Both the position numbers and the translations under genes were made by a program. A stretch of DNA of 64,000 nucleotides from Eubacteriaceae bacterium (GTDB taxonomy: Bacteria > Bacillota > Clostridia > Eubacteriales > Eubacteriaceae), in the NCBI GenBank assembly GCA_030156895.1, contig JASGLP010000006.1, positions 1 to 64,000 of the forward strand, given 5' to 3'. Of this stretch, positions 1 through 64,000 are shown piece by piece. The notes beneath the pieces are model-generated. The model was not told the DNA's origin, searched no databases, and saw only the letters and a list, made by a program, of their open reading frames with translations. The stretch's first letter is position 1. Each line of letters begins with the position of its first letter.

Positions 1-99
1 AAACACCGCAGCTTCTGAAAAATGAAAGTTGACAGAAAAATGCACCTAACATCTGATATAATGAAGTTATTAAACCAAACAAAAATCAGACAGGAAAGG
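1..99. other. Flank left of the IS element
   Basis: No gene recognised. It holds a TTGACA (29-34) and a TATAAT (57-62), but the 22-base spacing is too long for a good promoter. I could not see the missing 5' part of the signal-peptidase-like gene that lies right of the IS, so the insertion was probably accompanied by loss of flanking DNA. Confidence 0.4.
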
Positions 100-124
100 G
101 ATAAAGTCTGTATAATGGTGTAAA
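100..124 (+). repeat. IS left terminal inverted repeat
   Basis: Imperfect inverted repeat with 1434-1460, about 14 of 22 positions matching when the AAGTC cores are aligned. A second, inner 10-bp match (AAATCTCGGT at 146-155) pairs with ACCGAGATTT near 1422-1431. Confidence 0.6.
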
Positions 125-199
125 AAGAAAAGAAGCCAAAAGCTCAAATCTCGGTTAAAATAAAAGTACCAACAAATACATAATAGAGGAGATGAACAA

Positions 200-1412
200 A
201 TGGCTCAATTAAATATTACACTGGATACAGAACTTTTGCACGGACTTTTTACAAAAGATTCCCGGGATGATGCATTTTCAAAGTTGATGGAAGCAATCCT
301 GAATCAGGTGCTTGTAGCGCAATCAGCAACAGCTTGGAGCACAGCCTTATGAGCGATGTAAAGAGCGTACAGCCTATCGCAATGGCTTTAGAGAGCGCGA
401 CTTGACAACACGTATCGGTGGGATCACCTTATGGGTGTCGCGCCATCGTAACGGCGAATTCAGCACAACGATGTTTCAGCGATACCAGCGCAGCGAGCAG
501 GCTCTGATGCTTACCATGATCGAAATGGTCATTAATGGCGTATCAACGCGAAAAATCGAGAACATCACAGAAGAACTGTGTGGTCAGAGTTTTTCTAAAT
601 CAACGGTTTCAAAGCTGTGCGAAAATCTGGATCCGATTGTAGAAGAATTCCGTCAACGGCCGCTTGAAAAACACTATCCCTTTGTTATTGTGGATGCCAT
701 GTATATCAAAGTTCGTGAAGACAATCGCGTTCGATCAAAGGGATTGCTGATAGCAACTGCGGTTAACGAGAATGGCAATCGTGAAGTCATTGGCTTTCAG
801 ATCAGTGATACGGAATCCGAAACAAGCTGGGGCGATTTCTTTAACGAACTCAAACAACGGGGTTTATCTGATGTTGATCTGATCGTGTCTGATAATCACA
901 AAGGGCTTGTAAATGCCATCAAAAAGCATTTTCAGGGTTCCTCCTGGCAACGCTGTCAAACCCATTTTTCAAGAAATATACTGGATAAAGCACCCAAAAA
1001 TCAGCAGCCGGAATTAAAACGCCATCTGAATCGGCTGTACAACACAGGCACCATTGAAGAAGCTCGTTGCCTTCTGAAAGAGACGCTGGCAAACATTGAA
1101 TCAAAGGCTCCCAAAGCAATGGCGCTGCTTGAAGAAGGTTTTGATGATGTGATGTCTGTTATGAGTCTTCCTGAAAAATACCGGAAACGGCTACGCACCA
1201 CTAACAGCATTGAACGACTGAACGAGGAAATAAGACGTCGCGATCGTGTGATCCGTATTTATCCCAATGAACAGTCCGTTATTCGATTACTAGGCGCTTT
1301 GCTGATAGAGCAAGATGAAAAATGGTCTTCTGGCAGAAAATACTTTGATATGGAAGAATATTATGAATTTATCAATTCTCGTCCATCTGATCATCCATTT
1401 GCCGCTGCTTAA
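200..1412 (+). pseudogene. IS256-family (mutator-type) transposase, frameshifted
   Basis: DDE transposase. The reading frame begins at ATG 200 (start MAQLNITLDT) after an AGGAG-like site and runs until a TGA at about 350. Homology continues in another frame from about 324 (QQLGAQPYERCKERTAYRN), so a 2-bp loss or 1-bp gain lies near 326-331. The catalytic region is otherwise intact: first Asp in VDAMYIK, second Asp in VSDNHKGL, the conserved WQRCQTHF block, and the Glu in TNSIERLNEE. Repairing the frame gives about 404 residues, the usual IS256-family length. As it stands the protein lacks its N-terminal part unless a start inside 402 onward is used. IS256 elements are not known for programmed frameshifting, so decay or a sequence error is the simplest reading. 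Confidence 0.85.
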
Positions 1413-1433
1413 ACCAAAACTACCGAGATTTTT

Positions 1434-1460
1434 AATTTGCACACTAATTTGGACTTGACT
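1434..1460 (-). repeat. IS right terminal inverted repeat
   Basis: Right end of the element, the imperfect inverted partner of 100-124. The exact last base is uncertain by a few positions because no target duplication marks it. Confidence 0.55.
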
Positions 1461-1461
1461 A

Positions 1462-1677
1462 TTTATTTTTCTGTTATCTGGAAACCTCGGCAATTTGACA
1501 AACATAATTGCCGATTCTGGCAATTGCATCGACTGGATAGTGCTTGGTGATGCAATTGCTGTTAATCTGGCAGATCTGTATCTGCTGGTTGGTCTAATTT
1601 TAGTTGCGGTGCAGTTATTTAAATGGTTAATTGCTGGGTCCGTTAAAGAGAGTATAATAGGAATTATGAAGCAATAA
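1462..1677 (+). pseudogene. 3' remnant of a signal peptidase II (LspA)-like gene
   Basis: An open frame that becomes meaningful exactly where the IS ends. It reads SGNLGNLTNII, then SGNCIDWIVLG, then VNLADLYLLVG, followed by a hydrophobic helix and a short basic tail. Lipoprotein signal peptidases end with GNxIDR, a G-x-V-x-D-F segment and NxAD, the last two carrying the catalytic aspartates. Both aspartates have counterparts here (CIDWI and NLAD). The first transmembrane helices are absent, so this is a truncated gene. A TTG at 1495 could start a 60-aa peptide, but no good ribosome site precedes it. Family assignment is moderate because the GNxID motif is altered. Confidence 0.55.
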
Positions 1678-1680
1678 AAT

Positions 1681-1707
1681 AGACCGGCGAGAGCCGGTCT
1701 TTCTTTA
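1681..1707 (+). terminator. Rho-independent terminator
   Basis: Perfect 8-bp stem AGACCGGC / GCCGGTCT with a GAGA loop, then TTTCTTT. It lies directly after the signal-peptidase-like remnant, which supports that remnant being the end of a former plus-strand gene. Confidence 0.85.
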
Positions 1708-1789
1708 TCGAAAATCGTATAAAAATGGGCAAATTTATGTTGATCTTAAAATCCTCTGGGAAAATTTTGGGAAAAACCATAAAATCAAA

Positions 1790-1818
1790 AAATAAAAAAC
1801 AGCCGCAATCGACTGTTT
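1790..1818 (-). terminator. Terminator of tRNA-Arg
   Basis: On the minus strand the stem AAACAG...CTGTTT is followed by a T-rich run (TTTTATTTTTTG). It sits 12 bases beyond the tRNA 3' end. Confidence 0.6.
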
Positions 1819-1829
1819 AATCACATAAA

Positions 1830-1906
<77 letters not shown>

Positions 1907-1951
1907 GCATATCGTGACCTAAGAAATGTATTTCTGTTGGCCACAAAAAAT

Positions 1952-1979
1952 ATTATAACACAATTTTAACATAATGCAA
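1952..1979 (-). promoter_or_regulatory. Promoter of tRNA-Arg
   Basis: Minus-strand TTGCAT, 16-base spacer, TATAAT, about 45 bases before the tRNA. The -35 box lies in one arm of the 14-bp inverted repeat at 1968-2008. Confidence 0.65.
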
Positions 1980-2008
1980 ATGTTTTTTTAAAAAATTTGC
2001 ATTATGTT
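1968..2008 (-). terminator. 14-bp inverted repeat, possible terminator of the Cys-rich gene
   Basis: AACATAATGCAAAT (1968-1981) pairs perfectly with 1995-2008 around a 13-base loop. It lies 22 bases beyond the stop of the 66-aa gene. The following T tract is weak (TTAAAATTG on the minus strand), so termination is likely but not certain. Confidence 0.5.
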
Positions 2009-2029
2009 GAATATAGATAAAAATACTTG

Positions 2030-2230
2030 CTAATCTTTTAGAAAAGCACCGTTAGGCATCATATTGTCAGGTGGGGGAGAGCCCTTTTGGGCGCGATAAA
2101 TTTTTCTTTTACACTCGTTTTGCTTTTCAGTTTTACAATACATATTTATAAAACCCTTTACAGCAAGATCTTTTGAACAATTATACTTTTTGCAAAATCC
2201 GCAATTGCTTAGATTTGGACAATCAGACAT
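2030..2230 (-). CDS. Small cysteine-rich conserved protein
   Basis: 66 residues with seven cysteines: CPNLSNCGFC near the N-terminus, then single cysteines at YNCSK, MYCKT and NECKR. A C-terminal GSPPPDNMMPNG segment follows. I recognise the general pattern of small soluble Cys-cluster proteins ending in a PP-x-x-x-PNG motif but know no established function. The cysteine spacing suggests a metal or Fe-S site, which is inference. No signal peptide or membrane helix is visible. An AAGGGG ribosome site precedes the ATG. It may be transcribed with, or independently of, the redox genes upstream. Confidence 0.7.
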   Translation of the reverse strand: MSDCPNLSNCGFCKKYNCSKDLAVKGFINMYCKTEKQNECKRKIYRAQKGSPPPDNMMPNGAFLKD

Positions 2231-2361
2231 AATAGTTTTCCCCTTAAATAGTATTTGAAGTCAACTCAGTTATGGAAGAATTTTAAAATCATAAAAAAGC
2301 AACTTCAAAATTTATCTACCCCAAATTAAATTTGATTAACGTCAGATATTTTAAATTATTA

Positions 2362-4001
2362 TTAAATCCCTTGTTCAATTATTTCTAATATTTCATCAAT
2401 TCCTTTTTTGCCAAAGCTTACCAGTTTCTTATTGACAATCATACACGGGACACTCATAATGTCGTATTGATCTTTTAATTCTGGGAAATGAGCGATATCA
2501 AAAACTGACGTTTTGATTAACTTGTTTTCAAGAGCAATTCGCCCAGCAGCCATAACTAAATCAGGACACATTGTACAAGATAAGGAGATAACGAGATAAC
2601 GAGATCTATTTGAGTTTCTGAATGAATGTTTTTGATTCTTTTTAGATGGGTGTGATCGATTGCTTGTCCAGGTCCGGCAGCATTATATAAGCTGACAATA
2701 AATGAATTAAATTCATGCCCACCAGGGACACCGTGGAATTCAAAATTAAGGTATTGTCCGGATGGACTGAAAAACCTGATTGAAGGGAAAATAAGAGTTT
2801 CATCTGTTTTTTCTGTGACAATTTCAACCGAAATCTTAGTGGATAAATCTGCAATTTCTTGAGCAAAGGCAGTGATTTCATTGGAAATTGGCTTTTCGTC
2901 AACAAAGCATTTCAAAATAATCTCATTTTCAAATTTTTCGAAAACAGGTAATAGTTGATCTTGCATTTCGCTTGTTATAAAGGCATTGTTATTTTCATTT
3001 GACGCAGTCAAAGTCACCGATTTTTCTTCTTTTTGAGAGATGGATTTTTTCTCCAGTTTTAGTTTTTCATACATTGTTGAGAGATGTTTTTCCAGAGATG
3101 TGGCAGCTATTGCGCCATCAGAAACTGCAGTTACAACTTGTCTGAGGTTTTTGATGCACACATCACCAGCAGCATAAACGCCACTTGTACTGGTTTTTTG
3201 ATTAGAATCAGTTTTGATGTAGCCCAGCTCATCTAGATCCAGATGGTTTTTTACTAGATTTGTGGCAGGTTCATAGCCGGCAAAGACAAATATTCCAATA
3301 TTGTCATTTTCGGCAGCTTGATATTCCCATTCTTGGTTTGTTTCACGATTTATAAAACGAGCTTTTGATAATTTTGTGGACCCACTTGCTTCAAGGATTT
3401 CAGTGTTAAAAAAAACATCAATATCGTCTCTTTTCAAGACTTCATCGGCGATACTTTGTGCACAGGTGAATTCTGCTTCTCTAACGATCATTCTGACTTT
3501 ACGCGCATATTTTGTCAGAAACATGCCTTCTTCTGCTGCAGCAAAACCACCACCAAGCACAAAAACATCTTTGCCGGTAAAGAATTCCCCATCACAGGTG
3601 GCACAATAGGCTACACCACGTCCCTGAAATTCTTTTTCACCTTTAAACCCAATTTTTCGAGGGCTAGCACCTGTTGCAATAATGACTCCGAGAGATTCAT
3701 AGATTCCTTTGCTGGTCATTATTTTTTTAATATCGCCATCAATTGCCAGTTCAGTCACTTCAGCTAATAAAAAATCAGCTCCAAAGTTTTGGGCTTGCTT
3801 GCGCATTGTTTCAGTAAGCTGCTTTCCGTCCGTTCGAATGATCCCTGGATAGTTAACTACGTCAGTGGTGATGGTGATTTGCCCACCAAACGTTTCTTTT
3901 TCAATTACTAAAACACGGTATTGAGCTCTTGCAGCATAAACGGCTGCTGTAAGCCCTGCCGGTCCGCCACCGACGATTATCACATCATAAAAGTCTTTCA
4001 T
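2362..4001 (-). pseudogene. Thioredoxin reductase fused to AhpF-like thioredoxin domain, frameshifted
   Basis: Flavin disulfide reductase that should pass electrons to the neighbouring peroxiredoxin. The start is ATG at 4001 (MKDFYDVIIVGGGPAG), with GAGG 8 bases upstream; an in-frame ATG further upstream lacks a ribosome site. The FAD motif GGGPAG and the redox-active CATC (YCATCDGEFF) are present. So are a second nucleotide motif GGGFAAAE and the FAD-binding AAGDVC, in about 310 residues. A C-terminal double thioredoxin-like region follows. An 8-bp tandem duplication at 2585-2600 shifts the frame just before the second redox motif, so translation ends at 2556 after SLSPYLVQ. Removing one repeat unit gives one 543-aa protein reading SLSCTMCPDL and continuing to 2362. 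The reductase half alone may still be made. The second CxxC would be lost. Confidence 0.85.
2585..2605. repeat. 8-bp tandem repeat causing the frameshift
   Basis: GAGATAAC at 2585-2592 is repeated exactly at 2593-2600 and followed by a partial third copy (GAGAT). One or four units would keep the fusion gene in frame; two, as here, do not. Confidence 0.9.
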
Positions 4002-4031
4002 AATTTGCCTCACATAATTTTTGATAAGAAA

Positions 4032-4057
4032 AAGGATGTTGTCAATGCAACATCCTT
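4032..4057 (-). terminator. Terminator after peroxiredoxin
   Basis: Perfect 10-bp stem AAGGATGTTG / CAACATCCTT with a 6-base loop, followed on the minus strand by TTTCTT. It separates the peroxiredoxin gene from the reductase gene, so the reductase is made by read-through or its own promoter. Confidence 0.7.
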
Positions 4058-4124
4058 CAGTGTACATAGCACCTAAAAAGCTAATTGTGGCACTCATTTG
4101 CTAAATTTTGCTTTGTAAAGTCAG

Positions 4125-4688
4125 TTAGATCAATCCGACCAGATCCAAACTAGGTTTTAAGGTTTTAGCTCCCGGTGTCCATTTGGCCGGGCAAACCTCA
4201 TCACCATGCTCAGCGACAAACTGAGAAGCTTGAACACGACGAAACAACTCATCGGCATTTCGTCCAACATTTCCAGCAATAACTTCATAGGCGACTATTT
4301 TGCCTTCTGGGTTGATAATGAAACTGCCTCTTTCAGCTAAACCATCTTCTTCAATCATTACTTCAAAATCACGTGTGATTGTGCCAGTCGGATCAGCCAG
4401 CATTGGGTAGTTTATTTTTTTGATAGTGTCAGATGCGTCATGCCACGCTTTGTGAACAAAATGTGTGTCGCAGGAGACAGAGTAGATTTCACAGTTAATC
4501 TTTTTAAATTCGTTATACTTATTGGCAAGATCCTCCAATTCCGTAGGGCAAACAAAGGTAAAATCGGCTGGATAAAAGAAAAAAACTGACCATTTCCCCA
4601 TAATACTTTCTTTTGTTACTTCCTCAAATGAATTATTCACGTAAGCCTGTACTTTAAAATCTGATACTTCTTTTCCAATCAATGACAT
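4125..4688 (-). CDS. ahpC: 2-Cys peroxiredoxin (AhpC/Prx1 type)
   Basis: Thiol peroxidase of 187 residues that reduces hydrogen and organic peroxides in the cytosol. The peroxidatic cysteine lies in DFTFVCPTELED (about residue 47) with the preceding FFYPADFTF. The resolving cysteine is in GDEVCPAKW (about residue 165). Length and both motifs are those of the typical 2-Cys AhpC family. A TAGGAGG site stands before the ATG. The neighbouring reductase/thioredoxin fusion is its natural electron donor, in place of AhpF. A possible peroxide-sensing operator sits upstream. Confidence 0.95.
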   Translation of the reverse strand: MSLIGKEVSDFKVQAYVNNSFEEVTKESIMGKWSVFFFYPADFTFVCPTELEDLANKYNEFKKINCEIYSVSCDTHFVHKAWHDASDTIKKINYPMLADPTGTITRDFEVMIEEDGLAERGSFIINPEGKIVAYEVIAGNVGRNADELFRRVQASQFVAEHGDEVCPAKWTPGAKTLKPSLDLVGLI

Positions 4689-4708
4689 AATTGTCCTCCT
4701 AAAATAAA

Positions 4709-4748
4709 ATTATATGTTATACATTTCTAACTTGATGTTATAATAACA
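4709..4748 (-). promoter_or_regulatory. Promoter and PerR-like palindrome of the peroxiredoxin gene
   Basis: Minus-strand TATAAT at 4709-4714. A perfect palindrome TGTTATAATAACA (4736-4748) covers the -35 position, which itself is poor (CATCAA). PerR boxes have a TTATAATNATTATAA core, so this could be a PerR-type operator. The match is partial, and no perR gene is in the window. Confidence 0.4.
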
Positions 4749-4852
4749 TAACTTTTAATAGGATGCAATACTAAACTATAATAATTCTAAACAAACGTCA
4801 AATAATTTATCTACTATTTTGTTTTGAGGGAACAAAATGGCCGGATACGTAA

Positions 4853-4890
4853 AAAACATTACAGTTTTAACTTTTCAGCTGTAATGTTTT
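4853..4890 (-). terminator. Terminator of the sigma-54 operon (after larC)
   Basis: 12-bp perfect stem AAAACATTACAG / CTGTAATGTTTT. On the minus strand it ends in TTTTTT. It lies 34 bases after larC and is the first strong terminator downstream of the DUF362 gene. Confidence 0.85.
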
Positions 4891-4923
4891 AATAGCTTTA
4901 TTCGTTTATGAAAAATAGGATAT

Positions 4924-6075
4924 TCATTTTAATGAATTAACCAGATCCATGACTTCGTAGAGTGACATATTTGAATTGCTTGCAATTTTTTTTAGATCTT
5001 CATATTCCGGACTTTCACGGTGGATATTTCCGTGATCAACAACTTTCAATTTAACATCGCCATATGGTGTAGTCACTGTACGGAAAGAGCGATTCATACA
5101 GGTTCGGGTAACAGGATATTTTCTGATACCGATTGTTGATGTTTCTTTTAAGATTAATTCTTCCAACAAGTTAAGCTTGCTTTCGTGACAAAGCACTGTT
5201 AAATGAATGCCCGGCCTGTTTTTTTTCATATACACAGGGGTATAAAAAGCATCCAAAGCACCAGACTGCATCAATTTTTCAAGTACAAAACCTGCCATTT
5301 CACCAGTCATATCATCCATATTGGTTTCAATCACCATGGTTTCCATGGAATCAGATTTTTCACCTTGTATGATTCTAAGGGCATTTAGAATCCCAAAATC
5401 TTTTGTACCAAAACCGTAACCGGTTTTTTGCGGAATAAAAGCAGGTGTTTGAGCAGAATAGCTTGCCAGCTCGGCAAGGATGGCAACACCAGTTGGGGTT
5501 GCTGATTCGCCGTCAATTGCCCTTGAATAGATTTCAAAGCCGGAGTCGCAAAGAATTTCAGCAGTTGCTGGAGCAGGGACGGGGAGTAGTCCGTGAGCAC
5601 ATCGAACCCATCCGCTTCCGACATTAATTTTAGAACCATAAACCAGGTCAGGTTTTAAATGATGATAACAAATTGATGCACCAACAATATCGACAATTGA
5701 ATCCAGCGCACCCACTTCATGAAAATGCACCCGTTCCACGGGCACATTGTGAACTTTTCCTTCAGCAAGTGCTACTCTTTTAAAAATAGCCAGTGCAGTT
5801 TGCTTAACGGTGTCTGAAAGTGTCGAATTCATAATAATTCTTTCAATGTCTGAAAAATGTCGATGCTGATGGGGTTCATTGACAATATTCACGTGACACT
5901 GGATTCCGCTGATACCTTTTTTCATTGTTTTCTCGGCTTGGATTTCAAATTCCGAGATGTTGAGTTTTGCCAGTTCACTAATCAACAAATCCGCATCCAT
6001 CCCTAAATCGATAAAAGCCCCCAGTACCATATCGCCACTTATCCCTGCAAAACAGTCAAAATATAATGTTTTCAT
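4924..6075 (-). CDS. larC: LarC, nickel-insertion enzyme of the nickel-pincer cofactor
   Basis: 383 residues. LarC uses CTP to insert nickel into the pyridinium-3,5-bisthiocarboxylate mononucleotide that LarA-type enzymes carry. Visible hallmarks are DCFAGISGDM at the N-terminus, HFHEVGALDSIVDI near residue 120, ESATPTGVA near 190 and ETNMDDMTGE near 245. In Lactobacillus plantarum LarC is made from two frames by ribosomal frameshifting; here it is one continuous frame. It starts 26 bases after larB and is the last gene of the operon. larE (sulfur transfer) and larA are not in the window. That leaves the pathway incomplete locally and the apo-enzyme unknown. Confidence 0.9.
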   Translation of the reverse strand: MKTLYFDCFAGISGDMVLGAFIDLGMDADLLISELAKLNISEFEIQAEKTMKKGISGIQCHVNIVNEPHQHRHFSDIERIIMNSTLSDTVKQTALAIFKRVALAEGKVHNVPVERVHFHEVGALDSIVDIVGASICYHHLKPDLVYGSKINVGSGWVRCAHGLLPVPAPATAEILCDSGFEIYSRAIDGESATPTGVAILAELASYSAQTPAFIPQKTGYGFGTKDFGILNALRIIQGEKSDSMETMVIETNMDDMTGEMAGFVLEKLMQSGALDAFYTPVYMKKNRPGIHLTVLCHESKLNLLEELILKETSTIGIRKYPVTRTCMNRSFRTVTTPYGDVKLKVVDHGNIHRESPEYEDLKKIASNSNMSLYEVMDLVNSLK

Positions 6076-6101
6076 TTGTCAAACTCCTTGTTGAAATTTT
6101 T

Positions 6102-6851
6102 TTATATTTTATTAATCTTAGAAGCCATACAGGCAGCACCGAAACCGTTATCGATATTGACGACACCAATCCCACTGGCACAGGAAGTCAGCATCCCTAA
6201 AAGAGCAGAAACACCGCCGAAATTTGCCCCATATCCAATACTGGTGGGAACGGCAATGATTGGCTTATCGGTTAATCCGCCGACGACAGATGCCAAAGCG
6301 CCTTCCATGCCAGCAACGACGATGATCGTTTTGGCGTCATTAATGATCGAAACATTATTCAATAATCGGTGAATGCCGGCGACACCGACATCATAGAGCC
6401 GTTTAACCTGATTACCCATGACAGTCGCCGTTATAGCCGCTTCTTCGGCAATTGGTATATCAGCGGTACCTGCGGATACAACCAGAATATAGGAATCTGT
6501 TGTTTTATATTCCTGGCGCTTCACTACAACAGAACGGGCTTCCTCATAATAAATGGCGTCATCGGTCACTGATTTAACTACTTCATAGACTGATAAGTCT
6601 GCTCGCGATGCCAGGATATTTCCCTGTGAACGTTTGAGCATGTTTTGTACGATTCCTTTGATTTGATCGAGGGATTTTCCGGGACTGTAAATAACCTCGG
6701 GGTATCCATTTCTGAGTTCCCGATGATGATCAACTTTTGCATATTCAAGATCCTCATAGGGGAGAATTTTCAGCTGATTGAGAGCAGTTTCAATATCACA
6801 TTGATCATTTTTTACTTCAAGTAGCAGGGTTTTAAGTTGTTCAATATTCAT
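6102..6851 (-). CDS. larB: LarB, nickel-pincer cofactor carboxylase/hydrolase
   Basis: 249 residues. LarB carboxylates the pyridinium ring of nicotinic acid adenine dinucleotide and cleaves it to the mononucleotide, the first step to the nickel-pincer cofactor. The C-terminal half is PurE-like: VVSAGTADIPIAEEA (about residue 125), DVGVAGIHRL, VVAGMEGALASVVGGL and PTSIGYGANFGG. It follows the ligase gene by 27 bases with a TTGGAGTG ribosome site, so it belongs to the long operon. Lone LarB-like proteins exist outside lactate racemization, but LarC next door argues for true cofactor synthesis. Confidence 0.92.
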   Translation of the reverse strand: MNIEQLKTLLLEVKNDQCDIETALNQLKILPYEDLEYAKVDHHRELRNGYPEVIYSPGKSLDQIKGIVQNMLKRSQGNILASRADLSVYEVVKSVTDDAIYYEEARSVVVKRQEYKTTDSYILVVSAGTADIPIAEEAAITATVMGNQVKRLYDVGVAGIHRLLNNVSIINDAKTIIVVAGMEGALASVVGGLTDKPIIAVPTSIGYGANFGGVSALLGMLTSCASGIGVVNIDNGFGAACMASKINKI

Positions 6852-6878
6852 AAGTCACTCCAATTCTGACTATAACCG

Positions 6879-8729
6879 TTAATTCTGGTTAAGAAAGTCG
6901 TTCATTTCCGCTAGTGTGAGATTGTTTCTGAAAGATTCAAAATCATATTCCTTCTGATATTTTCTCTCTAAATGGCCAATTAAATCTGAAAAATAGAGAG
7001 AGTCCCCGCCCAAGTCATTGATAAAATGACTGTCGCTACCTATTTGGCTAAGGGGTATTTTTAAAATCTGACTCCATATTTGAGCCAGTTCCAGGCATGA
7101 TGAGTCAATTTCCTGATCAACTTCTGGCCCTAATGAATGGGCCTTATTTTCAAAAAGACCTTTTTCCCAATTCACTGCAAGGGTTAAACGGTCTGTTTTA
7201 CCTGACGAGTTTTTAGGAATTTCGTCAATTAAAACGCCAAAATCGATTGATATCTGCCATGTTTTTTTGATTTCCTTTGCAGCGTCAACGAGTAAATCCA
7301 GATCATTTGAATCAGAAAAAATTACCAGCAAATTCTTTTCACTTGTTTTATCCTTAACTTGAACGATCACCAGTTTGCCATTTGTAATTTTACTTTGAGC
7401 GGTTCGCTCAAGATCATTGACCAGATAGTTTTGGCCATTTACAATAACAATATCTTTATATCGTCCGTAAATGGTCAGCCAGCCTTGATGAAAAAAACCC
7501 AGATCGCCCGTATTAAAAAATCCCTTGTCATCAATTACCTGATTTGTGGCAGCATCATCATGGTAATAGCCTTGCATGACATTCGTGCCCTTGATATGAA
7601 CAAGTCCCAGATATTCTGGAGGTAAATCATTTCCTTGAAGATTTCGGATGACCACTTGATTACATTCATCCAGAACACCAACAGAAACACGGCTGATTGT
7701 ATCTTCGTCAGGATCACAGAAAAAAAGCTTATGGCCGATCTGCAGATTATCACTCAGAAAGTGTTCAACCCGAAAGCTCTGACCAATTGGTGTATAAGAA
7801 ACCCCCATGGTGGTTTCACTTAGTCCATAGGCTGGTTTTAAAGTATTCTTTTGCCAACCCAAGGATAAGGCAGCTTCTTCGAAGTTCCTCAGAGTATTTG
7901 GGTTTACATCTTCACCCCCACAAAAACAGATGTAAACATTTGATAGATCAATGGGAGAATGCGGTTTTATGCCGGTATTTAAAAGTAATTCCAGGCCAAA
8001 AAGTGCAGCGCCGGTCATCGTTGTCCCAAATTTTGAAAGCTTTTCAAGCCAAGAAATTGGATTTTTTATAAATACCATGGGATGTATCAAGTATTGAGGG
8101 AAATCGTTGACCAAAGGAACCAGATGATATCCCACAAAACCAAAGCAATGAGACAGGGGAAGCCAACTCAGATAGCGTTCAGTCACACCTTTACGCACCA
8201 CAATACTACTGGCCAATCCACCTTCATAAAGATTCTTTTGGCTTAAGAGGGCTCCTTTTGCTTTATTAGTAGTACCCGATGTAAACTGAATCATTGCGGG
8301 ATCAGACTCTAAACAGTTTTCAATTAAACCGGCTTCAGAATTTATTAAAACAGGATACATCAAGGCCTTAATACCTTTAACGGTGCTTAAACCATGAAGG
8401 TCGGTCAGCACTGTTGCTGATTCCATAGTATTCAGGACGGATTTTAGGCTAGCCCGGGATTTTTCGTCCTGAGCGATGGGGAGGATTGAAAAAATGATTC
8501 CTCCCAGCATTGCTGCCCAGCTTGCAGTAATTTGTGCTTGAACACTTTTAAGCTGCAAAACAAGCAGATCATTTTTTTTCAAACCCTGATTTTGCAGTCC
8601 ACCCAATAATTTTACAGCGTTATCAAAAAGTTCTGAATAGCTAATTGTCGTTTCGATGCCATCAGACTCGCAGAAGCTAATCGGTGTAAGGCTTTTTTTA
8701 AGCGCAATAATCGAATTATTGATAATCAT
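6879..8729 (-). CDS. Acyl-AMP ligase (acyl-CoA synthetase family) with C-terminal carrier domain
   Basis: 616 residues. The ANL adenylation domain spans about 1-530. It has the nucleotide loop FTSGTTNKAKG (about 155), YGLSETTMG (about 310), NTGDLGFF (about 415), GRYKDIVIVNG, and the late catalytic lysine in PKNSSGKTDR. A phosphopantetheine carrier domain follows, with the attachment serine in DLGGDSL (about residue 577). The enzyme therefore probably activates an acid as acyl-AMP and loads it onto its own carrier arm rather than onto CoA; this is inference from the fusion. The start is ATG at 8729 with GGGGAG 4 bases upstream; a TTG four codons earlier lacks a site. The substrate is unknown. 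Confidence 0.85.
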   Translation of the reverse strand: MIINNSIIALKKSLTPISFCESDGIETTISYSELFDNAVKLLGGLQNQGLKKNDLLVLQLKSVQAQITASWAAMLGGIIFSILPIAQDEKSRASLKSVLNTMESATVLTDLHGLSTVKGIKALMYPVLINSEAGLIENCLESDPAMIQFTSGTTNKAKGALLSQKNLYEGGLASSIVVRKGVTERYLSWLPLSHCFGFVGYHLVPLVNDFPQYLIHPMVFIKNPISWLEKLSKFGTTMTGAALFGLELLLNTGIKPHSPIDLSNVYICFCGGEDVNPNTLRNFEEAALSLGWQKNTLKPAYGLSETTMGVSYTPIGQSFRVEHFLSDNLQIGHKLFFCDPDEDTISRVSVGVLDECNQVVIRNLQGNDLPPEYLGLVHIKGTNVMQGYYHDDAATNQVIDDKGFFNTGDLGFFHQGWLTIYGRYKDIVIVNGQNYLVNDLERTAQSKITNGKLVIVQVKDKTSEKNLLVIFSDSNDLDLLVDAAKEIKKTWQISIDFGVLIDEIPKNSSGKTDRLTLAVNWEKGLFENKAHSLGPEVDQEIDSSCLELAQIWSQILKIPLSQIGSDSHFINDLGGDSLYFSDLIGHLERKYQKEYDFESFRNNLTLAEMNDFLNQN

Positions 8730-8746
8730 GTAACTCCCCAAATTTT

Positions 8747-9490
8747 TTAAATCATGGTATAACCGCCATCAACGGCGATTGTCTGACCAATAATAAAATC
8801 GCTGCCGGAAGAAGATAAGAAGGAAATGACACCAAAAAGATCTTTTTCATGACCCAAACGGCCGGCAGGTGTATTTTTGATATGTTCAGTCAAAGCGTAT
8901 TTAGGAAAGTTAGATTTGGCCATATCGGTTTCAATGACACCAGGAGCTATGGCATTTACCTGAATGTTCAAGCGGGCTGCTTCACGAGCCAGTGCTTTTG
9001 TAAAAGCAATAACCCCGCCTTTTGCGGCAGAATAATGGGTAAAACCCAGACCACCCACACGGCCAGCGATTGACGCAACATTAATTATTTTACCGGCCTT
9101 TTGTTTTTCCATCACTTTGTAGACTTCATGGGTAGCCAAAAAAGTTCCATTTAAATCAATATCAATCACTGACTTCCAGTCATCATAAGTCATGGCTGAA
9201 AAAGTTTTAACCGGAAAGACACCAGCATTATTGATTAGCACGTCAATTTTACCATACTTTTCTAGAACGATTGAAACCATATTTTTGATATCATCTTCTG
9301 AGGAGATATCACATTGAACAGCAATCGAGTCCGTGGTCAAACTATCTGCAGCGGCTTGTGCCGTTTCGATGTTACGACCAATGATAACAATTTTGGCACC
9401 TTCCTCAGAAAGATGTTTGGCGATGGAAAAGCCGATTCCCCGTGATGATCCGGTAATGATGATGACTTTGTTTTCGTGGATTTTTTCCAT
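8747..9490 (-). CDS. Short-chain dehydrogenase/reductase, FabG-like
   Basis: 247 residues, starting at ATG 9490 (MEKIHENKVIIITG). The Rossmann motif is TGSSRGIG and the structural motif NNAG is present. The catalytic Ser, Tyr and Lys are in NVASIAG and HYSAAKGG. It ends in a typical GQTIAVDGGYTM. Such enzymes reduce 3-oxoacyl or oxidise secondary alcohols with NAD(P)H. In this operon, between a lipoyl domain and a carrier-fused ligase, a carrier-bound acyl or lipoamide-linked substrate is possible but unproven. It starts 1 base after the lipoyl gene's stop, so translation is probably coupled. Confidence 0.88.
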   Translation of the reverse strand: MEKIHENKVIIITGSSRGIGFSIAKHLSEEGAKIVIIGRNIETAQAAADSLTTDSIAVQCDISSEDDIKNMVSIVLEKYGKIDVLINNAGVFPVKTFSAMTYDDWKSVIDIDLNGTFLATHEVYKVMEKQKAGKIINVASIAGRVGGLGFTHYSAAKGGVIAFTKALAREAARLNIQVNAIAPGVIETDMAKSNFPKYALTEHIKNTPAGRLGHEKDLFGVISFLSSSGSDFIIGQTIAVDGGYTMI

Positions 9491-9491
9491 T

Positions 9492-9728
9492 TTAAGCCTC
9501 GATTTCTCCGATGATCTGTCCAACCAAAACTCGGTCACCCTCTTCTGACAGTAGCGCTGTTAAGCTACCATCTGCTGGAGCCTCAATATAAATTGAAATT
9601 TTATCGGTAGCCGCTTCAGCGATATTATCACCTTTTGCGACAGTCGCGCCTTTTTCCACAAGCCATTGTCTTAAATTGATTTCTTCAGCACCTTCGGCAA
9701 ATTCTGGTACAACAACATCATATTTCAT
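9492..9728 (-). CDS. Free-standing lipoyl-domain protein
   Basis: 78 residues, a single biotinyl/lipoyl domain. The attachment lysine lies in the tight turn EAATDKISIYIEAP, close to the canonical ETDKA/V turn of lipoyl domains and unlike the biotin-type MKM. The rest follows the fold: a VPEFAEG start, WLVEKGATVAKGD, and a GDRVLVGQIIGEIEA end. No E2 catalytic or E1-binding part follows, so it must act as a mobile arm in trans, like GcvH or the lipoyl-binding proteins of sulfur metabolism. lipB directly upstream supports lipoylation rather than biotinylation. Confidence 0.88.
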   Translation of the reverse strand: MKYDVVVPEFAEGAEEINLRQWLVEKGATVAKGDNIAEAATDKISIYIEAPADGSLTALLSEEGDRVLVGQIIGEIEA

Positions 9729-9738
9729 AATAGTCTCC

Positions 9739-10425
9739 TTAAGTATTTAATTTAGTAAGCTCTTGGGATTTTGTTCCAAACATTTGATTGAATTCTTCAA
9801 TAAAGACATCTCGCAATATTTTTATGTCCGGTACAAAAACGCCAGCATTTTTAAATGAAGTAACATCCCGATCTTCTATTCCACAGGGGATGATGGTTTT
9901 AAAATGATTTAAATCAGGATTAAGATTGATGGAAATACCATGAAAGGCAATTCCATGGGCGACAGCAATACCAAGTGCGGCAATTTTTTTTTCGGCATTG
10001 CTGCTTGGATCGTAAATCCAAACGCCGCTTTTACCTTTAATCCGAAAGCCAGTTAGTTCAAATCGTGATAGCAGATTAATCATAATTTGTTCCAAGAGTC
10101 TGACGTACTGATGCGCACCTTTAACATGATTTTCCAGATAAAGAATGGGGGAAACAACCAATTGTCCGGGGCCGTGATAGGAAATATCACCGCCTCGGGA
10201 CACTTGCGTTATTTTAATGCCCATTTTTTTTAGCGATTCAGGACTTTTTAAAAGATTTTCAGGATGTGACCCTCTTCCCAAAGTGATAATCGGTGTATTC
10301 TCCTGAAATAATAAAGTCTCATTCATTCGACCGTTTCGGATAGCTTCAATAATGCTTTCCTGGATTTTAAAAGCGTCGTGATAGTCAATCAGGCCAAGAT
10401 CAAGCCAGTTTAAAGTTTTTTTCAA
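9739..10425 (-). CDS. lipB: Octanoyltransferase LipB
   Basis: 228 residues. It transfers octanoyl from acyl carrier protein to the lysine of lipoyl domains; LipA then inserts sulfur. Motifs are RGGDISYHGPGQLV (about 75-90), the catalytic lysine in KKIAALGIAV and the acyl-thioester cysteine in PCGIEDRDV. It overlaps the regulator gene by 4 bases and precedes the lipoyl-domain gene by 10. A lipoylation enzyme dedicated to that domain is therefore likely. lipA is not in the window. Confidence 0.95.
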   Translation of the reverse strand: MKKTLNWLDLGLIDYHDAFKIQESIIEAIRNGRMNETLLFQENTPIITLGRGSHPENLLKSPESLKKMGIKITQVSRGGDISYHGPGQLVVSPILYLENHVKGAHQYVRLLEQIMINLLSRFELTGFRIKGKSGVWIYDPSSNAEKKIAALGIAVAHGIAFHGISINLNPDLNHFKTIIPCGIEDRDVTSFKNAGVFVPDIKILRDVFIEEFNQMFGTKSQELTKLNT

Positions 10426-12389
10426 AGAAATTCCTCCAGATGATGAAATCTCATTTTTCGATAAAGGGTACTTCTCGAGATCCCCAGATATTCGGCTGCT
10501 TTTGTTTTTTGAGGATACAATTCAAGCGCTTTTTTAATAGTTTTCAATTCCAGATCCTTCAGATCAATCGATGTTTCTTTTATATTTTTTTCTGAATGGT
10601 GCTTGACTGCTTGATGCTGGGCGCTTGAGAAAAAATCAGTGATAAAGAATTCATCAATGCGGTTTGTTTCAGTAAAATTCACAGCTCTTTCTATGGCATT
10701 TTTAAACTGTCTGACATTGCCTGGCCAATCATATTTTTCAAGTAATGCCAGCGTGGAAGGACGCAGAGGTTCAATATTTTTCTGATATTCCTGATTGATT
10801 TCATTAAGAATGTAATTAGCCAGCACAGGAATATCAAGATGTCGGGAACGTAGCGGTGGAATATTAATTTGTAAAACGTTCAGTCGATAATAGAGATCTT
10901 GCCTGAATTTGCCATTTTGTGCTTCTTCAGCCAAGTTTTTATTAGTCGCGGCGATCACCCTAACATCAATTGGAATATCCTTTGTGCCGCCAATTCGTTG
11001 AATAATGCGTTCCTGTAAAACACGGAGTAAAACAGTTTGAACATGAAGGGGCATTTCACCAATCTCATCTAAAAAAATGGTTCCACCCTTAGCTAATTCA
11101 AATTTACCAATTTTTCCATGTTTACTGGCACCGGTGAAAGCACCTTCTTCATAACCGAAGAGAATACTCTCAATCAGACTTTCTGGGGTTCCGGCACAGT
11201 TGACAGCAATAAAAGGTTTATCAGATTGATGAGCATTATGAATCGCCTGAGCAAACATTTCTTTTCCTGTACCACTTTCGCCCTGCAAAAGTACAGTTGA
11301 GCTGCCTTTGGCGGCTATTTGCGCCAGATGGACAGAACGCATGAGTTCAGAGCTGACACCGATAATATCATCAAAGGTAAAGCGCGTCCCTTTTCGGCAG
11401 TGCTTATCCCGTTTGGAAGAATTGAGATCCTTGAGGGTCGCGACTGCACCAGCAACCTGGCCATTTTCATGAAGAATCAGTTTGCGATTAATCAGGCAGT
11501 TAATCTTATTGCTCTTTGTGATAATATGTTTTTCTGCTTCGGCGGGCAAAGGATTTCCCTTTTCATCGAGAATTGTTTCACCTTCCATAATATCAAGAAT
11601 ATTCTTCCCGAAGGAATCAAAGGTGGTGGTTTTGAGGATTTTTGCGCCGTTAGAATTTATACCAATAATTTTACCGTTTACGTCCACCGCCACGACGCCA
11701 TCAGAAATTGAATCAATGAGGGTACTTAAATAATGATTCGTCAGTTCAATTTGACGATTTGATGCAGCGATATAAAGCTCCCTGCTGATTGCTTTTGTAA
11801 CAGCCACAACCATACCCAGAGTATGAGGATAGGTTAATTCTTTGGGACCTGTCATATCAAGAACACCGATTAAAATACCACTTTCGTCGAAGATAGGAGC
11901 CGCTGAGCAGGTTAAATCATGATAACATTCATAATAGTGTTCAGCACCGATTACTTGAATTGGTTGCTGTAAATCTATAGCCAAGCCAGTAGCATTTGTT
12001 CCAGCCTGTTCTTCATTCCAGATACTACCGCGAACCAGATTTTTGTTAAAAGCTTCATCAAGAATGCTTTGGTCACAAATCAGTTCCAGAATAACGCCCT
12101 CAGTATCGGTCAGGGTGGTCGAGAAACCGGATCTATTGACAAATTCCTGTAATTCAACCATAAATGGAATCGCAGTTTTTAGCAGAAGCTGATTTTTTTC
12201 AAGTCTTTTTTTAAAGTTTTCCTCACTAACAGATGGGGTTCGGTTTAGCGAACGGGGATTCATTTTTCTTTTTTGACACCGGATCCAAGAGTCCAAAATC
12301 GGCTTTCTTAAATTCGTACCAATCACGTCATGGTCTACAAAATTTAGCCAATCTTTTTGGATATCGTCAAAGTCTGAATGAATTTTCAA
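10422..12389 (-). CDS. Sigma-54 activator, AcoR-like (GAF-PAS-AAA+-Fis)
   Basis: 655 residues. An N-terminal GAF-type sensor (about 50-210) is followed by a PAS segment (about 220-320). The AAA+ domain (about 325-560) has Walker A GESGTGKE, the sigma-54 contact loop GAFTGA and FLDEIGEMP. A Fis-type helix-turn-helix is at the C-terminus (KAAEYLGISRSTLYRKM). The layout is that of AcoR, the acetoin operon activator, but no acetoin dehydrogenase genes are present. I chose the TTG start at 12389 because AAGGAG lies 9 bases before it. An ATG at 12422 has no comparable site. It probably drives the sigma-54 promoter at 13853-13869, and so its own operon. The inducing ligand is unknown. Confidence 0.9.
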   Translation of the reverse strand: MKIHSDFDDIQKDWLNFVDHDVIGTNLRKPILDSWIRCQKRKMNPRSLNRTPSVSEENFKKRLEKNQLLLKTAIPFMVELQEFVNRSGFSTTLTDTEGVILELICDQSILDEAFNKNLVRGSIWNEEQAGTNATGLAIDLQQPIQVIGAEHYYECYHDLTCSAAPIFDESGILIGVLDMTGPKELTYPHTLGMVVAVTKAISRELYIAASNRQIELTNHYLSTLIDSISDGVVAVDVNGKIIGINSNGAKILKTTTFDSFGKNILDIMEGETILDEKGNPLPAEAEKHIITKSNKINCLINRKLILHENGQVAGAVATLKDLNSSKRDKHCRKGTRFTFDDIIGVSSELMRSVHLAQIAAKGSSTVLLQGESGTGKEMFAQAIHNAHQSDKPFIAVNCAGTPESLIESILFGYEEGAFTGASKHGKIGKFELAKGGTIFLDEIGEMPLHVQTVLLRVLQERIIQRIGGTKDIPIDVRVIAATNKNLAEEAQNGKFRQDLYYRLNVLQINIPPLRSRHLDIPVLANYILNEINQEYQKNIEPLRPSTLALLEKYDWPGNVRQFKNAIERAVNFTETNRIDEFFITDFFSSAQHQAVKHHSEKNIKETSIDLKDLELKTIKKALELYPQKTKAAEYLGISRSTLYRKMRFHHLEEFL

Positions 12390-12494
12390 AGCTTCACGCT
12401 CCTTTTTATAAATTAAGTTCATCCAGACAAAATAATCAATGGACTGATGTGTGATGGGGAGATCCCACCACACACCAGTTTTATAAAGAATTGA

Positions 12495-13796
12495 TTATTT
12501 TCCGGCAGCCAGTTTTTGCAGATCTCCATTGAGCTGAGCAAAGATATAGACTGGTGCACAACCTGGATAATAGGTTACTGATTTGGCCATGGCAACGCCT
12601 TCACGCACTTTATCTGCCGATGGGAAAAGTTCCCAGCAGTCGCCACAAATAAAAATATGTTTATCCTGGCAAATAGAAGGATCTAAATCTGGCACACCAC
12701 CAGCGATAACAATGATTTCACCATTTTTTTCGAGGAATGTATTCATATCAATTCCGCTGATGGCGAATGAATCCAAGGCGCCACGAACGTTTACAAAACA
12801 ACCTGGACAAGTCTGTTGCATCACACAGGTTAAACCAGCGTACATGCCGATTGGGTCGCCACCTGGTCGTTTAAAATGTTTCATGACAGATTCAATGGAA
12901 TTACCGACGACTTCAATCTTATCCAGATCCAATTCGCCCTGTCCCTCAGTTCCAGCACAGCGAACAGCGGGTATTTCCATCGGTTCAAAGCCCATAATAG
13001 AACAGGCGACAGAATCAACAGCAACGGTGTCGGTTCCGGCAACAATCAAGTTCATTTCGATTGGCGTACCAGCATGAGGACCTTGGCCTTCCATACCAAT
13101 AACTGAATCGACAATGGTCAAATCAGCTTTTCTAATTCGATAGAGGTCAGCCATCTTTTGTCCCAAATCGATTCGGTGAGCGCCCTGTTGCTGATCGTTT
13201 GGATGGCAGTTAGGGATAATACCGTTCCAGTTTTTCAGTCCTAAGGTAACAGTACCGGCCAAATGAACTTTCATTTTAGGCAGATTAATGACGACATCAG
13301 CATCTAAAAATGGTTTAAAGACAGTCGCATGTTTAAAGAGTTTGGCACCTTCAATGTCAACTGGCACAACATCGTGTTCGTCAAAATAGATGACTTCATC
13401 GGCACCACCCAGGTAAGCGGCTTCTTCCATTTTTGATTCTTTAAAGGCTGGTTTAGCGCGACCAACGTGCATCCCCAGTGAAGGATTATCACCAACAAGG
13501 ACTTTTGCGGCTTTTGAATTTTCTTTAACATAGGAAACGACAGCTTCAATGGTACGTGGATCGACAACTGCGTGACTTTCTGCAGGTGCCTGAAAAGCCA
13601 GATTCGGTTTAATTAAGACGGTCTGACCTTCTTTAATGATTGTGTCAAGAGATCCAATTGATAATTCGACGGCCTGAGCAACGGCAGCTTTGATTTTTTT
13701 TACATCTTCTTCAATACGGATATACTTTCCTCCCATAAATGAGGCATTGCCTTCCGGCTGTTCCACTTTTGCAATCGCAACTTTTGGTTTACTCAT
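12495..13796 (-). CDS. DUF362 family protein
   Basis: 433 residues. It has the DUF362 signature blocks: VLIKPNLAFQAP, VLVGDNPSLGM, VINLPKMKVH and LGLKNWNGIIP. The C-terminal part is cysteine-rich: TCPGCF near 325, CQDKHIFICGDCW near 385 and YYPGCAP near 415. A metal or Fe-S site is therefore plausible. The family is poorly characterised. No transmembrane segment or signal peptide is visible. It is the first gene after the sigma-54 promoter, with a strong AAGGAG site, so it is likely the most abundant product of the operon. Whether it is the acceptor of the nickel-pincer cofactor made by LarB/LarC is speculation. Confidence 0.85.
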   Translation of the reverse strand: MSKPKVAIAKVEQPEGNASFMGGKYIRIEEDVKKIKAAVAQAVELSIGSLDTIIKEGQTVLIKPNLAFQAPAESHAVVDPRTIEAVVSYVKENSKAAKVLVGDNPSLGMHVGRAKPAFKESKMEEAAYLGGADEVIYFDEHDVVPVDIEGAKLFKHATVFKPFLDADVVINLPKMKVHLAGTVTLGLKNWNGIIPNCHPNDQQQGAHRIDLGQKMADLYRIRKADLTIVDSVIGMEGQGPHAGTPIEMNLIVAGTDTVAVDSVACSIMGFEPMEIPAVRCAGTEGQGELDLDKIEVVGNSIESVMKHFKRPGGDPIGMYAGLTCVMQQTCPGCFVNVRGALDSFAISGIDMNTFLEKNGEIIVIAGGVPDLDPSICQDKHIFICGDCWELFPSADKVREGVAMAKSVTYYPGCAPVYIFAQLNGDLQKLAAGK

Positions 13797-13852
13797 GATA
13801 TTCTCCTTCTAAATATTTATTCTGTTCAACAAGTGAACATATAAATACTTGT

Positions 13853-13869
13853 TGCAAGAATTATGCCAA
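13853..13869 (-). promoter_or_regulatory. Sigma-54 (-24/-12) promoter
   Basis: Reads TTGGCATAATTCTTGCA on the minus strand. GG and GC are separated by exactly 10 bases, as required for sigma-54 (consensus TGGCAC-N5-TTGC). It lies about 57 bases before the DUF362 start codon. Confidence 0.88.
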
Positions 13870-13920
13870 GTAATTTTACTGTTTAAAACGGATGAAAAGT
13901 GGTATTATCTTTAGGGAAAC

Positions 13921-13968
13921 TGTGTCATGTGTCATATCGACACACAATAAGTGTGTCATGATGACACA
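13921..13968. promoter_or_regulatory. Upstream activator sites for the sigma-54 regulator
   Basis: Two palindromes are spaced 24 bases apart: TGTGTCATGATGACACA (13952-13968, perfect) and TGTGTCATATCGACACA (13928-13944, one mismatched pair of steps). A half-site TGTGTCAT is at 13921-13928. They lie about 60-115 bases upstream of the -24 box, the usual place for enhancer-binding-protein sites. Confidence 0.82.
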
Positions 13969-14026
13969 TTAAAAGAATGCTATTAATGTTTCTACCCAGA
14001 TCGAGCTGATTTATTAATCATTCTGG

Positions 14027-14056
14027 CTGTCAAAAAAAATAAATGTCTGATATAAT
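14027..14056 (+). promoter_or_regulatory. Sigma-70-type promoter of the flavoprotein fusion gene
   Basis: CTGTCA, 18-base spacer, TATAAT, about 30 bases before ATG 14086. It is divergent from the sigma-54 operon, so the activator sites at 13921-13968 lie between the two genes. Confidence 0.5.
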
Positions 14057-14085
14057 CTGGTCATACACTCGGAAAGGAGATTTAT

Positions 14086-15747
14086 ATGCAAAAGGTTTTG
14101 GTTTTAAACGGAAGTCATAAACAATATAGAAGCTACACAATGAAAGTTACGGAAGCTTTTCTTGCTGGATTGACACAAAATAATGACGGCATCGAAACAG
14201 AGATCATCAACCTGCGAGAGAAAAATATCCTGCCCTGCACTAGTTGTTTTAACTGTTGGACTAGTAGCCCGGGCGAATGCATTCAACAAGACGAAATGAA
14301 AGAATTGCTGGAAAAATACCAGGAGGCAGATCTGGTGATTTGGTCGACACCTTTGTATCATTATGGCATATCAAGCACAACAAAAAACTTTATTGAACGA
14401 ACATTACCCTTATTGCTGCCTTTTATTGATCCGGAAGGAGGAGATATTTATGGCCATCCTTATCGAGATCAGGAAAAGATGAAAGCTAAGAGACATCTTT
14501 TGATCAGCACTTGTGGACTACCAACACAAAAAAACAATTATGAGAGTGTCTTTGCGCAATTTAATAATCTTTTTGGCAAAAACAAATGGGAAAAAATTAT
14601 TTGTGTTGAGGGAGAGCTTTTAGGTGTTTCACAGTTGGATGTTCATACTAGTCCTTATCTTGATCTGGTCAAATTGGCCGGAGAAAAATATGGTGAATTA
14701 AATACAATCCCGCTAGATCTGAAAAAGGGTTTGGATAAGCCATTTGTTGAAATTCCTACTTACCTGAAAACTGCTAATCTAAAGTGGGGAATTGATGACA
14801 CCCGATTTAAAGAATCCGATGGTGGATTGCTGGGCTGGGAAATGTTTAAGGGGATCGAAGGGGCCTTTAATGCCAGGGTGAGACCAGGTCTTGATGCGGT
14901 TCTGGAAATTGAACTTACGGATGTGAAAGAGTGTTATCAGCTGATTGTTAAAAACAATCATTGTAATCTGATTGCTAATGATTTGCAGAAAGCGACAACT
15001 ACTGTTAAAACACAGCTGACGACATTTGAACGTATTATTGATGGCAACTTTGATTTGGGACAGGCCATTATTGATAAACGCTTTGTTGTGAATGGCGATT
15101 TTGCTATTATAAACGCAATGATGGATGGCTTATTTGGGAATCTGTCTTTTCATGGCGAACGCAGTAAGAAAATGATTCCAATTTCATTTAATAACACGCC
15201 ATATTGGTTTATTTTAACCATGATACCCTGGTTCTTCTGCCAGCTGATTGTGGATACCAATCCATCGGTAGCCGTTGTTCTGGCTTTATTGATGAGCGGC
15301 TTTTTATGTGCTATCAAAAAAGGTCAGGAATTGGTGTTTTTTGACAAGGTCACCTTACTATATTTTTCGCTATTGGCAATCGTAACCATTCCAGATCAAT
15401 TAATGATTGATGAGGCCGTCATTGGATCGGTGACTTATTTTGTTTTGATGGTGATTTTTCTGGCCTCTATATTCAAGACGATTCCTTTAACAGCAGATTA
15501 TACGCATTTTTTAGTGGGTAAAAATGCCCTGAAAGATGTTCTGTTTATTCGCACAAATCGTCTGATCAGTTTTGTGTGGGCGATGGTTTGTCTGATTCAG
15601 GGGATCACGGCAGCGCTTTTATCAACCATGTTTTTGTCAGCTTTTGCAACCATGATTCCGCTTATTTTATGGATTCCAGTGGTTATCTTTTCTTTATGGT
15701 TTATAAAATGGTATCCAGCGAATCTGGCTAAAGCAAGTAGTCGCTAA
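14086..15747 (+). CDS. Iron-sulfur flavoprotein / SCP2 / membrane-domain fusion
   Basis: 553 residues in three parts. Residues 1 to about 210 form an FMN-reductase (flavodoxin-like) domain (VLVLNGSHKQYRSY, WSTPLYHYGIS). It carries the compact cysteine motif CTSCFNCW...GEC that in iron-sulfur flavoproteins binds a 4Fe-4S cluster. About 230-340 resembles a sterol-carrier-protein-2 domain (FERIIDGNFDLGQAIIDKRF). About 345-550 holds five or six hydrophobic helices. A GGAAAGGAG site precedes the ATG. The fusion suggests membrane-anchored electron transfer to a lipophilic acceptor. That is inference, and I know of no characterised member. Confidence 0.75.
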   Translation: MQKVLVLNGSHKQYRSYTMKVTEAFLAGLTQNNDGIETEIINLREKNILPCTSCFNCWTSSPGECIQQDEMKELLEKYQEADLVIWSTPLYHYGISSTTKNFIERTLPLLLPFIDPEGGDIYGHPYRDQEKMKAKRHLLISTCGLPTQKNNYESVFAQFNNLFGKNKWEKIICVEGELLGVSQLDVHTSPYLDLVKLAGEKYGELNTIPLDLKKGLDKPFVEIPTYLKTANLKWGIDDTRFKESDGGLLGWEMFKGIEGAFNARVRPGLDAVLEIELTDVKECYQLIVKNNHCNLIANDLQKATTTVKTQLTTFERIIDGNFDLGQAIIDKRFVVNGDFAIINAMMDGLFGNLSFHGERSKKMIPISFNNTPYWFILTMIPWFFCQLIVDTNPSVAVVLALLMSGFLCAIKKGQELVFFDKVTLLYFSLLAIVTIPDQLMIDEAVIGSVTYFVLMVIFLASIFKTIPLTADYTHFLVGKNALKDVLFIRTNRLISFVWAMVCLIQGITAALLSTMFLSAFATMIPLILWIPVVIFSLWFIKWYPANLAKASSR

Positions 15748-15815
15748 GAAGAGCGGCAATATGATTCATTTTAAAGAAAGATCTGATAGAATATAAAAAA
15801 ACAAGGAGGACGATT

Positions 15816-16154
15816 ATGTTAACAAGTATTGGAGAAGATTTAAAAAAAGTATTTCTGGCCGGCGTTGGAGCGGTTGCCACAACCGCTGAAAAATCCCAGG
15901 AACTGATTAATGAACTGGTGGAAAAAGGGGAGTTAACGGTTGAACAGGGGAAAGTCTTAAACGAAGAGCTGAAACACAATATCAAGGAAACGCTCAAGAA
16001 AAATGTAACCGTAAAAGTTGAAAAAGATGGCCAACCGCTTTCAGCCTCAGATATTATGGATGATTTGGAAAATATGACAGCAGAGGATCTGGAAGCCATT
16101 AAAGAAAAAATTGAAGCCGTTAAAATGAAAGCGGAAGAAAAAGCCGACGAGTAA
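15816..16154 (+). CDS. Phasin-like / UbiB-associated coiled-coil protein
   Basis: 112 residues, mostly charged helix. A hydrophobic start (LKKVFLAGVGAVATTAEK) is followed by the pattern LVEKGELTVEQGKVLNEEL, typical of small phasin-like proteins (poly-granule-associated family) found next to UbiB/ABC1 kinases. The C-terminus is a predicted coiled coil rich in Glu and Lys. AAGGAGG precedes the ATG and the UbiB gene follows after 12 bases, so the two are one operon. The exact function is unknown. Confidence 0.75.
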   Translation: MLTSIGEDLKKVFLAGVGAVATTAEKSQELINELVEKGELTVEQGKVLNEELKHNIKETLKKNVTVKVEKDGQPLSASDIMDDLENMTAEDLEAIKEKIEAVKMKAEEKADE

Positions 16155-16166
16155 AAAAGGTGATTG

Positions 16167-17783
16167 ATGAGCACTGCTAATTATTCTGAATTGTCAGTAG
16201 AAAAACCAAATACAAATTCCAAAAGATTGAGAAAAATTATTTCAATTCTTGTCAATCATGAAATTACGCAAGGTCTGACCCCGGAAAAATTACGAGCAAT
16301 TATTGAAGATCTGGGGCCGACCTTTATTAAGGTTGGACAGATGATGTCCATGCGACGGGATATTTTATCTAATGAATATTGCGAAGAATTACAAAAGCTC
16401 AGATCACAGGTCAGGCCTATGGAATATGAACTGGTCATTGCAACAATCGAAGAAGAGTATGGTGCCTTAATCGAAACTGTCTTTAAAAAGATTAATCCTG
16501 AGCCATTAGGATCGGCATCCATTGCACAGGTTCATGAAGCAGAACTGATTGATGGATCGAATGTCGTCGTTAAGGTTCAGCGTCCAGGGATTTATACCAT
16601 GATGGAACAGGATGTTGCTTTACTGCATCGGGCAACAAAAATTTTAAATTTTGCCAGTATCAGTAATGTGGTTGATTTTAAAATGATCGTTGATGAAATG
16701 TGGAATACTGTTCAGCAGGAAATGGATTTTCTGATCGAAGCTCAAAATGCGCATGAATTCAAAGAACTTCAGGAAGAAATAAAATATATTGACAGCCCAA
16801 TTATTTATGACCAGTTTACTACCTCGAAAGTGCTGGTGATGGAAGCCATTGATGGAATTGAAATTGATGATCATAAAGCGCTGTTGGCAGCGGGATACGA
16901 TCTGGAAGAAATTGGCTTGAAGCTAGCCGATAATTATATTAAACAAGTCATCGATGATGGCTTCTTTCACGCTGACCCACATCCGGGAAATATTTTTATT
17001 CGCGATGGTCAAATTGTCTGGATCGATCTGGGTATGATGGGGCGACTTACAAAGCGGGAAATGAATCTCTTTAAGCGCAGCGTCAAGTCTGTTGCATCCA
17101 ATGATGTAGAGGCATTAGAAAATGTGATCTTATCTTTGGGCATTCATAAGGGTCGACAAATAAATCACTCAAGACTGTATGAGGGAATTGACCGGATGCT
17201 GGAAGACTATGCTACTGAGGATATCAGTAATATTAATATGGGAAAATTTCTGGAGGAAATTTTAAAGATTGCCGGAGAAAACCATATCGGTATGCCCAGA
17301 GGAATCAGTATGTTAAGCCGTGGGATCATGACCCTGGAAGGTGTGATTGCCGATCTTTCTCCGCAGAAAAATGTTGTCAGCATTATGAGCGGACATATGG
17401 CTGGACGTGCAATAACTGAATTTGATTTCCAGCAGTTCTTAATGACAAATGGCAAAAAAATATTGACGTCTGGTGGTAAAGCTATTAATGTTCCGGGGCA
17501 AATTTCCGATTTTTTAAATCTGATCAATAAAGGTCAAACAAAAATTAATCTGGAGTTGATGGGTTCCGAGGAGCCACTTCGTGAAATTGACCGGATGGTT
17601 AATAAGATTGTAATTTGTATCATCTCAGCCGCCCTTTTAATTGGTTCGAGTTTTATCGCAACGACTGATATGACACCAAAATTTCTTGGCATTCCTGTTT
17701 TGGGAACGATTGGCTACATCAGTGCAATTCTCTTAAGCAGTGGCTTAATGATTTCTATTTTAAGAAAATGGCGACATCGTTAA
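16167..17783 (+). CDS. UbiB/ABC1 (AarF) family atypical kinase
   Basis: 538 residues. Family marks are the KxGQ motif (FIKVGQMMSMR), the alanine-rich nucleotide loop SASIAQVHEA, VKVQRPG, DFLIEAQNA, the catalytic HADPHPGN and the metal-binding DLGMMG. Two transmembrane helices end the protein (about 480-535). Members have ATPase/kinase activity linked to quinone and isoprenoid lipid metabolism. In an anaerobe without obvious ubiquinone genes the substrate is unclear. The ATG at 16167 follows AAAGGTG; a TTG one codon earlier is less likely. Confidence 0.9.
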   Translation: MSTANYSELSVEKPNTNSKRLRKIISILVNHEITQGLTPEKLRAIIEDLGPTFIKVGQMMSMRRDILSNEYCEELQKLRSQVRPMEYELVIATIEEEYGALIETVFKKINPEPLGSASIAQVHEAELIDGSNVVVKVQRPGIYTMMEQDVALLHRATKILNFASISNVVDFKMIVDEMWNTVQQEMDFLIEAQNAHEFKELQEEIKYIDSPIIYDQFTTSKVLVMEAIDGIEIDDHKALLAAGYDLEEIGLKLADNYIKQVIDDGFFHADPHPGNIFIRDGQIVWIDLGMMGRLTKREMNLFKRSVKSVASNDVEALENVILSLGIHKGRQINHSRLYEGIDRMLEDYATEDISNINMGKFLEEILKIAGENHIGMPRGISMLSRGIMTLEGVIADLSPQKNVVSIMSGHMAGRAITEFDFQQFLMTNGKKILTSGGKAINVPGQISDFLNLINKGQTKINLELMGSEEPLREIDRMVNKIVICIISAALLIGSSFIATTDMTPKFLGIPVLGTIGYISAILLSSGLMISILRKWRHR

Positions 17784-17784
17784 A

Positions 17785-17832
17785 GGCATAAAAAAACCTT
17801 TCCGAAATGACACGGAAAGGTTTTTTTATGCC
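17785..17832. terminator. Bidirectional terminator after the UbiB gene
   Basis: A 20-bp perfect stem (17785-17804 with 17813-17832, core AACCTTTCCG / CGGAAAGGTT) with an 8-base loop and long A/T tracts on both sides. Confidence 0.9.
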
Positions 17833-17882
17833 CTTTTTTGTTTGATCTGGACAAATTTAATCAACGACAACTGAAAAAGTAC

Positions 17883-17935
17883 TTGACAAATACGGCGAAA
17901 AGTATTATTGTATTAAACAAGTAATACAATAATAC
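17883..17935 (+). promoter_or_regulatory. Promoter and operator of the GntR-ABC operon
   Basis: TTGACA at 17883 is followed, after about 17 bases, by TATTAT/TATTGT. A perfect 14-bp inverted repeat GTATTATTGTATTA (17902-17915) / 17922-17935 with a 6-base spacer covers the -10 region and start site. It is a likely autoregulatory operator for the YtrA-type regulator encoded next. Confidence 0.8.
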
Positions 17936-17955
17936 AAAAAAACAAGGAGGCCGCA

Positions 17956-18351
17956 ATGAAATGGAACATTGATTCTGATCGACCAATATATAAGCAATTG
18001 ATTGAACAGATTGAATATCGTATTGTATCTGGACTATATAAGCCCGGTGACAAGTTGTCATCAGTTCGGGAGCTGGCAATGGATGCTGGCGTTAATCCTA
18101 ATACCATGCAAAAGGCATTGGCAGAATTAGAACGTAGCGGGTTGGTTTTTACGGTGCGAACCAGTGGCAGATATATTACAAAGGAGATAAAAGTGATTGA
18201 AGAAGTGAAAAAAACAATAGCATTCGATGAGATTGAACGATTCTTTGAAAAAATGCAATCTCTAGGGTATACGAAAAGGGAAATTATTTCTCTGATTGAA
18301 ACTGATAAAGAAAGAGGTCAAGAAAATGACAAACATCCTAACAGCAACTGA
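17956..18351 (+). CDS. GntR-family regulator, YtrA subfamily
   Basis: 131 residues. An N-terminal winged helix (PIYKQLIEQIEYRIVSG, PGDKLSSVRELA, VNPNTMQKALAELE) is followed by a short C-terminal helical segment of about 50 residues, as in YtrA regulators that control ABC transporter operons. It overlaps the ATPase gene by 26 bases. ACAAGGAGG precedes the ATG. It probably represses its own operon through the palindrome at 17902-17935. Confidence 0.92.
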   Translation: MKWNIDSDRPIYKQLIEQIEYRIVSGLYKPGDKLSSVRELAMDAGVNPNTMQKALAELERSGLVFTVRTSGRYITKEIKVIEEVKKTIAFDEIERFFEKMQSLGYTKREIISLIETDKERGQENDKHPNSN

Positions 18352-19024
18352 CCTGTCCAAAAGTTTTGGCAAAAAAGAGGCCTTAAAAAATATCAGTCTG
18401 GAAATCCCCCGGGGCAAAATTATTGGCTTGCTGGGTCCCAATGGCAGTGGTAAAACGACATTTATAAAACTGGTAACGGGTCTTCTTGTTCCCAGCGCAG
18501 GGGAAATAAAAGTAAATGATTTAGACCCGGGCGTTGAAACTAAAAAGATTGTTTCATATCTGCCAGAACGAACCTATTTAAACAGCTGGATGAAAATTGA
18601 TGATATCTTGAGTTTTTTTGAAGATTTTTATCCTGATTTTAATCGAATCAAAGCGCAGAATATGATGCAGGATCTTGAGTTAAACAGTAATGACCGCTTA
18701 AAAACCCTTTCAAAAGGCAACAAAGAAAAAGTGCAATTGATTCTGGTTATGAGCAGGGATGCTGACTTATATTTACTGGATGAACCCATCGGTGGCGTGG
18801 ATCCGGCAGCCCGGGACTATATTCTTAATACGATCATTACAAATTATCAGGAAAATGCCTCGGTCATTATTTCTACTCATCTAATAGCGGATATCGAACA
18901 GGTTCTTGACGAGGTTGTTTTTATTTCAAAAGGGCAAGTAGCCTTAACTGCTTCTGTCGACGAAATCCGTGAAGAACATCACCAGTCAGTGGATGGATTA
19001 TTCAGAGAGGTGTTTAAATGCTAG
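18326..19024 (+). CDS. ABC transporter ATP-binding protein
   Basis: 232 residues, starting at ATG 18326 (MTNILTATDLSKSFG) inside the end of the GntR gene, with AGAGGT upstream. Walker A is GPNGSGKTT, the signature LSKGNKEKV, and Walker B LYLLDEPIGG; a switch histidine occurs in ISTHLI. The divergent signature is typical of the ABC-2 drug/peptide export type linked to YtrA regulators. It pairs with the permease gene that overlaps its stop codon. Confidence 0.92.
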   Translation: MTNILTATDLSKSFGKKEALKNISLEIPRGKIIGLLGPNGSGKTTFIKLVTGLLVPSAGEIKVNDLDPGVETKKIVSYLPERTYLNSWMKIDDILSFFEDFYPDFNRIKAQNMMQDLELNSNDRLKTLSKGNKEKVQLILVMSRDADLYLLDEPIGGVDPAARDYILNTIITNYQENASVIISTHLIADIEQVLDEVVFISKGQVALTASVDEIREEHHQSVDGLFREVFKC

Positions 19025-19842
19025 GAAAATTATTAAAACATGAGCTTAAAGCAAGTGGTCGGATATTTTTACCGATTTATGCAGTTTTATTGTTACTGAC
19101 GATTGTCAATAAACTGGTTCTATCATTAGGCTGTCCAGACTTTTTTAATGAAGAAACGGTCAGTCATCCGGTTATGGAAATGATCTTTGCGATTACCCTG
19201 CTCTTATATGTTGCGATTGTTGTTGCCCTTAGTGTGATGACTCTGGTTGTCATTGTGCAGCGATTTTATAAAAATCTCTTCACAGATGAGGGCTATCTCA
19301 TGTTTACCCTGCCGGTTAAAACCAGGGATCATATAATTTCAAAGCTCTTAATAGCAATGTTATGGACCTGTGTTTCGGGAGTGGTCATTACGATCACGAT
19401 CCTCATATTATCCTGGGGCACTTTCACCTGGATGGATGTTACCCAGGCCTATTCGATGCTGTCACAACAGGTTGAGACACAATTGCATTTGAGCATGGGA
19501 CTTTTAATTTTTGAGGCTGCCTTGATGATGATAACAGAAATAGTGGCATCGATTCTAATGATATATATTGCCATAGCGCTTGGCCAGCTGTTTAATCAGC
19601 ATCGCATTATTGCTGCTTTTGGGGCTTATGTAGTTATTTCAGTCGCCCTGCAGTTTATCTTTTCTATAGCCATGCTGCTGATACCGGTCTTTAATCTTGA
19701 TTATACATTTTTAAGTTTGGCAGATCCAACTGAAGTGGTTCAATGGTTTTTAAATGGAACAACCGCAATTAATCTACTTCTCTGCGCGGCCTTTTATTTT
19801 GGTACACAATACATCATGAAAAATAAATTAAATCTCGAATAG
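19018..19842 (+). CDS. ABC transporter permease
   Basis: 274 residues with about six hydrophobic helices (for example PIYAVLLLLTIVNKLV, MIFAITLLLYVAIVVAL and near the end LLLCAAFYFG). It overlaps the ATPase gene by 7 bases. No conserved substrate motif is visible. In YtrA-controlled systems such permeases often respond to cell-envelope stress or antibiotics, which is inference here. Confidence 0.85.
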   Translation: MLGKLLKHELKASGRIFLPIYAVLLLLTIVNKLVLSLGCPDFFNEETVSHPVMEMIFAITLLLYVAIVVALSVMTLVVIVQRFYKNLFTDEGYLMFTLPVKTRDHIISKLLIAMLWTCVSGVVITITILILSWGTFTWMDVTQAYSMLSQQVETQLHLSMGLLIFEAALMMITEIVASILMIYIAIALGQLFNQHRIIAAFGAYVVISVALQFIFSIAMLLIPVFNLDYTFLSLADPTEVVQWFLNGTTAINLLLCAAFYFGTQYIMKNKLNLE

Positions 19843-19902
19843 TCTTTAAGCCTGTGATAGTATAATCATAATAAATGAGGCGACAAAGGCAGGAGGTTTT
19901 TT

Positions 19903-20823
19903 ATGGGAATTGGAATAGACCTGGGTGGTACTGCGATAAAGGGCGGGATTGTCAGTGATGATGGTAAAATTATTCAAACACTTGAATATGCAACGATCCC
20001 TGAATCAGGTTATGAAAATATTTTGTTAACGATCAGTCGGATGATTAACGAGCTTAGGGAAAGGTCAGAATCGGTAAGTGAAGTGGGGATCGGCATACCA
20101 GGGGTTATTGATGCCCACTCGCAAATGATTTTATCCTGTCCCAATTTGGGCTGGAAAAATAAAAATTTTAAATCAGATCTTGAAAATAAACTTTCTGTCA
20201 AAGTAAATCTGATTAATGATGCGACAGCTGCAGCAATGGGAGAATACGCATATGGCAGTGGACTTGGTGCTAGTTCGATGATCATGCTGACTCTGGGCAC
20301 GGGAATTGGCGGCGGGATCATTCTGAACGATCAAATAATTAGCGGGACGCATGGTGTGGCCAGCGAAATCGGACATATGATAGTTGGTGAGAACTTTTAT
20401 GATTGCGCCTGTGGGAAAAATGGCTGTCTCGAGACTTTCTCATCTGTCACCGCCCTAAAAAAATATATCGATCTACAATTACAAAACGGCATACCTTCCA
20501 ATCTGGCTCAATATGACATGATCAACGGCGCGATCATTTTTGATGAAGCGCGAAACAATGACCAGTTAGCGCTTGAAGCTCTTGATCGGATGTGCCGCTA
20601 TCTTGGTCTTGCTATTTCAAATCTCAACGATATCCTCGATCCTGACATTTTTGTGATCGGTGGAGGACTTTCGGCAGCAGGCGAATTCTTATTAAATAAA
20701 CTGATCGGGTCTCTTCAAAGATTTTTAACTTATAAAGATTTGGCTCAACCTCAACTTGTCTTGGCCAGCTTGGGCAACGACGCCGGATTGATTGGGGCAG
20801 CTTGTTTAAAAAATTATCATTGA
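19903..20823 (+). CDS. ROK-family glucokinase
   Basis: 306 residues. ATP-dependent sugar kinase, most likely glucose to glucose-6-phosphate. It has the nucleotide motif GIDLGGTAIKGG, NDATAAAMGE (catalytic Asp region), LGTGIGGGII, and the ROK zinc motif CACGKNGCLE. GGCAGGAGG precedes the ATG. Other ROK sugar kinases (fructose, N-acylmannosamine) have similar motifs, so substrate is probable rather than certain. Confidence 0.88.
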   Translation: MGIGIDLGGTAIKGGIVSDDGKIIQTLEYATIPESGYENILLTISRMINELRERSESVSEVGIGIPGVIDAHSQMILSCPNLGWKNKNFKSDLENKLSVKVNLINDATAAAMGEYAYGSGLGASSMIMLTLGTGIGGGIILNDQIISGTHGVASEIGHMIVGENFYDCACGKNGCLETFSSVTALKKYIDLQLQNGIPSNLAQYDMINGAIIFDEARNNDQLALEALDRMCRYLGLAISNLNDILDPDIFVIGGGLSAAGEFLLNKLIGSLQRFLTYKDLAQPQLVLASLGNDAGLIGAACLKNYH

Positions 20824-20847
20824 TTTTTTAATCAGAGTGGTTATAAT
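20820..20847 (+). promoter_or_regulatory. Promoter of the rubredoxin gene
   Basis: TTGATT, 16-base spacer, TATAAT. The -35 box overlaps the glucokinase stop codon, and the -10 box is 31 bases before the rubredoxin ATG. Confidence 0.6.
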
Positions 20848-20878
20848 TAATAGTGAATCTGTTTTGAGGAGGTAACAA

Positions 20879-21040
20879 ATGGAAAAATATGAATGTGATG
20901 TTTGCGGATATGTTTATGACCCTGAACTGGGCGATCCTGATAATGGAATTGCACCAGGAACCGCCTTTGCTGATATTCCTGATGGATGGGAATGTCCCAC
21001 TTGTGGCGTAGACAAAGATTCGTTTAGTCTATTATCTTAA
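20879..21040 (+). CDS. Rubredoxin
   Basis: 53 residues, a small cytosolic electron carrier with one iron held by four cysteines. Both knuckles are present: [12 protein letters not shown] and [33 protein letters not shown] is the standard linker. The ATG follows GAGGAGG. It has its own promoter and a strong terminator. In anaerobes rubredoxin feeds electrons to oxygen- or peroxide-reducing enzymes. Confidence 0.97.
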
Positions 21041-21058
21041 TTTTAAAAAAGTAAAAGG

Positions 21059-21108
21059 CATCTGTCTTCAACCAGGTCTCCTGTCGTTGAAGCAGATGTT
21101 TTTTTTAC
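21059..21108 (+). terminator. Terminator of the rubredoxin gene
   Basis: A two-part stem (CATCTG/CAGATG and CTTCAAC/GTTGAAG, with a single extra T) closes a 13-base loop and is followed by ten T's. Confidence 0.9.
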
Positions 21109-21195
21109 TTTCTCGCATAAAGTTTAATGATCTTTTAACAGTTTTCATTGAAAAATATGTTAAAATAAAAGATATGTTCAAAGAGTTGAGGTGTA

Positions 21196-22749
21196 ATGAT
21201 GATAAAACGATTTTCGGTTATTTATATAGGTTCAAGCAAATGTGAGCTGATAATTGGGCAACGGGGAAAAGGCACCATAAATATCTTGGATCGGGTAAGC
21301 TATCCAATTCGATTTGGATCGCAGAGTTTCACGAAAGGGTTTATTGATTTTAAGCTGGTATACGCACTTTGTCAAACGATTAATGATTACATCAGCATGT
21401 CAAAAACTTTCGATGTGGAAAGTATTCGAATAGTCGGTACGACCGCCCTTCGAGAAGCTAAGAATCAACTTTATATTCTTGAACAGATTCGTATTAATAC
21501 GGGTGGTTATCGCGTTGAAATATTGGATCAAGAAGAAGAAATTCATTTGATTTATCGCCATATGGTTTCAAAATGCGAAAATGAATATGATATTATCGGG
21601 TCTGAGAACAAAGATCAGATGATGGCTGCAATTTCTAGCGGCAATCTTTCAGTTGCATTGTTAAAAAATGGAATTATTGATTATCATCAGACGGCTGAAC
21701 TTGGTTATTTAAAAATGCGACATTTTTTACGGTCTATCGAAGAAAATACAGAACGATTTGAAACGCTACTAAATGAATTTATCGGTATCAATACACGCGA
21801 AATCTCTGAAAATATCCGTAAAAGAAAAATTCATCGTTTGTTTGTATCTTCACACGAAGTTGAGATGATTGCCCGACTTTATGGTTGCCATGAAATAAAA
21901 GATTTTTATGATCTGGATGTAGAAGGTTTTGCAGCGCTTTGCAACCAGACTATCAACCTGACAATGAACCAGTTGATGCGTAAATTTCCTTCCTTAAGAC
22001 AAAACGAAGCAGAAACCCTTAATCATACGCTAATATTGTATCTTAAATTGATTAAAGAAACTGGCGTAAAAAAATTAACTTTGATTCCCATGAGCATCGG
22101 GGATGCTATTATGGATGATCATTTTCAGGTAATGCGGACGCAACGACTAAAGGAATGGATTGAAAAAGGAGCCTATCAATCGGCCATTAAAATTGGTGAA
22201 AAATACCAGGTTTCTTTAAAGCATGCCAAGCAAATTGAAATGCTTAGCCAAAGAATTTTTGATGCCCTAAAAAAACATCATGAAATGGGTAAACGTGAAA
22301 GACTGCTCTTGTCGATGCTTTCCTATTTGCAAGGGGTTGGGATGATGATTAATTCCAAAGATTATTGGATTCAAAGCCGCCATATTATCGAAAACACCGA
22401 TTTGATTGGGATTAGCGGACATGAAAAGGATGTGATGGGTTTAGTCAGTGAGCTGGTTAAATCACAGGTCATTGAACCTGAGATTCATATAAAAAACAGT
22501 GAAGCTGACAAATATCTTCAGGTTGCCAAACTGACAGCAATTTTGAAATTAGCCCTGGCATTAGATCAAAGTGATCAGCAGAAAGTAAAAAAAATAAGCT
22601 GCCGAGTCAAAGAAGAAGAATTACTCATTGAAGTATCAACGGGTATCAATTTTCAACTGGAAGAGTATTTCTTTAAGTACAGTGCCTATACGATGGAAAA
22701 AATTTATGGAATCAAACCAATATTAAAAATAAAGAGAGTGGAATTATGA
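21196..22749 (+). CDS. Ppx/GppA paralogue with degenerate active site
   Basis: 517 residues, same overall plan as the Ppx/GppA-HD protein encoded at 24850: an actin-like phosphatase region and a C-terminal HD-like helical domain. Key motifs are altered. The first phosphate loop reads YIGSSKCELIIG where active members have DIGSNS. The second reads AAISSGNLSVAL where they have DIGGGS. The HD position reads MLSYLQGVG in place of LHDxG. It is therefore probably not an exopolyphosphatase and may bind (p)ppGpp or polyphosphate as a regulator; that is inference. It is the first gene of the ppk operon and overlaps ppk by 4 bases. Confidence 0.75.
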   Translation: MMIKRFSVIYIGSSKCELIIGQRGKGTINILDRVSYPIRFGSQSFTKGFIDFKLVYALCQTINDYISMSKTFDVESIRIVGTTALREAKNQLYILEQIRINTGGYRVEILDQEEEIHLIYRHMVSKCENEYDIIGSENKDQMMAAISSGNLSVALLKNGIIDYHQTAELGYLKMRHFLRSIEENTERFETLLNEFIGINTREISENIRKRKIHRLFVSSHEVEMIARLYGCHEIKDFYDLDVEGFAALCNQTINLTMNQLMRKFPSLRQNEAETLNHTLILYLKLIKETGVKKLTLIPMSIGDAIMDDHFQVMRTQRLKEWIEKGAYQSAIKIGEKYQVSLKHAKQIEMLSQRIFDALKKHHEMGKRERLLLSMLSYLQGVGMMINSKDYWIQSRHIIENTDLIGISGHEKDVMGLVSELVKSQVIEPEIHIKNSEADKYLQVAKLTAILKLALALDQSDQQKVKKISCRVKEEELLIEVSTGINFQLEEYFFKYSAYTMEKIYGIKPILKIKRVEL

Positions 22750-24833
22750 GTGAAAAACATATCATCAACAGAGAAGTCAGTTGGCTGGATTTTAATTATC
22801 GGGTATTAGAAGAAGCCTATGATAAATGTAATCTGGTGATGGATCGGTTAAAATTTTTAGCCATTACAGCATCCAATCTTGATGAATTTTTTATGGTACG
22901 AGTTGCCGGTATTATGGACCAGATCAATGTTGGATATGAAAAAAGAAGTGCCGATGGCTTAACCCCAAAAGAACAACTGGAAATTTTAACCAGCCTGACC
23001 CACGAATTTATGTCCCGGCAGTATACTTGTTTGTCAAAATCTATTATTCCTGAGCTGAATCAAAATGGCATCTATTTTAAAAACTTTCAGGATCTTGATG
23101 ATGCGGAAAAATCATTTGTAAAACATTATTTTGAACAGGAATGTTATCCTGTTTTAACGCCTCAGGCCATTGATAATAGCCGGCCATTTCCCCTGGTGAA
23201 AAATAACCAGGTATATATTTTGATCATGCTTCATGATAAGGAAGCAAAAAACCGGGAACAAAAAGAATTTATGGCTATCCTTGAAATCCCAAAAGTTTTA
23301 GGTCGCATTATTCATCTGCCCAAGATGGATACTTCGCAAGAAGAACATTATATTTTTATTGAAAATTTAATTATTCCATTCGTGAATGAACTATTTACAG
23401 GCTATGAAATTAAACATGCCAGTGAGTTTAGAATCACCAGAAATGGTGATTTAGCCATTGATGAAGATGAAGCTGAGGACTTATTAATCGAAATAGAAAA
23501 ATCGATTCAACAACGAAAATGGGGCGCCTGTATTAAACTTGAAATAACACGGGACACTAGTAAAAAAATGAAAAAATGGCTGATGAAAGAGCTCGACATC
23601 AAGAACGACGAAGTATATGAACTTAACGGTATCCTGGATTTAACGACTTTTATGAAGTTTCAGGGACGACCTGAATTTAGTGATCTGCGAGAATCAAAAT
23701 ATCGACCTGTCCTATCCGCAGAGTTTTATGGCAGAGATGATATTTTTAAAGTTATTCGAGAAAAAGATCGACTGCTGCATCATCCTTATCAGTCATTTGA
23801 AACAGTGATCGATTTTGTCAGACAGGCTGCTGACGATCCGGATGTCCTGGCGATCAAACAAACCTTGTATCGCGTCAGTGGCGATTCACCAATTATTGAA
23901 GCCTTAATTCGAGCCGCCCAAAATGGCAAACAAGTTACCGTTTTAGTCGAGCTAAAGGCGCGTTTTGATGAAGAAAACAATATTATCTGGGCAAAAAAAC
24001 TTGAAAAAGCCGGATGTCATGTGATCTATGGTTTAGTTGGACTAAAAATCCACTGTAAAATGATTCTAGTGGTTCGAAAAGAATCAGATGGGATTCGTCG
24101 CTATGTTCATCTGGGAACCGGCAACTATAATGATGTCACAGCGGCATTATATACCGATATGGGGCTTTTGACTGTTAACGAAGGGATCGCTTCGGATGTG
24201 ACAACCTTGTTTAATTTGTTATCAGGCTATAGTCATTATACCTTATGGAAAAAAATCGATGTTGCCCCAAAAACCATGCGGGAAGCCTTTACTAAAAAAA
24301 TTGATAGAGAGATAGAAAATATTAAGATGGGCGATAAGGGCAAGATTATTGCAAAAATGAACTCTCTGATTGATAGTGATATCATTAGTAAACTCTACGA
24401 AGCTTCTCAGGCTGGCGTTGAGATTATATTAATTGTCAGAGGCATGTGCTCCTTAATTCCAGGAATACCAGATCTCAGCGATAATATTACGGTGCACAGC
24501 ATTGTTGGAACTTTTCTCGAACACAGTCGAATCTATTATTTTTATAATCAGGGAGCTGAGGACTATTATCTGTCCAGTGCCGATTGGATGGAACGTAATC
24601 TGAATCGTCGAATCGAAACCTTGTTTCCGGTGGAAGATTCTGACTTGAAAAAGAAATTAGAGAAAATTCTGGACATCACGATTCGGGATACCATCAAAAC
24701 CCGCGTGATGCTTAATGATGGACATTATATCAGAGTTGATAAACGCGGAAAAGAGTTATTATCCTGTCAGCAGTATTTTTGTGATGAAGCTGAAAGGGCA
24801 TTTGAAGCAATCAAAAATCAGCAATTGAGTTAA
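22746..24833 (+). CDS. ppk1: Polyphosphate kinase 1
   Basis: 695 residues. It makes polyphosphate from ATP. The N-terminal part begins INREVSWLDFNYRVLEEA and has LKFLAITASNLDEFFMVR. The autophosphorylated histidine lies in YVHLGTGNYND (about residue 455), and the second essential histidine in LEHSRIYYF (about 600). Length and motifs are standard for PPK1. It overlaps the gene before it by 4 bases and lies 16 bases from the true Ppx, so synthesis and breakdown are co-transcribed. Confidence 0.97.
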   Translation: MSEKHIINREVSWLDFNYRVLEEAYDKCNLVMDRLKFLAITASNLDEFFMVRVAGIMDQINVGYEKRSADGLTPKEQLEILTSLTHEFMSRQYTCLSKSIIPELNQNGIYFKNFQDLDDAEKSFVKHYFEQECYPVLTPQAIDNSRPFPLVKNNQVYILIMLHDKEAKNREQKEFMAILEIPKVLGRIIHLPKMDTSQEEHYIFIENLIIPFVNELFTGYEIKHASEFRITRNGDLAIDEDEAEDLLIEIEKSIQQRKWGACIKLEITRDTSKKMKKWLMKELDIKNDEVYELNGILDLTTFMKFQGRPEFSDLRESKYRPVLSAEFYGRDDIFKVIREKDRLLHHPYQSFETVIDFVRQAADDPDVLAIKQTLYRVSGDSPIIEALIRAAQNGKQVTVLVELKARFDEENNIIWAKKLEKAGCHVIYGLVGLKIHCKMILVVRKESDGIRRYVHLGTGNYNDVTAALYTDMGLLTVNEGIASDVTTLFNLLSGYSHYTLWKKIDVAPKTMREAFTKKIDREIENIKMGDKGKIIAKMNSLIDSDIISKLYEASQAGVEIILIVRGMCSLIPGIPDLSDNITVHSIVGTFLEHSRIYYFYNQGAEDYYLSSADWMERNLNRRIETLFPVEDSDLKKKLEKILDITIRDTIKTRVMLNDGHYIRVDKRGKELLSCQQYFCDEAERAFEAIKNQQLS

Positions 24834-24849
24834 CTTGGAGGTAATTAGA

Positions 24850-26385
24850 ATGGATAGACGAAATATTGGTGTCATTGATATTGGATCAAATAGTGTGCAT
24901 CTTGTAATCGGGGAATATTACAATAATGAATATTTTCAAATTATTGACGATGTAAAAGTGAATGTAAGGCTAAGCGAAGGGCTTTCTGAGACAGGCTACT
25001 TACAGGAAGATCGCATGCAATATGGTCTGGATACCCTGAAGATGTATAAAAGCATGTGCGAGGCTTATGGGATTGAGCAAGTTATCGCAGTTGCGACTGC
25101 TGCCGTTCGTAAAGCCCAGAATGGCCAAGAATTTGTCAGGACAATAAAGGAAAAGACAGGAATAAACGTCGAGATTATTTCAGGTGAAAGGGAGGCTTCC
25201 CTTGATTATCTTGGTAACATCAATACCCTTGATATAAAGGATGCCCTGCTGATGGACATTGGTGGTGGTAGTATGGAATTTGTTTTAATCAGAGACCGAA
25301 AAAAAGTGAAGATCGTCAGCTTGCCGGTTGGTTCCTTCGATTTATCCGAGAAATTCGATTTGTCTGATGAAGTTTCAAGTAAAAAGCTTAAAGATGTTGA
25401 TGCTTATTTAAAAGAGATTTTTGCCTCAGTTTCAATTTTTGAAGAAGCGAAAGGCTTACCTGTCATCGGTGTAGGGGGAACCATTAGAAATGTGGGTCGA
25501 ATTCATCGCAATCTGATTGATTATCCCCTTGAAATTGCTCATAATTATCGTATGAACCACAAAGATGTCAATCGTGTTTGCGAACTGGCCTCCAGTATGA
25601 ATTATGAACAGCGAATGGAATTAAAAGGCTTGTCAAAGGGGCGCAGTGATATATTTGTTGGTTCCAGCTATGCCCTTGAATTTGTGATGGACTATATTGC
25701 TGCTCCGGAACTGATTATCAGTAATGCCGGTATTCGCGATGGCATCATCTTTGAGTACTTTGGATATAACGAAGACAATCTGGTTTATGATATTTTTGAG
25801 ATGTCTCTGGTTGATATATTGCTCAACTATAATGTAAATATCCCGCATGCCTATCATGTATTAAAGCTTACACAAACGCTATTTGAGCAATTAAAACCGC
25901 TGCATCATATTACAGAAGATGTTAGTAAAATATTAAAGGCAAGTGCCATGCTGCATGACTCGGGAATAAAAATTCAATTTTCAAACCACCATGAACACAG
26001 CTTTTATATTATTCTAAACGCCGGCCTTAGAGGAATTGAACAGAAAGATTTATTGTTAAGCGCATTTATCGCTCTTAACCACCGTACCAACAAAAAAATT
26101 AGAATCTCTGAAGAATATGTTGGTTTATTGCAGGGGGATGAAAAGAAGTTTATTGATAAAATGAGCCTTTTTTTACAGATCGCAGAATATCTGGATCGTA
26201 GTATGGATGGTGTTGTTAAGGACTTGCATTGTGTGATAGGGGAGAAGACAGTTGAGTTAAATGTTTTAACCACCGCTCATTCGGTTTTTGATGATATGAT
26301 TGTGTCGGAGTGTGGTAAAAAATTCAATCGCGTTTTTGAAAAAGACTTACTGGTAAAGAATAAAGTAATTTTGTCAGAACGTTAA
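24850..26385 (+). CDS. ppx: Exopolyphosphatase / pppGpp phosphatase with HD domain
   Basis: 511 residues. It releases phosphate from polyphosphate or hydrolyses pppGpp. Active-site loops are intact: VIDIGSNSVHLVIG and LMDIGGGSMEFV, plus TAAVRKAQNG and a GVGGTIRN loop. An HD domain follows (MLHDSGIKIQFSNHHEHS). I chose ATG 24850 with TTGGAGG 9 bases upstream. A TTG five codons earlier overlaps that ribosome site. It is the last gene of the operon, before the terminator at 26396-26445. Confidence 0.93.
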   Translation: MDRRNIGVIDIGSNSVHLVIGEYYNNEYFQIIDDVKVNVRLSEGLSETGYLQEDRMQYGLDTLKMYKSMCEAYGIEQVIAVATAAVRKAQNGQEFVRTIKEKTGINVEIISGEREASLDYLGNINTLDIKDALLMDIGGGSMEFVLIRDRKKVKIVSLPVGSFDLSEKFDLSDEVSSKKLKDVDAYLKEIFASVSIFEEAKGLPVIGVGGTIRNVGRIHRNLIDYPLEIAHNYRMNHKDVNRVCELASSMNYEQRMELKGLSKGRSDIFVGSSYALEFVMDYIAAPELIISNAGIRDGIIFEYFGYNEDNLVYDIFEMSLVDILLNYNVNIPHAYHVLKLTQTLFEQLKPLHHITEDVSKILKASAMLHDSGIKIQFSNHHEHSFYIILNAGLRGIEQKDLLLSAFIALNHRTNKKIRISEEYVGLLQGDEKKFIDKMSLFLQIAEYLDRSMDGVVKDLHCVIGEKTVELNVLTTAHSVFDDMIVSECGKKFNRVFEKDLLVKNKVILSER

Positions 26386-26395
26386 TTAAAAAAAG

Positions 26396-26445
26396 AGCGG
26401 ATACAAAAAGATGAAAGAAATTTCAAGCTTTTGTATCCGCTTTTT
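26396..26445. terminator. Bidirectional terminator between ppx and livF
   Basis: A stem AGCGGATACAAAAG / CTTTTGTATCCGCT with a 17-base loop. T5 follows on the plus strand and CTCTTTTTTT on the minus strand. It ends both convergent operons. Confidence 0.9.
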
Positions 26446-26481
26446 AAGTGTAATAAATAGTGTGAAAGTTGAGGCGAAGAT

Positions 26482-27192
26482 CTAGTTTTTCTTGCTTTTT
26501 CCCAAGTAAGCCTCTTTAATCGTTTCATCAGCCAAAAGTTCAGCACCGGTTCCTTGGCGGGTGATTTTTCCAGTCTCCAAAACATAGGCAATATCGGCGA
26601 TTTTCAGAGCCATATTGGCGTTTTGCTCAATGAGAAGAATAGTCATACCTTCATCATTCAGAGTTTTTATGATATCAAAAATACCTTGCACAATCAGAGG
26701 CGCAAGTCCCAGTGAAGGTTCATCCATCATTAAAAGTTTTGGTTTGCTCATCATTGCCCGACCAACAGCCAGCATTTGTTGTTCACCGCCAGAAAGTGTC
26801 CCGGCTGCTTGCCATGAACGTTCTTCCAGTCTGGGGAAAAGGGAATAGATATGTTTAATATCATCTTCCAGATTGTCTTTTCGCATATAGGCACCAATTT
26901 TTAAATTTTCTAAAACCGTTAAGTCAGGAAAAACATGACGTCCTTCTGGAACCAGGGTAATGCCTTTGTCGACAATTTGAGTAGTGTCAAGCCCCAGCAG
27001 TTCGTCTCCATTGTAGGTAATACTGCCGGATTTAGCTTTAACAAGATTGACAATACTGCGTAAGGTGGTGCTTTTTCCAGCCCCATTAGCGCCGATCAAA
27101 GTGACGATCTTACCGTCAGGGACTTCCAGATCGATGCCCTTGACGGCTTCGATGCCGCCATAAGCGACTTGAAGATTATTAATTTTAAGCAT
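26482..27192 (-). CDS. livF: Branched-chain amino-acid ABC transporter ATPase LivF
   Basis: 236 residues. Walker A is GANGAGKST, the signature LSGGEQQML, Walker B LLMMDEPSLGL. The motif TLVPEGRHVFPDLTVLENL is typical of LivF. The start ATG at 27192 overlaps the livG stop and follows GGGGGTGG; codons upstream in the same frame belong to livG sequence read in another frame. It works with LivG, LivH, LivM and the binding protein. Confidence 0.93.
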   Translation of the reverse strand: MLKINNLQVAYGGIEAVKGIDLEVPDGKIVTLIGANGAGKSTTLRSIVNLVKAKSGSITYNGDELLGLDTTQIVDKGITLVPEGRHVFPDLTVLENLKIGAYMRKDNLEDDIKHIYSLFPRLEERSWQAAGTLSGGEQQMLAVGRAMMSKPKLLMMDEPSLGLAPLIVQGIFDIIKTLNDEGMTILLIEQNANMALKIADIAYVLETGKITRQGTGAELLADETIKEAYLGKSKKN

Positions 27193-27973
27193 CAGCATCC
27201 ACCCCCAAATAAGCTTTAATAACTTTTTGATTATTTTGTATTTCATCTGGTGTGCCTTTAGCAATGGTGCACCCGAAATCGAGAACGTAAATATGGTCAG
27301 AAATCTGCATAACCAGATCCATATGATGTTCAATCATAAAAATCGTTAAGTCAAAATCGGATCGAATTTGGTAGATAAAGTCTGTCAGTTCATCAGTCTC
27401 CTGCGGATTCATACCAGCTGCTGGCTCATCGAGCAGTAATAGCTCTGGGGAAGTTGCTAAGGCTCTGGCTATCTCTAAGTGTCTTTGCTGACCATAGGGA
27501 AGGGAAGATGATTTTTCGTCTTTGAGATCAATCAGTCCCAGCTTATCAAGCAAGAATTCACACTTTTCCTTTGCCTCAGCCTCACCGCGTCGGGCTTTGG
27601 GCGTCCTAAAAATAGCTGACAGGAAATTATAATTGACATTCTGGTGAGTGGCGATGAGGACATTTTCCATAACCGATAATTCTTTAAACAAGCGAATATT
27701 TTGAAATGTTCTGGCTATTCCTAGTCCCGTAATGAGATCTGGACGTTTGCCGGTTATATCGATTGAATCATTTTCATTTGCAGGTGACAGGAGAACCGAA
27801 CCTGAGGTAGGCGTATAAACGCCAGTGATGACATTAAAGGCCGTCGTTTTACCGGCGCCGTTAGGTCCAATCAAGGCTGCCAACTCGCCTTTTTTGATGT
27901 CAATATTTAAATCGTTGACGGCAACAACGCCACCAAATTGCATGATTACTTTTTCGGTTTTAAGAAGACTCAT
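27185..27973 (-). CDS. livG: Branched-chain amino-acid ABC transporter ATPase LivG
   Basis: 262 residues. Walker A GPNGAGKTT, the LivG-specific GIARTFQNIRLFKELSV, signature LPYGQQRHLEIARAL, Walker B LLLLDEPAAGMNP, switch His in IEHHMDLV. It overlaps livM by 4 bases and livF by 8, indicating coupled translation. Confidence 0.95.
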   Translation of the reverse strand: MSLLKTEKVIMQFGGVVAVNDLNIDIKKGELAALIGPNGAGKTTAFNVITGVYTPTSGSVLLSPANENDSIDITGKRPDLITGLGIARTFQNIRLFKELSVMENVLIATHQNVNYNFLSAIFRTPKARRGEAEAKEKCEFLLDKLGLIDLKDEKSSSLPYGQQRHLEIARALATSPELLLLDEPAAGMNPQETDELTDFIYQIRSDFDLTIFMIEHHMDLVMQISDHIYVLDFGCTIAKGTPDEIQNNQKVIKAYLGVDADA

Positions 27974-29073
27974 TTTTTTTCACCTCCGTCGATAGAAGTT
28001 TTTCTTCCTAGGCGGGATTGAATAGATCGTATTTTTTTCCTGATAAAATCCCAGGTTAACTCATTGGTTCCCATTAAGCCTTTACGATAGAAAAGAACAA
28101 TAATCATTAACAACAGAGAAAAGATAACCATTCTAAAACCAGGTCTGAAGATTGGCAAATCAAGCCCAAAGGCCATGGGTTCATCTAAAAATCTTAACCA
28201 TTCCAGGCCGATTGTGACAATAAAGCTGGAAATAATTGTTCCGGAAATGCTACCCATGCCACCAAGAACAATAATCAGCAGAAAATTATAGGTTAATGTA
28301 AAATAGAATTGTTTTGGATCTACTGTTCCAAGCAAGGCTGCAAATAAACCGCCTGCAATACCGGTAAAGAAAGCACCTATCATAAAGGAAGTCATCTTGG
28401 TTTTGAAAAGTCCGATTCCCATCGCTTCAGCTGCTATTTCATCTTCACGGATTGATTTGAAAGCACGTCCATAACTTGAATTTACAAGTAGGATAGTGGC
28501 GATAATGACAAGCAGGGCGATGCCATATGTCCACCATAAATTGCTGATGGTCGGAATGCCTTTAATACCAAGTGCACCATTGGTAATTGTTTGGGTATTG
28601 GTAAAAATGATGCGGATGATTTCTGAGAAGCCTAGTGTCGCAATGGCCAGATAATCGCCCCGCAGTCTTAAACAGGGGTAGCCAATAAGAAATGCGACAA
28701 GCGCTGAAAAAATACCACCTAAAATTAGCGCACCAATAAATGGCAATTCAATATTGGCTAGGAAAGGCGCCATCGGTTCCAGATAAAAAACAGAAGCACG
28801 CATTTCAACCGGCACGGTAAAGATCGCCACGGTGTAAGCGCCAATTGCCATAAAACCCGCCTGGCCTAAAGAAAACTGTCCGGTGAATCCATTGACCAGA
28901 TTCATACCTAAACTGACAATGGTATAGATCGCACAAAGGTTTAAAATTCGTCGCAGGTATGAGTCTGCAAACTCGTTTGCCAGTGCAATACCAATAAGCA
29001 GCAGGCCTAAAAAGACAATTGTTTTCCAGTGTGTTTTTATGAAGGAGGAAAAAGTCATTTTTTGTGTGTTCAT
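27970..29073 (-). CDS. livM: Branched-chain amino-acid ABC permease LivM
   Basis: 367 residues with eight or more membrane helices. The permease family signature is present: NLVNGFTGQFSLGQAGFMAI, LRLRGDYLAIATLGFSEIIR, GRAFKSIREDEIAAEAMGI and VLGGMGSISGTI. The extension at the N-terminus (FIKTHWKTIVF...) is hydrophobic. GAGGAC precedes the ATG. It lies 8 bases after livH. Confidence 0.95.
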   Translation of the reverse strand: MNTQKMTFSSFIKTHWKTIVFLGLLLIGIALANEFADSYLRRILNLCAIYTIVSLGMNLVNGFTGQFSLGQAGFMAIGAYTVAIFTVPVEMRASVFYLEPMAPFLANIELPFIGALILGGIFSALVAFLIGYPCLRLRGDYLAIATLGFSEIIRIIFTNTQTITNGALGIKGIPTISNLWWTYGIALLVIIATILLVNSSYGRAFKSIREDEIAAEAMGIGLFKTKMTSFMIGAFFTGIAGGLFAALLGTVDPKQFYFTLTYNFLLIIVLGGMGSISGTIISSFIVTIGLEWLRFLDEPMAFGLDLPIFRPGFRMVIFSLLLMIIVLFYRKGLMGTNELTWDFIRKKIRSIQSRLGRKTSIDGGEKK

Positions 29074-29081
29074 AAGTCCTC

Positions 29082-29986
29082 CTATACTTTTTCAACCTGT
29101 TTTTGACCCAATAAACCATTAGGCAAAAACAAGAGAATTACAATCAGAATAACAAACGCGATGGCATCTCGATAACCCGTAAGAGCTGGGAAGAAAGCAA
29201 CCATCAGAACTTCTGAGAAACCAAGAATTAAACCACCTAGCAAAGCGCCTTTAACATTGCCGATGCCGCCAATAACGGCCGCAATAAAGCACTTGAGTCC
29301 AGGAACAACACCCATCAGCGGCAGAACTGAAGGGTATTTCATGCACCAGAGAATGGCACCAACTGCCGCCAGTCCAGATCCGATTCCAAAAGTGGAAGAA
29401 ATCACATTATTAATTTTTATTCCCATCAGCTTTGCAGTATCGTAGTCTTTGGCAACAGCTCGCATAGCCATTCCAACTTTCGTTTTATTGATTACAAACA
29501 TCAAAACCATCATTAATACAAACGCAATGATCGGAATAAGAATTGATACTGGCTGAATACTCAAAGCTCCAATGTAAAATGGTGTAGTCATTAGGGGAAA
29601 CTCAGGAAAAGCCTGGGGTTTACCTGAGAAAAGATAGGTTGCCAGATTTTCCAGGAAAAAAGAAACACCAATTGCAGAGATCAGCAGTGACGTTTTTGGG
29701 GCTTCCCGTAGTGGTCGGTAAGCAACCCGTTCGATTAAATACCTAAAAGCATGGTTAATGCAATGGTGACAATAAATGTAACATACCAGGGCAACAAAAA
29801 AACCGCAATGCCAAAGTAGGCAAAATAAGCGGCCATCATGAAGATGTCTCCATGGGCAAAATTAATTAGTCTCAAAATCCCGTAAACCATTGTGTATCCA
29901 ATAGCGATCAGGGCATATAGACTTCCCAGGGAAAGCCCATTAATGAGTTGTTGTAAAAAAGTATCAAGTGTCATTCCGACAACCAT
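29082..29986 (-). pseudogene. livH: Branched-chain amino-acid ABC permease LivH, frameshifted
   Basis: The 5' part (from ATG 29986 with GAGGT 8 bases upstream) encodes 83 residues including [20 protein letters not shown] and [17 protein letters not shown], ending LTMLLGI and a stop at 29735. The next 50 residues of a normal LivH (IERVAYRPLREAPKTSLL) continue in another frame after adding one base in the T run at 29737-29739 (minus strand TTT). The frame then runs to 29082. With that base the gene encodes 301 residues, the family's usual size. As written, the protein is cut in two and the whole transporter would be inactive unless frameshifting rescues it. Confidence 0.88.
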
Positions 29987-30017
29987 AATATAACCTCATT
30001 ATCCTTTGAATTGAAAT

Positions 30018-30045
30018 TGAGGGTATTTGCAATCAAATACCCTCA
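30018..30045 (-). promoter_or_regulatory. Intercistronic hairpin between binding protein and livH
   Basis: A perfect 12-bp stem TGAGGGTATTTG / CAAATACCCTCA with a CAAT loop. There is no strong T run, so partial termination or mRNA stabilisation is likely. Such hairpins raise binding-protein levels over permease levels in many ABC operons. Confidence 0.65.
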
Positions 30046-30079
30046 TCGATAAAATTAAGCTTAACAATAGAATATTTTA

Positions 30080-31246
30080 TTATTCAACCGAAACTGAATC
30101 AAGATATGTGAATTTTCCATCTTTAACGACTTTAATGATGGCTTCGGTTTTTGTTGCATCACCGTTTTCATCAATTGTAATGGCGCCGGTAGCACCCTGG
30201 AAATCAACAGTTTCTGCCAATGCATCGCGAATCGCTTGTGGATCAGCAGATCCAGCACGTTCAATTGCATCTAAGAGCAGGTTATAAGCATCATAGCCCA
30301 GTGCTGATACGGCTGCTACATTTTCTCGTTCGGGATAAGCGTTTTTGTATTCAGAAACAAAAGTAACCCCTTCTTCAGTTAATGGATTGGTATCGTCAAA
30401 GAAAGTAGACATAACCGCACCTTCAACATCAGCACCACCAACGGTGATGAATTCGTTTGTTTCCCAGGTATCACCACCAATAATTGGGGCAGTAATTCCC
30501 AGTGCGCGAGCCTGTTTAATGATCAAGGCTGATTCAGTGTAATTACCAGGTGCAAAAATAACGTCTGGATTAGCGGCTTTAATGTTCGTTAAAATACCAT
30601 TGAAATCCTGGTCACCTGTATTATAGTTACCGGTTTCAACAATAGCATTTTCATCACCAGTTAATTCAATGAAGGAATCGCTAAAGAATTTAGCCAGTCC
30701 AACTGAGTAGTCGTTTGAAACTTCCTGAATGATTGCTACTTTTTTGGCTTCCAGATTTTTGTAAGCATAGTTTGCCATGACAACGCCCTGGAAAGGATCA
30801 AGGAAGCAAACTCGGAAATAGTAATCGTTTCCTAAAGTTACCTGTGGATTTGTACAAGACACACCGACAGCGGGAACTTCGTTACTTTTTACAACATCAC
30901 CAGCGGCAATTGAGAGCGACGAACCCCAAGAACCTAAAAGGGCAACAACACCGTCTTTTTCAATTAGTCTGGCAGCAGCTGTCGTTGCTTCTGCTTTATC
31001 AGATTTGTTATCAGCAACAACCAGTTCAACTTTTTTACCAAGTACTTCAGGACGAAGCTGGTTAGCCAGTTCAATCCCTTCAACTTCGAGCTCACCACCT
31101 GCTGCATTGGCACCGGTTAGTGGTTCAAAGACTCCGATTTTGATCACATCACTGTCTTCACTTGAAGAAGTGGAAGATCCACCGCAACCTGATAGCATGG
31201 TTACTGTCAGAGTCAGACAGAGTAATAAAGCAAATACTTTTTTCAT
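30080..31246 (-). CDS. Branched-chain amino-acid binding lipoprotein (LivJ/LivK type)
   Basis: 388 residues. A lipoprotein signal is clear (MKKVFALLLCLTLTVTMLSGCGG, lipobox LSGC), so the protein is anchored outside the membrane. The periplasmic-binding type I fold shows IKIGVFEPLTGANAAGG, VVALLGSWGSS, AVGVSCTNPQVT and YRVCFLDPFQG-like blocks. The ATG at 31246 follows AAGGAGGA; codons upstream are not needed. It is the first gene of the liv operon. Ligand could be leucine, isoleucine, valine or another amide; it cannot be told by eye. Confidence 0.92.
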   Translation of the reverse strand: MKKVFALLLCLTLTVTMLSGCGGSSTSSSEDSDVIKIGVFEPLTGANAAGGELEVEGIELANQLRPEVLGKKVELVVADNKSDKAEATTAAARLIEKDGVVALLGSWGSSLSIAAGDVVKSNEVPAVGVSCTNPQVTLGNDYYFRVCFLDPFQGVVMANYAYKNLEAKKVAIIQEVSNDYSVGLAKFFSDSFIELTGDENAIVETGNYNTGDQDFNGILTNIKAANPDVIFAPGNYTESALIIKQARALGITAPIIGGDTWETNEFITVGGADVEGAVMSTFFDDTNPLTEEGVTFVSEYKNAYPERENVAAVSALGYDAYNLLLDAIERAGSADPQAIRDALAETVDFQGATGAITIDENGDATKTEAIIKVVKDGKFTYLDSVSVE

Positions 31247-31288
31247 AAATCCTCCTTTTTCTCTCATTCCCTAATTTTATCTGGAGTC

Positions 31289-31318
31289 ATTATATCAAAT
31301 TTGATGAACATTGCGCAA
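31289..31318 (-). promoter_or_regulatory. Promoter of the liv operon
   Basis: Minus-strand TTGCGC, 18-base spacer, TATAAT, about 43 bases before the binding-protein start. Confidence 0.65.
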
Positions 31319-31370
31319 GGTTTTGTTATTGACAATCCGATAATTTATGGATTAGCTGTCATGGCATGAA

Positions 31371-31405
31371 AAAAGAAGCCGCTGTAAATTCATGTGGCTT
31401 CTTTT
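31371..31405 (-). terminator. Terminator after malQ
   Basis: A 10-bp stem AAAAGAAGCC / GGCTTCTTTT with a 15-base loop; the minus strand ends in T6. It closes the rlmH-hslO-malQ operon before the liv promoter. Confidence 0.85.
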
Positions 31406-31423
31406 GGGGTGGAAAAGTTTCAT

Positions 31424-32959
31424 TTAAAGAGAATTATTTAAGCGTTGATATAAGTGGTTTATTGTTAAAAACCAGTTTTTATCGATCATTGAAAGAGCGT
31501 CTTCAGTCATTCGAAAGATCCAGTTTGTTTTAATTGTCCCTGGTTTATTAATAATCGTATCACTGCCAAAACCACATAGATCCTGGATCGGTAAGATGGT
31601 TAAATTGGCATGACTTTTCCAAAGGGTTTCAATCATTGCCCGACACGATGCACTTTTGAAACCGCCAATTGTCCAGTCATTTTCAGAAAGCATTTTATAT
31701 TGGCTGTATGATAGGGCGTACTGACGCTGATCTTGGGAGTAATCAAATAATGTTCCGAGTAAGGTGTTATTGTCATGGGTTCCGGTATAAGCGATCATGT
31801 TTTTTTCATAATTGTGGGGCAAATGTATATTGTTGTCGAAATCGAGAAAGGCAAAACTCATAATCCGCATACCGGGAAACTGGGTTTTTGTAAGCAGTTT
31901 GCGAAGTGCTTCATCCTGAACGCCAAGATCTTCGGCGATAATTCTTTTTGCATCACTTGTTTTTTGAAAAGTTTCAAAAAAATGAAAGCCGGGTCCGGCG
32001 ATCCACTCGCCATCTTTTGCAGATTCTGAATCTGCCGGGATCGACCAATAGGCTGAGAAAGCGCGGAAATGATCGATTCTAACCAAATCAAACATTTTCA
32101 GTTCTTTATTAAGTCGCTTAAACCACCAGGAATAGTGATCGGCTTTAAGTTTATCCCAGTTATAAAGGGGGTTTCCCCATAATTGACCACTTTCAGAAAA
32201 ATAATCAGGTGGGACGCCGGCAACTTTAACAGGCTGAAATTTCTGGTCGAGTTGAAAATATTGGCGATTTGACCATACATCAGCACTTTCGTATGCAATG
32301 TAAATGGGTATATCACCAATGATTCCGATGCCTTTACAGTTAGCATAATTTTTAAGCGCTGTCCACTGTTTGTAAAATGCAAATTGCAAAAAAGAAAGAA
32401 AATCTATTTCCTCAGAGTATTTAACTTCAAGCTGTTTGATTGTATGAATATCATGAGCTGAAATAAGTGAATCGGGCCACTTTGACCAGTTACTGCAATG
32501 ATATTCTTTCGTAAGAATGGAATATAGACAGTAGTCGACAAGCCAGGCAGCCTGATTTTCCTTAAATGCTATCATTTCATTGCGGATTTTCGGAGTCATA
32601 TTTTGAAAAGCTTTTTTAAATAAAGCTTGCCGATGCTTTTCTACAGCTGGATAATCGACTTGATAGGCTTGTTTAAACTGGTCACTTATTAAAAGATCGT
32701 CAGGATCAAGAAGCCCCCAATTCGAAAGCGTGTCCAGGTCGATATAATTGGGATTACCGGCAAATGCCGATGGGCTTTTATAGGGTGAATAGTAGTCATC
32801 AACGGGACATAAGGGAAGAATTTGCCAGTATGAAAAGCCCATTTCTTTTAGTAAATCTACAAACTGTCTGGCTTCTTTACCAAAGGCTCCAATCCCATAT
32901 TTTCCGGGCAAGGAAAAGATGGGAAGAAGAACACCACTACAACGCTTAGAAATCGGCAT
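31424..32959 (-). CDS. malQ: 4-alpha-glucanotransferase (amylomaltase)
   Basis: 511 residues. GH77 enzyme that transfers maltooligosaccharide units in glycogen/maltodextrin metabolism. Visible are GVLLPIFSLPGKYGIGAFG at the N-terminus, YSPYKSPSAFAGNP, the catalytic Asp in VRIDHFRAF, the Glu in IIAEDLG, and YTGTHDNNT. Length is standard. It follows hslO by 10 bases. The grouping with redox chaperone and rRNA methylase genes is unusual and probably only co-transcription. Confidence 0.95.
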   Translation of the reverse strand: MPISKRCSGVLLPIFSLPGKYGIGAFGKEARQFVDLLKEMGFSYWQILPLCPVDDYYSPYKSPSAFAGNPNYIDLDTLSNWGLLDPDDLLISDQFKQAYQVDYPAVEKHRQALFKKAFQNMTPKIRNEMIAFKENQAAWLVDYCLYSILTKEYHCSNWSKWPDSLISAHDIHTIKQLEVKYSEEIDFLSFLQFAFYKQWTALKNYANCKGIGIIGDIPIYIAYESADVWSNRQYFQLDQKFQPVKVAGVPPDYFSESGQLWGNPLYNWDKLKADHYSWWFKRLNKELKMFDLVRIDHFRAFSAYWSIPADSESAKDGEWIAGPGFHFFETFQKTSDAKRIIAEDLGVQDEALRKLLTKTQFPGMRIMSFAFLDFDNNIHLPHNYEKNMIAYTGTHDNNTLLGTLFDYSQDQRQYALSYSQYKMLSENDWTIGGFKSASCRAMIETLWKSHANLTILPIQDLCGFGSDTIINKPGTIKTNWIFRMTEDALSMIDKNWFLTINHLYQRLNNSL

Positions 32960-32969
32960 GCGTCACCTC

Positions 32970-33851
32970 TTAATTCTTTTTAATCTCCTGAGCAATTGTT
33001 TTTAATTGATTGGACGTAAAAGGGTAATTCGTTTCACAAAAATCACAATGCATTTCGATGCTTTCATTTTCTGCTATCATGGCCTCGATTTCTTTAAGAC
33101 CCAAAGAAATCAGTGCTTTAGTAACTTTTTCAAGTGAACAATTGCAATGATATTTAAGTTCTTTGGTCTCATTTACTTTAAATCCAAGATTTTTGAATAG
33201 ATCAGAAAAAATTACTTCGGGACTTTGACCTGCTTCCAGTAATTTAGTCATTGATGGCATTTGCGATAAAGCTTGTTCCAGCTCAGAAATAATTTTTTCC
33301 TCTGTATCTGGCATCAACTGGATAATAAAGCCACCAGCCTGCTTCACCCTCTGTTCTGATTCTAATAGAACTCCTAATGATACAGACGTTGGAATCTGTT
33401 CAGATTTGGCATAGTAATAAGTTAGATCCTCAGCGATTTCTCCAGTTACCAGTGGTGAATAGCCAACATAAGGCTCTTTCAAACCAATATCTTTAATAAC
33501 GGTTAATGATCCGTTGCCAATTGCCGAAGCGATATTGATGGCTTCAAAGGGATCGGGCTTTAACTGCTTTACATAAGGATATCCCTTTACAGCTCCATTT
33601 GCATCAGCTGTAACAAGAATTCCCTGTAGATCACCTTCGCCCAGAATTTTTAAAGTCAGCAGTTCATCATTGCCTTTCATCATGGCGCCCATTAAAGCGC
33701 CAGCTGTCAGCAATCTTCCCATGGCGACAGAAACAGTGGGGGAGGTGTGGTGAAGATCGATTGATTTTTGAACCAAATTTGTGGTAACCGCACCAAATAC
33801 GCGAATCTGATTTTCACCGGCGGTTCCTTTAATTAAATAATCTTTTGTCAT
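32970..33851 (-). CDS. hslO: Redox-regulated chaperone Hsp33
   Basis: 293 residues. Holdase activated by oxidative unfolding. The core domain shows the family's AMGRLLTAGALMGAMMKG. The C-terminal zinc switch has all four cysteines, CNC in YHCNCSLEKV and CDFC in MHCDFCETNY. It lies between rlmH (20 bases upstream) and malQ. Confidence 0.96.
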   Translation of the reverse strand: MTKDYLIKGTAGENQIRVFGAVTTNLVQKSIDLHHTSPTVSVAMGRLLTAGALMGAMMKGNDELLTLKILGEGDLQGILVTADANGAVKGYPYVKQLKPDPFEAINIASAIGNGSLTVIKDIGLKEPYVGYSPLVTGEIAEDLTYYYAKSEQIPTSVSLGVLLESEQRVKQAGGFIIQLMPDTEEKIISELEQALSQMPSMTKLLEAGQSPEVIFSDLFKNLGFKVNETKELKYHCNCSLEKVTKALISLGLKEIEAMIAENESIEMHCDFCETNYPFTSNQLKTIAQEIKKN

Positions 33852-33871
33852 TAAATTCCTTTCAATGAATG

Positions 33872-34351
33872 TTACTTATGATATGTTTCATGATGAATAA
33901 TTTTAAAAGCACGATAGATCTGCTCCAGCAGCATAACCCGAAAGAGTTGATGGGGAAAAGTCATCTTTGAAAAAGATAATTTTAAATCAGCTCTGCTTTT
34001 GACCGCTTCTGAAATCCCAAGAGATCCACCGATGATAAATACCAGGTGGCTTTTTCCCTGAATGGCCAAGTTTTCAATGTGACTTGAAAACTTGGCAGAA
34101 TCCACTTGTTGTCCCTTTAGATCAAGACAGATCACATAAGCATTACTTTTGACTTTTGAAAGGATTCGTTGACCTTCTTTATTCAAGAGTTGTGAAAGGT
34201 CAGTTTCACTAGCTTTATCGGGAATCATTTCATCTTTCAATTCAATAATTTCGAGTCGGCAATAGGCAGAAAGCCGCTTTGAGTATTCATCAATAGCAAG
34301 ACGTAAAAACTTTTCTTTAAGCTTGCCAATACAAATAATTTGAATAAACAT
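33872..34351 (-). CDS. rlmH: 23S rRNA pseudouridine-1915 N3-methyltransferase RlmH
   Basis: 159 residues, SPOUT methyltransferase with the knotted SAM site: VFIIGGSLGISEAV and KLSFSKMTFPHQLFRVMLLEQIYRAF. IQIICIGKLKEKF at the start is typical. Its ATG overlaps the stop of a 30-aa membrane peptide gene by one base, so its translation is probably coupled to that gene. Confidence 0.96.
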   Translation of the reverse strand: MFIQIICIGKLKEKFLRLAIDEYSKRLSAYCRLEIIELKDEMIPDKASETDLSQLLNKEGQRILSKVKSNAYVICLDLKGQQVDSAKFSSHIENLAIQGKSHLVFIIGGSLGISEAVKSRADLKLSFSKMTFPHQLFRVMLLEQIYRAFKIIHHETYHK

Positions 34352-34443
34352 TAAAATCCGCCGTATACAACGAGCATGCTTAAAGAGATAATTGCAACCA
34401 GTACAAGGGCACCGATGCGATGGGCTTTATTTTTTTTATGCAT
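34351..34443 (-). CDS. 30-residue single-helix membrane peptide
   Basis: Begins MHKKNKAHRIG and then has one hydrophobic helix (LVLVAIISLSMLVVYGG). The basic N-terminus suggests N-in topology. CTGGAGG lies 7 bases before the ATG, and its stop overlaps the rlmH start (TAATG). The strong ribosome site, absent before rlmH itself, is the main evidence that it is translated. Function unknown; it may serve mostly to deliver ribosomes to rlmH. Confidence 0.65.
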   Translation of the reverse strand: MHKKNKAHRIGALVLVAIISLSMLVVYGGF

Positions 34444-34460
34444 TTTTTTCCTCCAGAGTA

Positions 34461-34489
34461 TTGATATTTTTATGATTATAGTTTACAAT
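34461..34489 (+). promoter_or_regulatory. Promoter of tRNA-Pro
   Basis: TTGATA, 17-base spacer, TACAAT, about 28 bases before the tRNA. A minus-strand TATAAT near 34471-34482 probably serves the divergent rlmH operon. Confidence 0.6.
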
Positions 34490-34516
34490 AGTTAAGTCAG
34501 AAATGCAAACAAAATT

Positions 34517-34593
34517 CGGGGTGTGGCTCAGCTTGGTAGAGCGCATGGTTCGGGACCATGAGGCCGGAGGTTCAAATCCTCTCACTCCGACCA
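34517..34593 (+). tRNA. tRNA-Pro (anticodon CGG)
   Basis: The acceptor CGGGGTG pairs with CACTCCG (one G-T), the D arm is GCTC...GAGC, the anticodon stem CATGG/CCATG encloses TTCGGGA, and the T arm has GGTTCAAATCC. CCA is encoded. CGG reads CCG codons. Confidence 0.95.
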
Positions 34594-34605
34594 TTAATAT
34601 GATTA

Positions 34606-34634
34606 GAATCCCATTTTTGGGGTTTATTTTTTTT
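34606..34634 (+). terminator. Terminator of tRNA-Pro
   Basis: A short stem AATCCC / GGGGTT with an ATTTTT loop, followed by TTATTTTTTTT. Confidence 0.65.
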
Positions 34635-34754
34635 GCAAAATACTTTTGATTTTCTGAAAAACAAATTAAGATTTCCCAAAGTATTTTTTAAAAAGCTATT
34701 TGCCGGTCTCATTAATGTGAATGTCCAGCAGGTAAAAGTAGCGACTCAACAAAA

Positions 34755-34800
34755 ATAAAGCCGGTCAGGAAGTTTATTTTAACTTCTTGATCGGCTTTTG
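34755..34800 (-). terminator. Terminator after feoB
   Basis: A long stem (AAAGCCGGTCAGGAAGTT with AACTTCTTGATCGGCTTT, one G-T and one mismatch) around a short AT loop. The minus strand ends TTTATTTTTG. Apart from this hairpin and the tRNA terminator, I see nothing between 34594 and 34809. Confidence 0.8.
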
Positions 34801-34809
34801 AAAAATACA

Positions 34810-36957
34810 TTATTTTGCGACCGCGTTTTGTGACTGTTTTAAATTGATAGCATCGCGTGATTGGGGCTTTCGAAGCAGCAAATAAAACATTGCAAACAAC
34901 AGACCAAATGCCACTACAGTCCCGAAGCCAAAAATCCCTTCGGTTATTAACTGGCCGAACTGGTAAATCATCAGCGCAATTACATAGGCAAAACTTGTCT
35001 GATAGATAATTGCAAACCAGGTCCATTTAGCGTTGCCCATTTCTCTTTTGATCGCACCGATTGCTGCAAAACAGGGGGCGCATAATAAATTAAATACCAA
35101 AAATGAGAAGGCGGAAATTTGCGTAAAAGCCATTTGCAGCTGTGGCCATATTTCGGTTCCGTCTTCAGCGACTTCAGCAAATCCATAAAGAACCCCAAAT
35201 GTTCCGACCACATTTTCTTTGGCAATCAAGCCGGTAATCGTTGCGACTGCAGATTCCCAGTTGCCAAATCCCAGCGGGGCAAAAATTGGGGCGATCAGCA
35301 TTCCCAGCGAAGCCAGGATAGAATCGGATGTATCAACCATTTCAAATGAAGCGTTAAATGAGCTCATAAACCAGATCAGGATACTGGAAACAAAGATAAT
35401 GGTTCCGGCTTTTTTTATAAAAGATTTGCCACGTTCCCACATGTGAATAAGAACAGTTTTTGCTCCAGGTATATGGTATTTAGGCAGCTCCATAATAAAG
35501 GGAGCTGGCTCGCCAGCAAATCGTTGCATTTTTTTGAGGATAATCCCTGAAATGATGACTGCAGCAACGCCAATGAAGTAGGCAGAAGGGGCGACCCATA
35601 CCGAACCGGGAAATAGTGCGCCGGCAATTAAAGCTATAATTGGGAGTTTCGCTGAGCAGGGAATGAAGGAAGTGGTTGTAATCGTCATTCTTCGATCACG
35701 CTCATTTTCGATGGTTCTTGAAGCCATAATTCCTGGAACACTGCAACCGCTACCGATCAACATGGGGATGAAAGATTTTCCCGAGAGACCGAATTTTCTA
35801 AAAATTCTATCCATAATAAAGGCAACTCTTGCCATATAACCGATGTCTTCAAGTATTGCCAGGAAAAAGAATAAAACAAACATTTGCGGAACAAAACCGA
35901 TGACTGCGCCGACGCCGCCAATAATGCCATCAACAACTAAAGAATTTAGCCATTCAGCGGTACCTGCGTTTTCGAGAAATACCTGCACGCCAGGAGCGAT
36001 TATTTCACCAAAAAGAACATCATTGGTCCAGTCGGTTACCCAGGCGCCGACTGTTGTAACAGATATAAAATACATCAAAAACATCACTGCGGCAAAAATT
36101 GGTAAGGCTAAAAAGCGATTGGTAACAACCCGGTCAATCTTATCTGAGGTGTTCTGCTGATTCGTCTTGGCTTTTTTTATAGCGGATTTTGTAACACTGC
36201 TGATGTATTCGTAACGTTCCATTGTAATGATGCTTTCGCTGTCATCATCAAATTGCTCTTCAAGCTCACTAATGACGGGTTCTATTTTTCCCTTTTGATG
36301 ATCGGTAAGTTTTAATACAGATTTTATTTTTTCATCACGTTCCAGCAGTTTAACAGCAATGAAGCGCTGACTGTCCGAATTCTGGCTGAAATCGACGAAG
36401 GCTTTGATGTCATTGAGTGCTGATTCGATTTTTTCAGAAAAGCTGATAGCGGATTGGGATTTCTTTTTTGACTGGGCAGCTGCGATTGCAGTTTCAACAA
36501 CCTTTAAGCAGCCATCGCCTTTTAAAGCGGTTGTTTCAATAATTGGACAGTTTAATTTTTTTGACAGCAAGGCAACATTAATTTGATCACCATTCTTCCT
36601 GACAATATCCATCATATTTAAAGCAATCACGACAGGTATTCCCATCTCCAGAATCTGAGTGGTTAAATAAAGATTACGTTCGATATTTGAAGCATCGATA
36701 ATATTAATAATGGCATCAGGTTTTTCGGTTAATAAATAATTTCGTGAAATGACTTCTTCAAGGGTATAAGGGGATAATGAATATATCCCTGGAAGGTCAA
36801 TAATTTCTATTTCTTTATCAGATTTAAGCTTCCCTGATTTTTTTTCAACAGTAACTCCGGGCCAGTTCCCAACATATTGAGAGCTGCCGGTTAAACTGTT
36901 GAACATAGTGGTTTTACCGGAATTAGGGTTACCGATAAGGGCAATTTTAAATTTCAT
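34810..36957 (-). CDS. feoB: Ferrous iron transporter FeoB
   Basis: 715 residues. The N-terminal G domain has G1 GNPNSGKTT, G3 DLPGIYSLSPYTLEE and G4 NMMD. A GDI-like helical part follows. The membrane part carries the two Gate repeats (GSGCSVPGIMASRTI; CFAAIGAIKREMG) and FIPCSAKLPI. It imports Fe2+ at the cytoplasmic membrane. Two feoA genes precede it, so it is the third gene of the operon. Confidence 0.97.
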   Translation of the reverse strand: MKFKIALIGNPNSGKTTMFNSLTGSSQYVGNWPGVTVEKKSGKLKSDKEIEIIDLPGIYSLSPYTLEEVISRNYLLTEKPDAIINIIDASNIERNLYLTTQILEMGIPVVIALNMMDIVRKNGDQINVALLSKKLNCPIIETTALKGDGCLKVVETAIAAAQSKKKSQSAISFSEKIESALNDIKAFVDFSQNSDSQRFIAVKLLERDEKIKSVLKLTDHQKGKIEPVISELEEQFDDDSESIITMERYEYISSVTKSAIKKAKTNQQNTSDKIDRVVTNRFLALPIFAAVMFLMYFISVTTVGAWVTDWTNDVLFGEIIAPGVQVFLENAGTAEWLNSLVVDGIIGGVGAVIGFVPQMFVLFFFLAILEDIGYMARVAFIMDRIFRKFGLSGKSFIPMLIGSGCSVPGIMASRTIENERDRRMTITTTSFIPCSAKLPIIALIAGALFPGSVWVAPSAYFIGVAAVIISGIILKKMQRFAGEPAPFIMELPKYHIPGAKTVLIHMWERGKSFIKKAGTIIFVSSILIWFMSSFNASFEMVDTSDSILASLGMLIAPIFAPLGFGNWESAVATITGLIAKENVVGTFGVLYGFAEVAEDGTEIWPQLQMAFTQISAFSFLVFNLLCAPCFAAIGAIKREMGNAKWTWFAIIYQTSFAYVIALMIYQFGQLITEGIFGFGTVVAFGLLFAMFYLLLRKPQSRDAINLKQSQNAVAK

Positions 36958-37010
36958 AATACCTCCAATTTATTAGTATGTTCTAACATTTTAGCAAAAA
37001 AAATAATTCC

Positions 37011-37232
37011 TTATAGAACTTCAATTAGGTCAGCATCCGCTTTTCTGATGCTTAATTCGTAGTTCCTCACAGTGATCTCAATTGGATCGCCTAAAGGAGC
37101 AACCTTTTGTACAAGAATTTCAACACCTTTTGTTATACCCATATCCATAATCCGTCGTTTCACCGCACCAGAGCCGTGTAACTTTACGACAGTTGCAGTT
37201 TTTCCAGATTGTATTGTTTTTAGAGTCTTCAC
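37011..37232 (-). CDS. feoA: FeoA-domain protein (second copy)
   Basis: 73 residues, SH3-like FeoA fold: RRIMDMGITKGVEILVQKVAPLGDPIEITVRNYELSIRK in two blocks, the standard pattern for cytosolic FeoA that works with FeoB. GAGGAGGT precedes the ATG. It lies 53 bases before feoB and 14 after the other feoA. Confidence 0.93.
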   Translation of the reverse strand: MKTLKTIQSGKTATVVKLHGSGAVKRRIMDMGITKGVEILVQKVAPLGDPIEITVRNYELSIRKADADLIEVL

Positions 37233-37246
37233 CTTATCACCTCCTC

Positions 37247-37456
37247 TTATACCAGAATATGACTAGCCATTGATTTATCGATCGCTATCCGCGAATCGCG
37301 AACATCAACAATAAAACTACCATTTAATTCTGAAATAATTGTAATACTAGTACCAATCGTAAATCCCAGATTTGCCAAATGCTTGTGCGTTGCTTCTCTG
37401 CCAGTGATTTTTTTGATAGAATTTGACTCACCTGGTCGAAGCATTGTTAGTAACAT
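37247..37456 (-). CDS. feoA: FeoA-domain protein (first copy)
   Basis: 69 residues. It has the FeoA pattern (HKHLANLGFTIGTSITII, DVRDSRIAIDKSMASHI), more diverged than the second copy. Two adjacent ATGs at 37459 and 37456 follow AGGAGG; the second has the better 7-base spacing. It is the first gene of the feo operon. Tandem FeoA genes are common in Clostridia. Confidence 0.9.
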   Translation of the reverse strand: MLLTMLRPGESNSIKKITGREATHKHLANLGFTIGTSITIISELNGSFIVDVRDSRIAIDKSMASHILV

Positions 37457-37507
37457 CATAAACCCTCCTGAAAACTCGCAGTTAGAATACAATAACAATG
37501 TAAGTAG

Positions 37508-37536
37508 ATACTAACATGAGCCTTAAGATTTGTCAA
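37508..37536 (-). promoter_or_regulatory. Promoter of the feo operon
   Basis: Minus-strand TTGACA, 17-base spacer, TAGTAT, about 50 bases before the first feoA. I do not see a clear Fur or DtxR box overlapping it. Confidence 0.7.
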
Positions 37537-37584
37537 GTGTTCGAATAAGTATTTTGATGAATCGAAAATAGCATATAAATTTTA

Positions 37585-37605
37585 TTCCATATAATAATTA
37601 TGGAA
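37585..37605. repeat. Inverted repeat in the feo/gshF divergent region
   Basis: TTCCATA / TATGGAA arms with a 7-base AT spacer (TTCCATATAATAATTATGG begins at 37585). It could be an operator for either operon; position about 50 bases from the feo -35 box and just before the gshF -35 box favours gshF. Confidence 0.4.
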
Positions 37606-37615
37606 ATGATTTGTT

Positions 37616-37643
37616 TTGTTTAAAAATTGGCGTATGGTATAAT
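37616..37643 (+). promoter_or_regulatory. Promoter of gshF
   Basis: TTGTTT, 16-base spacer, TATAAT, 43 bases before the gshF ATG. Confidence 0.55.
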
Positions 37644-37685
37644 AATTCTAATTTATAAAACAGTAATCGCAAGAAAGGCATTATT

Positions 37686-39992
37686 ATGATCGATCGATTA
37701 AAAAGAATTCAGCCAGAAATTATTCTTAAATCAGGAGTGGGGCTGGAGCGCGAGAGCTTAAGGGTTACACATCAGGGGCATCTTGCATTATCAGAACATC
37801 CCCAAATATTTGGCAATAAACTGGAGAACCCCTACATTACAACTGATTTTTCAGAAAGTCAGGTGGAGCTGATTACACCGGTATTTGACTCGTGTGACGA
37901 AGCCTGTGACTTTCTGGAGGCCTTATCAGATATTGTTCTTGAAGAAATTTCAACACAAGAAGAATGGTTATGGCCGCAATCCATGCCTTGCATCATTGAT
38001 GATGAAGAAGAGATTCCGATTGCGGTTTATCAGGGAGAAGAAGGAGAAAAGGCCTTTAAATACCGAGAAAAACTTAAAAAAAAATATGGTGGCAAACGTC
38101 AATTGATATCGGGACTTCATTACAATTTTTCTTTTAGTGATGAATTACTTGAATTTTTATGGCAGGAATATGATCATGTGGAATCTTTTCAGTCCTTTAA
38201 AAATCGAATCTATCTGAAAACGGTCAGAAATTATCTGCGATTTCGATGGTTGGTCATTTATCTATCCGGAGCTTCACCGGTTATGCATGAATCTTATGAA
38301 TCAGAAGAAGAAATGGCGACTGTTGCATTTTCAAAAGATAGTTATTGTTTGAAAAACAGCATTTCCCTTCGTAACGGCAGTAAAACCGGATATAAAAATC
38401 GAATCGATTTGTATCCGGATTATACAAGCTTGGAGACCTATATCGACAGCGTCAATAAGTTTGTGGAAAACGGCGAAATTTCTGAAGTAAAAGAACTCTA
38501 TAGTCAAATTCGTTTAAAGGCAAATGATCCCCAAGAGCCCCTTGTATCCCTTAAAAAAGATGGCATCAAATATTTAGAAATCAGAACGCTTGATCTGAAT
38601 CCCTTTGAAAAACGCGGGATTGCTAAAAATGATTGTGAATTTTTAAATCTCCTAATGCTTTTTTGTCTGCTTGAAGGAGAGCTTTTGTACCCGACCTGGC
38701 AGCAGGAAGCGATGATTAATGAAGTTGCTGTGGCAGAGAAGGGTCTCGAAGAAAGTCTCGAATTACTTGACCACCAGCAGTGGACTTCAAGAAAAGATTG
38801 GGCTTTAGATATACTTGATAAGATGATGGAAATCAATGACTATTTAAATCTGGGCAAAAACCATATTATTGACGAAATGATTCAGCGTACCAATAACTTA
38901 AAATTGACCTATGCCTATCGACTGAAAGAAATCATGGCGAAAGGATTTACCTGTTCGCAACTGGATTTAGCGGCAGGACATTCAGCGCATGCAGAAAAAA
39001 TGAATTATCGCCTGAAAGGTTTTGAAGATTGGGAATTATCCACTCAAATTTTAATCAAAGAAGCAATCACTAGAGGGATACGAGTCATCCCTTTGGACAA
39101 AAAAGAAAACATTATTTGTCTAAAAAAAGGTTCGCATCAGGAAATTATAAAACAAGCTACAAAAACCAGTGCGGATACTTATATTACACCAATTATTATG
39201 GAGAATAAACAGGTAACTAAATGGGTTTTAAAACAGCATGGTATACCGGTTCCGGTTGATATTTCAGTATCAAATTTAAATGAAGCAAGGCGAGTGTTAA
39301 AAAAAATTATTAATAAACCAATTGTTATAAAACCCAAATCCACTAATTTTGGGATTGGGATTAGTGTTTTCGAAAATGGTGCCGATTACGAAAGCCTCCT
39401 GGATGCGGTAGCCTATGCGTTAAAACATGATCCTGTTGTAATGATTGAAGATTATGTTAAAGGGCTTGAATTTCGCTTTCTGGTGATTGGAAATGAAGTG
39501 GTTGCGGTATTGCACCGGCGGCCGGCAAATGTAGTTGGTGACGGGAAAAAATCGATTGCGCAATTAGTATCATTGAAAAATCAACATCCATATCGTGGCG
39601 ACGGAAAATCAACACCACTCAAATTAATTGAACTGGATCAACAGGTAATTGCGTTTTTGACAAGTCAAGATAAAAGTGTTGATTATATTCCGAAAGAAGG
39701 CCAAAGAGTTTATTTACGGGGGAATTCTAATATTAGCACAGGTGGTGACAGTATTGATTTTAGCGATTTAATAAAAGAATCCTTCAAACAGGTCGCACTT
39801 GACGCTGCTAAAGCGGTTAATGCGACATTTTGTGGCGTGGATATGATTATAGAGGACTACGAGAATGAAGATTCACAATTTTCAATCATAGAGATGAACT
39901 ATAATCCGATGATCTCAATGCAAGCCTTTCCTTTCGAAGGGAAAAACAGGCGTCTTGGCTATAATATTCTAAAGGCGATCCGATTTATCTGA
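37686..39992 (+). CDS. gshF: Bifunctional glutamate-cysteine ligase / glutathione synthetase GshF
   Basis: 768 residues; makes glutathione in one protein. The N-terminal ligase (about 1-480) shows GVGLERESLRV, YITTDFSESQVELITP, LISGLHYNFSFS and LEIRTLDLNPFE. The C-terminal ATP-grasp part (about 490-768) has PIVIKPKSTNFGIGISVF, VMIEDYVKGLEFRFLVI and IIEMNYNPMIS. This is the GshF type known from some Firmicutes. Glutathione synthesis is uncommon in strict anaerobes and fits the other thiol/peroxide genes near the left end. AGAAAGG precedes the ATG. Confidence 0.95.
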   Translation: MIDRLKRIQPEIILKSGVGLERESLRVTHQGHLALSEHPQIFGNKLENPYITTDFSESQVELITPVFDSCDEACDFLEALSDIVLEEISTQEEWLWPQSMPCIIDDEEEIPIAVYQGEEGEKAFKYREKLKKKYGGKRQLISGLHYNFSFSDELLEFLWQEYDHVESFQSFKNRIYLKTVRNYLRFRWLVIYLSGASPVMHESYESEEEMATVAFSKDSYCLKNSISLRNGSKTGYKNRIDLYPDYTSLETYIDSVNKFVENGEISEVKELYSQIRLKANDPQEPLVSLKKDGIKYLEIRTLDLNPFEKRGIAKNDCEFLNLLMLFCLLEGELLYPTWQQEAMINEVAVAEKGLEESLELLDHQQWTSRKDWALDILDKMMEINDYLNLGKNHIIDEMIQRTNNLKLTYAYRLKEIMAKGFTCSQLDLAAGHSAHAEKMNYRLKGFEDWELSTQILIKEAITRGIRVIPLDKKENIICLKKGSHQEIIKQATKTSADTYITPIIMENKQVTKWVLKQHGIPVPVDISVSNLNEARRVLKKIINKPIVIKPKSTNFGIGISVFENGADYESLLDAVAYALKHDPVVMIEDYVKGLEFRFLVIGNEVVAVLHRRPANVVGDGKKSIAQLVSLKNQHPYRGDGKSTPLKLIELDQQVIAFLTSQDKSVDYIPKEGQRVYLRGNSNISTGGDSIDFSDLIKESFKQVALDAAKAVNATFCGVDMIIEDYENEDSQFSIIEMNYNPMISMQAFPFEGKNRRLGYNILKAIRFI

Positions 39993-40160
39993 CAAGTTTA
40001 TGGAAGGTCAAAAATCTAACAAGTTTAAATCCTTTAGAATTTATACAGAAATATGGTCAAAATATTATCATTAATTTAAGAATAGCTCGAAATAAATGTG
40101 CAAATATCGAACTAAATTACAATAAAATTTGATTTTCTCATACTTCTTTTATTAAACCAA

Positions 40161-40189
40161 TTGAATTATTGACAAAAAATGCATATAAT
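40161..40189 (+). promoter_or_regulatory. Promoter of aor
   Basis: TTGAAT, 17-base spacer, TATAAT, about 40 bases before the aor ATG. A TTGACA at 40169 is too close to the -10 box to be its -35. I see no other feature in 39993-40160. Confidence 0.65.
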
Positions 40190-40195
40190 GATAGT

Positions 40196-40218
40196 GGTTA
40201 CAAATAAATAGATTTAGG
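40196..40218 (+). repeat. 23-bp direct repeat, copy 1 (aor leader)
   Basis: Starts GGTTACAAATAAATAG and ends GATTTAGG; the identical 23 bases recur at 42412-42434. This copy lies in the untranslated leader and ends in the aor ribosome site. Confidence 0.9.
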
Positions 40219-40228
40219 AGGAAATCAA

Positions 40229-42028
40229 ATGTTTGGTTACATGGGAAAAATTCTGCGAGTTAATTTAACAACTGGCAGCATTACAACTGAAGCGCTTGAT
40301 TTTGAACTGGCTAAAAAGTATATTGGTGGTCGTGGTTTAGGAACAAAACTGTATCTGGATGAGGTTGATCCACAGGTTGATCCTTTCGCTGCTGAAAACA
40401 AGATCATTTATATCAATGGACCGCTGTCTGGGACCGCAACACCAACTGGTGGGCGTTATATGGTGGTCACAAAGTCACCACTTACTGGGACCATTGCTTC
40501 TTCAAATTCCGGCGGTGAGTGGGGCGCATTTTTGAAGTATGCCGGCTATGATGCAATTATAGTTGAAGGAAAAGCAAGCCTGCCGGTATATATTAATATT
40601 GTTGAGGATCAGGTTGAAATCCTCCCGGCTTTGGATCTATGGGGCAAATACACTTCTGAAGCCTCTGCAATGCTGAGGGAAAAACATCCTGAATCAAAGG
40701 TTCTGACCATTGGTCCCGCTGGCGAGAAACTTTCGCAAATGGCAGCGGTTATGAACGAGGATGACAGAGCGGCTGGACGTTCAGGGGTCGGCGCAGTTAT
40801 GGGTTCAAAAAACCTCAAAGCCATTACAGTTTTTGGTAAGCAAAAACCGGTTATTGCTAATCCTGATGGCCTAAAAACAGTTACTAAAGAATGTCGTGGC
40901 TTAATTAAAGAAAACGGTGTAACAGGTGGCGGCTTGCCAACCTATGGAACTGCTGTTCTTGTAAACATTATCAATGAACACGGTATTTATCCGACTAATA
41001 ATTTCCAGGGTGGTTATGATCCGGGAGCAGAAGCTGTCAGTGGCGAAACCCTAACAGAAGAGTACTTAATCAAAAGATCGCCTTGTCACCATTGTCCAAT
41101 TGGTTGTGGTCGATTTGTTAAAAGCAAAAAACATCCTGATGGAATTGGCGGCCCGGAATATGAAACCCTTTGGGTATTTGCCGGCGATTTGGGCATCAAC
41201 AATATGGAAATCGTTATTGATGCCAACTACTGGTGTAATGAATTGGGACTGGATACAATCTCAGCTGGCGCAACGCTTGCAGCAGCGATGGAATTGTATC
41301 AGCGTGGATTTATCACTGATGAAGAGCTGGATGATGACATTAAACTGGAATTCGGTAATGAAGAGGCCGTTGTTCACTGGCTTATGAAAATGGGGAATAG
41401 AGAGGGATTTGGCGATATGTTGGCTAGAGGTTCATACCGCTTGGCTGATTATTATGGCGTTCCTGAATATTCGATGTCAGTTAAGAAGCAGGATTTACCA
41501 GCTTATGATCCGCGAGGCGTACAAGGACAGGCGCTACAGTATGCCACATCAAATCGTGGCGGTTGTCATGTCCGCGGTTATCTGATTTCTCCGGAGATTC
41601 TGGCTTTGCCTGAAAAACTGGAACGATTTGATCTTGAAGGAAAACCAGTATGGGTAAAAATCTTCCAGGATTTGACCGCTGTCATAGATTCTTTGGGATT
41701 ATGTTTGTTTACCTCTTTTGCTTTAGGTGCTCAACAGTATGCTGATATGGTGAATGAGGTTTTAGGAACAGAATGGTCTGCTGAAGAACTGCTGATGGCT
41801 GGAGAAAGAATCTGGAATATCGAAAAGCTCTTCAATTTAGAAGCCGGTATTATGCCGGAAGAAGATACTCTGCCACCGCGTTTCCTTGAAGAAGAAATGC
41901 CGGAAGGACCTACTAAAGGTTGGGTTGCCAAGCTTGATGAACTGCTGCCTTTATATTATAAAGAACGTGGCTGGGATGAGGATGGTATTCCTACTGAAGA
42001 ACGACTGGAAGAACTGGGGATTTTATAA
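40229..42028 (+). CDS. aor: Aldehyde:ferredoxin oxidoreductase (tungsten type)
   Basis: 599 residues. It interconverts carboxylic acids and aldehydes with ferredoxin, using a tungsten- or molybdenum-bispterin and a 4Fe-4S cluster. The N-terminus GYMGKILRVNLTTGSI, YIGGRGLG and NSGGEWGAFLKYAGYDAIIVEG are pterin-binding blocks. The cluster cysteines are CHHCPIGC (about residue 288) and a later Cys in DSLGLCLF (about 495). DDRAAGRSGVGAVMGSKNLK is also typical. The neighbouring MoaD-like gene suggests a dedicated pterin-synthesis partner. In acetogens AOR links acids to alcohols; that role here is inference. Confidence 0.95.
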   Translation: MFGYMGKILRVNLTTGSITTEALDFELAKKYIGGRGLGTKLYLDEVDPQVDPFAAENKIIYINGPLSGTATPTGGRYMVVTKSPLTGTIASSNSGGEWGAFLKYAGYDAIIVEGKASLPVYINIVEDQVEILPALDLWGKYTSEASAMLREKHPESKVLTIGPAGEKLSQMAAVMNEDDRAAGRSGVGAVMGSKNLKAITVFGKQKPVIANPDGLKTVTKECRGLIKENGVTGGGLPTYGTAVLVNIINEHGIYPTNNFQGGYDPGAEAVSGETLTEEYLIKRSPCHHCPIGCGRFVKSKKHPDGIGGPEYETLWVFAGDLGINNMEIVIDANYWCNELGLDTISAGATLAAAMELYQRGFITDEELDDDIKLEFGNEEAVVHWLMKMGNREGFGDMLARGSYRLADYYGVPEYSMSVKKQDLPAYDPRGVQGQALQYATSNRGGCHVRGYLISPEILALPEKLERFDLEGKPVWVKIFQDLTAVIDSLGLCLFTSFALGAQQYADMVNEVLGTEWSAEELLMAGERIWNIEKLFNLEAGIMPEEDTLPPRFLEEEMPEGPTKGWVAKLDELLPLYYKERGWDEDGIPTEERLEELGIL

Positions 42029-42034
42029 AATTAT

Positions 42035-42059
42035 GGGGGCGAGCTTTCGCTCCCTTTTT
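42035..42059 (+). terminator. Terminator-like hairpin between aor and the MoaD gene
   Basis: GGGGGCGAGC / GCTCCC with one bulged C and a TTTC loop, followed by TTTTT. Probably a partial terminator that lowers expression of the small gene downstream. Confidence 0.6.
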
Positions 42060-42095
42060 GGGTATAAAAATAAAAAGAGAGGGCAAGGAGGTCTT

Positions 42096-42332
42096 ATGGC
42101 TATAACGGTTAAATTATTTGCAACTTTCAGAGTCGGAAGAGGTAAGATAGTCGAAATGGACTATGTTCCGGGAATGACTGCACAAACTGTCATTGATTCA
42201 CTTGGCATTACTGCGCCTGAGATTGCCGCATTAATTGTTGACGGCGTTGACGGTAAAGTAGAGAATATGCTGAAAGTAGCCATTAAAGAAGACGGCTATT
42301 TGGCAATTTTTCCGCCGGTAGCGGGGGGCTAA
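42096..42332 (+). CDS. MoaD/ThiS-like sulfur carrier
   Basis: 78 residues, beta-grasp fold ending in the diagnostic Gly-Gly (FPPVAGG). It carries a thiocarboxylate at that end for molybdopterin dithiolene synthesis. VKLFATFRVGRGK is the usual start. GCAAGGAGG precedes the ATG at 42096. Pairing with aor is common in anaerobes and points to tungstopterin synthesis for AOR. No MoaE is next to it. Confidence 0.9.
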   Translation: MAITVKLFATFRVGRGKIVEMDYVPGMTAQTVIDSLGITAPEIAALIVDGVDGKVENMLKVAIKEDGYLAIFPPVAGG

Positions 42333-42411
42333 TCTGATTGAAAACATAAAAAACCAGAGCTGGTTGGTTAATCCAACTCTGACCTAAAAGGGATGTCCCG
42401 TATCATTTTGC

Positions 42412-42434
42412 GGTTACAAATAAATAGATTTAGG
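42412..42434 (+). repeat. 23-bp direct repeat, copy 2
   Basis: Identical to 40196-40218. It is not followed by a gene here; the bases after it turn into the small-RNA terminator. Confidence 0.9.
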
Positions 42435-42439
42435 GACGG

Positions 42440-42616
42440 GAAAAATAAAAAGACCACTCCTGGGAAGAATGGTCTTTTTAACTTGCACTTGTTAAATGCA
42501 CTAAAAATAAGGGTGTTTCCCTTAGACCCTTTCCACAATGGGAGACATAATCGTTTCCGATTATACCCTAACGGTTTAAAGTTCATAGCAAGCCGTAGAA
42601 AATTAAACTTCAGGTT
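42440..42616 (-). ncRNA. Predicted structured small RNA (unidentified)
   Basis: A promoter (42623-42651) and a terminator (42447-42479) bracket about 170 minus-strand bases with no reading frame. Visible stems are CTACGG with CCGTTAG, and ATAATCG/CGATTAT closed by a GAAA tetraloop (42547-42564) inside GGGT...TCCC. A further stem is AAGGG/CCCTT with an AAACA loop. I could not match it to 6S RNA, SRP RNA, RNase P or tmRNA by eye. It is free-standing: nothing on its strand follows the terminator, so a riboswitch is unlikely. Confidence 0.55.
42447..42479 (-). terminator. Terminator of the small RNA
   Basis: A 10-bp stem AAAAAGACCA / TGGTCTTTTT with a 13-base loop; T5 on either strand. It could also stop plus-strand read-through from aor. 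Confidence 0.8.
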
Positions 42617-42622
42617 AAAGTT

Positions 42623-42651
42623 ATTATACATTAACTGATAATAAAATGCAA
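42623..42651 (-). promoter_or_regulatory. Promoter of the small RNA
   Basis: Minus-strand TTGCAT, exactly 17 bases, TATAAT. Predicted start near 42616. Confidence 0.65.
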
Positions 42652-42654
42652 ACA

Positions 42655-42683
42655 AAAAAACAACGAATCGTCTTCGTTGTTTT
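42655..42683. terminator. Bidirectional terminator (his operon side)
   Basis: A 12-bp stem AAAAACAACGAA / TTCGTTGTTTTT with a TCGTC loop; T7 on the minus strand. It is the first strong terminator after hisIE. Confidence 0.8.
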
Positions 42684-42806
42684 TCTATATTAGGAATGAA
42701 AAGAAAAAGGAGAGATATTTAAATCTCACTATTATATTAAGTTTCAAACCTTTAGAATTACTTTGAAAGCCATGTATTAGCGTGTTTCTAAAGAATTTAT
42801 TCAGAA

Positions 42807-43427
42807 TTATTTATGGCGCTTGGTCAATTCTTCGTAAATCGAATCAAGCGCGACATCCTGATTATTCAATAAGACCAGCAAGTGATAAATGAGGTCAGAT
42901 GCTTCATAAGTCAGTTCGGTCGGGTCATTGTTTTTAGCTGCAATAATGGTTTCAGCAGCTTCTTCACCAATTTTTTTGCAAATTTTATCGACACCCTTTT
43001 CAAACAGGTAATTGGTATAAGAGCCTTCTTTTGGATTTTCACGTCGGTCTTCAAGTAGTTTGACTAATTTATTAAGAATATCAGGATTGCCCTTTTTAAG
43101 ATCCTTATTTGTAGATAAGGTTCGGTAGAAACAACTAATACTACCAGTGTGACAGGCAGGCCCATCGGGGTTAACCTGTAAAAGCAAGGTATCGCCATCG
43201 CAATCATATTCGATGCTGACGATATGCTGGGTGTTTCCTGAAGTTGCGCCCTTAACCCAAACTTCCTGACGACTGCGGCTGTAGAAAGTTGCAAGCCCTG
43301 ACTCGATACTTTGTTTTAGAGTTTCTTCGTTCATCCAGGCCATCATCAGAACTTGGCGAGTATGATAATCCTGTACAATTGCTGGAATCAGGCCAGCCTC
43401 ATTAAATTTGATATCAGTAAAATCCAT
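42807..43427 (-). CDS. hisIE: HisIE, phosphoribosyl-AMP cyclohydrolase / phosphoribosyl-ATP pyrophosphohydrolase
   Basis: 206 residues carrying steps 2 and 3 of histidine synthesis. The HisI half (1 to about 110) has [29 protein letters not shown] and the metal site YDCDGDTLL...ACHTG. The HisE half (about 115-206) has [12 protein letters not shown] and [12 protein letters not shown]. The last gene of the his operon, 2 bases after hisF. Confidence 0.96.
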
Positions 43428-43429
43428 TT

Positions 43430-44188
43430 TTAAACCTTTCTTATCGGAATTCCTTCATCCGATAAATAATTTTTTAAAACCGGAATGGGAATTTCTTTGT
43501 AATGAAATACAGAAGCAGCCAATGCTGCGTCGGCACCAGCCTTTAAGACCTCCGAAAAATCCTCCATTTTGCCGGCTCCACCGGAAGCAATAATTGGAAT
43601 AGTCAGAAGGCTTGACAATTTTTGATTAAGTTCAATATCATAGCCCTCTTTGATGCCATCTGTATCAATAGAATTAATGCAGATTTCACCGGCACCCAAA
43701 TCCTGTCCACGTTTTGCCCATTCAATGGCATCGATACCGGTGTTTTCACGACCACCTTTAACATAAACATCCCAAGACCCAAAATTATTCCTTTTCGCGT
43801 CAATTGATAATACAACACATTGAGCACCAAATTTAAGCGCGGCATCTCTGATCAGCTGAGGATTTTTGACGGCAGCTGAATTAACAGATACTTTGTCTGC
43901 ACCGGCCATCAATACCTTGCGGAAATCTTCAACCCGGCTGATTCCACCACCAATCGTGAAAGGAATGCGGATTGCTTCAGCAACTTTTTCGACAATATGT
44001 ATAAAAATATCTCGCTCTTCGCTGGATGCGGTAATGTCATAGAATACCAGTTCATCTGCACCCTGGTCAGAATAAAATTTTCCCAGTTCTACCGGGTCGG
44101 CAACATCCTGAATGTCCTGAAATTTTTTACCTTTTACAACCCGGCCATGATCAACATCAAGACAAGGAATGATTCTTTTAGTTAGCAT
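43430..44188 (-). CDS. hisF: HisF, imidazole glycerol phosphate synthase cyclase subunit
   Basis: 252-residue TIM barrel. The catalytic Asp is in [14 protein letters not shown], the second in CINSIDTDG; phosphate loops are [10 protein letters not shown] and [12 protein letters not shown]. It forms the synthase with HisH. It overlaps hisA by 11 bases. Confidence 0.97.
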
Positions 44189-44903
44189 TTTTCAGATCCT
44201 CTTTTATCAGTTTTTCCAGGTCAATGGTTTCTTCATAGAGGGCCTTTCCAATAATGGCGCCGTAAAGATTCATTTCTTTCGCTTTTAAGACATCAGCTGT
44301 AGATGAAATACCGCCAGAAGCGATAATATCCATATTCAGATGACTGTTGAGAACATCCAGCATCTCAAAATTAGGACCGGACATCATGCCATCCTTTGAA
44401 ATATCAGTATAGACAAGGGTAGAAAGCCCCAGCCGTTCTAAACTGCTTGCCAATTCCAGCGCTTCAAGATTACTGCTTTCAACCCAACCTTCAGTGCAAA
44501 CCAGACCGTTTTTAGCATCAATAGAGACACAGACTTTTTCATCATAGAGTGATAAAAGTGTCTCGATAAAAGATAAATCTTTAACGGCCTGGGTTCCGAT
44601 AATAATCCGACTGACACCGGCATCAATATAATCTTTAGCAATTTCCAGGTTTCTGATGCCACCTCCTAATTCTACGGGAATATCTAAGGCATCAACTATT
44701 TGTTTGATTAATGCTTTGTTTTTAGGGGTGCCATCAAAGGCACCATCCAAGTCAACGAGATGCAAATATTTGGCTCCTTTTGACTGCCATTTTAAGGCAA
44801 CTTCAACAGGATCATTAAAATACACTGTTTCAGCATCCTTTTGACCCTGTAGTAGTCTTACACATTTACCGTTTTTAAGATCAATCGCGGGTAAAATAAT
44901 CAT
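44178..44903 (-). CDS. hisA: HisA, ProFAR isomerase
   Basis: 241-residue TIM barrel related to HisF. Catalytic Asp in [14 protein letters not shown] and [12 protein letters not shown]; phosphate loops GGGIRNLE and [10 protein letters not shown]. It overlaps hisH by 4 bases and hisF by 11. Confidence 0.97.
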
Positions 44904-45508
44904 TTAATCATCTCCTTTAAATTACTCAGCAGTTGTTTGCCAACTCTGGCACTTTTTTCAGGATGGAACTGCATGCCAATGACATTATTTCTTTGGACAA
45001 TTCCAGGCACCTTCACACCATAATCAGCATAAGCGATTACGTCGTTAAAATCAAGGGGGCTTGCATAATAAGAGTGAACAAAATAAACATAGTCATCTTC
45101 GCTGATCTGATTTAAGAGCGGAGATTCGACGTTTTTTATCAGATTGTTCCAACCCATATGAGGGATTTTTAATTGAGACTCAGGAAATCTGACGATCTCA
45201 CCAGGGATATAGGATAAGCCGTTAAATTCGCCATCTTCATAGCTTTTATCAAAGAGCAGCTGCATGCCTAGGCAGATGCCCAGAAGCAGTTTTCCTTTTT
45301 TTACATTTTCATTAAGACTTTCTACTAAATCATATTCTCTTAGTTTATTCATTGCGTCAGAAAAAGCGCCAACACCGGGAAGAATGATGGCATCCGCATC
45401 ATCAAGAATTTTCTTGTCACGGGTAATGATCCCATCAAGTTCCACATCTTTTAGAGCAGTATAGACGTTTTTTAAGTTTCCCACATCATAATCTACAATT
45501 GCTATCAT
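44900..45508 (-). CDS. hisH: HisH, imidazole glycerol phosphate synthase glutaminase subunit
   Basis: 202 residues, class I glutamine amidotransferase. The triad is Cys in LGICLGMQLL, His and Glu in GMQFHPEKS. It supplies ammonia to HisF. IAIVDYDVGNLKNV is the standard start. Confidence 0.97.
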   Translation of the reverse strand: MIAIVDYDVGNLKNVYTALKDVELDGIITRDKKILDDADAIILPGVGAFSDAMNKLREYDLVESLNENVKKGKLLLGICLGMQLLFDKSYEDGEFNGLSYIPGEIVRFPESQLKIPHMGWNNLIKNVESPLLNQISEDDYVYFVHSYYASPLDFNDVIAYADYGVKVPGIVQRNNVIGMQFHPEKSARVGKQLLSNLKEMIK

Positions 45509-45517
45509 TTTCTCTCC

Positions 45518-46102
45518 TTATTCAATAATTCCTTTAGTTGATGGAATTTCATTAGCATACTCGCCAATGGCACATGCTTCTTTCAGTGTCCTGCCAAGCC
45601 CCTTAAAAATCCCTTCGACAATATGGTGGTTATTTTTACCATATAAAGATTGGATATGAAGTGTCATTTTACTGTTTGCGGCAAAAGCAATAAAAAATTC
45701 TTCGAGCATTTCGGTTTCAAAATCACCAATAAATTCCCGATCAAGTTCAACATCAAAAACTAAAAAGCTGCGGCCGCTGATGTCAACGCAAATGCGTGAT
45801 AAAGCTTCATCCATTGGGGTGTAGGAAAATGCATAGCGATTGATTCCCATTTTGTCCCTCAGGGTTTCATTAAAAGCTTTTCCCAACAAAATGCCAATGT
45901 CTTCAATCACATGATGATTATCAACGGCGTCACCTTGAGCGTTTAAAGTTAAATCAAATCGACCATGCTTTGAAAAAAGCACCAACATATGATCAAAGAA
46001 AGCAACGCCGGTAGAAATCTCACTGATGCCAGTGCCATCAATGTTTAATGTCAGATTGATATTTGTCTCTGCCGTTTTTCGATTGAGCGTCACTTCACGC
46101 AT
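45518..46102 (-). CDS. hisB: HisB, imidazoleglycerol-phosphate dehydratase
   Basis: 194 residues, monofunctional (no phosphatase domain). Metal motifs are DNHHVIEDIGILLG and KNNHHIVEGIFKGLGR, plus FFDHMLVLFSKHG. It overlaps hisC by 8 bases. The histidinol-phosphate phosphatase needed for the pathway is not in the window. Confidence 0.97.
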   Translation of the reverse strand: MREVTLNRKTAETNINLTLNIDGTGISEISTGVAFFDHMLVLFSKHGRFDLTLNAQGDAVDNHHVIEDIGILLGKAFNETLRDKMGINRYAFSYTPMDEALSRICVDISGRSFLVFDVELDREFIGDFETEMLEEFFIAFAANSKMTLHIQSLYGKNNHHIVEGIFKGLGRTLKEACAIGEYANEIPSTKGIIE

Positions 46103-47159
46103 TTTCCGTTACCACCTTTCTGATAATTGAGAGGATTTGCTGATTTTCAGATGGCTTGCCAATTGAAAAACGAATGCTTCCAGGGTGTCTGTCAGTGTCT
46201 TTAAACCATTTAATCAGAATATTATTATCAAGAAGTTTCTGATAAATAGCCTGAGCTAATGGGGTTTCGAAAAATATAAAGTTTGAACCTGATGGGTAAA
46301 TCTTAAGAGTCTTAAGAGATTCCAGTTCGCTTTTGATCGTTTCACGCTCAGATCGGATTTCACCAAGGTGGGACAAGATTTTGTCACGGTTTTTCAGAGC
46401 CAGTACAGCAATTTTTTGTGTCATGACATTCAGATTATAGGGACCCTTAACTTTATAAAGGACATCTATGATATCTTTGTTTCCCAGGGCATAACCGCAC
46501 CGAATTCCGGCCAGGCCAAAAGCCTTTGAAAAAGTTCTTAAGACCAGCAGATTGGGATATTTTTTTAATAAGTCGACTGATGATTCACCAAAAAATTCAA
46601 TATATGCTTCGTCTAAAATGAGCAGAGCAGAAACTGAATTGAGTACTTTTAGTATTTGTTCACGGCTAAATGTGTATCCTGTTGGATTGTTTGGGTTGCA
46701 CAAATAAATGATTTTAGCATCCAACTCATTTGCCTTTTGAATGATGCTATCCAAATCCGGGATATGATCGGCAAGATCAGGAACGGGAACATAATTGGCA
46801 TTGGCAATGGATGACCAAATTTCATACATGCTAAATGATGGGGAGTGCGATACTATTACATCACCCGGATCAACAAAAGCCTGGTTGATGAGGGCAATGA
46901 CCTCATCAGACCCAGATCCGCAAATAATCCCTTCAGTCGGAACCCCAGTATAGTCGGATAGGGCTTCAAGCAGTTCGGGAAAACAGGCCTCGGGATAACG
47001 ATTTAAATCGGTATTGCAGATATCATCACAGAATTGACGCTTTAAAATCATGGGAAAATCATAAGCACTTTCATTTGCATTGACGATGATTTCATATTGC
47101 GGCGCGTCAACTTTATAAGCGACTAGATTTTTAATGTTCTCGCGGGTAAATTCTTTCAT
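46095..47159 (-). CDS. hisC: HisC, histidinol-phosphate aminotransferase
   Basis: 354 residues, PLP fold type I. NPNNPTGYTFS, the aldimine-stabilising LDEAYIEF and the PLP lysine in LRTFSKAFGLAGIRCGYALG are visible. Its ATG shares a base with the hisD stop, indicating coupled translation. Confidence 0.96.
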   Translation of the reverse strand: MKEFTRENIKNLVAYKVDAPQYEIIVNANESAYDFPMILKRQFCDDICNTDLNRYPEACFPELLEALSDYTGVPTEGIICGSGSDEVIALINQAFVDPGDVIVSHSPSFSMYEIWSSIANANYVPVPDLADHIPDLDSIIQKANELDAKIIYLCNPNNPTGYTFSREQILKVLNSVSALLILDEAYIEFFGESSVDLLKKYPNLLVLRTFSKAFGLAGIRCGYALGNKDIIDVLYKVKGPYNLNVMTQKIAVLALKNRDKILSHLGEIRSERETIKSELESLKTLKIYPSGSNFIFFETPLAQAIYQKLLDNNILIKWFKDTDRHPGSIRFSIGKPSENQQILSIIRKVVTENA

Positions 47160-48439
47160 CAGTTTTCAAACCGCCTTTCTACAGCTTTGGCATGGGCATC
47201 TAAACCTTCGGATCGGGCAAATGCGGCAATTTTATCTGAAACGGCTTTTAACGATGCCGCATCATATGAAAGAATACTGGATTTCTTGAGAAAATCGTAT
47301 ACGCCGAGTGGTGAAGAAAATTTTGCTGTGCCAGAAGTAGGCAGGGTATGATTTGGACCTGCAAAATAATCACCCAAAGGTTCTGGAGTATAGGCACCCA
47401 TGAAAATGGCACCGGCATTTCGGACTTTTTCCAGGGAGTCCATCGGGTTTTCAATAAGCAGTTCAAGGTGCTCTGGCGCTATTTCATTAGATAACGCAAA
47501 AGCTTCATCCAGATCATCAACAACAAAGACAAAGCCATAATCATCAACTGATTTTTTGGCGATTGCTTTACGATTTAAATCCTCGTTGATCTGGCGGTAT
47601 ACTTCATCGATAACAGTTTTTCCCAGGGTATCCGAAGGTGTAACAAGAATCGACATGGCCATTTCATCATGTTCAGCCTGAGACAACATATCGGCAGCAA
47701 TATAAACAGGATTGGCATTTTCGTCGGCGATAATTAAAACTTCGCTGGGTCCGGCAATCATATCAATATCAACCGTGCCAAAAACTTCTTTTTTGGCAGT
47801 GGCGACATAAATGTTTCCCGGTCCGACGATTTTATTGACTGGTTTGATTGTTTCGGTTCCATAAGCCAGGGCAGCAACAGCCTGAGCCCCGCCGACTTTG
47901 TAAATTTCAGTGACCCCTGCTATTTTGGCGGCGGCCAGAATATTCGGATTAATTTGTCCGTTTTTATCAGGCGGTGTAACCATCGCTAGGGACTCAACGC
48001 CCGCAACCAGGGCGGGAATAGCATCCATCAAAACAGTCGAAGGATAAGTCGCTTTTCCACCTGGCACATATAAACCAACACGTTGCAGGGGGGTAATATG
48101 CTGACCAAGAATGACACCATTCTGAGGCGCATAGGTCCAGGTTTTTTCCAGTTGTTTTTCATGAAAACTTCTAATATTAAATGCCGCTTCTTCCATAATT
48201 TTTAAGAGGTCAGGGGAGACAGAAGCATAAGCTTGTTCGATCTCCTCAGGCGAGACTTGAATATGGCTAAGTTGACACTTATCTAGTGCCTGGGTATAGT
48301 ATAAAAGTGCAGCGTTACCGTCTTTTTTTACCCCCTTTATAATTTCCAGAACTGCGTTTCGGATATCTTCACGATCATCAGCATCCCGTTTTAAGAGTGT
48401 GTTGATGTTTGAATTCTTTTGAAAATTGATGAGTTTCAT
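47159..48439 (-). CDS. hisD: HisD, histidinol dehydrogenase
   Basis: 426 residues. Last two oxidations to histidine, zinc-dependent. VGLYVPGGKATYPSTVLM, VGGAQAVAALAYGTETI, DMIAGPSEVLIIAD and the metal/catalytic AEHDEMA and EIAPEHLEL are present. Length standard. Confidence 0.97.
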   Translation of the reverse strand: MKLINFQKNSNINTLLKRDADDREDIRNAVLEIIKGVKKDGNAALLYYTQALDKCQLSHIQVSPEEIEQAYASVSPDLLKIMEEAAFNIRSFHEKQLEKTWTYAPQNGVILGQHITPLQRVGLYVPGGKATYPSTVLMDAIPALVAGVESLAMVTPPDKNGQINPNILAAAKIAGVTEIYKVGGAQAVAALAYGTETIKPVNKIVGPGNIYVATAKKEVFGTVDIDMIAGPSEVLIIADENANPVYIAADMLSQAEHDEMAMSILVTPSDTLGKTVIDEVYRQINEDLNRKAIAKKSVDDYGFVFVVDDLDEAFALSNEIAPEHLELLIENPMDSLEKVRNAGAIFMGAYTPEPLGDYFAGPNHTLPTSGTAKFSSPLGVYDFLKKSSILSYDAASLKAVSDKIAAFARSEGLDAHAKAVERRFEN

Positions 48440-48450
48440 AACAGTCCTTT

Positions 48451-49083
48451 CTAGACATCTGTCGTTAATTGTGTTTCAAATGCTTTGATAATCGGATCAA
48501 TTGATGTTCTCTTTGTTTTGAGACTGACCTGATTGACTATCAGCCGAGAACTAATTTGGCAGATTTCCTCAAGAACTGCCAGCCCGTTCTCTTTCAGGGT
48601 GCTACCGCTTTCGACAATATCAACGATACAATCAGACAGTCCGATAATCGGTGCCAGTTCTACCGAACCATTCAGCTTTATAATATCAACTAATTGCTTT
48701 TTTGTCTGAAAAAAATTCTTGGCAATCACAGGATATTTTGTTCCGACCACTAATTTCTTACCATAGGGCAAGGGTCGATCAGGATAACCGGCGACGCACA
48801 TTCGGCATTTGCCAATGTTTAAATTTAACATCTCATATACCTTTGCGGGATGCTCAAGCAAAACATCTTTACCGACGATACCAATATCAGCCGCACCTTT
48901 TTCAACATAAGTTGCTACATCGGGAGATTTTACCAAAAAAAATGCGATAGCGCCAGTGGTATCCTGAAAAATCAGTTTACGACTTTTTTCGGAATAATCA
49001 TCGAACACATAGCCTAGTTCTATTAGTAAGGCAATTGCTTTTTTAGCAACCCGTCCCTTGGCTAAGGCAAAACGTATTGTCAT
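48451..49083 (-). CDS. hisG: HisG, ATP phosphoribosyltransferase (short form)
   Basis: 210 residues. The short form lacks the C-terminal regulatory domain and needs HisZ, encoded just upstream. RFALAKGRVAKKAIALL, DIGIVGKDVL and the PRPP-site IVESGSTLKENGL are visible. First committed enzyme of the pathway. Confidence 0.96.
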   Translation of the reverse strand: MTIRFALAKGRVAKKAIALLIELGYVFDDYSEKSRKLIFQDTTGAIAFFLVKSPDVATYVEKGAADIGIVGKDVLLEHPAKVYEMLNLNIGKCRMCVAGYPDRPLPYGKKLVVGTKYPVIAKNFFQTKKQLVDIIKLNGSVELAPIIGLSDCIVDIVESGSTLKENGLAVLEEICQISSRLIVNQVSLKTKRTSIDPIIKAFETQLTTDV

Positions 49084-49087
49084 CTTA

Positions 49088-50323
49088 TCACCTGCTTTCC
49101 ACTTCTTTAAATTGTTGTTTGTCGAGATAATATATTTTATCGTTTTTTAAATAATATACTTCAATTTTTTGATATAAAGGGTTGCTTTTTAAAAGATCAA
49201 TCTGTTTTATAACATCCTCATTGGCAATAAAAAGCTCCGCTATCTTACCTTCTTTTCTGAAACTTTGCCCCATTTCATAAGCTGCCGTTTTTTTATCAGC
49301 TTCATAAATGATGATGTTTTTCAAGCTTTCTCGCTGTGGCAGAATGCTGTTCTGATCCATATAGTTGATGATTTTCATTAAGTCAATGGCAAAGCCGCAG
49401 GCCGGCCGGGGAATCCCGAACTTTTCCGACAACTTATTGTATCGTCCACCACTGATTACGGGTTCACCCCAGTTGTTGATATATGCTTTAAAAATCGTAT
49501 CAGAATAGTAATTCATCTGATTAGTAAAGCCTAAGTCAAAATTAATATATTGATCAAATCCCATTGTCTGCAGATGCTTATAAATTTCGGTGATTTTTTG
49601 AACAACACCTTCCATTTTTTTATTGATGCAGATAGCTTTCATTTCACTGATAACATCAGTTGGTTTACCGTAAAGGACAGGAAGTTTGGCAATGATTTCC
49701 TGATATTTAGGATCAATTTTCAGCATTTTCAGATAGCTTATAATATCACCAATATTTTTATTTTCGATAAATTCAAAAAGGGTAAGTCGTTGCTGGTCAG
49801 AAAAGTCAAGCTCTTCTAAAAGGTAATTAATAAAGCCAACATGCCCCAAGTCAATATGAATGTCACTGACCCCAGCTTTTAAAAGTGATAAAATTGACAG
49901 TGCAATAATTTCACCATCACATTCTGGACTGTCATTCCCAAAGTATTCTATTCCAATCTGATTGATTTCCTTTTTTATGCTGTCTGGTGCGGAAAAATTT
50001 CGATATATATTGGCCTTGTAAGAAAATTTTATTATTTCATCCGGGTTGGGATGATTGATTGCAGCCATTCGAGTGATGGGAAGCGTGACGTCAGGTTTTA
50101 GAGTTAACACTTTTCCCTGATGATTGATTAACTTAAAGAGATCGTCGCAGGGAATAGAATCCTCGTGAACATAAAGGTCATATGCCTCAAAAGTCGGAAT
50201 GAAAGTCTGCTGATAACCGTATAAATCATATAAATGAGTAAGATCAGCAACAATTTTAGCAAAAGCATAACTGTTTTGAGCTTGTATCGTTTCAAAACCT
50301 TCGATATTGTTGTTAAATAACAT
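49088..50323 (-). CDS. hisZ: HisZ, ATP phosphoribosyltransferase regulatory subunit
   Basis: 411 residues, histidyl-tRNA-synthetase-like without aminoacylation function. Class II-like blocks are YGYQQTFIPTFEAYDLYV, LKPDVTLPITRMAA and VISGGRYNKLSEKFG. It is the first gene of the operon, with AGGAGG before the ATG. It senses histidine together with HisG. Confidence 0.95.
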   Translation of the reverse strand: MLFNNNIEGFETIQAQNSYAFAKIVADLTHLYDLYGYQQTFIPTFEAYDLYVHEDSIPCDDLFKLINHQGKVLTLKPDVTLPITRMAAINHPNPDEIIKFSYKANIYRNFSAPDSIKKEINQIGIEYFGNDSPECDGEIIALSILSLLKAGVSDIHIDLGHVGFINYLLEELDFSDQQRLTLFEFIENKNIGDIISYLKMLKIDPKYQEIIAKLPVLYGKPTDVISEMKAICINKKMEGVVQKITEIYKHLQTMGFDQYINFDLGFTNQMNYYSDTIFKAYINNWGEPVISGGRYNKLSEKFGIPRPACGFAIDLMKIINYMDQNSILPQRESLKNIIIYEADKKTAAYEMGQSFRKEGKIAELFIANEDVIKQIDLLKSNPLYQKIEVYYLKNDKIYYLDKQQFKEVESR

Positions 50324-50371
50324 AGTTCCTCCTGTTACTTTATTACGTTAGCATGATAAAGTGATGTTTTA

Positions 50372-50399
50372 AGTTTATCATATTGAATTAGATTGTCAA
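50372..50399 (-). promoter_or_regulatory. Promoter of the his operon
   Basis: Minus-strand TTGACA, 16-base spacer, TAAACT. The leader is only about 45 bases, so there is no room for a T-box riboswitch or a histidine leader peptide. Confidence 0.6.
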
Positions 50400-50542
50400 A
50401 CCTTTTTTGAAAATAGTTTGTAACTATTGCTTTACAAATGCATAATATTCTTTACGAAAAATTAACACCTTTAAATTTCCTTAATTGCGTCTAATCGGTT
50501 ATAATGATTCTAAGCAAAATTCTATTATATCCCGGGGGCAAG

Positions 50543-52318
50543 ATGACTATTCAAAATTTTAACCCATGGCTTGTTGTAATATTACTCAGTATCATATTTA
50601 GCGGGCTCGTGGCTTTTATTATAACACATTCACGAATTCTTATACTGGAGAAAAACAACCGGCAGTTAAAAGTATTTCGTGAATTGATGAATCAGACTAA
50701 CGAATCTGTATTGCTTTTAAACGATCAGGGAATAATTATTGAAGTCAATCAGGCTTTTGTGAAAATGATTGATAAGTCTGAACAACGTCTGATTGGAAAA
50801 AGCGTTCTTCATCTACAATCGGATTTCGATTTTCATGAACACCGGCAACAAATGCTAAGAAGCTTTGCGGACAAGGGCTTTTATAATTTTTCCTTAAATC
50901 TGTTTATTAAAAAAGAGACCTTTATGCCCATGCAAGTCCGCGTTAGTTTGATTCAAATCGAACAAATTCGCTATTATGGTATCACAGCTTGCAGTAATAA
51001 AATTTTATCTGAAAAAGAATCTATTATCAGTGAAAAAAATGATGAATTATTTGAAATTCAACATTTAGCTAATATCGGATACTGGGAAATGAATTACCTG
51101 ACAAAAACGATATACTGGTCAAAGGAACTTTACAGTTTATTGGGCTATCAGGAAAACGAAGTGGAGCCAAATCTCGATTTTATCCATTTTATGGCGCATC
51201 AGGATGATCAGAGTCGCGTCTGGAAAGCATTTCTAAACGCTTTTCAGGCACAAGAAAAGGTCGATATTCACTACCGCTTAAAAAATCATCAAGGTGAAAC
51301 CCTGGAGATATTTTTGCGAATTCGGCACTTTTTTTCTGATACAAATGAACATATTCGTACGATTGGAATGATTCAGGACATTAGCGAACAGATTGAATTA
51401 AAAGAAGAACTTGATTTGCAACAGATCTATACCGAGGCAATTTTAAGTAATAGTCATCTTATTTTTGTCTCATTTACTAACCGTTTTGTTATTGTATCGG
51501 TAAATAAGTTAATGACAAAACTATGTGGTTTAAGTGAAGAAGAGCTGGAGGGAGACTCATTAATGAGCGCCTTTGGCAATTTAAGCCGTCGTCATCGTAA
51601 ATTGATTAATGAAAATCTCGATTTTAAACGTCCTTTACCGCTTAAAGATCACGCAGGAAAAATTCATTATATACAATGGGATCACTCAACAATTGAAATG
51701 AAAGACGGACAGATCTTAAATCTATTATTAGGTTTGGATGTAACGGAAACAATTAATCAACGAAAAGCTCTAGAAGAAGCACTTCTTACTGATAGTATAA
51801 CGGGGCTTCCCAATCGTCGCAAACTTAATGAATTGTTAGTAAATTATTTTTATCATAATGGTGAAAGAACTGATAAACCATTAACATTATTGTGCGTTGA
51901 AGTAGACCCAATAGCCCAAATTGGCGATTTATACGGTCAGGCAATTGAAGATGAAGTGATGAAAAACTTAAGCCAGGAATTGAATAAACAGGTTGGAAAA
52001 TTTGGCTTACTGGCAAAAAGAGCGACTAACCAGTTTTGCTTTTTTCTTCCGGATGGCGATAATAATAAAATAGTTGAAATTTGCAGAAATATTATTAAAG
52101 TATTTAATGAACAATTTTATAATAAGCGTTATAATGTAAACTTAAGTCCTTTTATAGGAATTGCAAAATTTCCTCAAGATACAAGAAATCGTGACGATTT
52201 ATTGCGTTTTGCCAGTGTTGCTATGCGTGAAGCCAAAAATGAAAATATTAATGTATTGAATTTTTCTGATATAACACGAGTTAAAGATGATGGAAAGATA
52301 GCGACACTAAGAACATAA
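50543..52318 (+). CDS. Membrane PAS sensor with degenerate GGDEF domain
   Basis: 591 residues. One transmembrane helix (about 6-30), three PAS-like segments (about 45-165, 180-300, 305-420), then a GGDEF-fold domain (about 425-580) with the usual entry DSITGLPNRRKL. The signature loop reads LAKRATNQFCFF where active diguanylate cyclases have RYGGDEFxxL, so the catalytic residues are missing. There is no EAL domain. It is therefore likely a sensor or c-di-GMP-independent adaptor. The start at 50543 follows GGGGGC; an earlier in-frame ATG at 50504 is less likely. Confidence 0.82.
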   Translation: MTIQNFNPWLVVILLSIIFSGLVAFIITHSRILILEKNNRQLKVFRELMNQTNESVLLLNDQGIIIEVNQAFVKMIDKSEQRLIGKSVLHLQSDFDFHEHRQQMLRSFADKGFYNFSLNLFIKKETFMPMQVRVSLIQIEQIRYYGITACSNKILSEKESIISEKNDELFEIQHLANIGYWEMNYLTKTIYWSKELYSLLGYQENEVEPNLDFIHFMAHQDDQSRVWKAFLNAFQAQEKVDIHYRLKNHQGETLEIFLRIRHFFSDTNEHIRTIGMIQDISEQIELKEELDLQQIYTEAILSNSHLIFVSFTNRFVIVSVNKLMTKLCGLSEEELEGDSLMSAFGNLSRRHRKLINENLDFKRPLPLKDHAGKIHYIQWDHSTIEMKDGQILNLLLGLDVTETINQRKALEEALLTDSITGLPNRRKLNELLVNYFYHNGERTDKPLTLLCVEVDPIAQIGDLYGQAIEDEVMKNLSQELNKQVGKFGLLAKRATNQFCFFLPDGDNNKIVEICRNIIKVFNEQFYNKRYNVNLSPFIGIAKFPQDTRNRDDLLRFASVAMREAKNENINVLNFSDITRVKDDGKIATLRT

Positions 52319-52337
52319 AAATCAAAAGGAGGCTTAC

Positions 52338-53045
52338 ATGCCGTATAAGTGTGTTATTTTTGATTTTGATGGAACTCTTGCCGATACGGAAGAGAAAGCA
52401 TTTCAGATATATAATCGATTGGCTGAAAAATATCAGTATAGTCAGGTTACAATGGAAGAATTGCAGCACATCAAAAATTTGCATATTAAAGAAATACTTG
52501 AAATAGTTGACATACCCTTACACCATTTTCCTAGAGTTATTAAAGAAGGTCAAAAAATGCTGAAATCTGAATCTTCTGAAATTCATGCATTCAATTCTGA
52601 TATTCATGACTTTTTTGTAGCTATGAACAAAGAAGTAGAATTTTGTGGAATTTTGACTTCCAATATAAAAAAAACCGTTAATCAGTTTATCAAGAAATAT
52701 TTTCTTGAAGAAGAGATCAAGTTTGTCAAATGCTCAGCTTTAATGTCTAAGGCAGATAAAATTCGAAAAGTTTTAAGATGGTCTCGGATTAAGCCTCATG
52801 AAATGCTTTATGTTGGTGATGAAACACGAGATATTGAAGCATGCAAAAAAGTGGGGGTTGATGTTGTTGCTGTAAAATGGGGATACAACACGCCGAAAGC
52901 ACTGGAACAATGCGATCCTACCTATATGATCGATAACTTGTGGGACCTGCTCGATATTGTGAAAAAAAATCAAAAAGGTTTTGATATCAAACTTATGTCT
53001 TCTGAAGTTGATCTGGAATATAAAAAGGAACTTTTGGAAGGATAA
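52338..53045 (+). CDS. HAD-superfamily phosphatase
   Basis: 235 residues. Motif I is FDFDGTLADTEE, motif II LTSN, motif III a lysine near MSKADKIRK, and motif IV YVGDETRDIEACKK. It resembles phosphoglycolate phosphatase (Gph/PpaX). A helical cap follows motif I. Substrate cannot be told. AAAAGGAGG precedes the ATG, 19 bases after the PAS/GGDEF gene, so the two are probably co-transcribed. Confidence 0.88.
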   Translation: MPYKCVIFDFDGTLADTEEKAFQIYNRLAEKYQYSQVTMEELQHIKNLHIKEILEIVDIPLHHFPRVIKEGQKMLKSESSEIHAFNSDIHDFFVAMNKEVEFCGILTSNIKKTVNQFIKKYFLEEEIKFVKCSALMSKADKIRKVLRWSRIKPHEMLYVGDETRDIEACKKVGVDVVAVKWGYNTPKALEQCDPTYMIDNLWDLLDIVKKNQKGFDIKLMSSEVDLEYKKELLEG

Positions 53046-53057
53046 GAAATTTTAAAT

Positions 53058-53091
53058 AAAAATTGCATTTGCTCCTGCAGATGCAATTTTT
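53058..53091 (+). terminator. Terminator after the HAD gene
   Basis: An 11-bp stem AAAAATTGCAT / ATGCAATTTTT with a 12-base loop. Confidence 0.8.
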
Positions 53092-53137
53092 ATGATGCGA
53101 AAAATGTAAATAATTTGTAATTAATTAACGAATAGTC

Positions 53138-53166
53138 TTCAATACTGCAAGGATTAAAGGTATAAT
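53138..53166 (+). promoter_or_regulatory. Promoter of ksgA
   Basis: TTCAAT, 17-base spacer, TATAAT, about 50 bases before the ksgA ATG. Confidence 0.55.
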
Positions 53167-53214
53167 ATAGGGCAATTGAGTTGCGGACATAAAGTAAATA
53201 ACGAAAGGGTTGCA

Positions 53215-54081
53215 ATGGAGAAACTGACATCACCCCGGGTGATAAAATCAATATTGAATGAATATGATCTGCATTTTAATAAACGATATGGTCAGAACTT
53301 TCTGATAGACGAAAATATTGTTAACAAAATCGCAGAAACAGGAGAAATTACGCGAGATGATTTAATCCTGGAAATAGGTCCGGGTATAGGGACATTAACA
53401 AGTGCCTTATGCAAAAATGCCGGGAAAGTTATCAGTGTTGAAATTGATAAAAAACTGATTCCGGTTTTAAATGAAACCTTGAAAGAATTTGAGAATGTTG
53501 AAATCATCCAAGAAGATATCCTTAAACTTGATATCATTAAACTATTAGAAAAAGAAATGTTTTGCAATTTTAAAATTGTTGCAAATTTGCCATATTATAT
53601 TACGACACCAATTATTATGGGATTTCTGGAAATGGATCTGGATATCGAAAAGATGGTTTTTCTGATTCAAAAAGAAGTGGGAGAGCGTCTTTGCGCAGCG
53701 CCTGGCACTAAAGCTTATGGTTCACTCAGTATTGCTGCCCAGTTCTATGCAGATGTCGAAATCGAGTTTCTGGTTCCGGCTCAGGTTTTTATGCCAAAAC
53801 CAAAGGTTGATTCGATCGTTGTATCAATGAAAAAGAAAAAGGAACCCGATTTAATTGTTGATAATCGTCAAATGTTTTTTAAAATTGTAAAGGCTGGTTT
53901 TAATAATCGGCGTAAAACATTAATCAATTCTTTAACGACAAATACCAACTTTACAAAAGAACAGGTTCTTCAAGCACTCAACGATTGCGGGATAAGTCCA
54001 AGTATACGAGGGGAAGCCTTGACAGGGCAGGAATTTGCACAATTGGCTAATTATTTAAATAATCAAGAGAATTTGAGGTGA
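53215..54081 (+). CDS. rsmA: 16S rRNA dimethyladenosine transferase KsgA/RsmA
   Basis: 288 residues. Dimethylates the two adenines of the 16S 3' hairpin during 30S maturation. YGQNFLID, the SAM motif LEIGPGIGTLT and the catalytic NLPYYITTPI are present, with the C-terminal KAGFNNRRKTLINSL. The start ATG at 53215 follows AAAGGG; an in-frame codon 13 positions earlier has no site. It is followed after 4 bases by the ABC genes. Confidence 0.96.
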   Translation: MEKLTSPRVIKSILNEYDLHFNKRYGQNFLIDENIVNKIAETGEITRDDLILEIGPGIGTLTSALCKNAGKVISVEIDKKLIPVLNETLKEFENVEIIQEDILKLDIIKLLEKEMFCNFKIVANLPYYITTPIIMGFLEMDLDIEKMVFLIQKEVGERLCAAPGTKAYGSLSIAAQFYADVEIEFLVPAQVFMPKPKVDSIVVSMKKKKEPDLIVDNRQMFFKIVKAGFNNRRKTLINSLTTNTNFTKEQVLQALNDCGISPSIRGEALTGQEFAQLANYLNNQENLR

Positions 54082-54085
54082 TCAA

Positions 54086-54988
54086 ATGATTGAAGCACAG
54101 GATTTGACTTTGAAATACATGAATGGTAATGGCGTCTTTGATTTAAATTTCAAAGTGGAAAAAGGCGAAGTAGTCGGCTTTATTGGACCAGATAATGCTG
54201 GCAAAACAACAACTGTTAGAATTCTTATGGGATTTCATAGAAGTAGTAGAGGGCAGGCTCTAATTAATGGCATGAATACCTATTTGAAAGCGCCCGCAAT
54301 AAAAAAATCTCTGGGTTATATCTCAGATGATCCGGCTTTTTTTGAAGGTATGCGGGTTAAATCCTACTTGAATTTTATGGGTCGATTACGCCGTTTGAAT
54401 TCGGCAAACTATGAAAAGCGTCGTGCTGAGCTTGCGGAGACTTTCAGCCTCGATCTTGCCAGTAAAATTGATCGCATGAACAGCGAAGAAAAACAAAAAG
54501 TGTCAATTGTATCAGCTTTTTTGCATAACCCCGACGTTTATATTTTAGATGAACCTTTTAATCATTTGAATCCTGCTTTGCAAAGTCAATTGGCCAATCT
54601 AATCATCGAAGAAAAGAAAAAAGGAAAGACCTTCTTCCTGACCTCACAGATGTTTTCAGAAGTAGAACGAGTAGCCGATCGAATTGCGTTAGTTCGCTCA
54701 GGTAAAATGATAGAAATTGATGATGTCATCTCGCTGAAAGCCAAAGAAATTAAATCCTATCGGGTTAAATTTGCGGAGCCGCCAAATCTGGAGCAGTTTA
54801 AAAAATTTGGCTTTGGCTTCAAACGGATTAATGCCACAGATTTTGAAATTTATGCTCCTGGCAATAGGATTGATGCGCTTGTAAAGGTACTGTCACATGA
54901 GAAGGTTCTGATTTTTAATTCGAATGAACAAACCCTGGAAGAATCATTTCAGAAATTTTATTCTCGGAAAGAAGAGGCAATTCAATGA
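54086..54988 (+). CDS. ABC-2 type ATP-binding protein with diverged motifs
   Basis: 300 residues. The Walker A loop is GPDNAGKTT, changed from the common GPNGAGKST. The signature segment reads MNSEEKQKVSIVSAF in place of LSGGQ-type. Walker B is VYILDEPFNHLNP and a C-terminal DUF4162-like domain follows. Walker A lysine and the Walker B aspartate-glutamate are kept, so ATP binding is likely. The altered signature may weaken hydrolysis. GAGGTGATC stands before the ATG. The permease gene overlaps its end by 4 bases. Confidence 0.88.
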   Translation: MIEAQDLTLKYMNGNGVFDLNFKVEKGEVVGFIGPDNAGKTTTVRILMGFHRSSRGQALINGMNTYLKAPAIKKSLGYISDDPAFFEGMRVKSYLNFMGRLRRLNSANYEKRRAELAETFSLDLASKIDRMNSEEKQKVSIVSAFLHNPDVYILDEPFNHLNPALQSQLANLIIEEKKKGKTFFLTSQMFSEVERVADRIALVRSGKMIEIDDVISLKAKEIKSYRVKFAEPPNLEQFKKFGFGFKRINATDFEIYAPGNRIDALVKVLSHEKVLIFNSNEQTLEESFQKFYSRKEEAIQ

Positions 54989-55785
54989 GTTTACCCTTAT
55001 TCTTAAAAAATATAAAAGATAATTTTCTTTTTTTATTGATCTTCATGTTCTTAATGAATGTCTATCTGGCTGTTTTAATTTATATGTATGACCCATCAGG
55101 AATGGGCGCATTCAATGACATTGTTTCATTTTTGCCAAATCGTTTGGTTGTGTTTTTAGACCTGGCAACAATTGACAGCAGTATGACTGGTTTTTTAGGG
55201 GGATTGTTTTATGGATTGCCGATATATGTTTTCCCCATGATATATTGTATTGTAATGGGAAATCGGCTTGTAACAAAGTATATTTATGATGGTTCCTTTG
55301 CCTGCTTCTTAGAAACACCTAATAGCCGGATAAAAATAATCACAACTCAGGCAGTTTATCTGATACTCTCAATTGGCCTTCTTTTTCTCAGTATCCAAAT
55401 CGTTGGTGGTCAAATGAGTGAAATGATGTATCCGGGTGTGTTGGATGCTGCTTTGTTCACGCAGATGAATGTTGGCGCCGCTTTTATGACAACAGCAATT
55501 GCTATGATCAATTTCTTTTTTGGATGTATTTTCAACGATTCAAAACTGACAATGTTTTTTTCCACGGCTTTTCCGGTTCTGTTTTTTATGCTGACTTTCT
55601 TAAGCGGGCTTTCTGACCGCTTTGCAGCACTTAAAAACTTTTCAATCTACAGCGTCTATAATGGTGCTGCAATTGGGATCGGTCAGGCAGACGTTTCATC
55701 TGTGATTGCTTTTTTTTCAGCGGCCATAGTCTTGTCTTTAGCTGCAAGCCTTGGTGTGTTTTTTATGAAACGCCTGCCGATATAA
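54985..55785 (+). CDS. ABC-2 type permease
   Basis: 266 residues, six hydrophobic helices (for example FLFLLIFMFLMNVYLAVLIY, FPMIYCIVMG). It forms an exporter with the ATPase before it. No substrate motif visible. Confidence 0.85.
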   Translation: MSLPLFLKNIKDNFLFLLIFMFLMNVYLAVLIYMYDPSGMGAFNDIVSFLPNRLVVFLDLATIDSSMTGFLGGLFYGLPIYVFPMIYCIVMGNRLVTKYIYDGSFACFLETPNSRIKIITTQAVYLILSIGLLFLSIQIVGGQMSEMMYPGVLDAALFTQMNVGAAFMTTAIAMINFFFGCIFNDSKLTMFFSTAFPVLFFMLTFLSGLSDRFAALKNFSIYSVYNGAAIGIGQADVSSVIAFFSAAIVLSLAASLGVFFMKRLPI

Positions 55786-55790
55786 GGTTT

Positions 55791-56684
55791 TTATTCGATG
55801 GTATTTTGTAGGATCCCCAGTGATTCGATTTCTGCTTCAATAATATCACCACGTTTTAAAAATTGTGGCGGGTTCATAGCAAAGCCAACACCAGCCGGTG
55901 TCCCGGTCAGGATTATATCACCAGGTAAAAGGGTCAGTCCTTGTGATAAATCGCTGATAATGCTGGGAATGTCAAAAATCATCTGACTGGTATTGGAGTG
56001 CTGACGTAATTCACCATTGACACGACTGCGAATATCAAGCGCCAGCGGTAGTGGCAGATCTGATTTATGAATGATTGCAGGCCCCAAGGGACAAAAAGTA
56101 TCAAGGCTTTTTCCCTTATACCATTGCGCGTGCTTTTTCTGTAAATCACGAGCGGTGATATCATTGGCAATCGTATAACCAAAAATATAGTCCTCAGCAT
56201 CCGTTTTCGGAATGTCTGAACCGGCTTTACCAATAATAATGGCTAGTTCCACTTCATAATCAACTTGCTTGGTTGTGTTTGGGTGAGACAAGACAACGGT
56301 ATTGGGACCGGTGACGGCAGTTGGAAGCTTGGAAAAATAAATCGGATTCTCTGGCAAATCGACCAGAGTAGGGATATTCTTAATCTCTTTAGCGTGTTCT
56401 GCGTAGTTCTTGCCGAGACAGAAGATATTACGTTTGGGCTGTGGAATAGGTGCCAGCAGACGAATTTGTTGGGTGGAAATGCCGAGTTCAGGGTGTTCAG
56501 ATAGTGTTTTTTTGACTTTGTCAATGAGATCAGGGGAAGCAATTTCGATAAAATCAGTCAACTGTTCTGGCAGACTGGTATTTAAAAGTTTCCCCAGAGT
56601 TTTTAGTGGAATGACTTTTGTCGAATCAGTGTTTAAAATGCCACCTTCTTTAAAAGCATTATATTGGTAAGTTATAAATTTCAT
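55791..56684 (-). CDS. Fumarylacetoacetate hydrolase family protein
   Basis: 297 residues. C-terminal FAH fold with metal ligands in VDYEVELAIIIGK and DITARDLQ, plus KGKSLDTFCPLGP and DIILTGTPAGVG. Members include 2-hydroxyhepta-2,4-diene-dioate isomerases, acylpyruvases and oxaloacetate decarboxylases/tautomerases; the substrate here is unknown. The ATG at 56684 follows AAAGGAG. Convergent with the ABC genes; the gap is 5 bases. Confidence 0.9.
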   Translation of the reverse strand: MKFITYQYNAFKEGGILNTDSTKVIPLKTLGKLLNTSLPEQLTDFIEIASPDLIDKVKKTLSEHPELGISTQQIRLLAPIPQPKRNIFCLGKNYAEHAKEIKNIPTLVDLPENPIYFSKLPTAVTGPNTVVLSHPNTTKQVDYEVELAIIIGKAGSDIPKTDAEDYIFGYTIANDITARDLQKKHAQWYKGKSLDTFCPLGPAIIHKSDLPLPLALDIRSRVNGELRQHSNTSQMIFDIPSIISDLSQGLTLLPGDIILTGTPAGVGFAMNPPQFLKRGDIIEAEIESLGILQNTIE

Positions 56685-56787
56685 AAGAATCTCCTTTTTG
56701 CTTATCATAACACGATTTGTTGTGAATTCCAACTGAATGTTGGGCAAAATAATATCTGCAGAAGACGGTATCTTACATTAAAGAATG

Positions 56788-56816
56788 TTGACAAAAGTTC
56801 GGATTTAAATTATTAT
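56788..56816 (+). promoter_or_regulatory. Promoter of the pyr operon
   Basis: TTGACA, 17-base spacer, TATTAT, start near 56823, giving a leader of about 135 bases. Confidence 0.8.
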
Positions 56817-56831
56817 TACACTAATATCAAT

Positions 56832-56930
56832 ATGCATGCTTGCAAGCGTGGCGTAGAAGTATAGATAAAAGAGACCTGATTTGGAAATGACACTGACGAT
56901 GTATGCCGCTAAAAGAGCGGCTAGTTTTTT
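56832..56930 (+). promoter_or_regulatory. pyr leader with terminator-like hairpin (attenuator)
   Basis: A hairpin GCCGCT / AGCGGC (56905-56921, loop AAAAG) is followed by TAGTTTTTT, 29 bases before pyrB. An upstream segment AGCGTGGC (56845-56852) could pair with its left arm as an antiterminator. A 10-codon frame (ATG at 56832, TAG at 56862) overlaps that segment. I see no convincing PyrR binding loop. UTP-sensitive or PyrR-like attenuation is inference. Confidence 0.55.
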
Positions 56931-56958
56931 GTCCGAGAATAAAAATAGGAGGAATTCC

Positions 56959-57888
56959 ATGTTAAAAGGTAGACATTTGATCGAACCCGGAGATTTTGAA
57001 ATAGATGAAATAGAATCAATTATGCAGCTGGCTGATAAGATAATTGCAAATCCAGAAGATTATTCGATGGTTTGTAAAGGGAAATTATTAGCCAGCCTTT
57101 TTTATGAGCCATCAACTCGAACACGATTCAGTTTTGAAGCAGCCATGCTTCGACTTGGAGGGCAGCTGATTGGTTTTGATGATCCCAACACTTCCTCAGT
57201 TTCAAAAGGGGAAAGCCTTGGCGATACAATCAAAACCATTGGCTGTTATGCAGATATTGCAGTTATTCGACATCCGCGCGAAGGAACCGCAAAATTAGTT
57301 TCACAATATGCTGATGAAATGCCAATTATTAATGCTGGAGATGGGGGGCATGAACATCCAACTCAAACACTGACAGATATTTTAACCATTCGAAACTATA
57401 AAGGTGGTTGTAATAATCACGTGGTTGGGGTTTGCGGTGACTTGTTGTTTGGCCGAACCATTCACTCTTTGGTTAAGACACTTAATCGTTATGAAAATAT
57501 TCGCTTTGTTTTTATTTCTCCCAAGGAACTAAAAATGCCTGAACATATCCTTACTTATTTAAGTCCTGATTGCTATACTGAGACCAATAATCTTGATGAA
57601 GTAATTGGCGATCTTGATATTTTATATATGTCCAGAGTACAGCGTGAGCGTTTTGTCAATGAAGAAGAATACTTACGCTTAAAAAATTATTACATATTAG
57701 ACAAGAAAAAAATGAAAAAGGCAAAGCAGGACATGATTGTTATGCATCCCCTGCCCAGGGTCAATGAAATCGCCCAGGAAGTAGATGATGATAGCCGTGC
57801 CGTTTATTTTAAACAGGCAAAAATGGGAATGTATGTGCGAATGGCTTTAATTGCCAAATTACTTGGCGTGGAGGACAAAAATGATTAA
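56959..57888 (+). CDS. pyrB: PyrB, aspartate carbamoyltransferase catalytic subunit
   Basis: 309 residues. Carbamoyl phosphate site [12 protein letters not shown] and [19 protein letters not shown]-like and HPLPRVNEI motifs are in place. The start at 56959 follows TAGGAGG; in-frame codons upstream pass through the leader hairpin and are not coding. It overlaps pyrI by 8 bases, supporting a PyrB-PyrI holoenzyme. Confidence 0.96.
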
Positions 57889-58315
57889 TGTTTCAAAACT
57901 GAAAAAGGGAATTATTATTGACCATATTGAGTCAGGTCATGGTTTTGAGATTTTCAAAGCACTGCATTTAAATGACATTGATGACGTAGTGGTACTGCTC
58001 AAGAAAATTCCCAGTAAAAAAATGGGGCAAAAGGACTTGATCAAAATCGAAACAGATATGGAAATTAATATGAATGTCCTGGGCTTAATTGATCCTAATG
58101 TCACCATCAATTTTGTGAAAGATGGTGAAATGGTAAAAAAGATAAAACTATCCCTGCCTAAGGTGGTTAAAGGTATTATGACCTGTAAGAATCCTCGTTG
58201 TATCACACAATATGAAGAGATTAAAGACATTAAGTTTTATCTTGTCAATGAAGAAACGAGACAATATCGATGTGAGTACTGCGATGCTTATACCACGTTT
58301 ATAGAAGCGGATTGA
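57881..58315 (+). CDS. pyrI: PyrI, aspartate carbamoyltransferase regulatory subunit
   Basis: 144 residues. N-terminal nucleotide-binding part ([17 protein letters not shown]) and C-terminal zinc domain with the four cysteines in CKNPRC and CEYC. It confers CTP/ATP control. GCGTGGAGG precedes the ATG. Confidence 0.96.
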
Positions 58316-58342
58316 GGGCAATAACTGTAAAAGGAGAATGAT

Positions 58343-59512
58343 ATGAGAAGGCTCATCACAAATGTTGAAATTGTAGATAGTAACGGTAGACGCCCCGGAA
58401 AAGTATTGATTGAAGATTCGCGAATCAAAAAAGTCTACAAAGAAAAAGGGATGGTCAAATCAAGCTTTGATCAGGAAATTGATGGCCGAGGCTTAATCTT
58501 GATGCCAGGTTTTATCGACATGCACTGTCATTTAAGAGAACCGGGCTTTGAATATAAAGAGACCATTGAAAGTGGAATGAACGCGGCCTTAAAAGGCGGT
58601 TATACAAGTCTGGTGGCAATGGCAAACACAAATCCGATAATGGATTCGGCTGAGCTGATCAAAGAAAATCTGGATAAATCTAAGGCTTTAAATCTTTGTC
58701 AGTTAATTCAGGTTTCTGCTTTGACTAAATCATTTGGTGATCAGGAGTTGGTTGATGTAAAAAACATCCGTCCTCTGACGCCAGTTTTCTCAAATGATGG
58801 TGTTTCAGTTTTTTCAGAAAAGCTAATGATAGCAGGACTAAAAGCTTCAATTGAAGAGAATTTCACGCTCTTAACGCATTGTCAACCCGAAACAGAATTG
58901 GTTAAACGCGATCTTAAACTGCTTGAAGAATATGGCGGTCATCTTCACATCTGTCATATCAGTAAAAAAGATACCCTGGATCTTATTCGACTCGCAAAAG
59001 CTAAGGGGCTGGATGTAACTTGCGAAGTGACACCGCATCATTTGTTTGCATCGGGAATGGATTATAAGGTTAATCCTTCATTTCGCACCTATCCAGATCG
59101 CCGGGCATTGATAGAAGGGATTAAAGATGGTATGGTGGATATGTGTGGAACAGATCATGCCCCACATACGCAAGAAGACAAGACAAAAGGGGCTCCGGGA
59201 ATCAATAATTTTGAAATGGCTTTTTCAATGTACTATACTGTTTTTAAACAGAATGATATAGGAATTGAAAAACTGAGTGAAATGCTGAGTTTAAAACCGG
59301 CTTCCCGATTAGGCATTAAAGCCGGGCTGATAAAAGAGAACTATCCGGCAGATCTTGTACTGGTTGATCTGAACTGGAGTGGGAAAATTGATCCCAAAAC
59401 GTTTATTTCCAAAAGCAAAAACAATCCTTTTGGGAATGAAACGCTAAGCGGACAAATTAAAATGACGATTGTAGGGGGGGAAGTAAAATATGATAATGGA
59501 TCGCTTGTATAA
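58343..59512 (+). CDS. pyrC: PyrC, dihydroorotase
   Basis: 389 residues, class I amidohydrolase type. Zinc ligands in PGFIDMHCHLREPG, THCQPE, LHICHIS and CGTDHAPH. AAAAGGAG before the ATG. It overlaps pyrF by 23 bases. Confidence 0.96.
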   Translation: MRRLITNVEIVDSNGRRPGKVLIEDSRIKKVYKEKGMVKSSFDQEIDGRGLILMPGFIDMHCHLREPGFEYKETIESGMNAALKGGYTSLVAMANTNPIMDSAELIKENLDKSKALNLCQLIQVSALTKSFGDQELVDVKNIRPLTPVFSNDGVSVFSEKLMIAGLKASIEENFTLLTHCQPETELVKRDLKLLEEYGGHLHICHISKKDTLDLIRLAKAKGLDVTCEVTPHHLFASGMDYKVNPSFRTYPDRRALIEGIKDGMVDMCGTDHAPHTQEDKTKGAPGINNFEMAFSMYYTVFKQNDIGIEKLSEMLSLKPASRLGIKAGLIKENYPADLVLVDLNWSGKIDPKTFISKSKNNPFGNETLSGQIKMTIVGGEVKYDNGSLV

Positions 59513-60341
59513 TGAAGCCCTAAAGAAGGGACCTGTCTGTGTTGGCCTAGATTCAACCTTAAAGTTTTTACCCAAATATTTACTGGATCAGGATCTTTCG
59601 GATGGGGAAAAAATATTATTGTTTAACAAAAAAATAATTGATGCAACTACCGATCTCGCTGCCTGTTATAAGGTGCAAATTGCCTGTTATGAGGCATTGG
59701 GCTTGGATGGCCTTAAAGCATACAGCCAAACAGTTAAATATGCGAGAAATAAAGGAAATATCGTGATTGGTGATGTCAAACGCGGGGATATTTCATCAAC
59801 TGGTCAGCAATATGCTATAGGCCATTTTACTGGTGATTTCGAAGTGGATATTATGACCATTAACGCCTATATGGGTGAAGATGCTGTTTCACCTTATTAT
59901 CCCTACTTGAAAGATAAAGGCTTATTTATTCTGCAAAGAACCTCAAATCCATCGGCTGCCGATCTACAAAATCGTGACTCAGAGGGAAAGACAATTTATG
60001 AAGTGATGGGTGAAAAGATTGAAAATTGGGGTCAGCCCTTTAGAGGCCAATCCGGATTTTCTGCCATTGGTGCTGTAGTGGGTTTAACATGCCCTGAAGA
60101 ATTTGAAAGAATTCAGGAACTCTCTCCACACACTTATTTTTTAGTGCCTGGTTATGGTGCACAAGGTGGTACCGGCCAGGATATTGCAAAAATTCTTAAA
60201 AAATCATCCTGCGCAGTCGTTAATTCTTCGCGGGGCCTAATTACGGCTCACCAGAAATTAGGCTGTGAAGGTGAATTATTTGCAGATCATATTAGAAATG
60301 CTACGCTTGCCATGAAGGAGGATATTCTTAAATGGCTTTAA
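59490..60341 (+). CDS. pyrF: PyrF, orotidine 5'-phosphate decarboxylase (type 2)
   Basis: 283 residues, the longer subfamily. Catalytic block VIGDVKRGDISSTG and the phosphate-binding PGYGAQGGTGQD. Within the pyrC end a GGGGGG-rich stretch serves as the ribosome site. It overlaps pyrK by 10 bases. Confidence 0.95.
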   Translation: MIMDRLYNEALKKGPVCVGLDSTLKFLPKYLLDQDLSDGEKILLFNKKIIDATTDLAACYKVQIACYEALGLDGLKAYSQTVKYARNKGNIVIGDVKRGDISSTGQQYAIGHFTGDFEVDIMTINAYMGEDAVSPYYPYLKDKGLFILQRTSNPSAADLQNRDSEGKTIYEVMGEKIENWGQPFRGQSGFSAIGAVVGLTCPEEFERIQELSPHTYFLVPGYGAQGGTGQDIAKILKKSSCAVVNSSRGLITAHQKLGCEGELFADHIRNATLAMKEDILKWL

Positions 60342-61036
60342 TACTCGAAAATCAAGAATTGCAGCCAGGAATTATGAAAATGACCTTGGCATATCAGGAA
60401 AAAAACGTCCGACCGGGGCAGTTTTTTATGCTGCGGGCTTGGGATAAAGATCCTCTTTTATCAAGACCCATAAGCGTATATGATTATCAACCGGGTAAAC
60501 TTAGTTTTCTCTATCAGGTAGTTGGAAAAGGCACCGCTATTTTAAAAGAACTAAGAAGTGGAAATGAGCTTGAAATTCAGGGGCCATACGGGAATGGTTT
60601 TCCGCAAATAGATACTGATCTGCTTATAATTGGCGGTGGGATTGGCATTGCTCCGCTTTTTTATCTGGCAAGAGATTTCAAGACGAAAAATCCACATAAA
60701 AAATGTCGGGCATATTTAGGTTTTAGAGATAATCCATATGTTACTGAAGCTTTTGAAGCAATTTGCGATGAGGTCGTTATAAATGTTGGCGGAATCATCA
60801 CGGATGATGTGAAAACCAATAATTCTGAAACGGTAATGACCTGTGGTCCAGAAATCATGATGAAAGCGGTCTCAAAGATTATACCCGATAGCACAAATGT
60901 TTATGTCTCATTAGAAGCTCACATGGCCTGTGGCATTGGCGCCTGTCTGGGGTGTAGCTGTCAGACGAAAAATGGCAACAAAAAAGTTTGCAAGGATGGC
61001 CCCGTTTTTTTAAGGGAGGAGGTTTTTGATGTCTAA
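60332..61036 (+). CDS. pyrK: PyrK, dihydroorotate dehydrogenase electron-transfer subunit
   Basis: 234 residues. FAD site RPISVYDY, NAD-type IGGGIGIAPLFYLA and the 2Fe-2S cluster cysteines CGIGACLGCSC and VCKDGPVF. It passes electrons from PyrD to NAD, marking this as the class 1B enzyme of Gram-positive bacteria. Confidence 0.96.
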   Translation: MALILENQELQPGIMKMTLAYQEKNVRPGQFFMLRAWDKDPLLSRPISVYDYQPGKLSFLYQVVGKGTAILKELRSGNELEIQGPYGNGFPQIDTDLLIIGGGIGIAPLFYLARDFKTKNPHKKCRAYLGFRDNPYVTEAFEAICDEVVINVGGIITDDVKTNNSETVMTCGPEIMMKAVSKIIPDSTNVYVSLEAHMACGIGACLGCSCQTKNGNKKVCKDGPVFLREEVFDV

Positions 61037-61934
61037 TCCGTTAATGACAAAATTCAATGGTATTGAATTTAAAAATCCTGTGATTCCAGCATCAGGAACT
61101 TTTGGCTTTGGCAGAGAATACGAAGCATTTTATGATTTGAACAGCCTGGGTGGTTTGTGTACAAAAGGACTAACCCTGGAAGCGCGACCCGGAAATAATG
61201 GTATGAGATTATGGGAAACTCCGGCTGGTCTGATGAACAGTATTGGACTTGAAAATCCGGGAATGGATGCTTTTATTAAAAATGAATGGCCACATCTTAA
61301 AAATTTAGAAGCCGTCACAATTATTAATGTTGGTGGAAAAGATGAATCAAGCTATCTGGAAGCGATTGAAAAACTCAATGATCTGGATGTCCAACTGATT
61401 GAGTTGAATATTTCTTGCCCCAATGTAAAAGCAGGTGGTATGGCTTATGGTATTAAAGCAAGTATGGCCGAAGATATTACAAAAAAGGTTGTGGCAGTGT
61501 CAAAACATCCAATTATGGTCAAGCTCTCACCTAATGGAGAATCCATCACTGATATTGCAAAAGCATGTGAATCAGCAGGTGCCACGGGTTTATCACTAAT
61601 CAATACCGTTCAGGGGATGGCAATTGACTACAAAAAAAAGAAAGCTGTTTTTGACAATCTTTATGCCGGACTATCCGGACCCGCCGTCAAGCCGATCGCT
61701 CTGAGAATGGCACATCAGGTCTGTCGGGCAGTTAATATTCCAGTTATGGCCATGGGCGGCATTTCTGATTGGCAGGATGCTCTGGAGTTTATTATGGTTG
61801 GTGCTACTTGTATACAAATTGGGACGGTGAATTTTAACCATCCTAAAGCTGCAATTGAAATGATTGCAGGACTAGAAAAGTATTGTCATGATGAAGGGCT
61901 TAAAAATATTTCAGAAGTCCGGGGAATTATTTAA
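61029..61934 (+). CDS. pyrD: PyrD, dihydroorotate dehydrogenase class 1B catalytic subunit
   Basis: 301 residues, FMN TIM barrel. PVIPASGTFGFGREY, the active cysteine in ELNISCPNVKAGG and MAMGGISDWQDALEF are visible. ATG 61029 follows GGAGGAGG; a TTG one codon earlier is unlikely. Its product pairs with PyrK, which it overlaps by 8 bases. Confidence 0.96.
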   Translation: MSNPLMTKFNGIEFKNPVIPASGTFGFGREYEAFYDLNSLGGLCTKGLTLEARPGNNGMRLWETPAGLMNSIGLENPGMDAFIKNEWPHLKNLEAVTIINVGGKDESSYLEAIEKLNDLDVQLIELNISCPNVKAGGMAYGIKASMAEDITKKVVAVSKHPIMVKLSPNGESITDIAKACESAGATGLSLINTVQGMAIDYKKKKAVFDNLYAGLSGPAVKPIALRMAHQVCRAVNIPVMAMGGISDWQDALEFIMVGATCIQIGTVNFNHPKAAIEMIAGLEKYCHDEGLKNISEVRGII

Positions 61935-61967
61935 GAATTTAAGAAAAATACAGAAATGAGGATTACA

Positions 61968-62543
61968 ATGAGTCAAGATATATTAGAAATTTTAAAAGAA
62001 ACTGATGCTTTTTTAGAAGGACATTTTCTACTGTCTTCCGGTAAGCATTCTGATCAATATGTGCAGTGTGCCAAAGTTTTAAGATTTCCTGATCAAGCAG
62101 AAAAAGTATTGAAACCTGTTGTTGAACAACTAAAAAGCCTTAAGATTGATAAGGTGGTGGGCCCTGCGATGGGCGGTGTAATCGTATCTTATGAGATTGG
62201 CAGACAGCTTGGTAAAGAATCGATTTTTACCGAACGAAAAGACGGTGTTATGGAACTGCGACGAGGTTTTGAGATTAAAGCAGGTGAAAGAGTAATTATC
62301 ACTGAAGATGTGGTTACCACAGGCAAATCTACAATCGAAACAAAAAAAGTACTGGAATCTCTGGGAGCAGAAGTATTGGGTGTCGCCTGTATAGCAGATC
62401 GACGTGCTCAAGGTGTAGAAATTGATATGCCGATCTATTCAGCGATAAAACTGGAAATAACGGCTTGGGATCCCTCGGATTGTCCCGTTTGTAAAGAAAA
62501 TAAGTTACCATTGGTTAAACCGGGTTCCAGAGGAAACGCTTAA
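61968..62543 (+). CDS. pyrE: PyrE, orotate phosphoribosyltransferase
   Basis: 191 residues. PRPP site [14 protein letters not shown]; the catalytic lysine region [23 protein letters not shown] 61968 has GAGG 6 bases upstream; an ATG four codons earlier overlaps that site. It completes pyrBICFKDE. carA and carB are absent from the window. I see no strong terminator directly after it. Confidence 0.96.
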
Positions 62544-62671
62544 ATACTTTGTTAAAATTTTTATTTTGCAGCATTCTCATAAACAAGAGATACTATCAAG
62601 TTAAGATGTGGTATCCAAATAATTAAAATTGCATAAATTTATTATATAGAAAAATAAAACAGGAGGGAAAG

Positions 62672-63190
62672 ATGAATACAAAAAAAATAATTGCTTTAAT
62701 CAGCAAGGATTTTGAAGATCTGGAACTATGGTATCCTGTTCTTCGCTTACGTGAAGAAGGGGCGGTGGTTCATATTGTTGGGGACCAGGCAGGGAAAACT
62801 TATATTGGTAAATATGGTGTGCCCTGCGTCTCAGATTATTCATTTACTGATATCAATCCGGATGATTATGACGGTATTTTGGTGCCAGGTGGTTGGGCTC
62901 CGGATGCACTGCGTCGTTTTCCAGAGGTAATTGCTTTAGTGAAAAATATGGATGCTCGCAAACGGGCTATTGGCCAGATTTGCCATGCTGGCTGGGTTTT
63001 GATCTCAGCCGGTGTTTTAAATGGTAAAAATGTAACCAGCACACCAGGTATTAAAGACGATATGAAAAATGCCGGAGCTACCTGGCACGATGTACCGTCG
63101 ATTATTGATGGACACATTATTTCCAGTCGTCGTCCACCTGATCTACCAGAGTATATGCGAGATTATATTAAAGTCCTGAGTGAACAATAG
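62672..63190 (+). CDS. DJ-1/PfpI family protein
   Basis: 172 residues. The nucleophile elbow cysteine is in AIGQICHAGWVLISAG and the acidic residue in LISKDFEDLELWYP; GILVPGGWAPDALR is typical. Members act as proteases, deglycases or hydratases; the closest general type is the PfpI/YhbO stress group. AGGAGGG precedes the ATG. It stands alone between the pyr operon and a repeat-rich gap. Confidence 0.9.
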   Translation: MNTKKIIALISKDFEDLELWYPVLRLREEGAVVHIVGDQAGKTYIGKYGVPCVSDYSFTDINPDDYDGILVPGGWAPDALRRFPEVIALVKNMDARKRAIGQICHAGWVLISAGVLNGKNVTSTPGIKDDMKNAGATWHDVPSIIDGHIISSRRPPDLPEYMRDYIKVLSEQ

Positions 63191-63198
63191 AAGTTTAA

Positions 63199-63218
63199 AG
63201 ATCTGATTTATCAGATCT
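63199..63218 (+). terminator. Hairpin after the PfpI gene
   Basis: A perfect 8-bp stem AGATCTGA / TCAGATCT with a TTTA loop but no T tract. The same arm recurs in the terminator at 63401-63430. Confidence 0.55.
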
Positions 63219-63235
63219 CAGTGAAGACAAACCCC

Positions 63236-63367
63236 GCTCCGACCAATTGGATTTCGTAGTCCGCGCGCGGATTCGTACAGTTGCCCAATTTGAAATCGCT
63301 AATTATAAACGTTTTTAAGGCAACTGTTCGCCCCGAGGCGGACAACTGAAAAGCCAATTGTCGGTGC
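63236..63367. repeat. Palindromic repeat element (MITE/REP-like)
   Basis: Outer arms CCGACCAATTGG (63239-63250) and CCAATTGTCGG (63354-63364, one base shorter) are inverted. Inner arms ACAGTTGCC (63277-63285) and GGCAACTGT (63319-63327) are also inverted, and GC-rich CCGCGCGCGG lies between. Composition is unlike the AT-rich neighbours. The element is flanked by the 11-bp direct repeat AGATCTGATTT (63199, 63401). No coding frame. The gap 63191-63523 holds only this element, the two hairpins, and the promoter and operator of the next gene. Confidence 0.6.
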
Positions 63368-63400
63368 TCGGGTATTCAAAATAGCTTTGCTTTAAGTCCG

Positions 63401-63430
63401 AGATCTGATTTTTTTCAGGTCTTTTTTTTG
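63401..63430 (+). terminator. Terminator before the GntR gene
   Basis: AGATCTGA / TCAGGTCT (one G-T) with a T loop, followed by TTTTTTT. Confidence 0.75.
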
Positions 63431-63440
63431 CACAAATTTG

Positions 63441-63502
63441 TTGACAGATTGAATAAGATGAGCTACTATCTTATTAGTTAGTTACTTAAGTATCTAACTA
63501 AT
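63441..63502 (+). promoter_or_regulatory. Promoter and operator of the second GntR-ABC operon
   Basis: TTGACA (63441), 17 bases, TACTAT (63464). Just downstream is a 30-bp palindrome (63473-63502) with arms ATTAGTTAG and CTAACTAAT and centre TACTTAAGTA, with one mismatched pair overall. It is placed to block transcription and is a likely autoregulatory site for the regulator encoded next. Confidence 0.85.
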
Positions 63503-63523
63503 TATCTTTCAGGAGGTGGCAAT

Positions 63524-63901
63524 TTGAAGTTGAACTTTGACGATAATAGACCAATTTTTCTCCAGATTGCTGAAGGAATTGAGGATGGTATTTTAACAGA
63601 CGTATTTAAAGAGGGGGAGCAAATTCCATCAATTACAGAAATTTCTGTGACCTATCAAATTAATCCCGCCACAGCATTAAAAGGGATCAATCTTTTGGTT
63701 GAAGAGGAAATAATATTTAAAAAAAGAGGAGTTGGCATGTTTGTTAAAAGTGGTGCTGTTTCAAAACTTGAAGAAAAAAGAAGGAATGAGTTTTTTGAAA
63801 ATTATGTAAAAAAAATGATAGAAGAAGCTGGAAAGTTAAAAATCAGCAAACAAGAAATTGTAGCAATGATTGGTAGGGGGTTTTTAGATAATGAAAATTG
63901 A
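63524..63901 (+). CDS. GntR-family regulator, YtrA subfamily (second)
   Basis: 125 residues, starting at TTG 63524 after AGGAGGTGG. Winged helix with RPIFLQIAEGIEDGIL, EGEQIPSITEISV, INPATALKGINLL and a short C-terminal helical tail. Same plan as the regulator at 17956 but with a different operator, so the two should not cross-regulate. Its stop overlaps the ATG of the ABC gene. Confidence 0.92.
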   Translation: MKLNFDDNRPIFLQIAEGIEDGILTDVFKEGEQIPSITEISVTYQINPATALKGINLLVEEEIIFKKRGVGMFVKSGAVSKLEEKRRNEFFENYVKKMIEEAGKLKISKQEIVAMIGRGFLDNEN

Positions 63902-64000
63902 ATTGAAAGATGTTTCTAAGAAATTTCAGGATACGCAAGCATTAAACAAGGTCAATCTTAACTTTGAAGAAGAAAAAATTTACGGTCTTCTAGGAAGAAA
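63891..64000 (+). CDS. ABC transporter ATP-binding protein, partial
   Basis: Starts at ATG 63891 inside the end of the GntR gene and reads MKIELKDVSKKFQDTQALNK, then VNLNFEEEKIYGLLGR at the window edge. The last residues are the beginning of a Walker A loop. Cut by the window; a permease probably follows, as in the 17.9-19.8 kb module. Confidence 0.85.
   Translation, partial: MKIELKDVSKKFQDTQALNKVNLNFEEEKIYGLLGR

Follow-up and report, generated by a model that had tools for sequence, protein, structure and literature searches.

A conserved sigma-54 promoter with two putative activator sites precedes an operon of nickel-pincer cofactor genes and a DUF362 protein of predicted LarA-like fold

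Sigma-54 regulons governed by one-component PAS/GAF activators have been described in the Clostridiales (Nie, Dong and Yang 2019, PMC6615313), with promoters that follow the consensus TTGGCATNNNNNTTGCT and a single target operon for 65% of the activators. SigL is reported for A. bakii (PMC6239172). The cofactor of lactate racemase, the nickel-pincer nucleotide (NPN), is made by LarB, LarE and LarC (PMC11770544), and in the LarA of L. plantarum it is carried by Lys184 (PMC9283937, PMC12611868). DUF362 and the LarA family are placed in one Pfam clan, CL0471 (PMC11770544). In the literature searched, no DUF362 protein is described as NPN-dependent, and nothing was found on DUF362 or the nickel-pincer cofactor in Acetobacterium; the operon with a nickel chaperone that A. 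wieringae has for isoprene reduction was considered and set aside as a different system. The locus described here brings these elements together within a 64 kb stretch of DNA, referred to below as the window, whose host is an Acetobacterium-like acetogen.

An earlier note on this DNA had named a GG-N10-GC sigma-54 element in front of DUF362, and such an element is present on the minus strand (Table 1). It reads TTGGCAT-AATTC-TTGC-A, with GG at 13867-13866, GC at 13855-13854 and a spacing of exactly 10 bases, and it agrees with the Clostridiales consensus at 11 of the 12 specified bases. TTGGCATN5TTGC occurred once in the window, compared with a mean of 0.07 in 200 dinucleotide-preserving shuffles. 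A sigma-54 gene is present in the same genome (PF04552, E 2.3e-57). Judging from the position of the GC, transcription would be expected to start near 13842, about 12 bases further on.

Two palindromes lie upstream of this element. The distal one is an exact TGTGTCATGATGACACA and the proximal one is a near copy, TGTGTCATATCGACACA, with 2 mismatches relative to the 8-base arms first proposed; both are perfect when read as TGTGTC-N5-GACACA, i.e., as 6-base arms around a 5-base spacer. Their centre-to-centre spacing is 24 bp. Distances in Table 1 and below were measured between the palindrome end and the initial T of the -24 element; with the -12 GC as the reference point, the two sites span about 74-114 bp, which bears out the claim of a palindrome and a near copy some 60-115 bases upstream. 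The exact palindrome did not occur in any of 200 dinucleotide-preserving shuffles of the window, and the exact promoter and palindromes are far above chance. Several orthologues have an extra half-site comparable to the one that abuts the proximal palindrome here.

Table 1. Coordinates of the promoter, putative activator sites and operon features in the window
Feature	Position	Strand	Remarks
Distal putative activator site TGTGTC-ATGAT-GACACA	13952-13968	.	82 bp upstream of -24 element
Proximal putative activator site TGTGTC-ATATC-GACACA	13928-13944	.	58 bp upstream of -24 element
Extra half-site TGACACA	13927-13921	minus	abuts proximal palindrome
Sigma-54 -24/-12 promoter TTGGCATAATTCTTGCA	13869-13853	minus	GG-N10-GC; upstream of DUF362
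DUF362 protein, 433 aa	12495-13796	minus	operon gene 1; PF04015 E 6e-53; predicted LarA-like N-terminal fold, Cys-rich C-terminal domain
Conserved hairpin between DUF362 and activator genes	12443-12479	minus	no T-run after stem
Sigma-54 activator, 655 aa	10422-12389	minus	operon gene 2; probable start TTG 12389
LipB-type octanoyl transferase	9739-10425	minus	
FabG-like short-chain dehydrogenase (SDR)	8747-9538	minus	true start probably near 9490
Acyl-AMP ligase with C-terminal carrier (PP-binding) domain	6879-8741	minus	
LarB, NPN biosynthesis	6102-6851	minus	NF033503 290 bits, cut-off 175
LarC, NPN nickel insertion	4924-6075	minus	PF01969 E 4e-147; TIGR00299 and NF052512 above cut-off

Conservation was assessed in 14 orthologous promoters including the window's own, 12 of them Acetobacterium-type and two from Eubacterium. 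In the alignment of DNA upstream of DUF362, TTGGCAT-N5-TTGC was invariant in all 14 and the flanks were variable. In eight promoters the proximal palindrome was separated from the -24 element by 58-59 bp and in the other six by 69-71 bp; the distal site, where recognised, was placed at 82 or 92-93 bp; some orthologues had only a single clear palindrome. The two distance classes are approximately 11 bp apart, which is about one helical turn and is as expected of an enhancer constrained to face the promoter. The putative sites are palindromic, upstream, conserved and in helical phase with the promoter, as a UAS should be. Because the genomes compared are related, the independent events behind this conservation are fairly few. 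In the nearest relative compared (G012, a complete genome), whose DUF362 is 98% identical to that of the window, the sites are TGTCTC-ATTTA-GACACA and TGTCTC-TAAAT-GAGACA; the second has changed in both arms together, and the literal TGTGTCAT arms given at first are not kept there (the arms being TGTCTC/GAGACA).

The palindrome had also been put forward as a motif for finding other targets of the activator, but a genome scan produced none that was convincing. The 3.0 Mb draft genome contained these two copies of the exact palindrome and no others. With up to 2 mismatches there were 41 forward matches, compared with 45 for the reversed-pattern control, and the two sites with one mismatch were both within coding genes. 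In two genomes, the window's own and the complete one of G012, the pattern TGTSTC-N5-GASACA was confined to the DUF362 promoter. A promoter-linked scan of 40 family genomes (TGACA followed by -24/-12) recovered the DUF362 promoter in many Acetobacterium, with other matches near the control level, and the generalised motif, scanned for in five genomes, pointed to no further convincing target. On the evidence of these motif scans, this looks like a one-promoter circuit. A lone perfect TGTCTCGTTTGGAGACA, situated away from the operon in another genome (G017:C1:437640-437656, L189), may be a second target or may be due to chance. Plasmid records searched with the promoter region returned one weak, unrelated match.

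Gene order in the window and its orthologues is DUF362, activator, LipB, SDR, AMP-ligase/ACP, LarB and LarC, with LarE added before LarB in the Eubacterium operons. In every orthologous locus, the LipB/FabG-like SDR/AMP-ligase-ACP set (6879-10425, minus strand) separates the activator gene from the NPN genes. The activator combines GAF and PAS domains, a GAFTGA-bearing AAA+ domain and a Fis-type HTH, the make-up of an enhancer-binding protein. Its translation probably begins with the TTG at 12389, which follows a conserved AGGAG and from which the orthologues align; the GTG start listed at 12473 was rejected on this account and because it falls inside the hairpin. Close orthologues of the activator came from Acetobacterium and two Eubacterium species (62-74% identity over the best segment), after which identity dropped to 43%. 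Since the activator is the second gene of the same operon in orthologous loci, autoregulation is likely, as had been suggested. The earlier statement that no other sigma-54 activator is in view is correct for the window; it does not extend to the genome, where three further full sigma-54 activators are encoded. One of these is HPr-like at its N-terminus and has dhaK-like genes as neighbours, as in the known DhaQ system.

The strong hairpin between the first two genes has had its sequence replaced between species with its pairing kept, 10 of 12 consensus pairs having changed on both sides (L205, L023-L033). It was rejected as an intrinsic terminator, there being no T-run and no terminator match. 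Its role is probably to stabilise or process (trim) the message, which would result in more DUF362 than downstream products. Beyond the palindromes, a divergent gene (14086-15747, plus strand) has flavodoxin-like/FMN-reductase, SCP2-like and probable membrane parts; it is conserved beside the operon in Acetobacterium and not in Eubacterium, and a sigma-70-type promoter match for it is found at 14027-14056. A Mutator-family transposase (PF00872) is located at 402-1412 (plus strand), near the window edge.

The operon's DUF362 protein did not match PF09861 (Lar_N), and PF04015 was its sole match. No solved DUF362 homologue was found by sequence, single-sequence matches being marginal, and profile-search matches to ferredoxin domains only were discounted as an effect of ferredoxin-bearing members of the alignment. 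A first structural prediction using 12 close orthologues only was poor (pLDDT 49) and was discarded. The model used here (pLDDT 79.5) was built with 12 close orthologues plus 12 more distantly related DUF362 sequences encoded on viral contigs. VIA-align superimposed this predicted model on the LarA N-terminal domain with Z 17.3 (219 residues, rmsd 3.1), while the next unrelated fold scored Z 6.1. Foldseek gave E 2.7e-6 for the same model, and all 19 matches at E <=0.001 were LarA-family chains or 4nar, which itself matches the LarA profile. As modelled, DUF362 has the LarA N-terminal fold (clan CL0471). The LarA matches do not extend into the Cys-rich C-terminal part (about 320-433).

Profile comparison (E 8.8e-4, probability 23%) aligned His178 and Lys188 of DUF362 with H173 and K183 of LarA, at the same 10-residue spacing; H173 and K183 are read here as His174 and Lys184 of L. 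plantarum LarA. By alignment only, therefore, putative equivalents of the catalytic His174 and the cofactor-bearing Lys184 are present in DUF362. For His108 (the second catalytic base of LarA) and His200 (a nickel ligand), the candidates are His110 and either His207 or His198, which are within or next to loops modelled with low confidence. One relative's LarA protein matched the DUF362 profile model weakly (E 1.9e-4), just below the curated cut-off. Asn65, Lys176, His178, Lys188, His207 and Asp230 were invariant in the window protein and 27 other DUF362 members; His110, His198, His241 and further Cys residues mark the subfamily to which the window's protein belongs.

This subfamily was present in 19 of the 40 family genomes, and LarC was present in 18 of those 19. 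No match to PF09861 was found in the window's genome (85% complete), in G007 (98%) or in G012 (one 3.39 Mb contig, 100%), each of which has both LarC and LarE; LarB and the operon context were not readable in G007. The sole LarC of G012 lies in the DUF362 operon. The window's genome has a second, longer LarC (455 aa frame) outside the operon, at G000:C7:38181-39467. Given that G012 has the genes for making NPN and no recognised LarA, DUF362 is the obvious candidate client.

The regulatory observations are, with high probability, best explained by a sigma-54 promoter with two activator sites and an autoregulated circuit confined to a single operon; of the earlier interpretation, the paired-site sigma-54 promoter and the likely autoregulation are retained, and the prospect of further targets through the palindrome is not. 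Sigma-54 RNA polymerase would wait at the -24/-12 element, and the GAF-PAS activator encoded by the second gene would bind both palindromes, and probably the abutting half-site also. On binding of some small molecule by the sensor domains of the activator, the promoter would open, leading to transcription of DUF362, the activator itself (i.e., positive autoregulation), the LipB/SDR/AMP-ligase-ACP acyl-processing set, LarB and LarC. The circuit would be local, with one promoter per genome. Transcription would have to continue through the hairpin into the activator gene, and the hairpin could limit such read-through, which is a point against this explanation, as are the single clear palindrome of some orthologues and the relatedness of the genomes compared. 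Were the palindromes bound by some other regulator, whether another activator or a repressor, the sigma-54 promoter would still be real but there would be no autoregulation. The three other full activators in the genome speak for this; however, it is the operon's own activator that travels with the sites in Acetobacterium and Eubacterium, the palindromic sites are found nowhere else in the genome, and the HPr-like activator beside dhaK-like genes resembles the DhaQ system, leaving another regulator improbable. Less probable still is that the palindromes act mainly as an operator for a sigma-A-like promoter of the divergent gene at 14086: in Eubacterium that gene is absent, yet the promoter and palindrome remain, and the sites are in helical phase with the sigma-54 promoter, despite the sigma-70-type match ahead of the gene and its divergent position in Acetobacterium orthologues too.

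The function of the operon's first protein is more finely balanced. There is perhaps an even chance that DUF362 is an NPN enzyme outside the LarA family, in which a LarA-fold domain would bind NPN through the Lys188/His178 region and be joined to a Cys-rich C-terminal domain, with a substrate tied to the LipB/SDR/AMP-ligase-ACP set and with production on demand through the sigma-54 switch. It is also quite possible, if somewhat doubtful, that LarB and LarC serve a LarA encoded elsewhere, and that DUF362 has a role outside the nickel cofactor, e.g., in redox or metal chemistry carried out by the Cys-rich domain. LarA is after all present in most Acetobacterium genomes, the lactate racemase gene of A. 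woodii adjoins its lactate dehydrogenase and permease genes (PMC10472528), and the same His and Lys occur in ferredoxin-domain DUF362 proteins, whose genes showed no lar genes in the short flanking stretches. Such a role is harder to reconcile with G012, where the operon, a LarE and one LarC are all present and yet LarA is not recognised, or with G007 (LarB and operon context aside) and the window's draft genome, which are alike in this respect; it also sits poorly with the position of DUF362 at the head of the operon, with its being the best conserved of the operon's genes in Acetobacterium comparisons, and with its predicted LarA N-terminal fold. If DUF362 does prove to be an NPN enzyme, this would be the first cofactor-based function for one of its members.

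The switch represents a clean, conserved case of a known type, and its single-target sigma-54 promoter is usable in acetogen work. The operon ties DUF362, to which no function has been assigned, to the nickel-pincer cofactor, and there is a complete Acetobacterium genome in which the genes for making the cofactor are present without a recognised user. One operon now allows a direct test of the use of NPN by proteins other than LarA.

Relative to the regulons described in PMC6615313, the promoter has the same consensus and the sites are of the same type (TGT-N11-ACA here, TGT-N10-12-ACA there), and both have several sites per promoter, an activator gene beside its target, and one target operon. 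The window's activator and target are absent from Table 1 of that study, and its sites are nearer the promoter (58-99 bp, as opposed to the usual 100-250 bp). NifA/FhlA-type sites (the TGT-N10-ACA class, cited in PMC6615313) are likewise upstream inverted TGT/ACA repeats, for AAA+ activators with a Fis-type HTH; those of the window differ in their longer specific arms, TGTSTC/GASACA, and in their target pathway. The NPN system of LarA, LarB, LarC and LarE (PMC11770544, PMC9283937) is shared to the extent that LarB and LarC are in the window's operon, while LarE belongs to the operon in Eubacterium and lies apart from it in Acetobacterium genomes. The operon departs from that system in having no Lar_N (PF09861) protein, and DUF362, which features in PMC11770544 as an outgroup only, has a different, Cys-rich C-terminal domain. 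Within DUF362 (PF04015), the window's protein stands apart in being without a C-terminal ferredoxin domain and in its linkage to NPN genes. What is new here is the target, the contents of which the earlier note had not seen: an operon behind a sigma-54 promoter that contains NPN genes and a DUF362 protein of predicted LarA-like fold.
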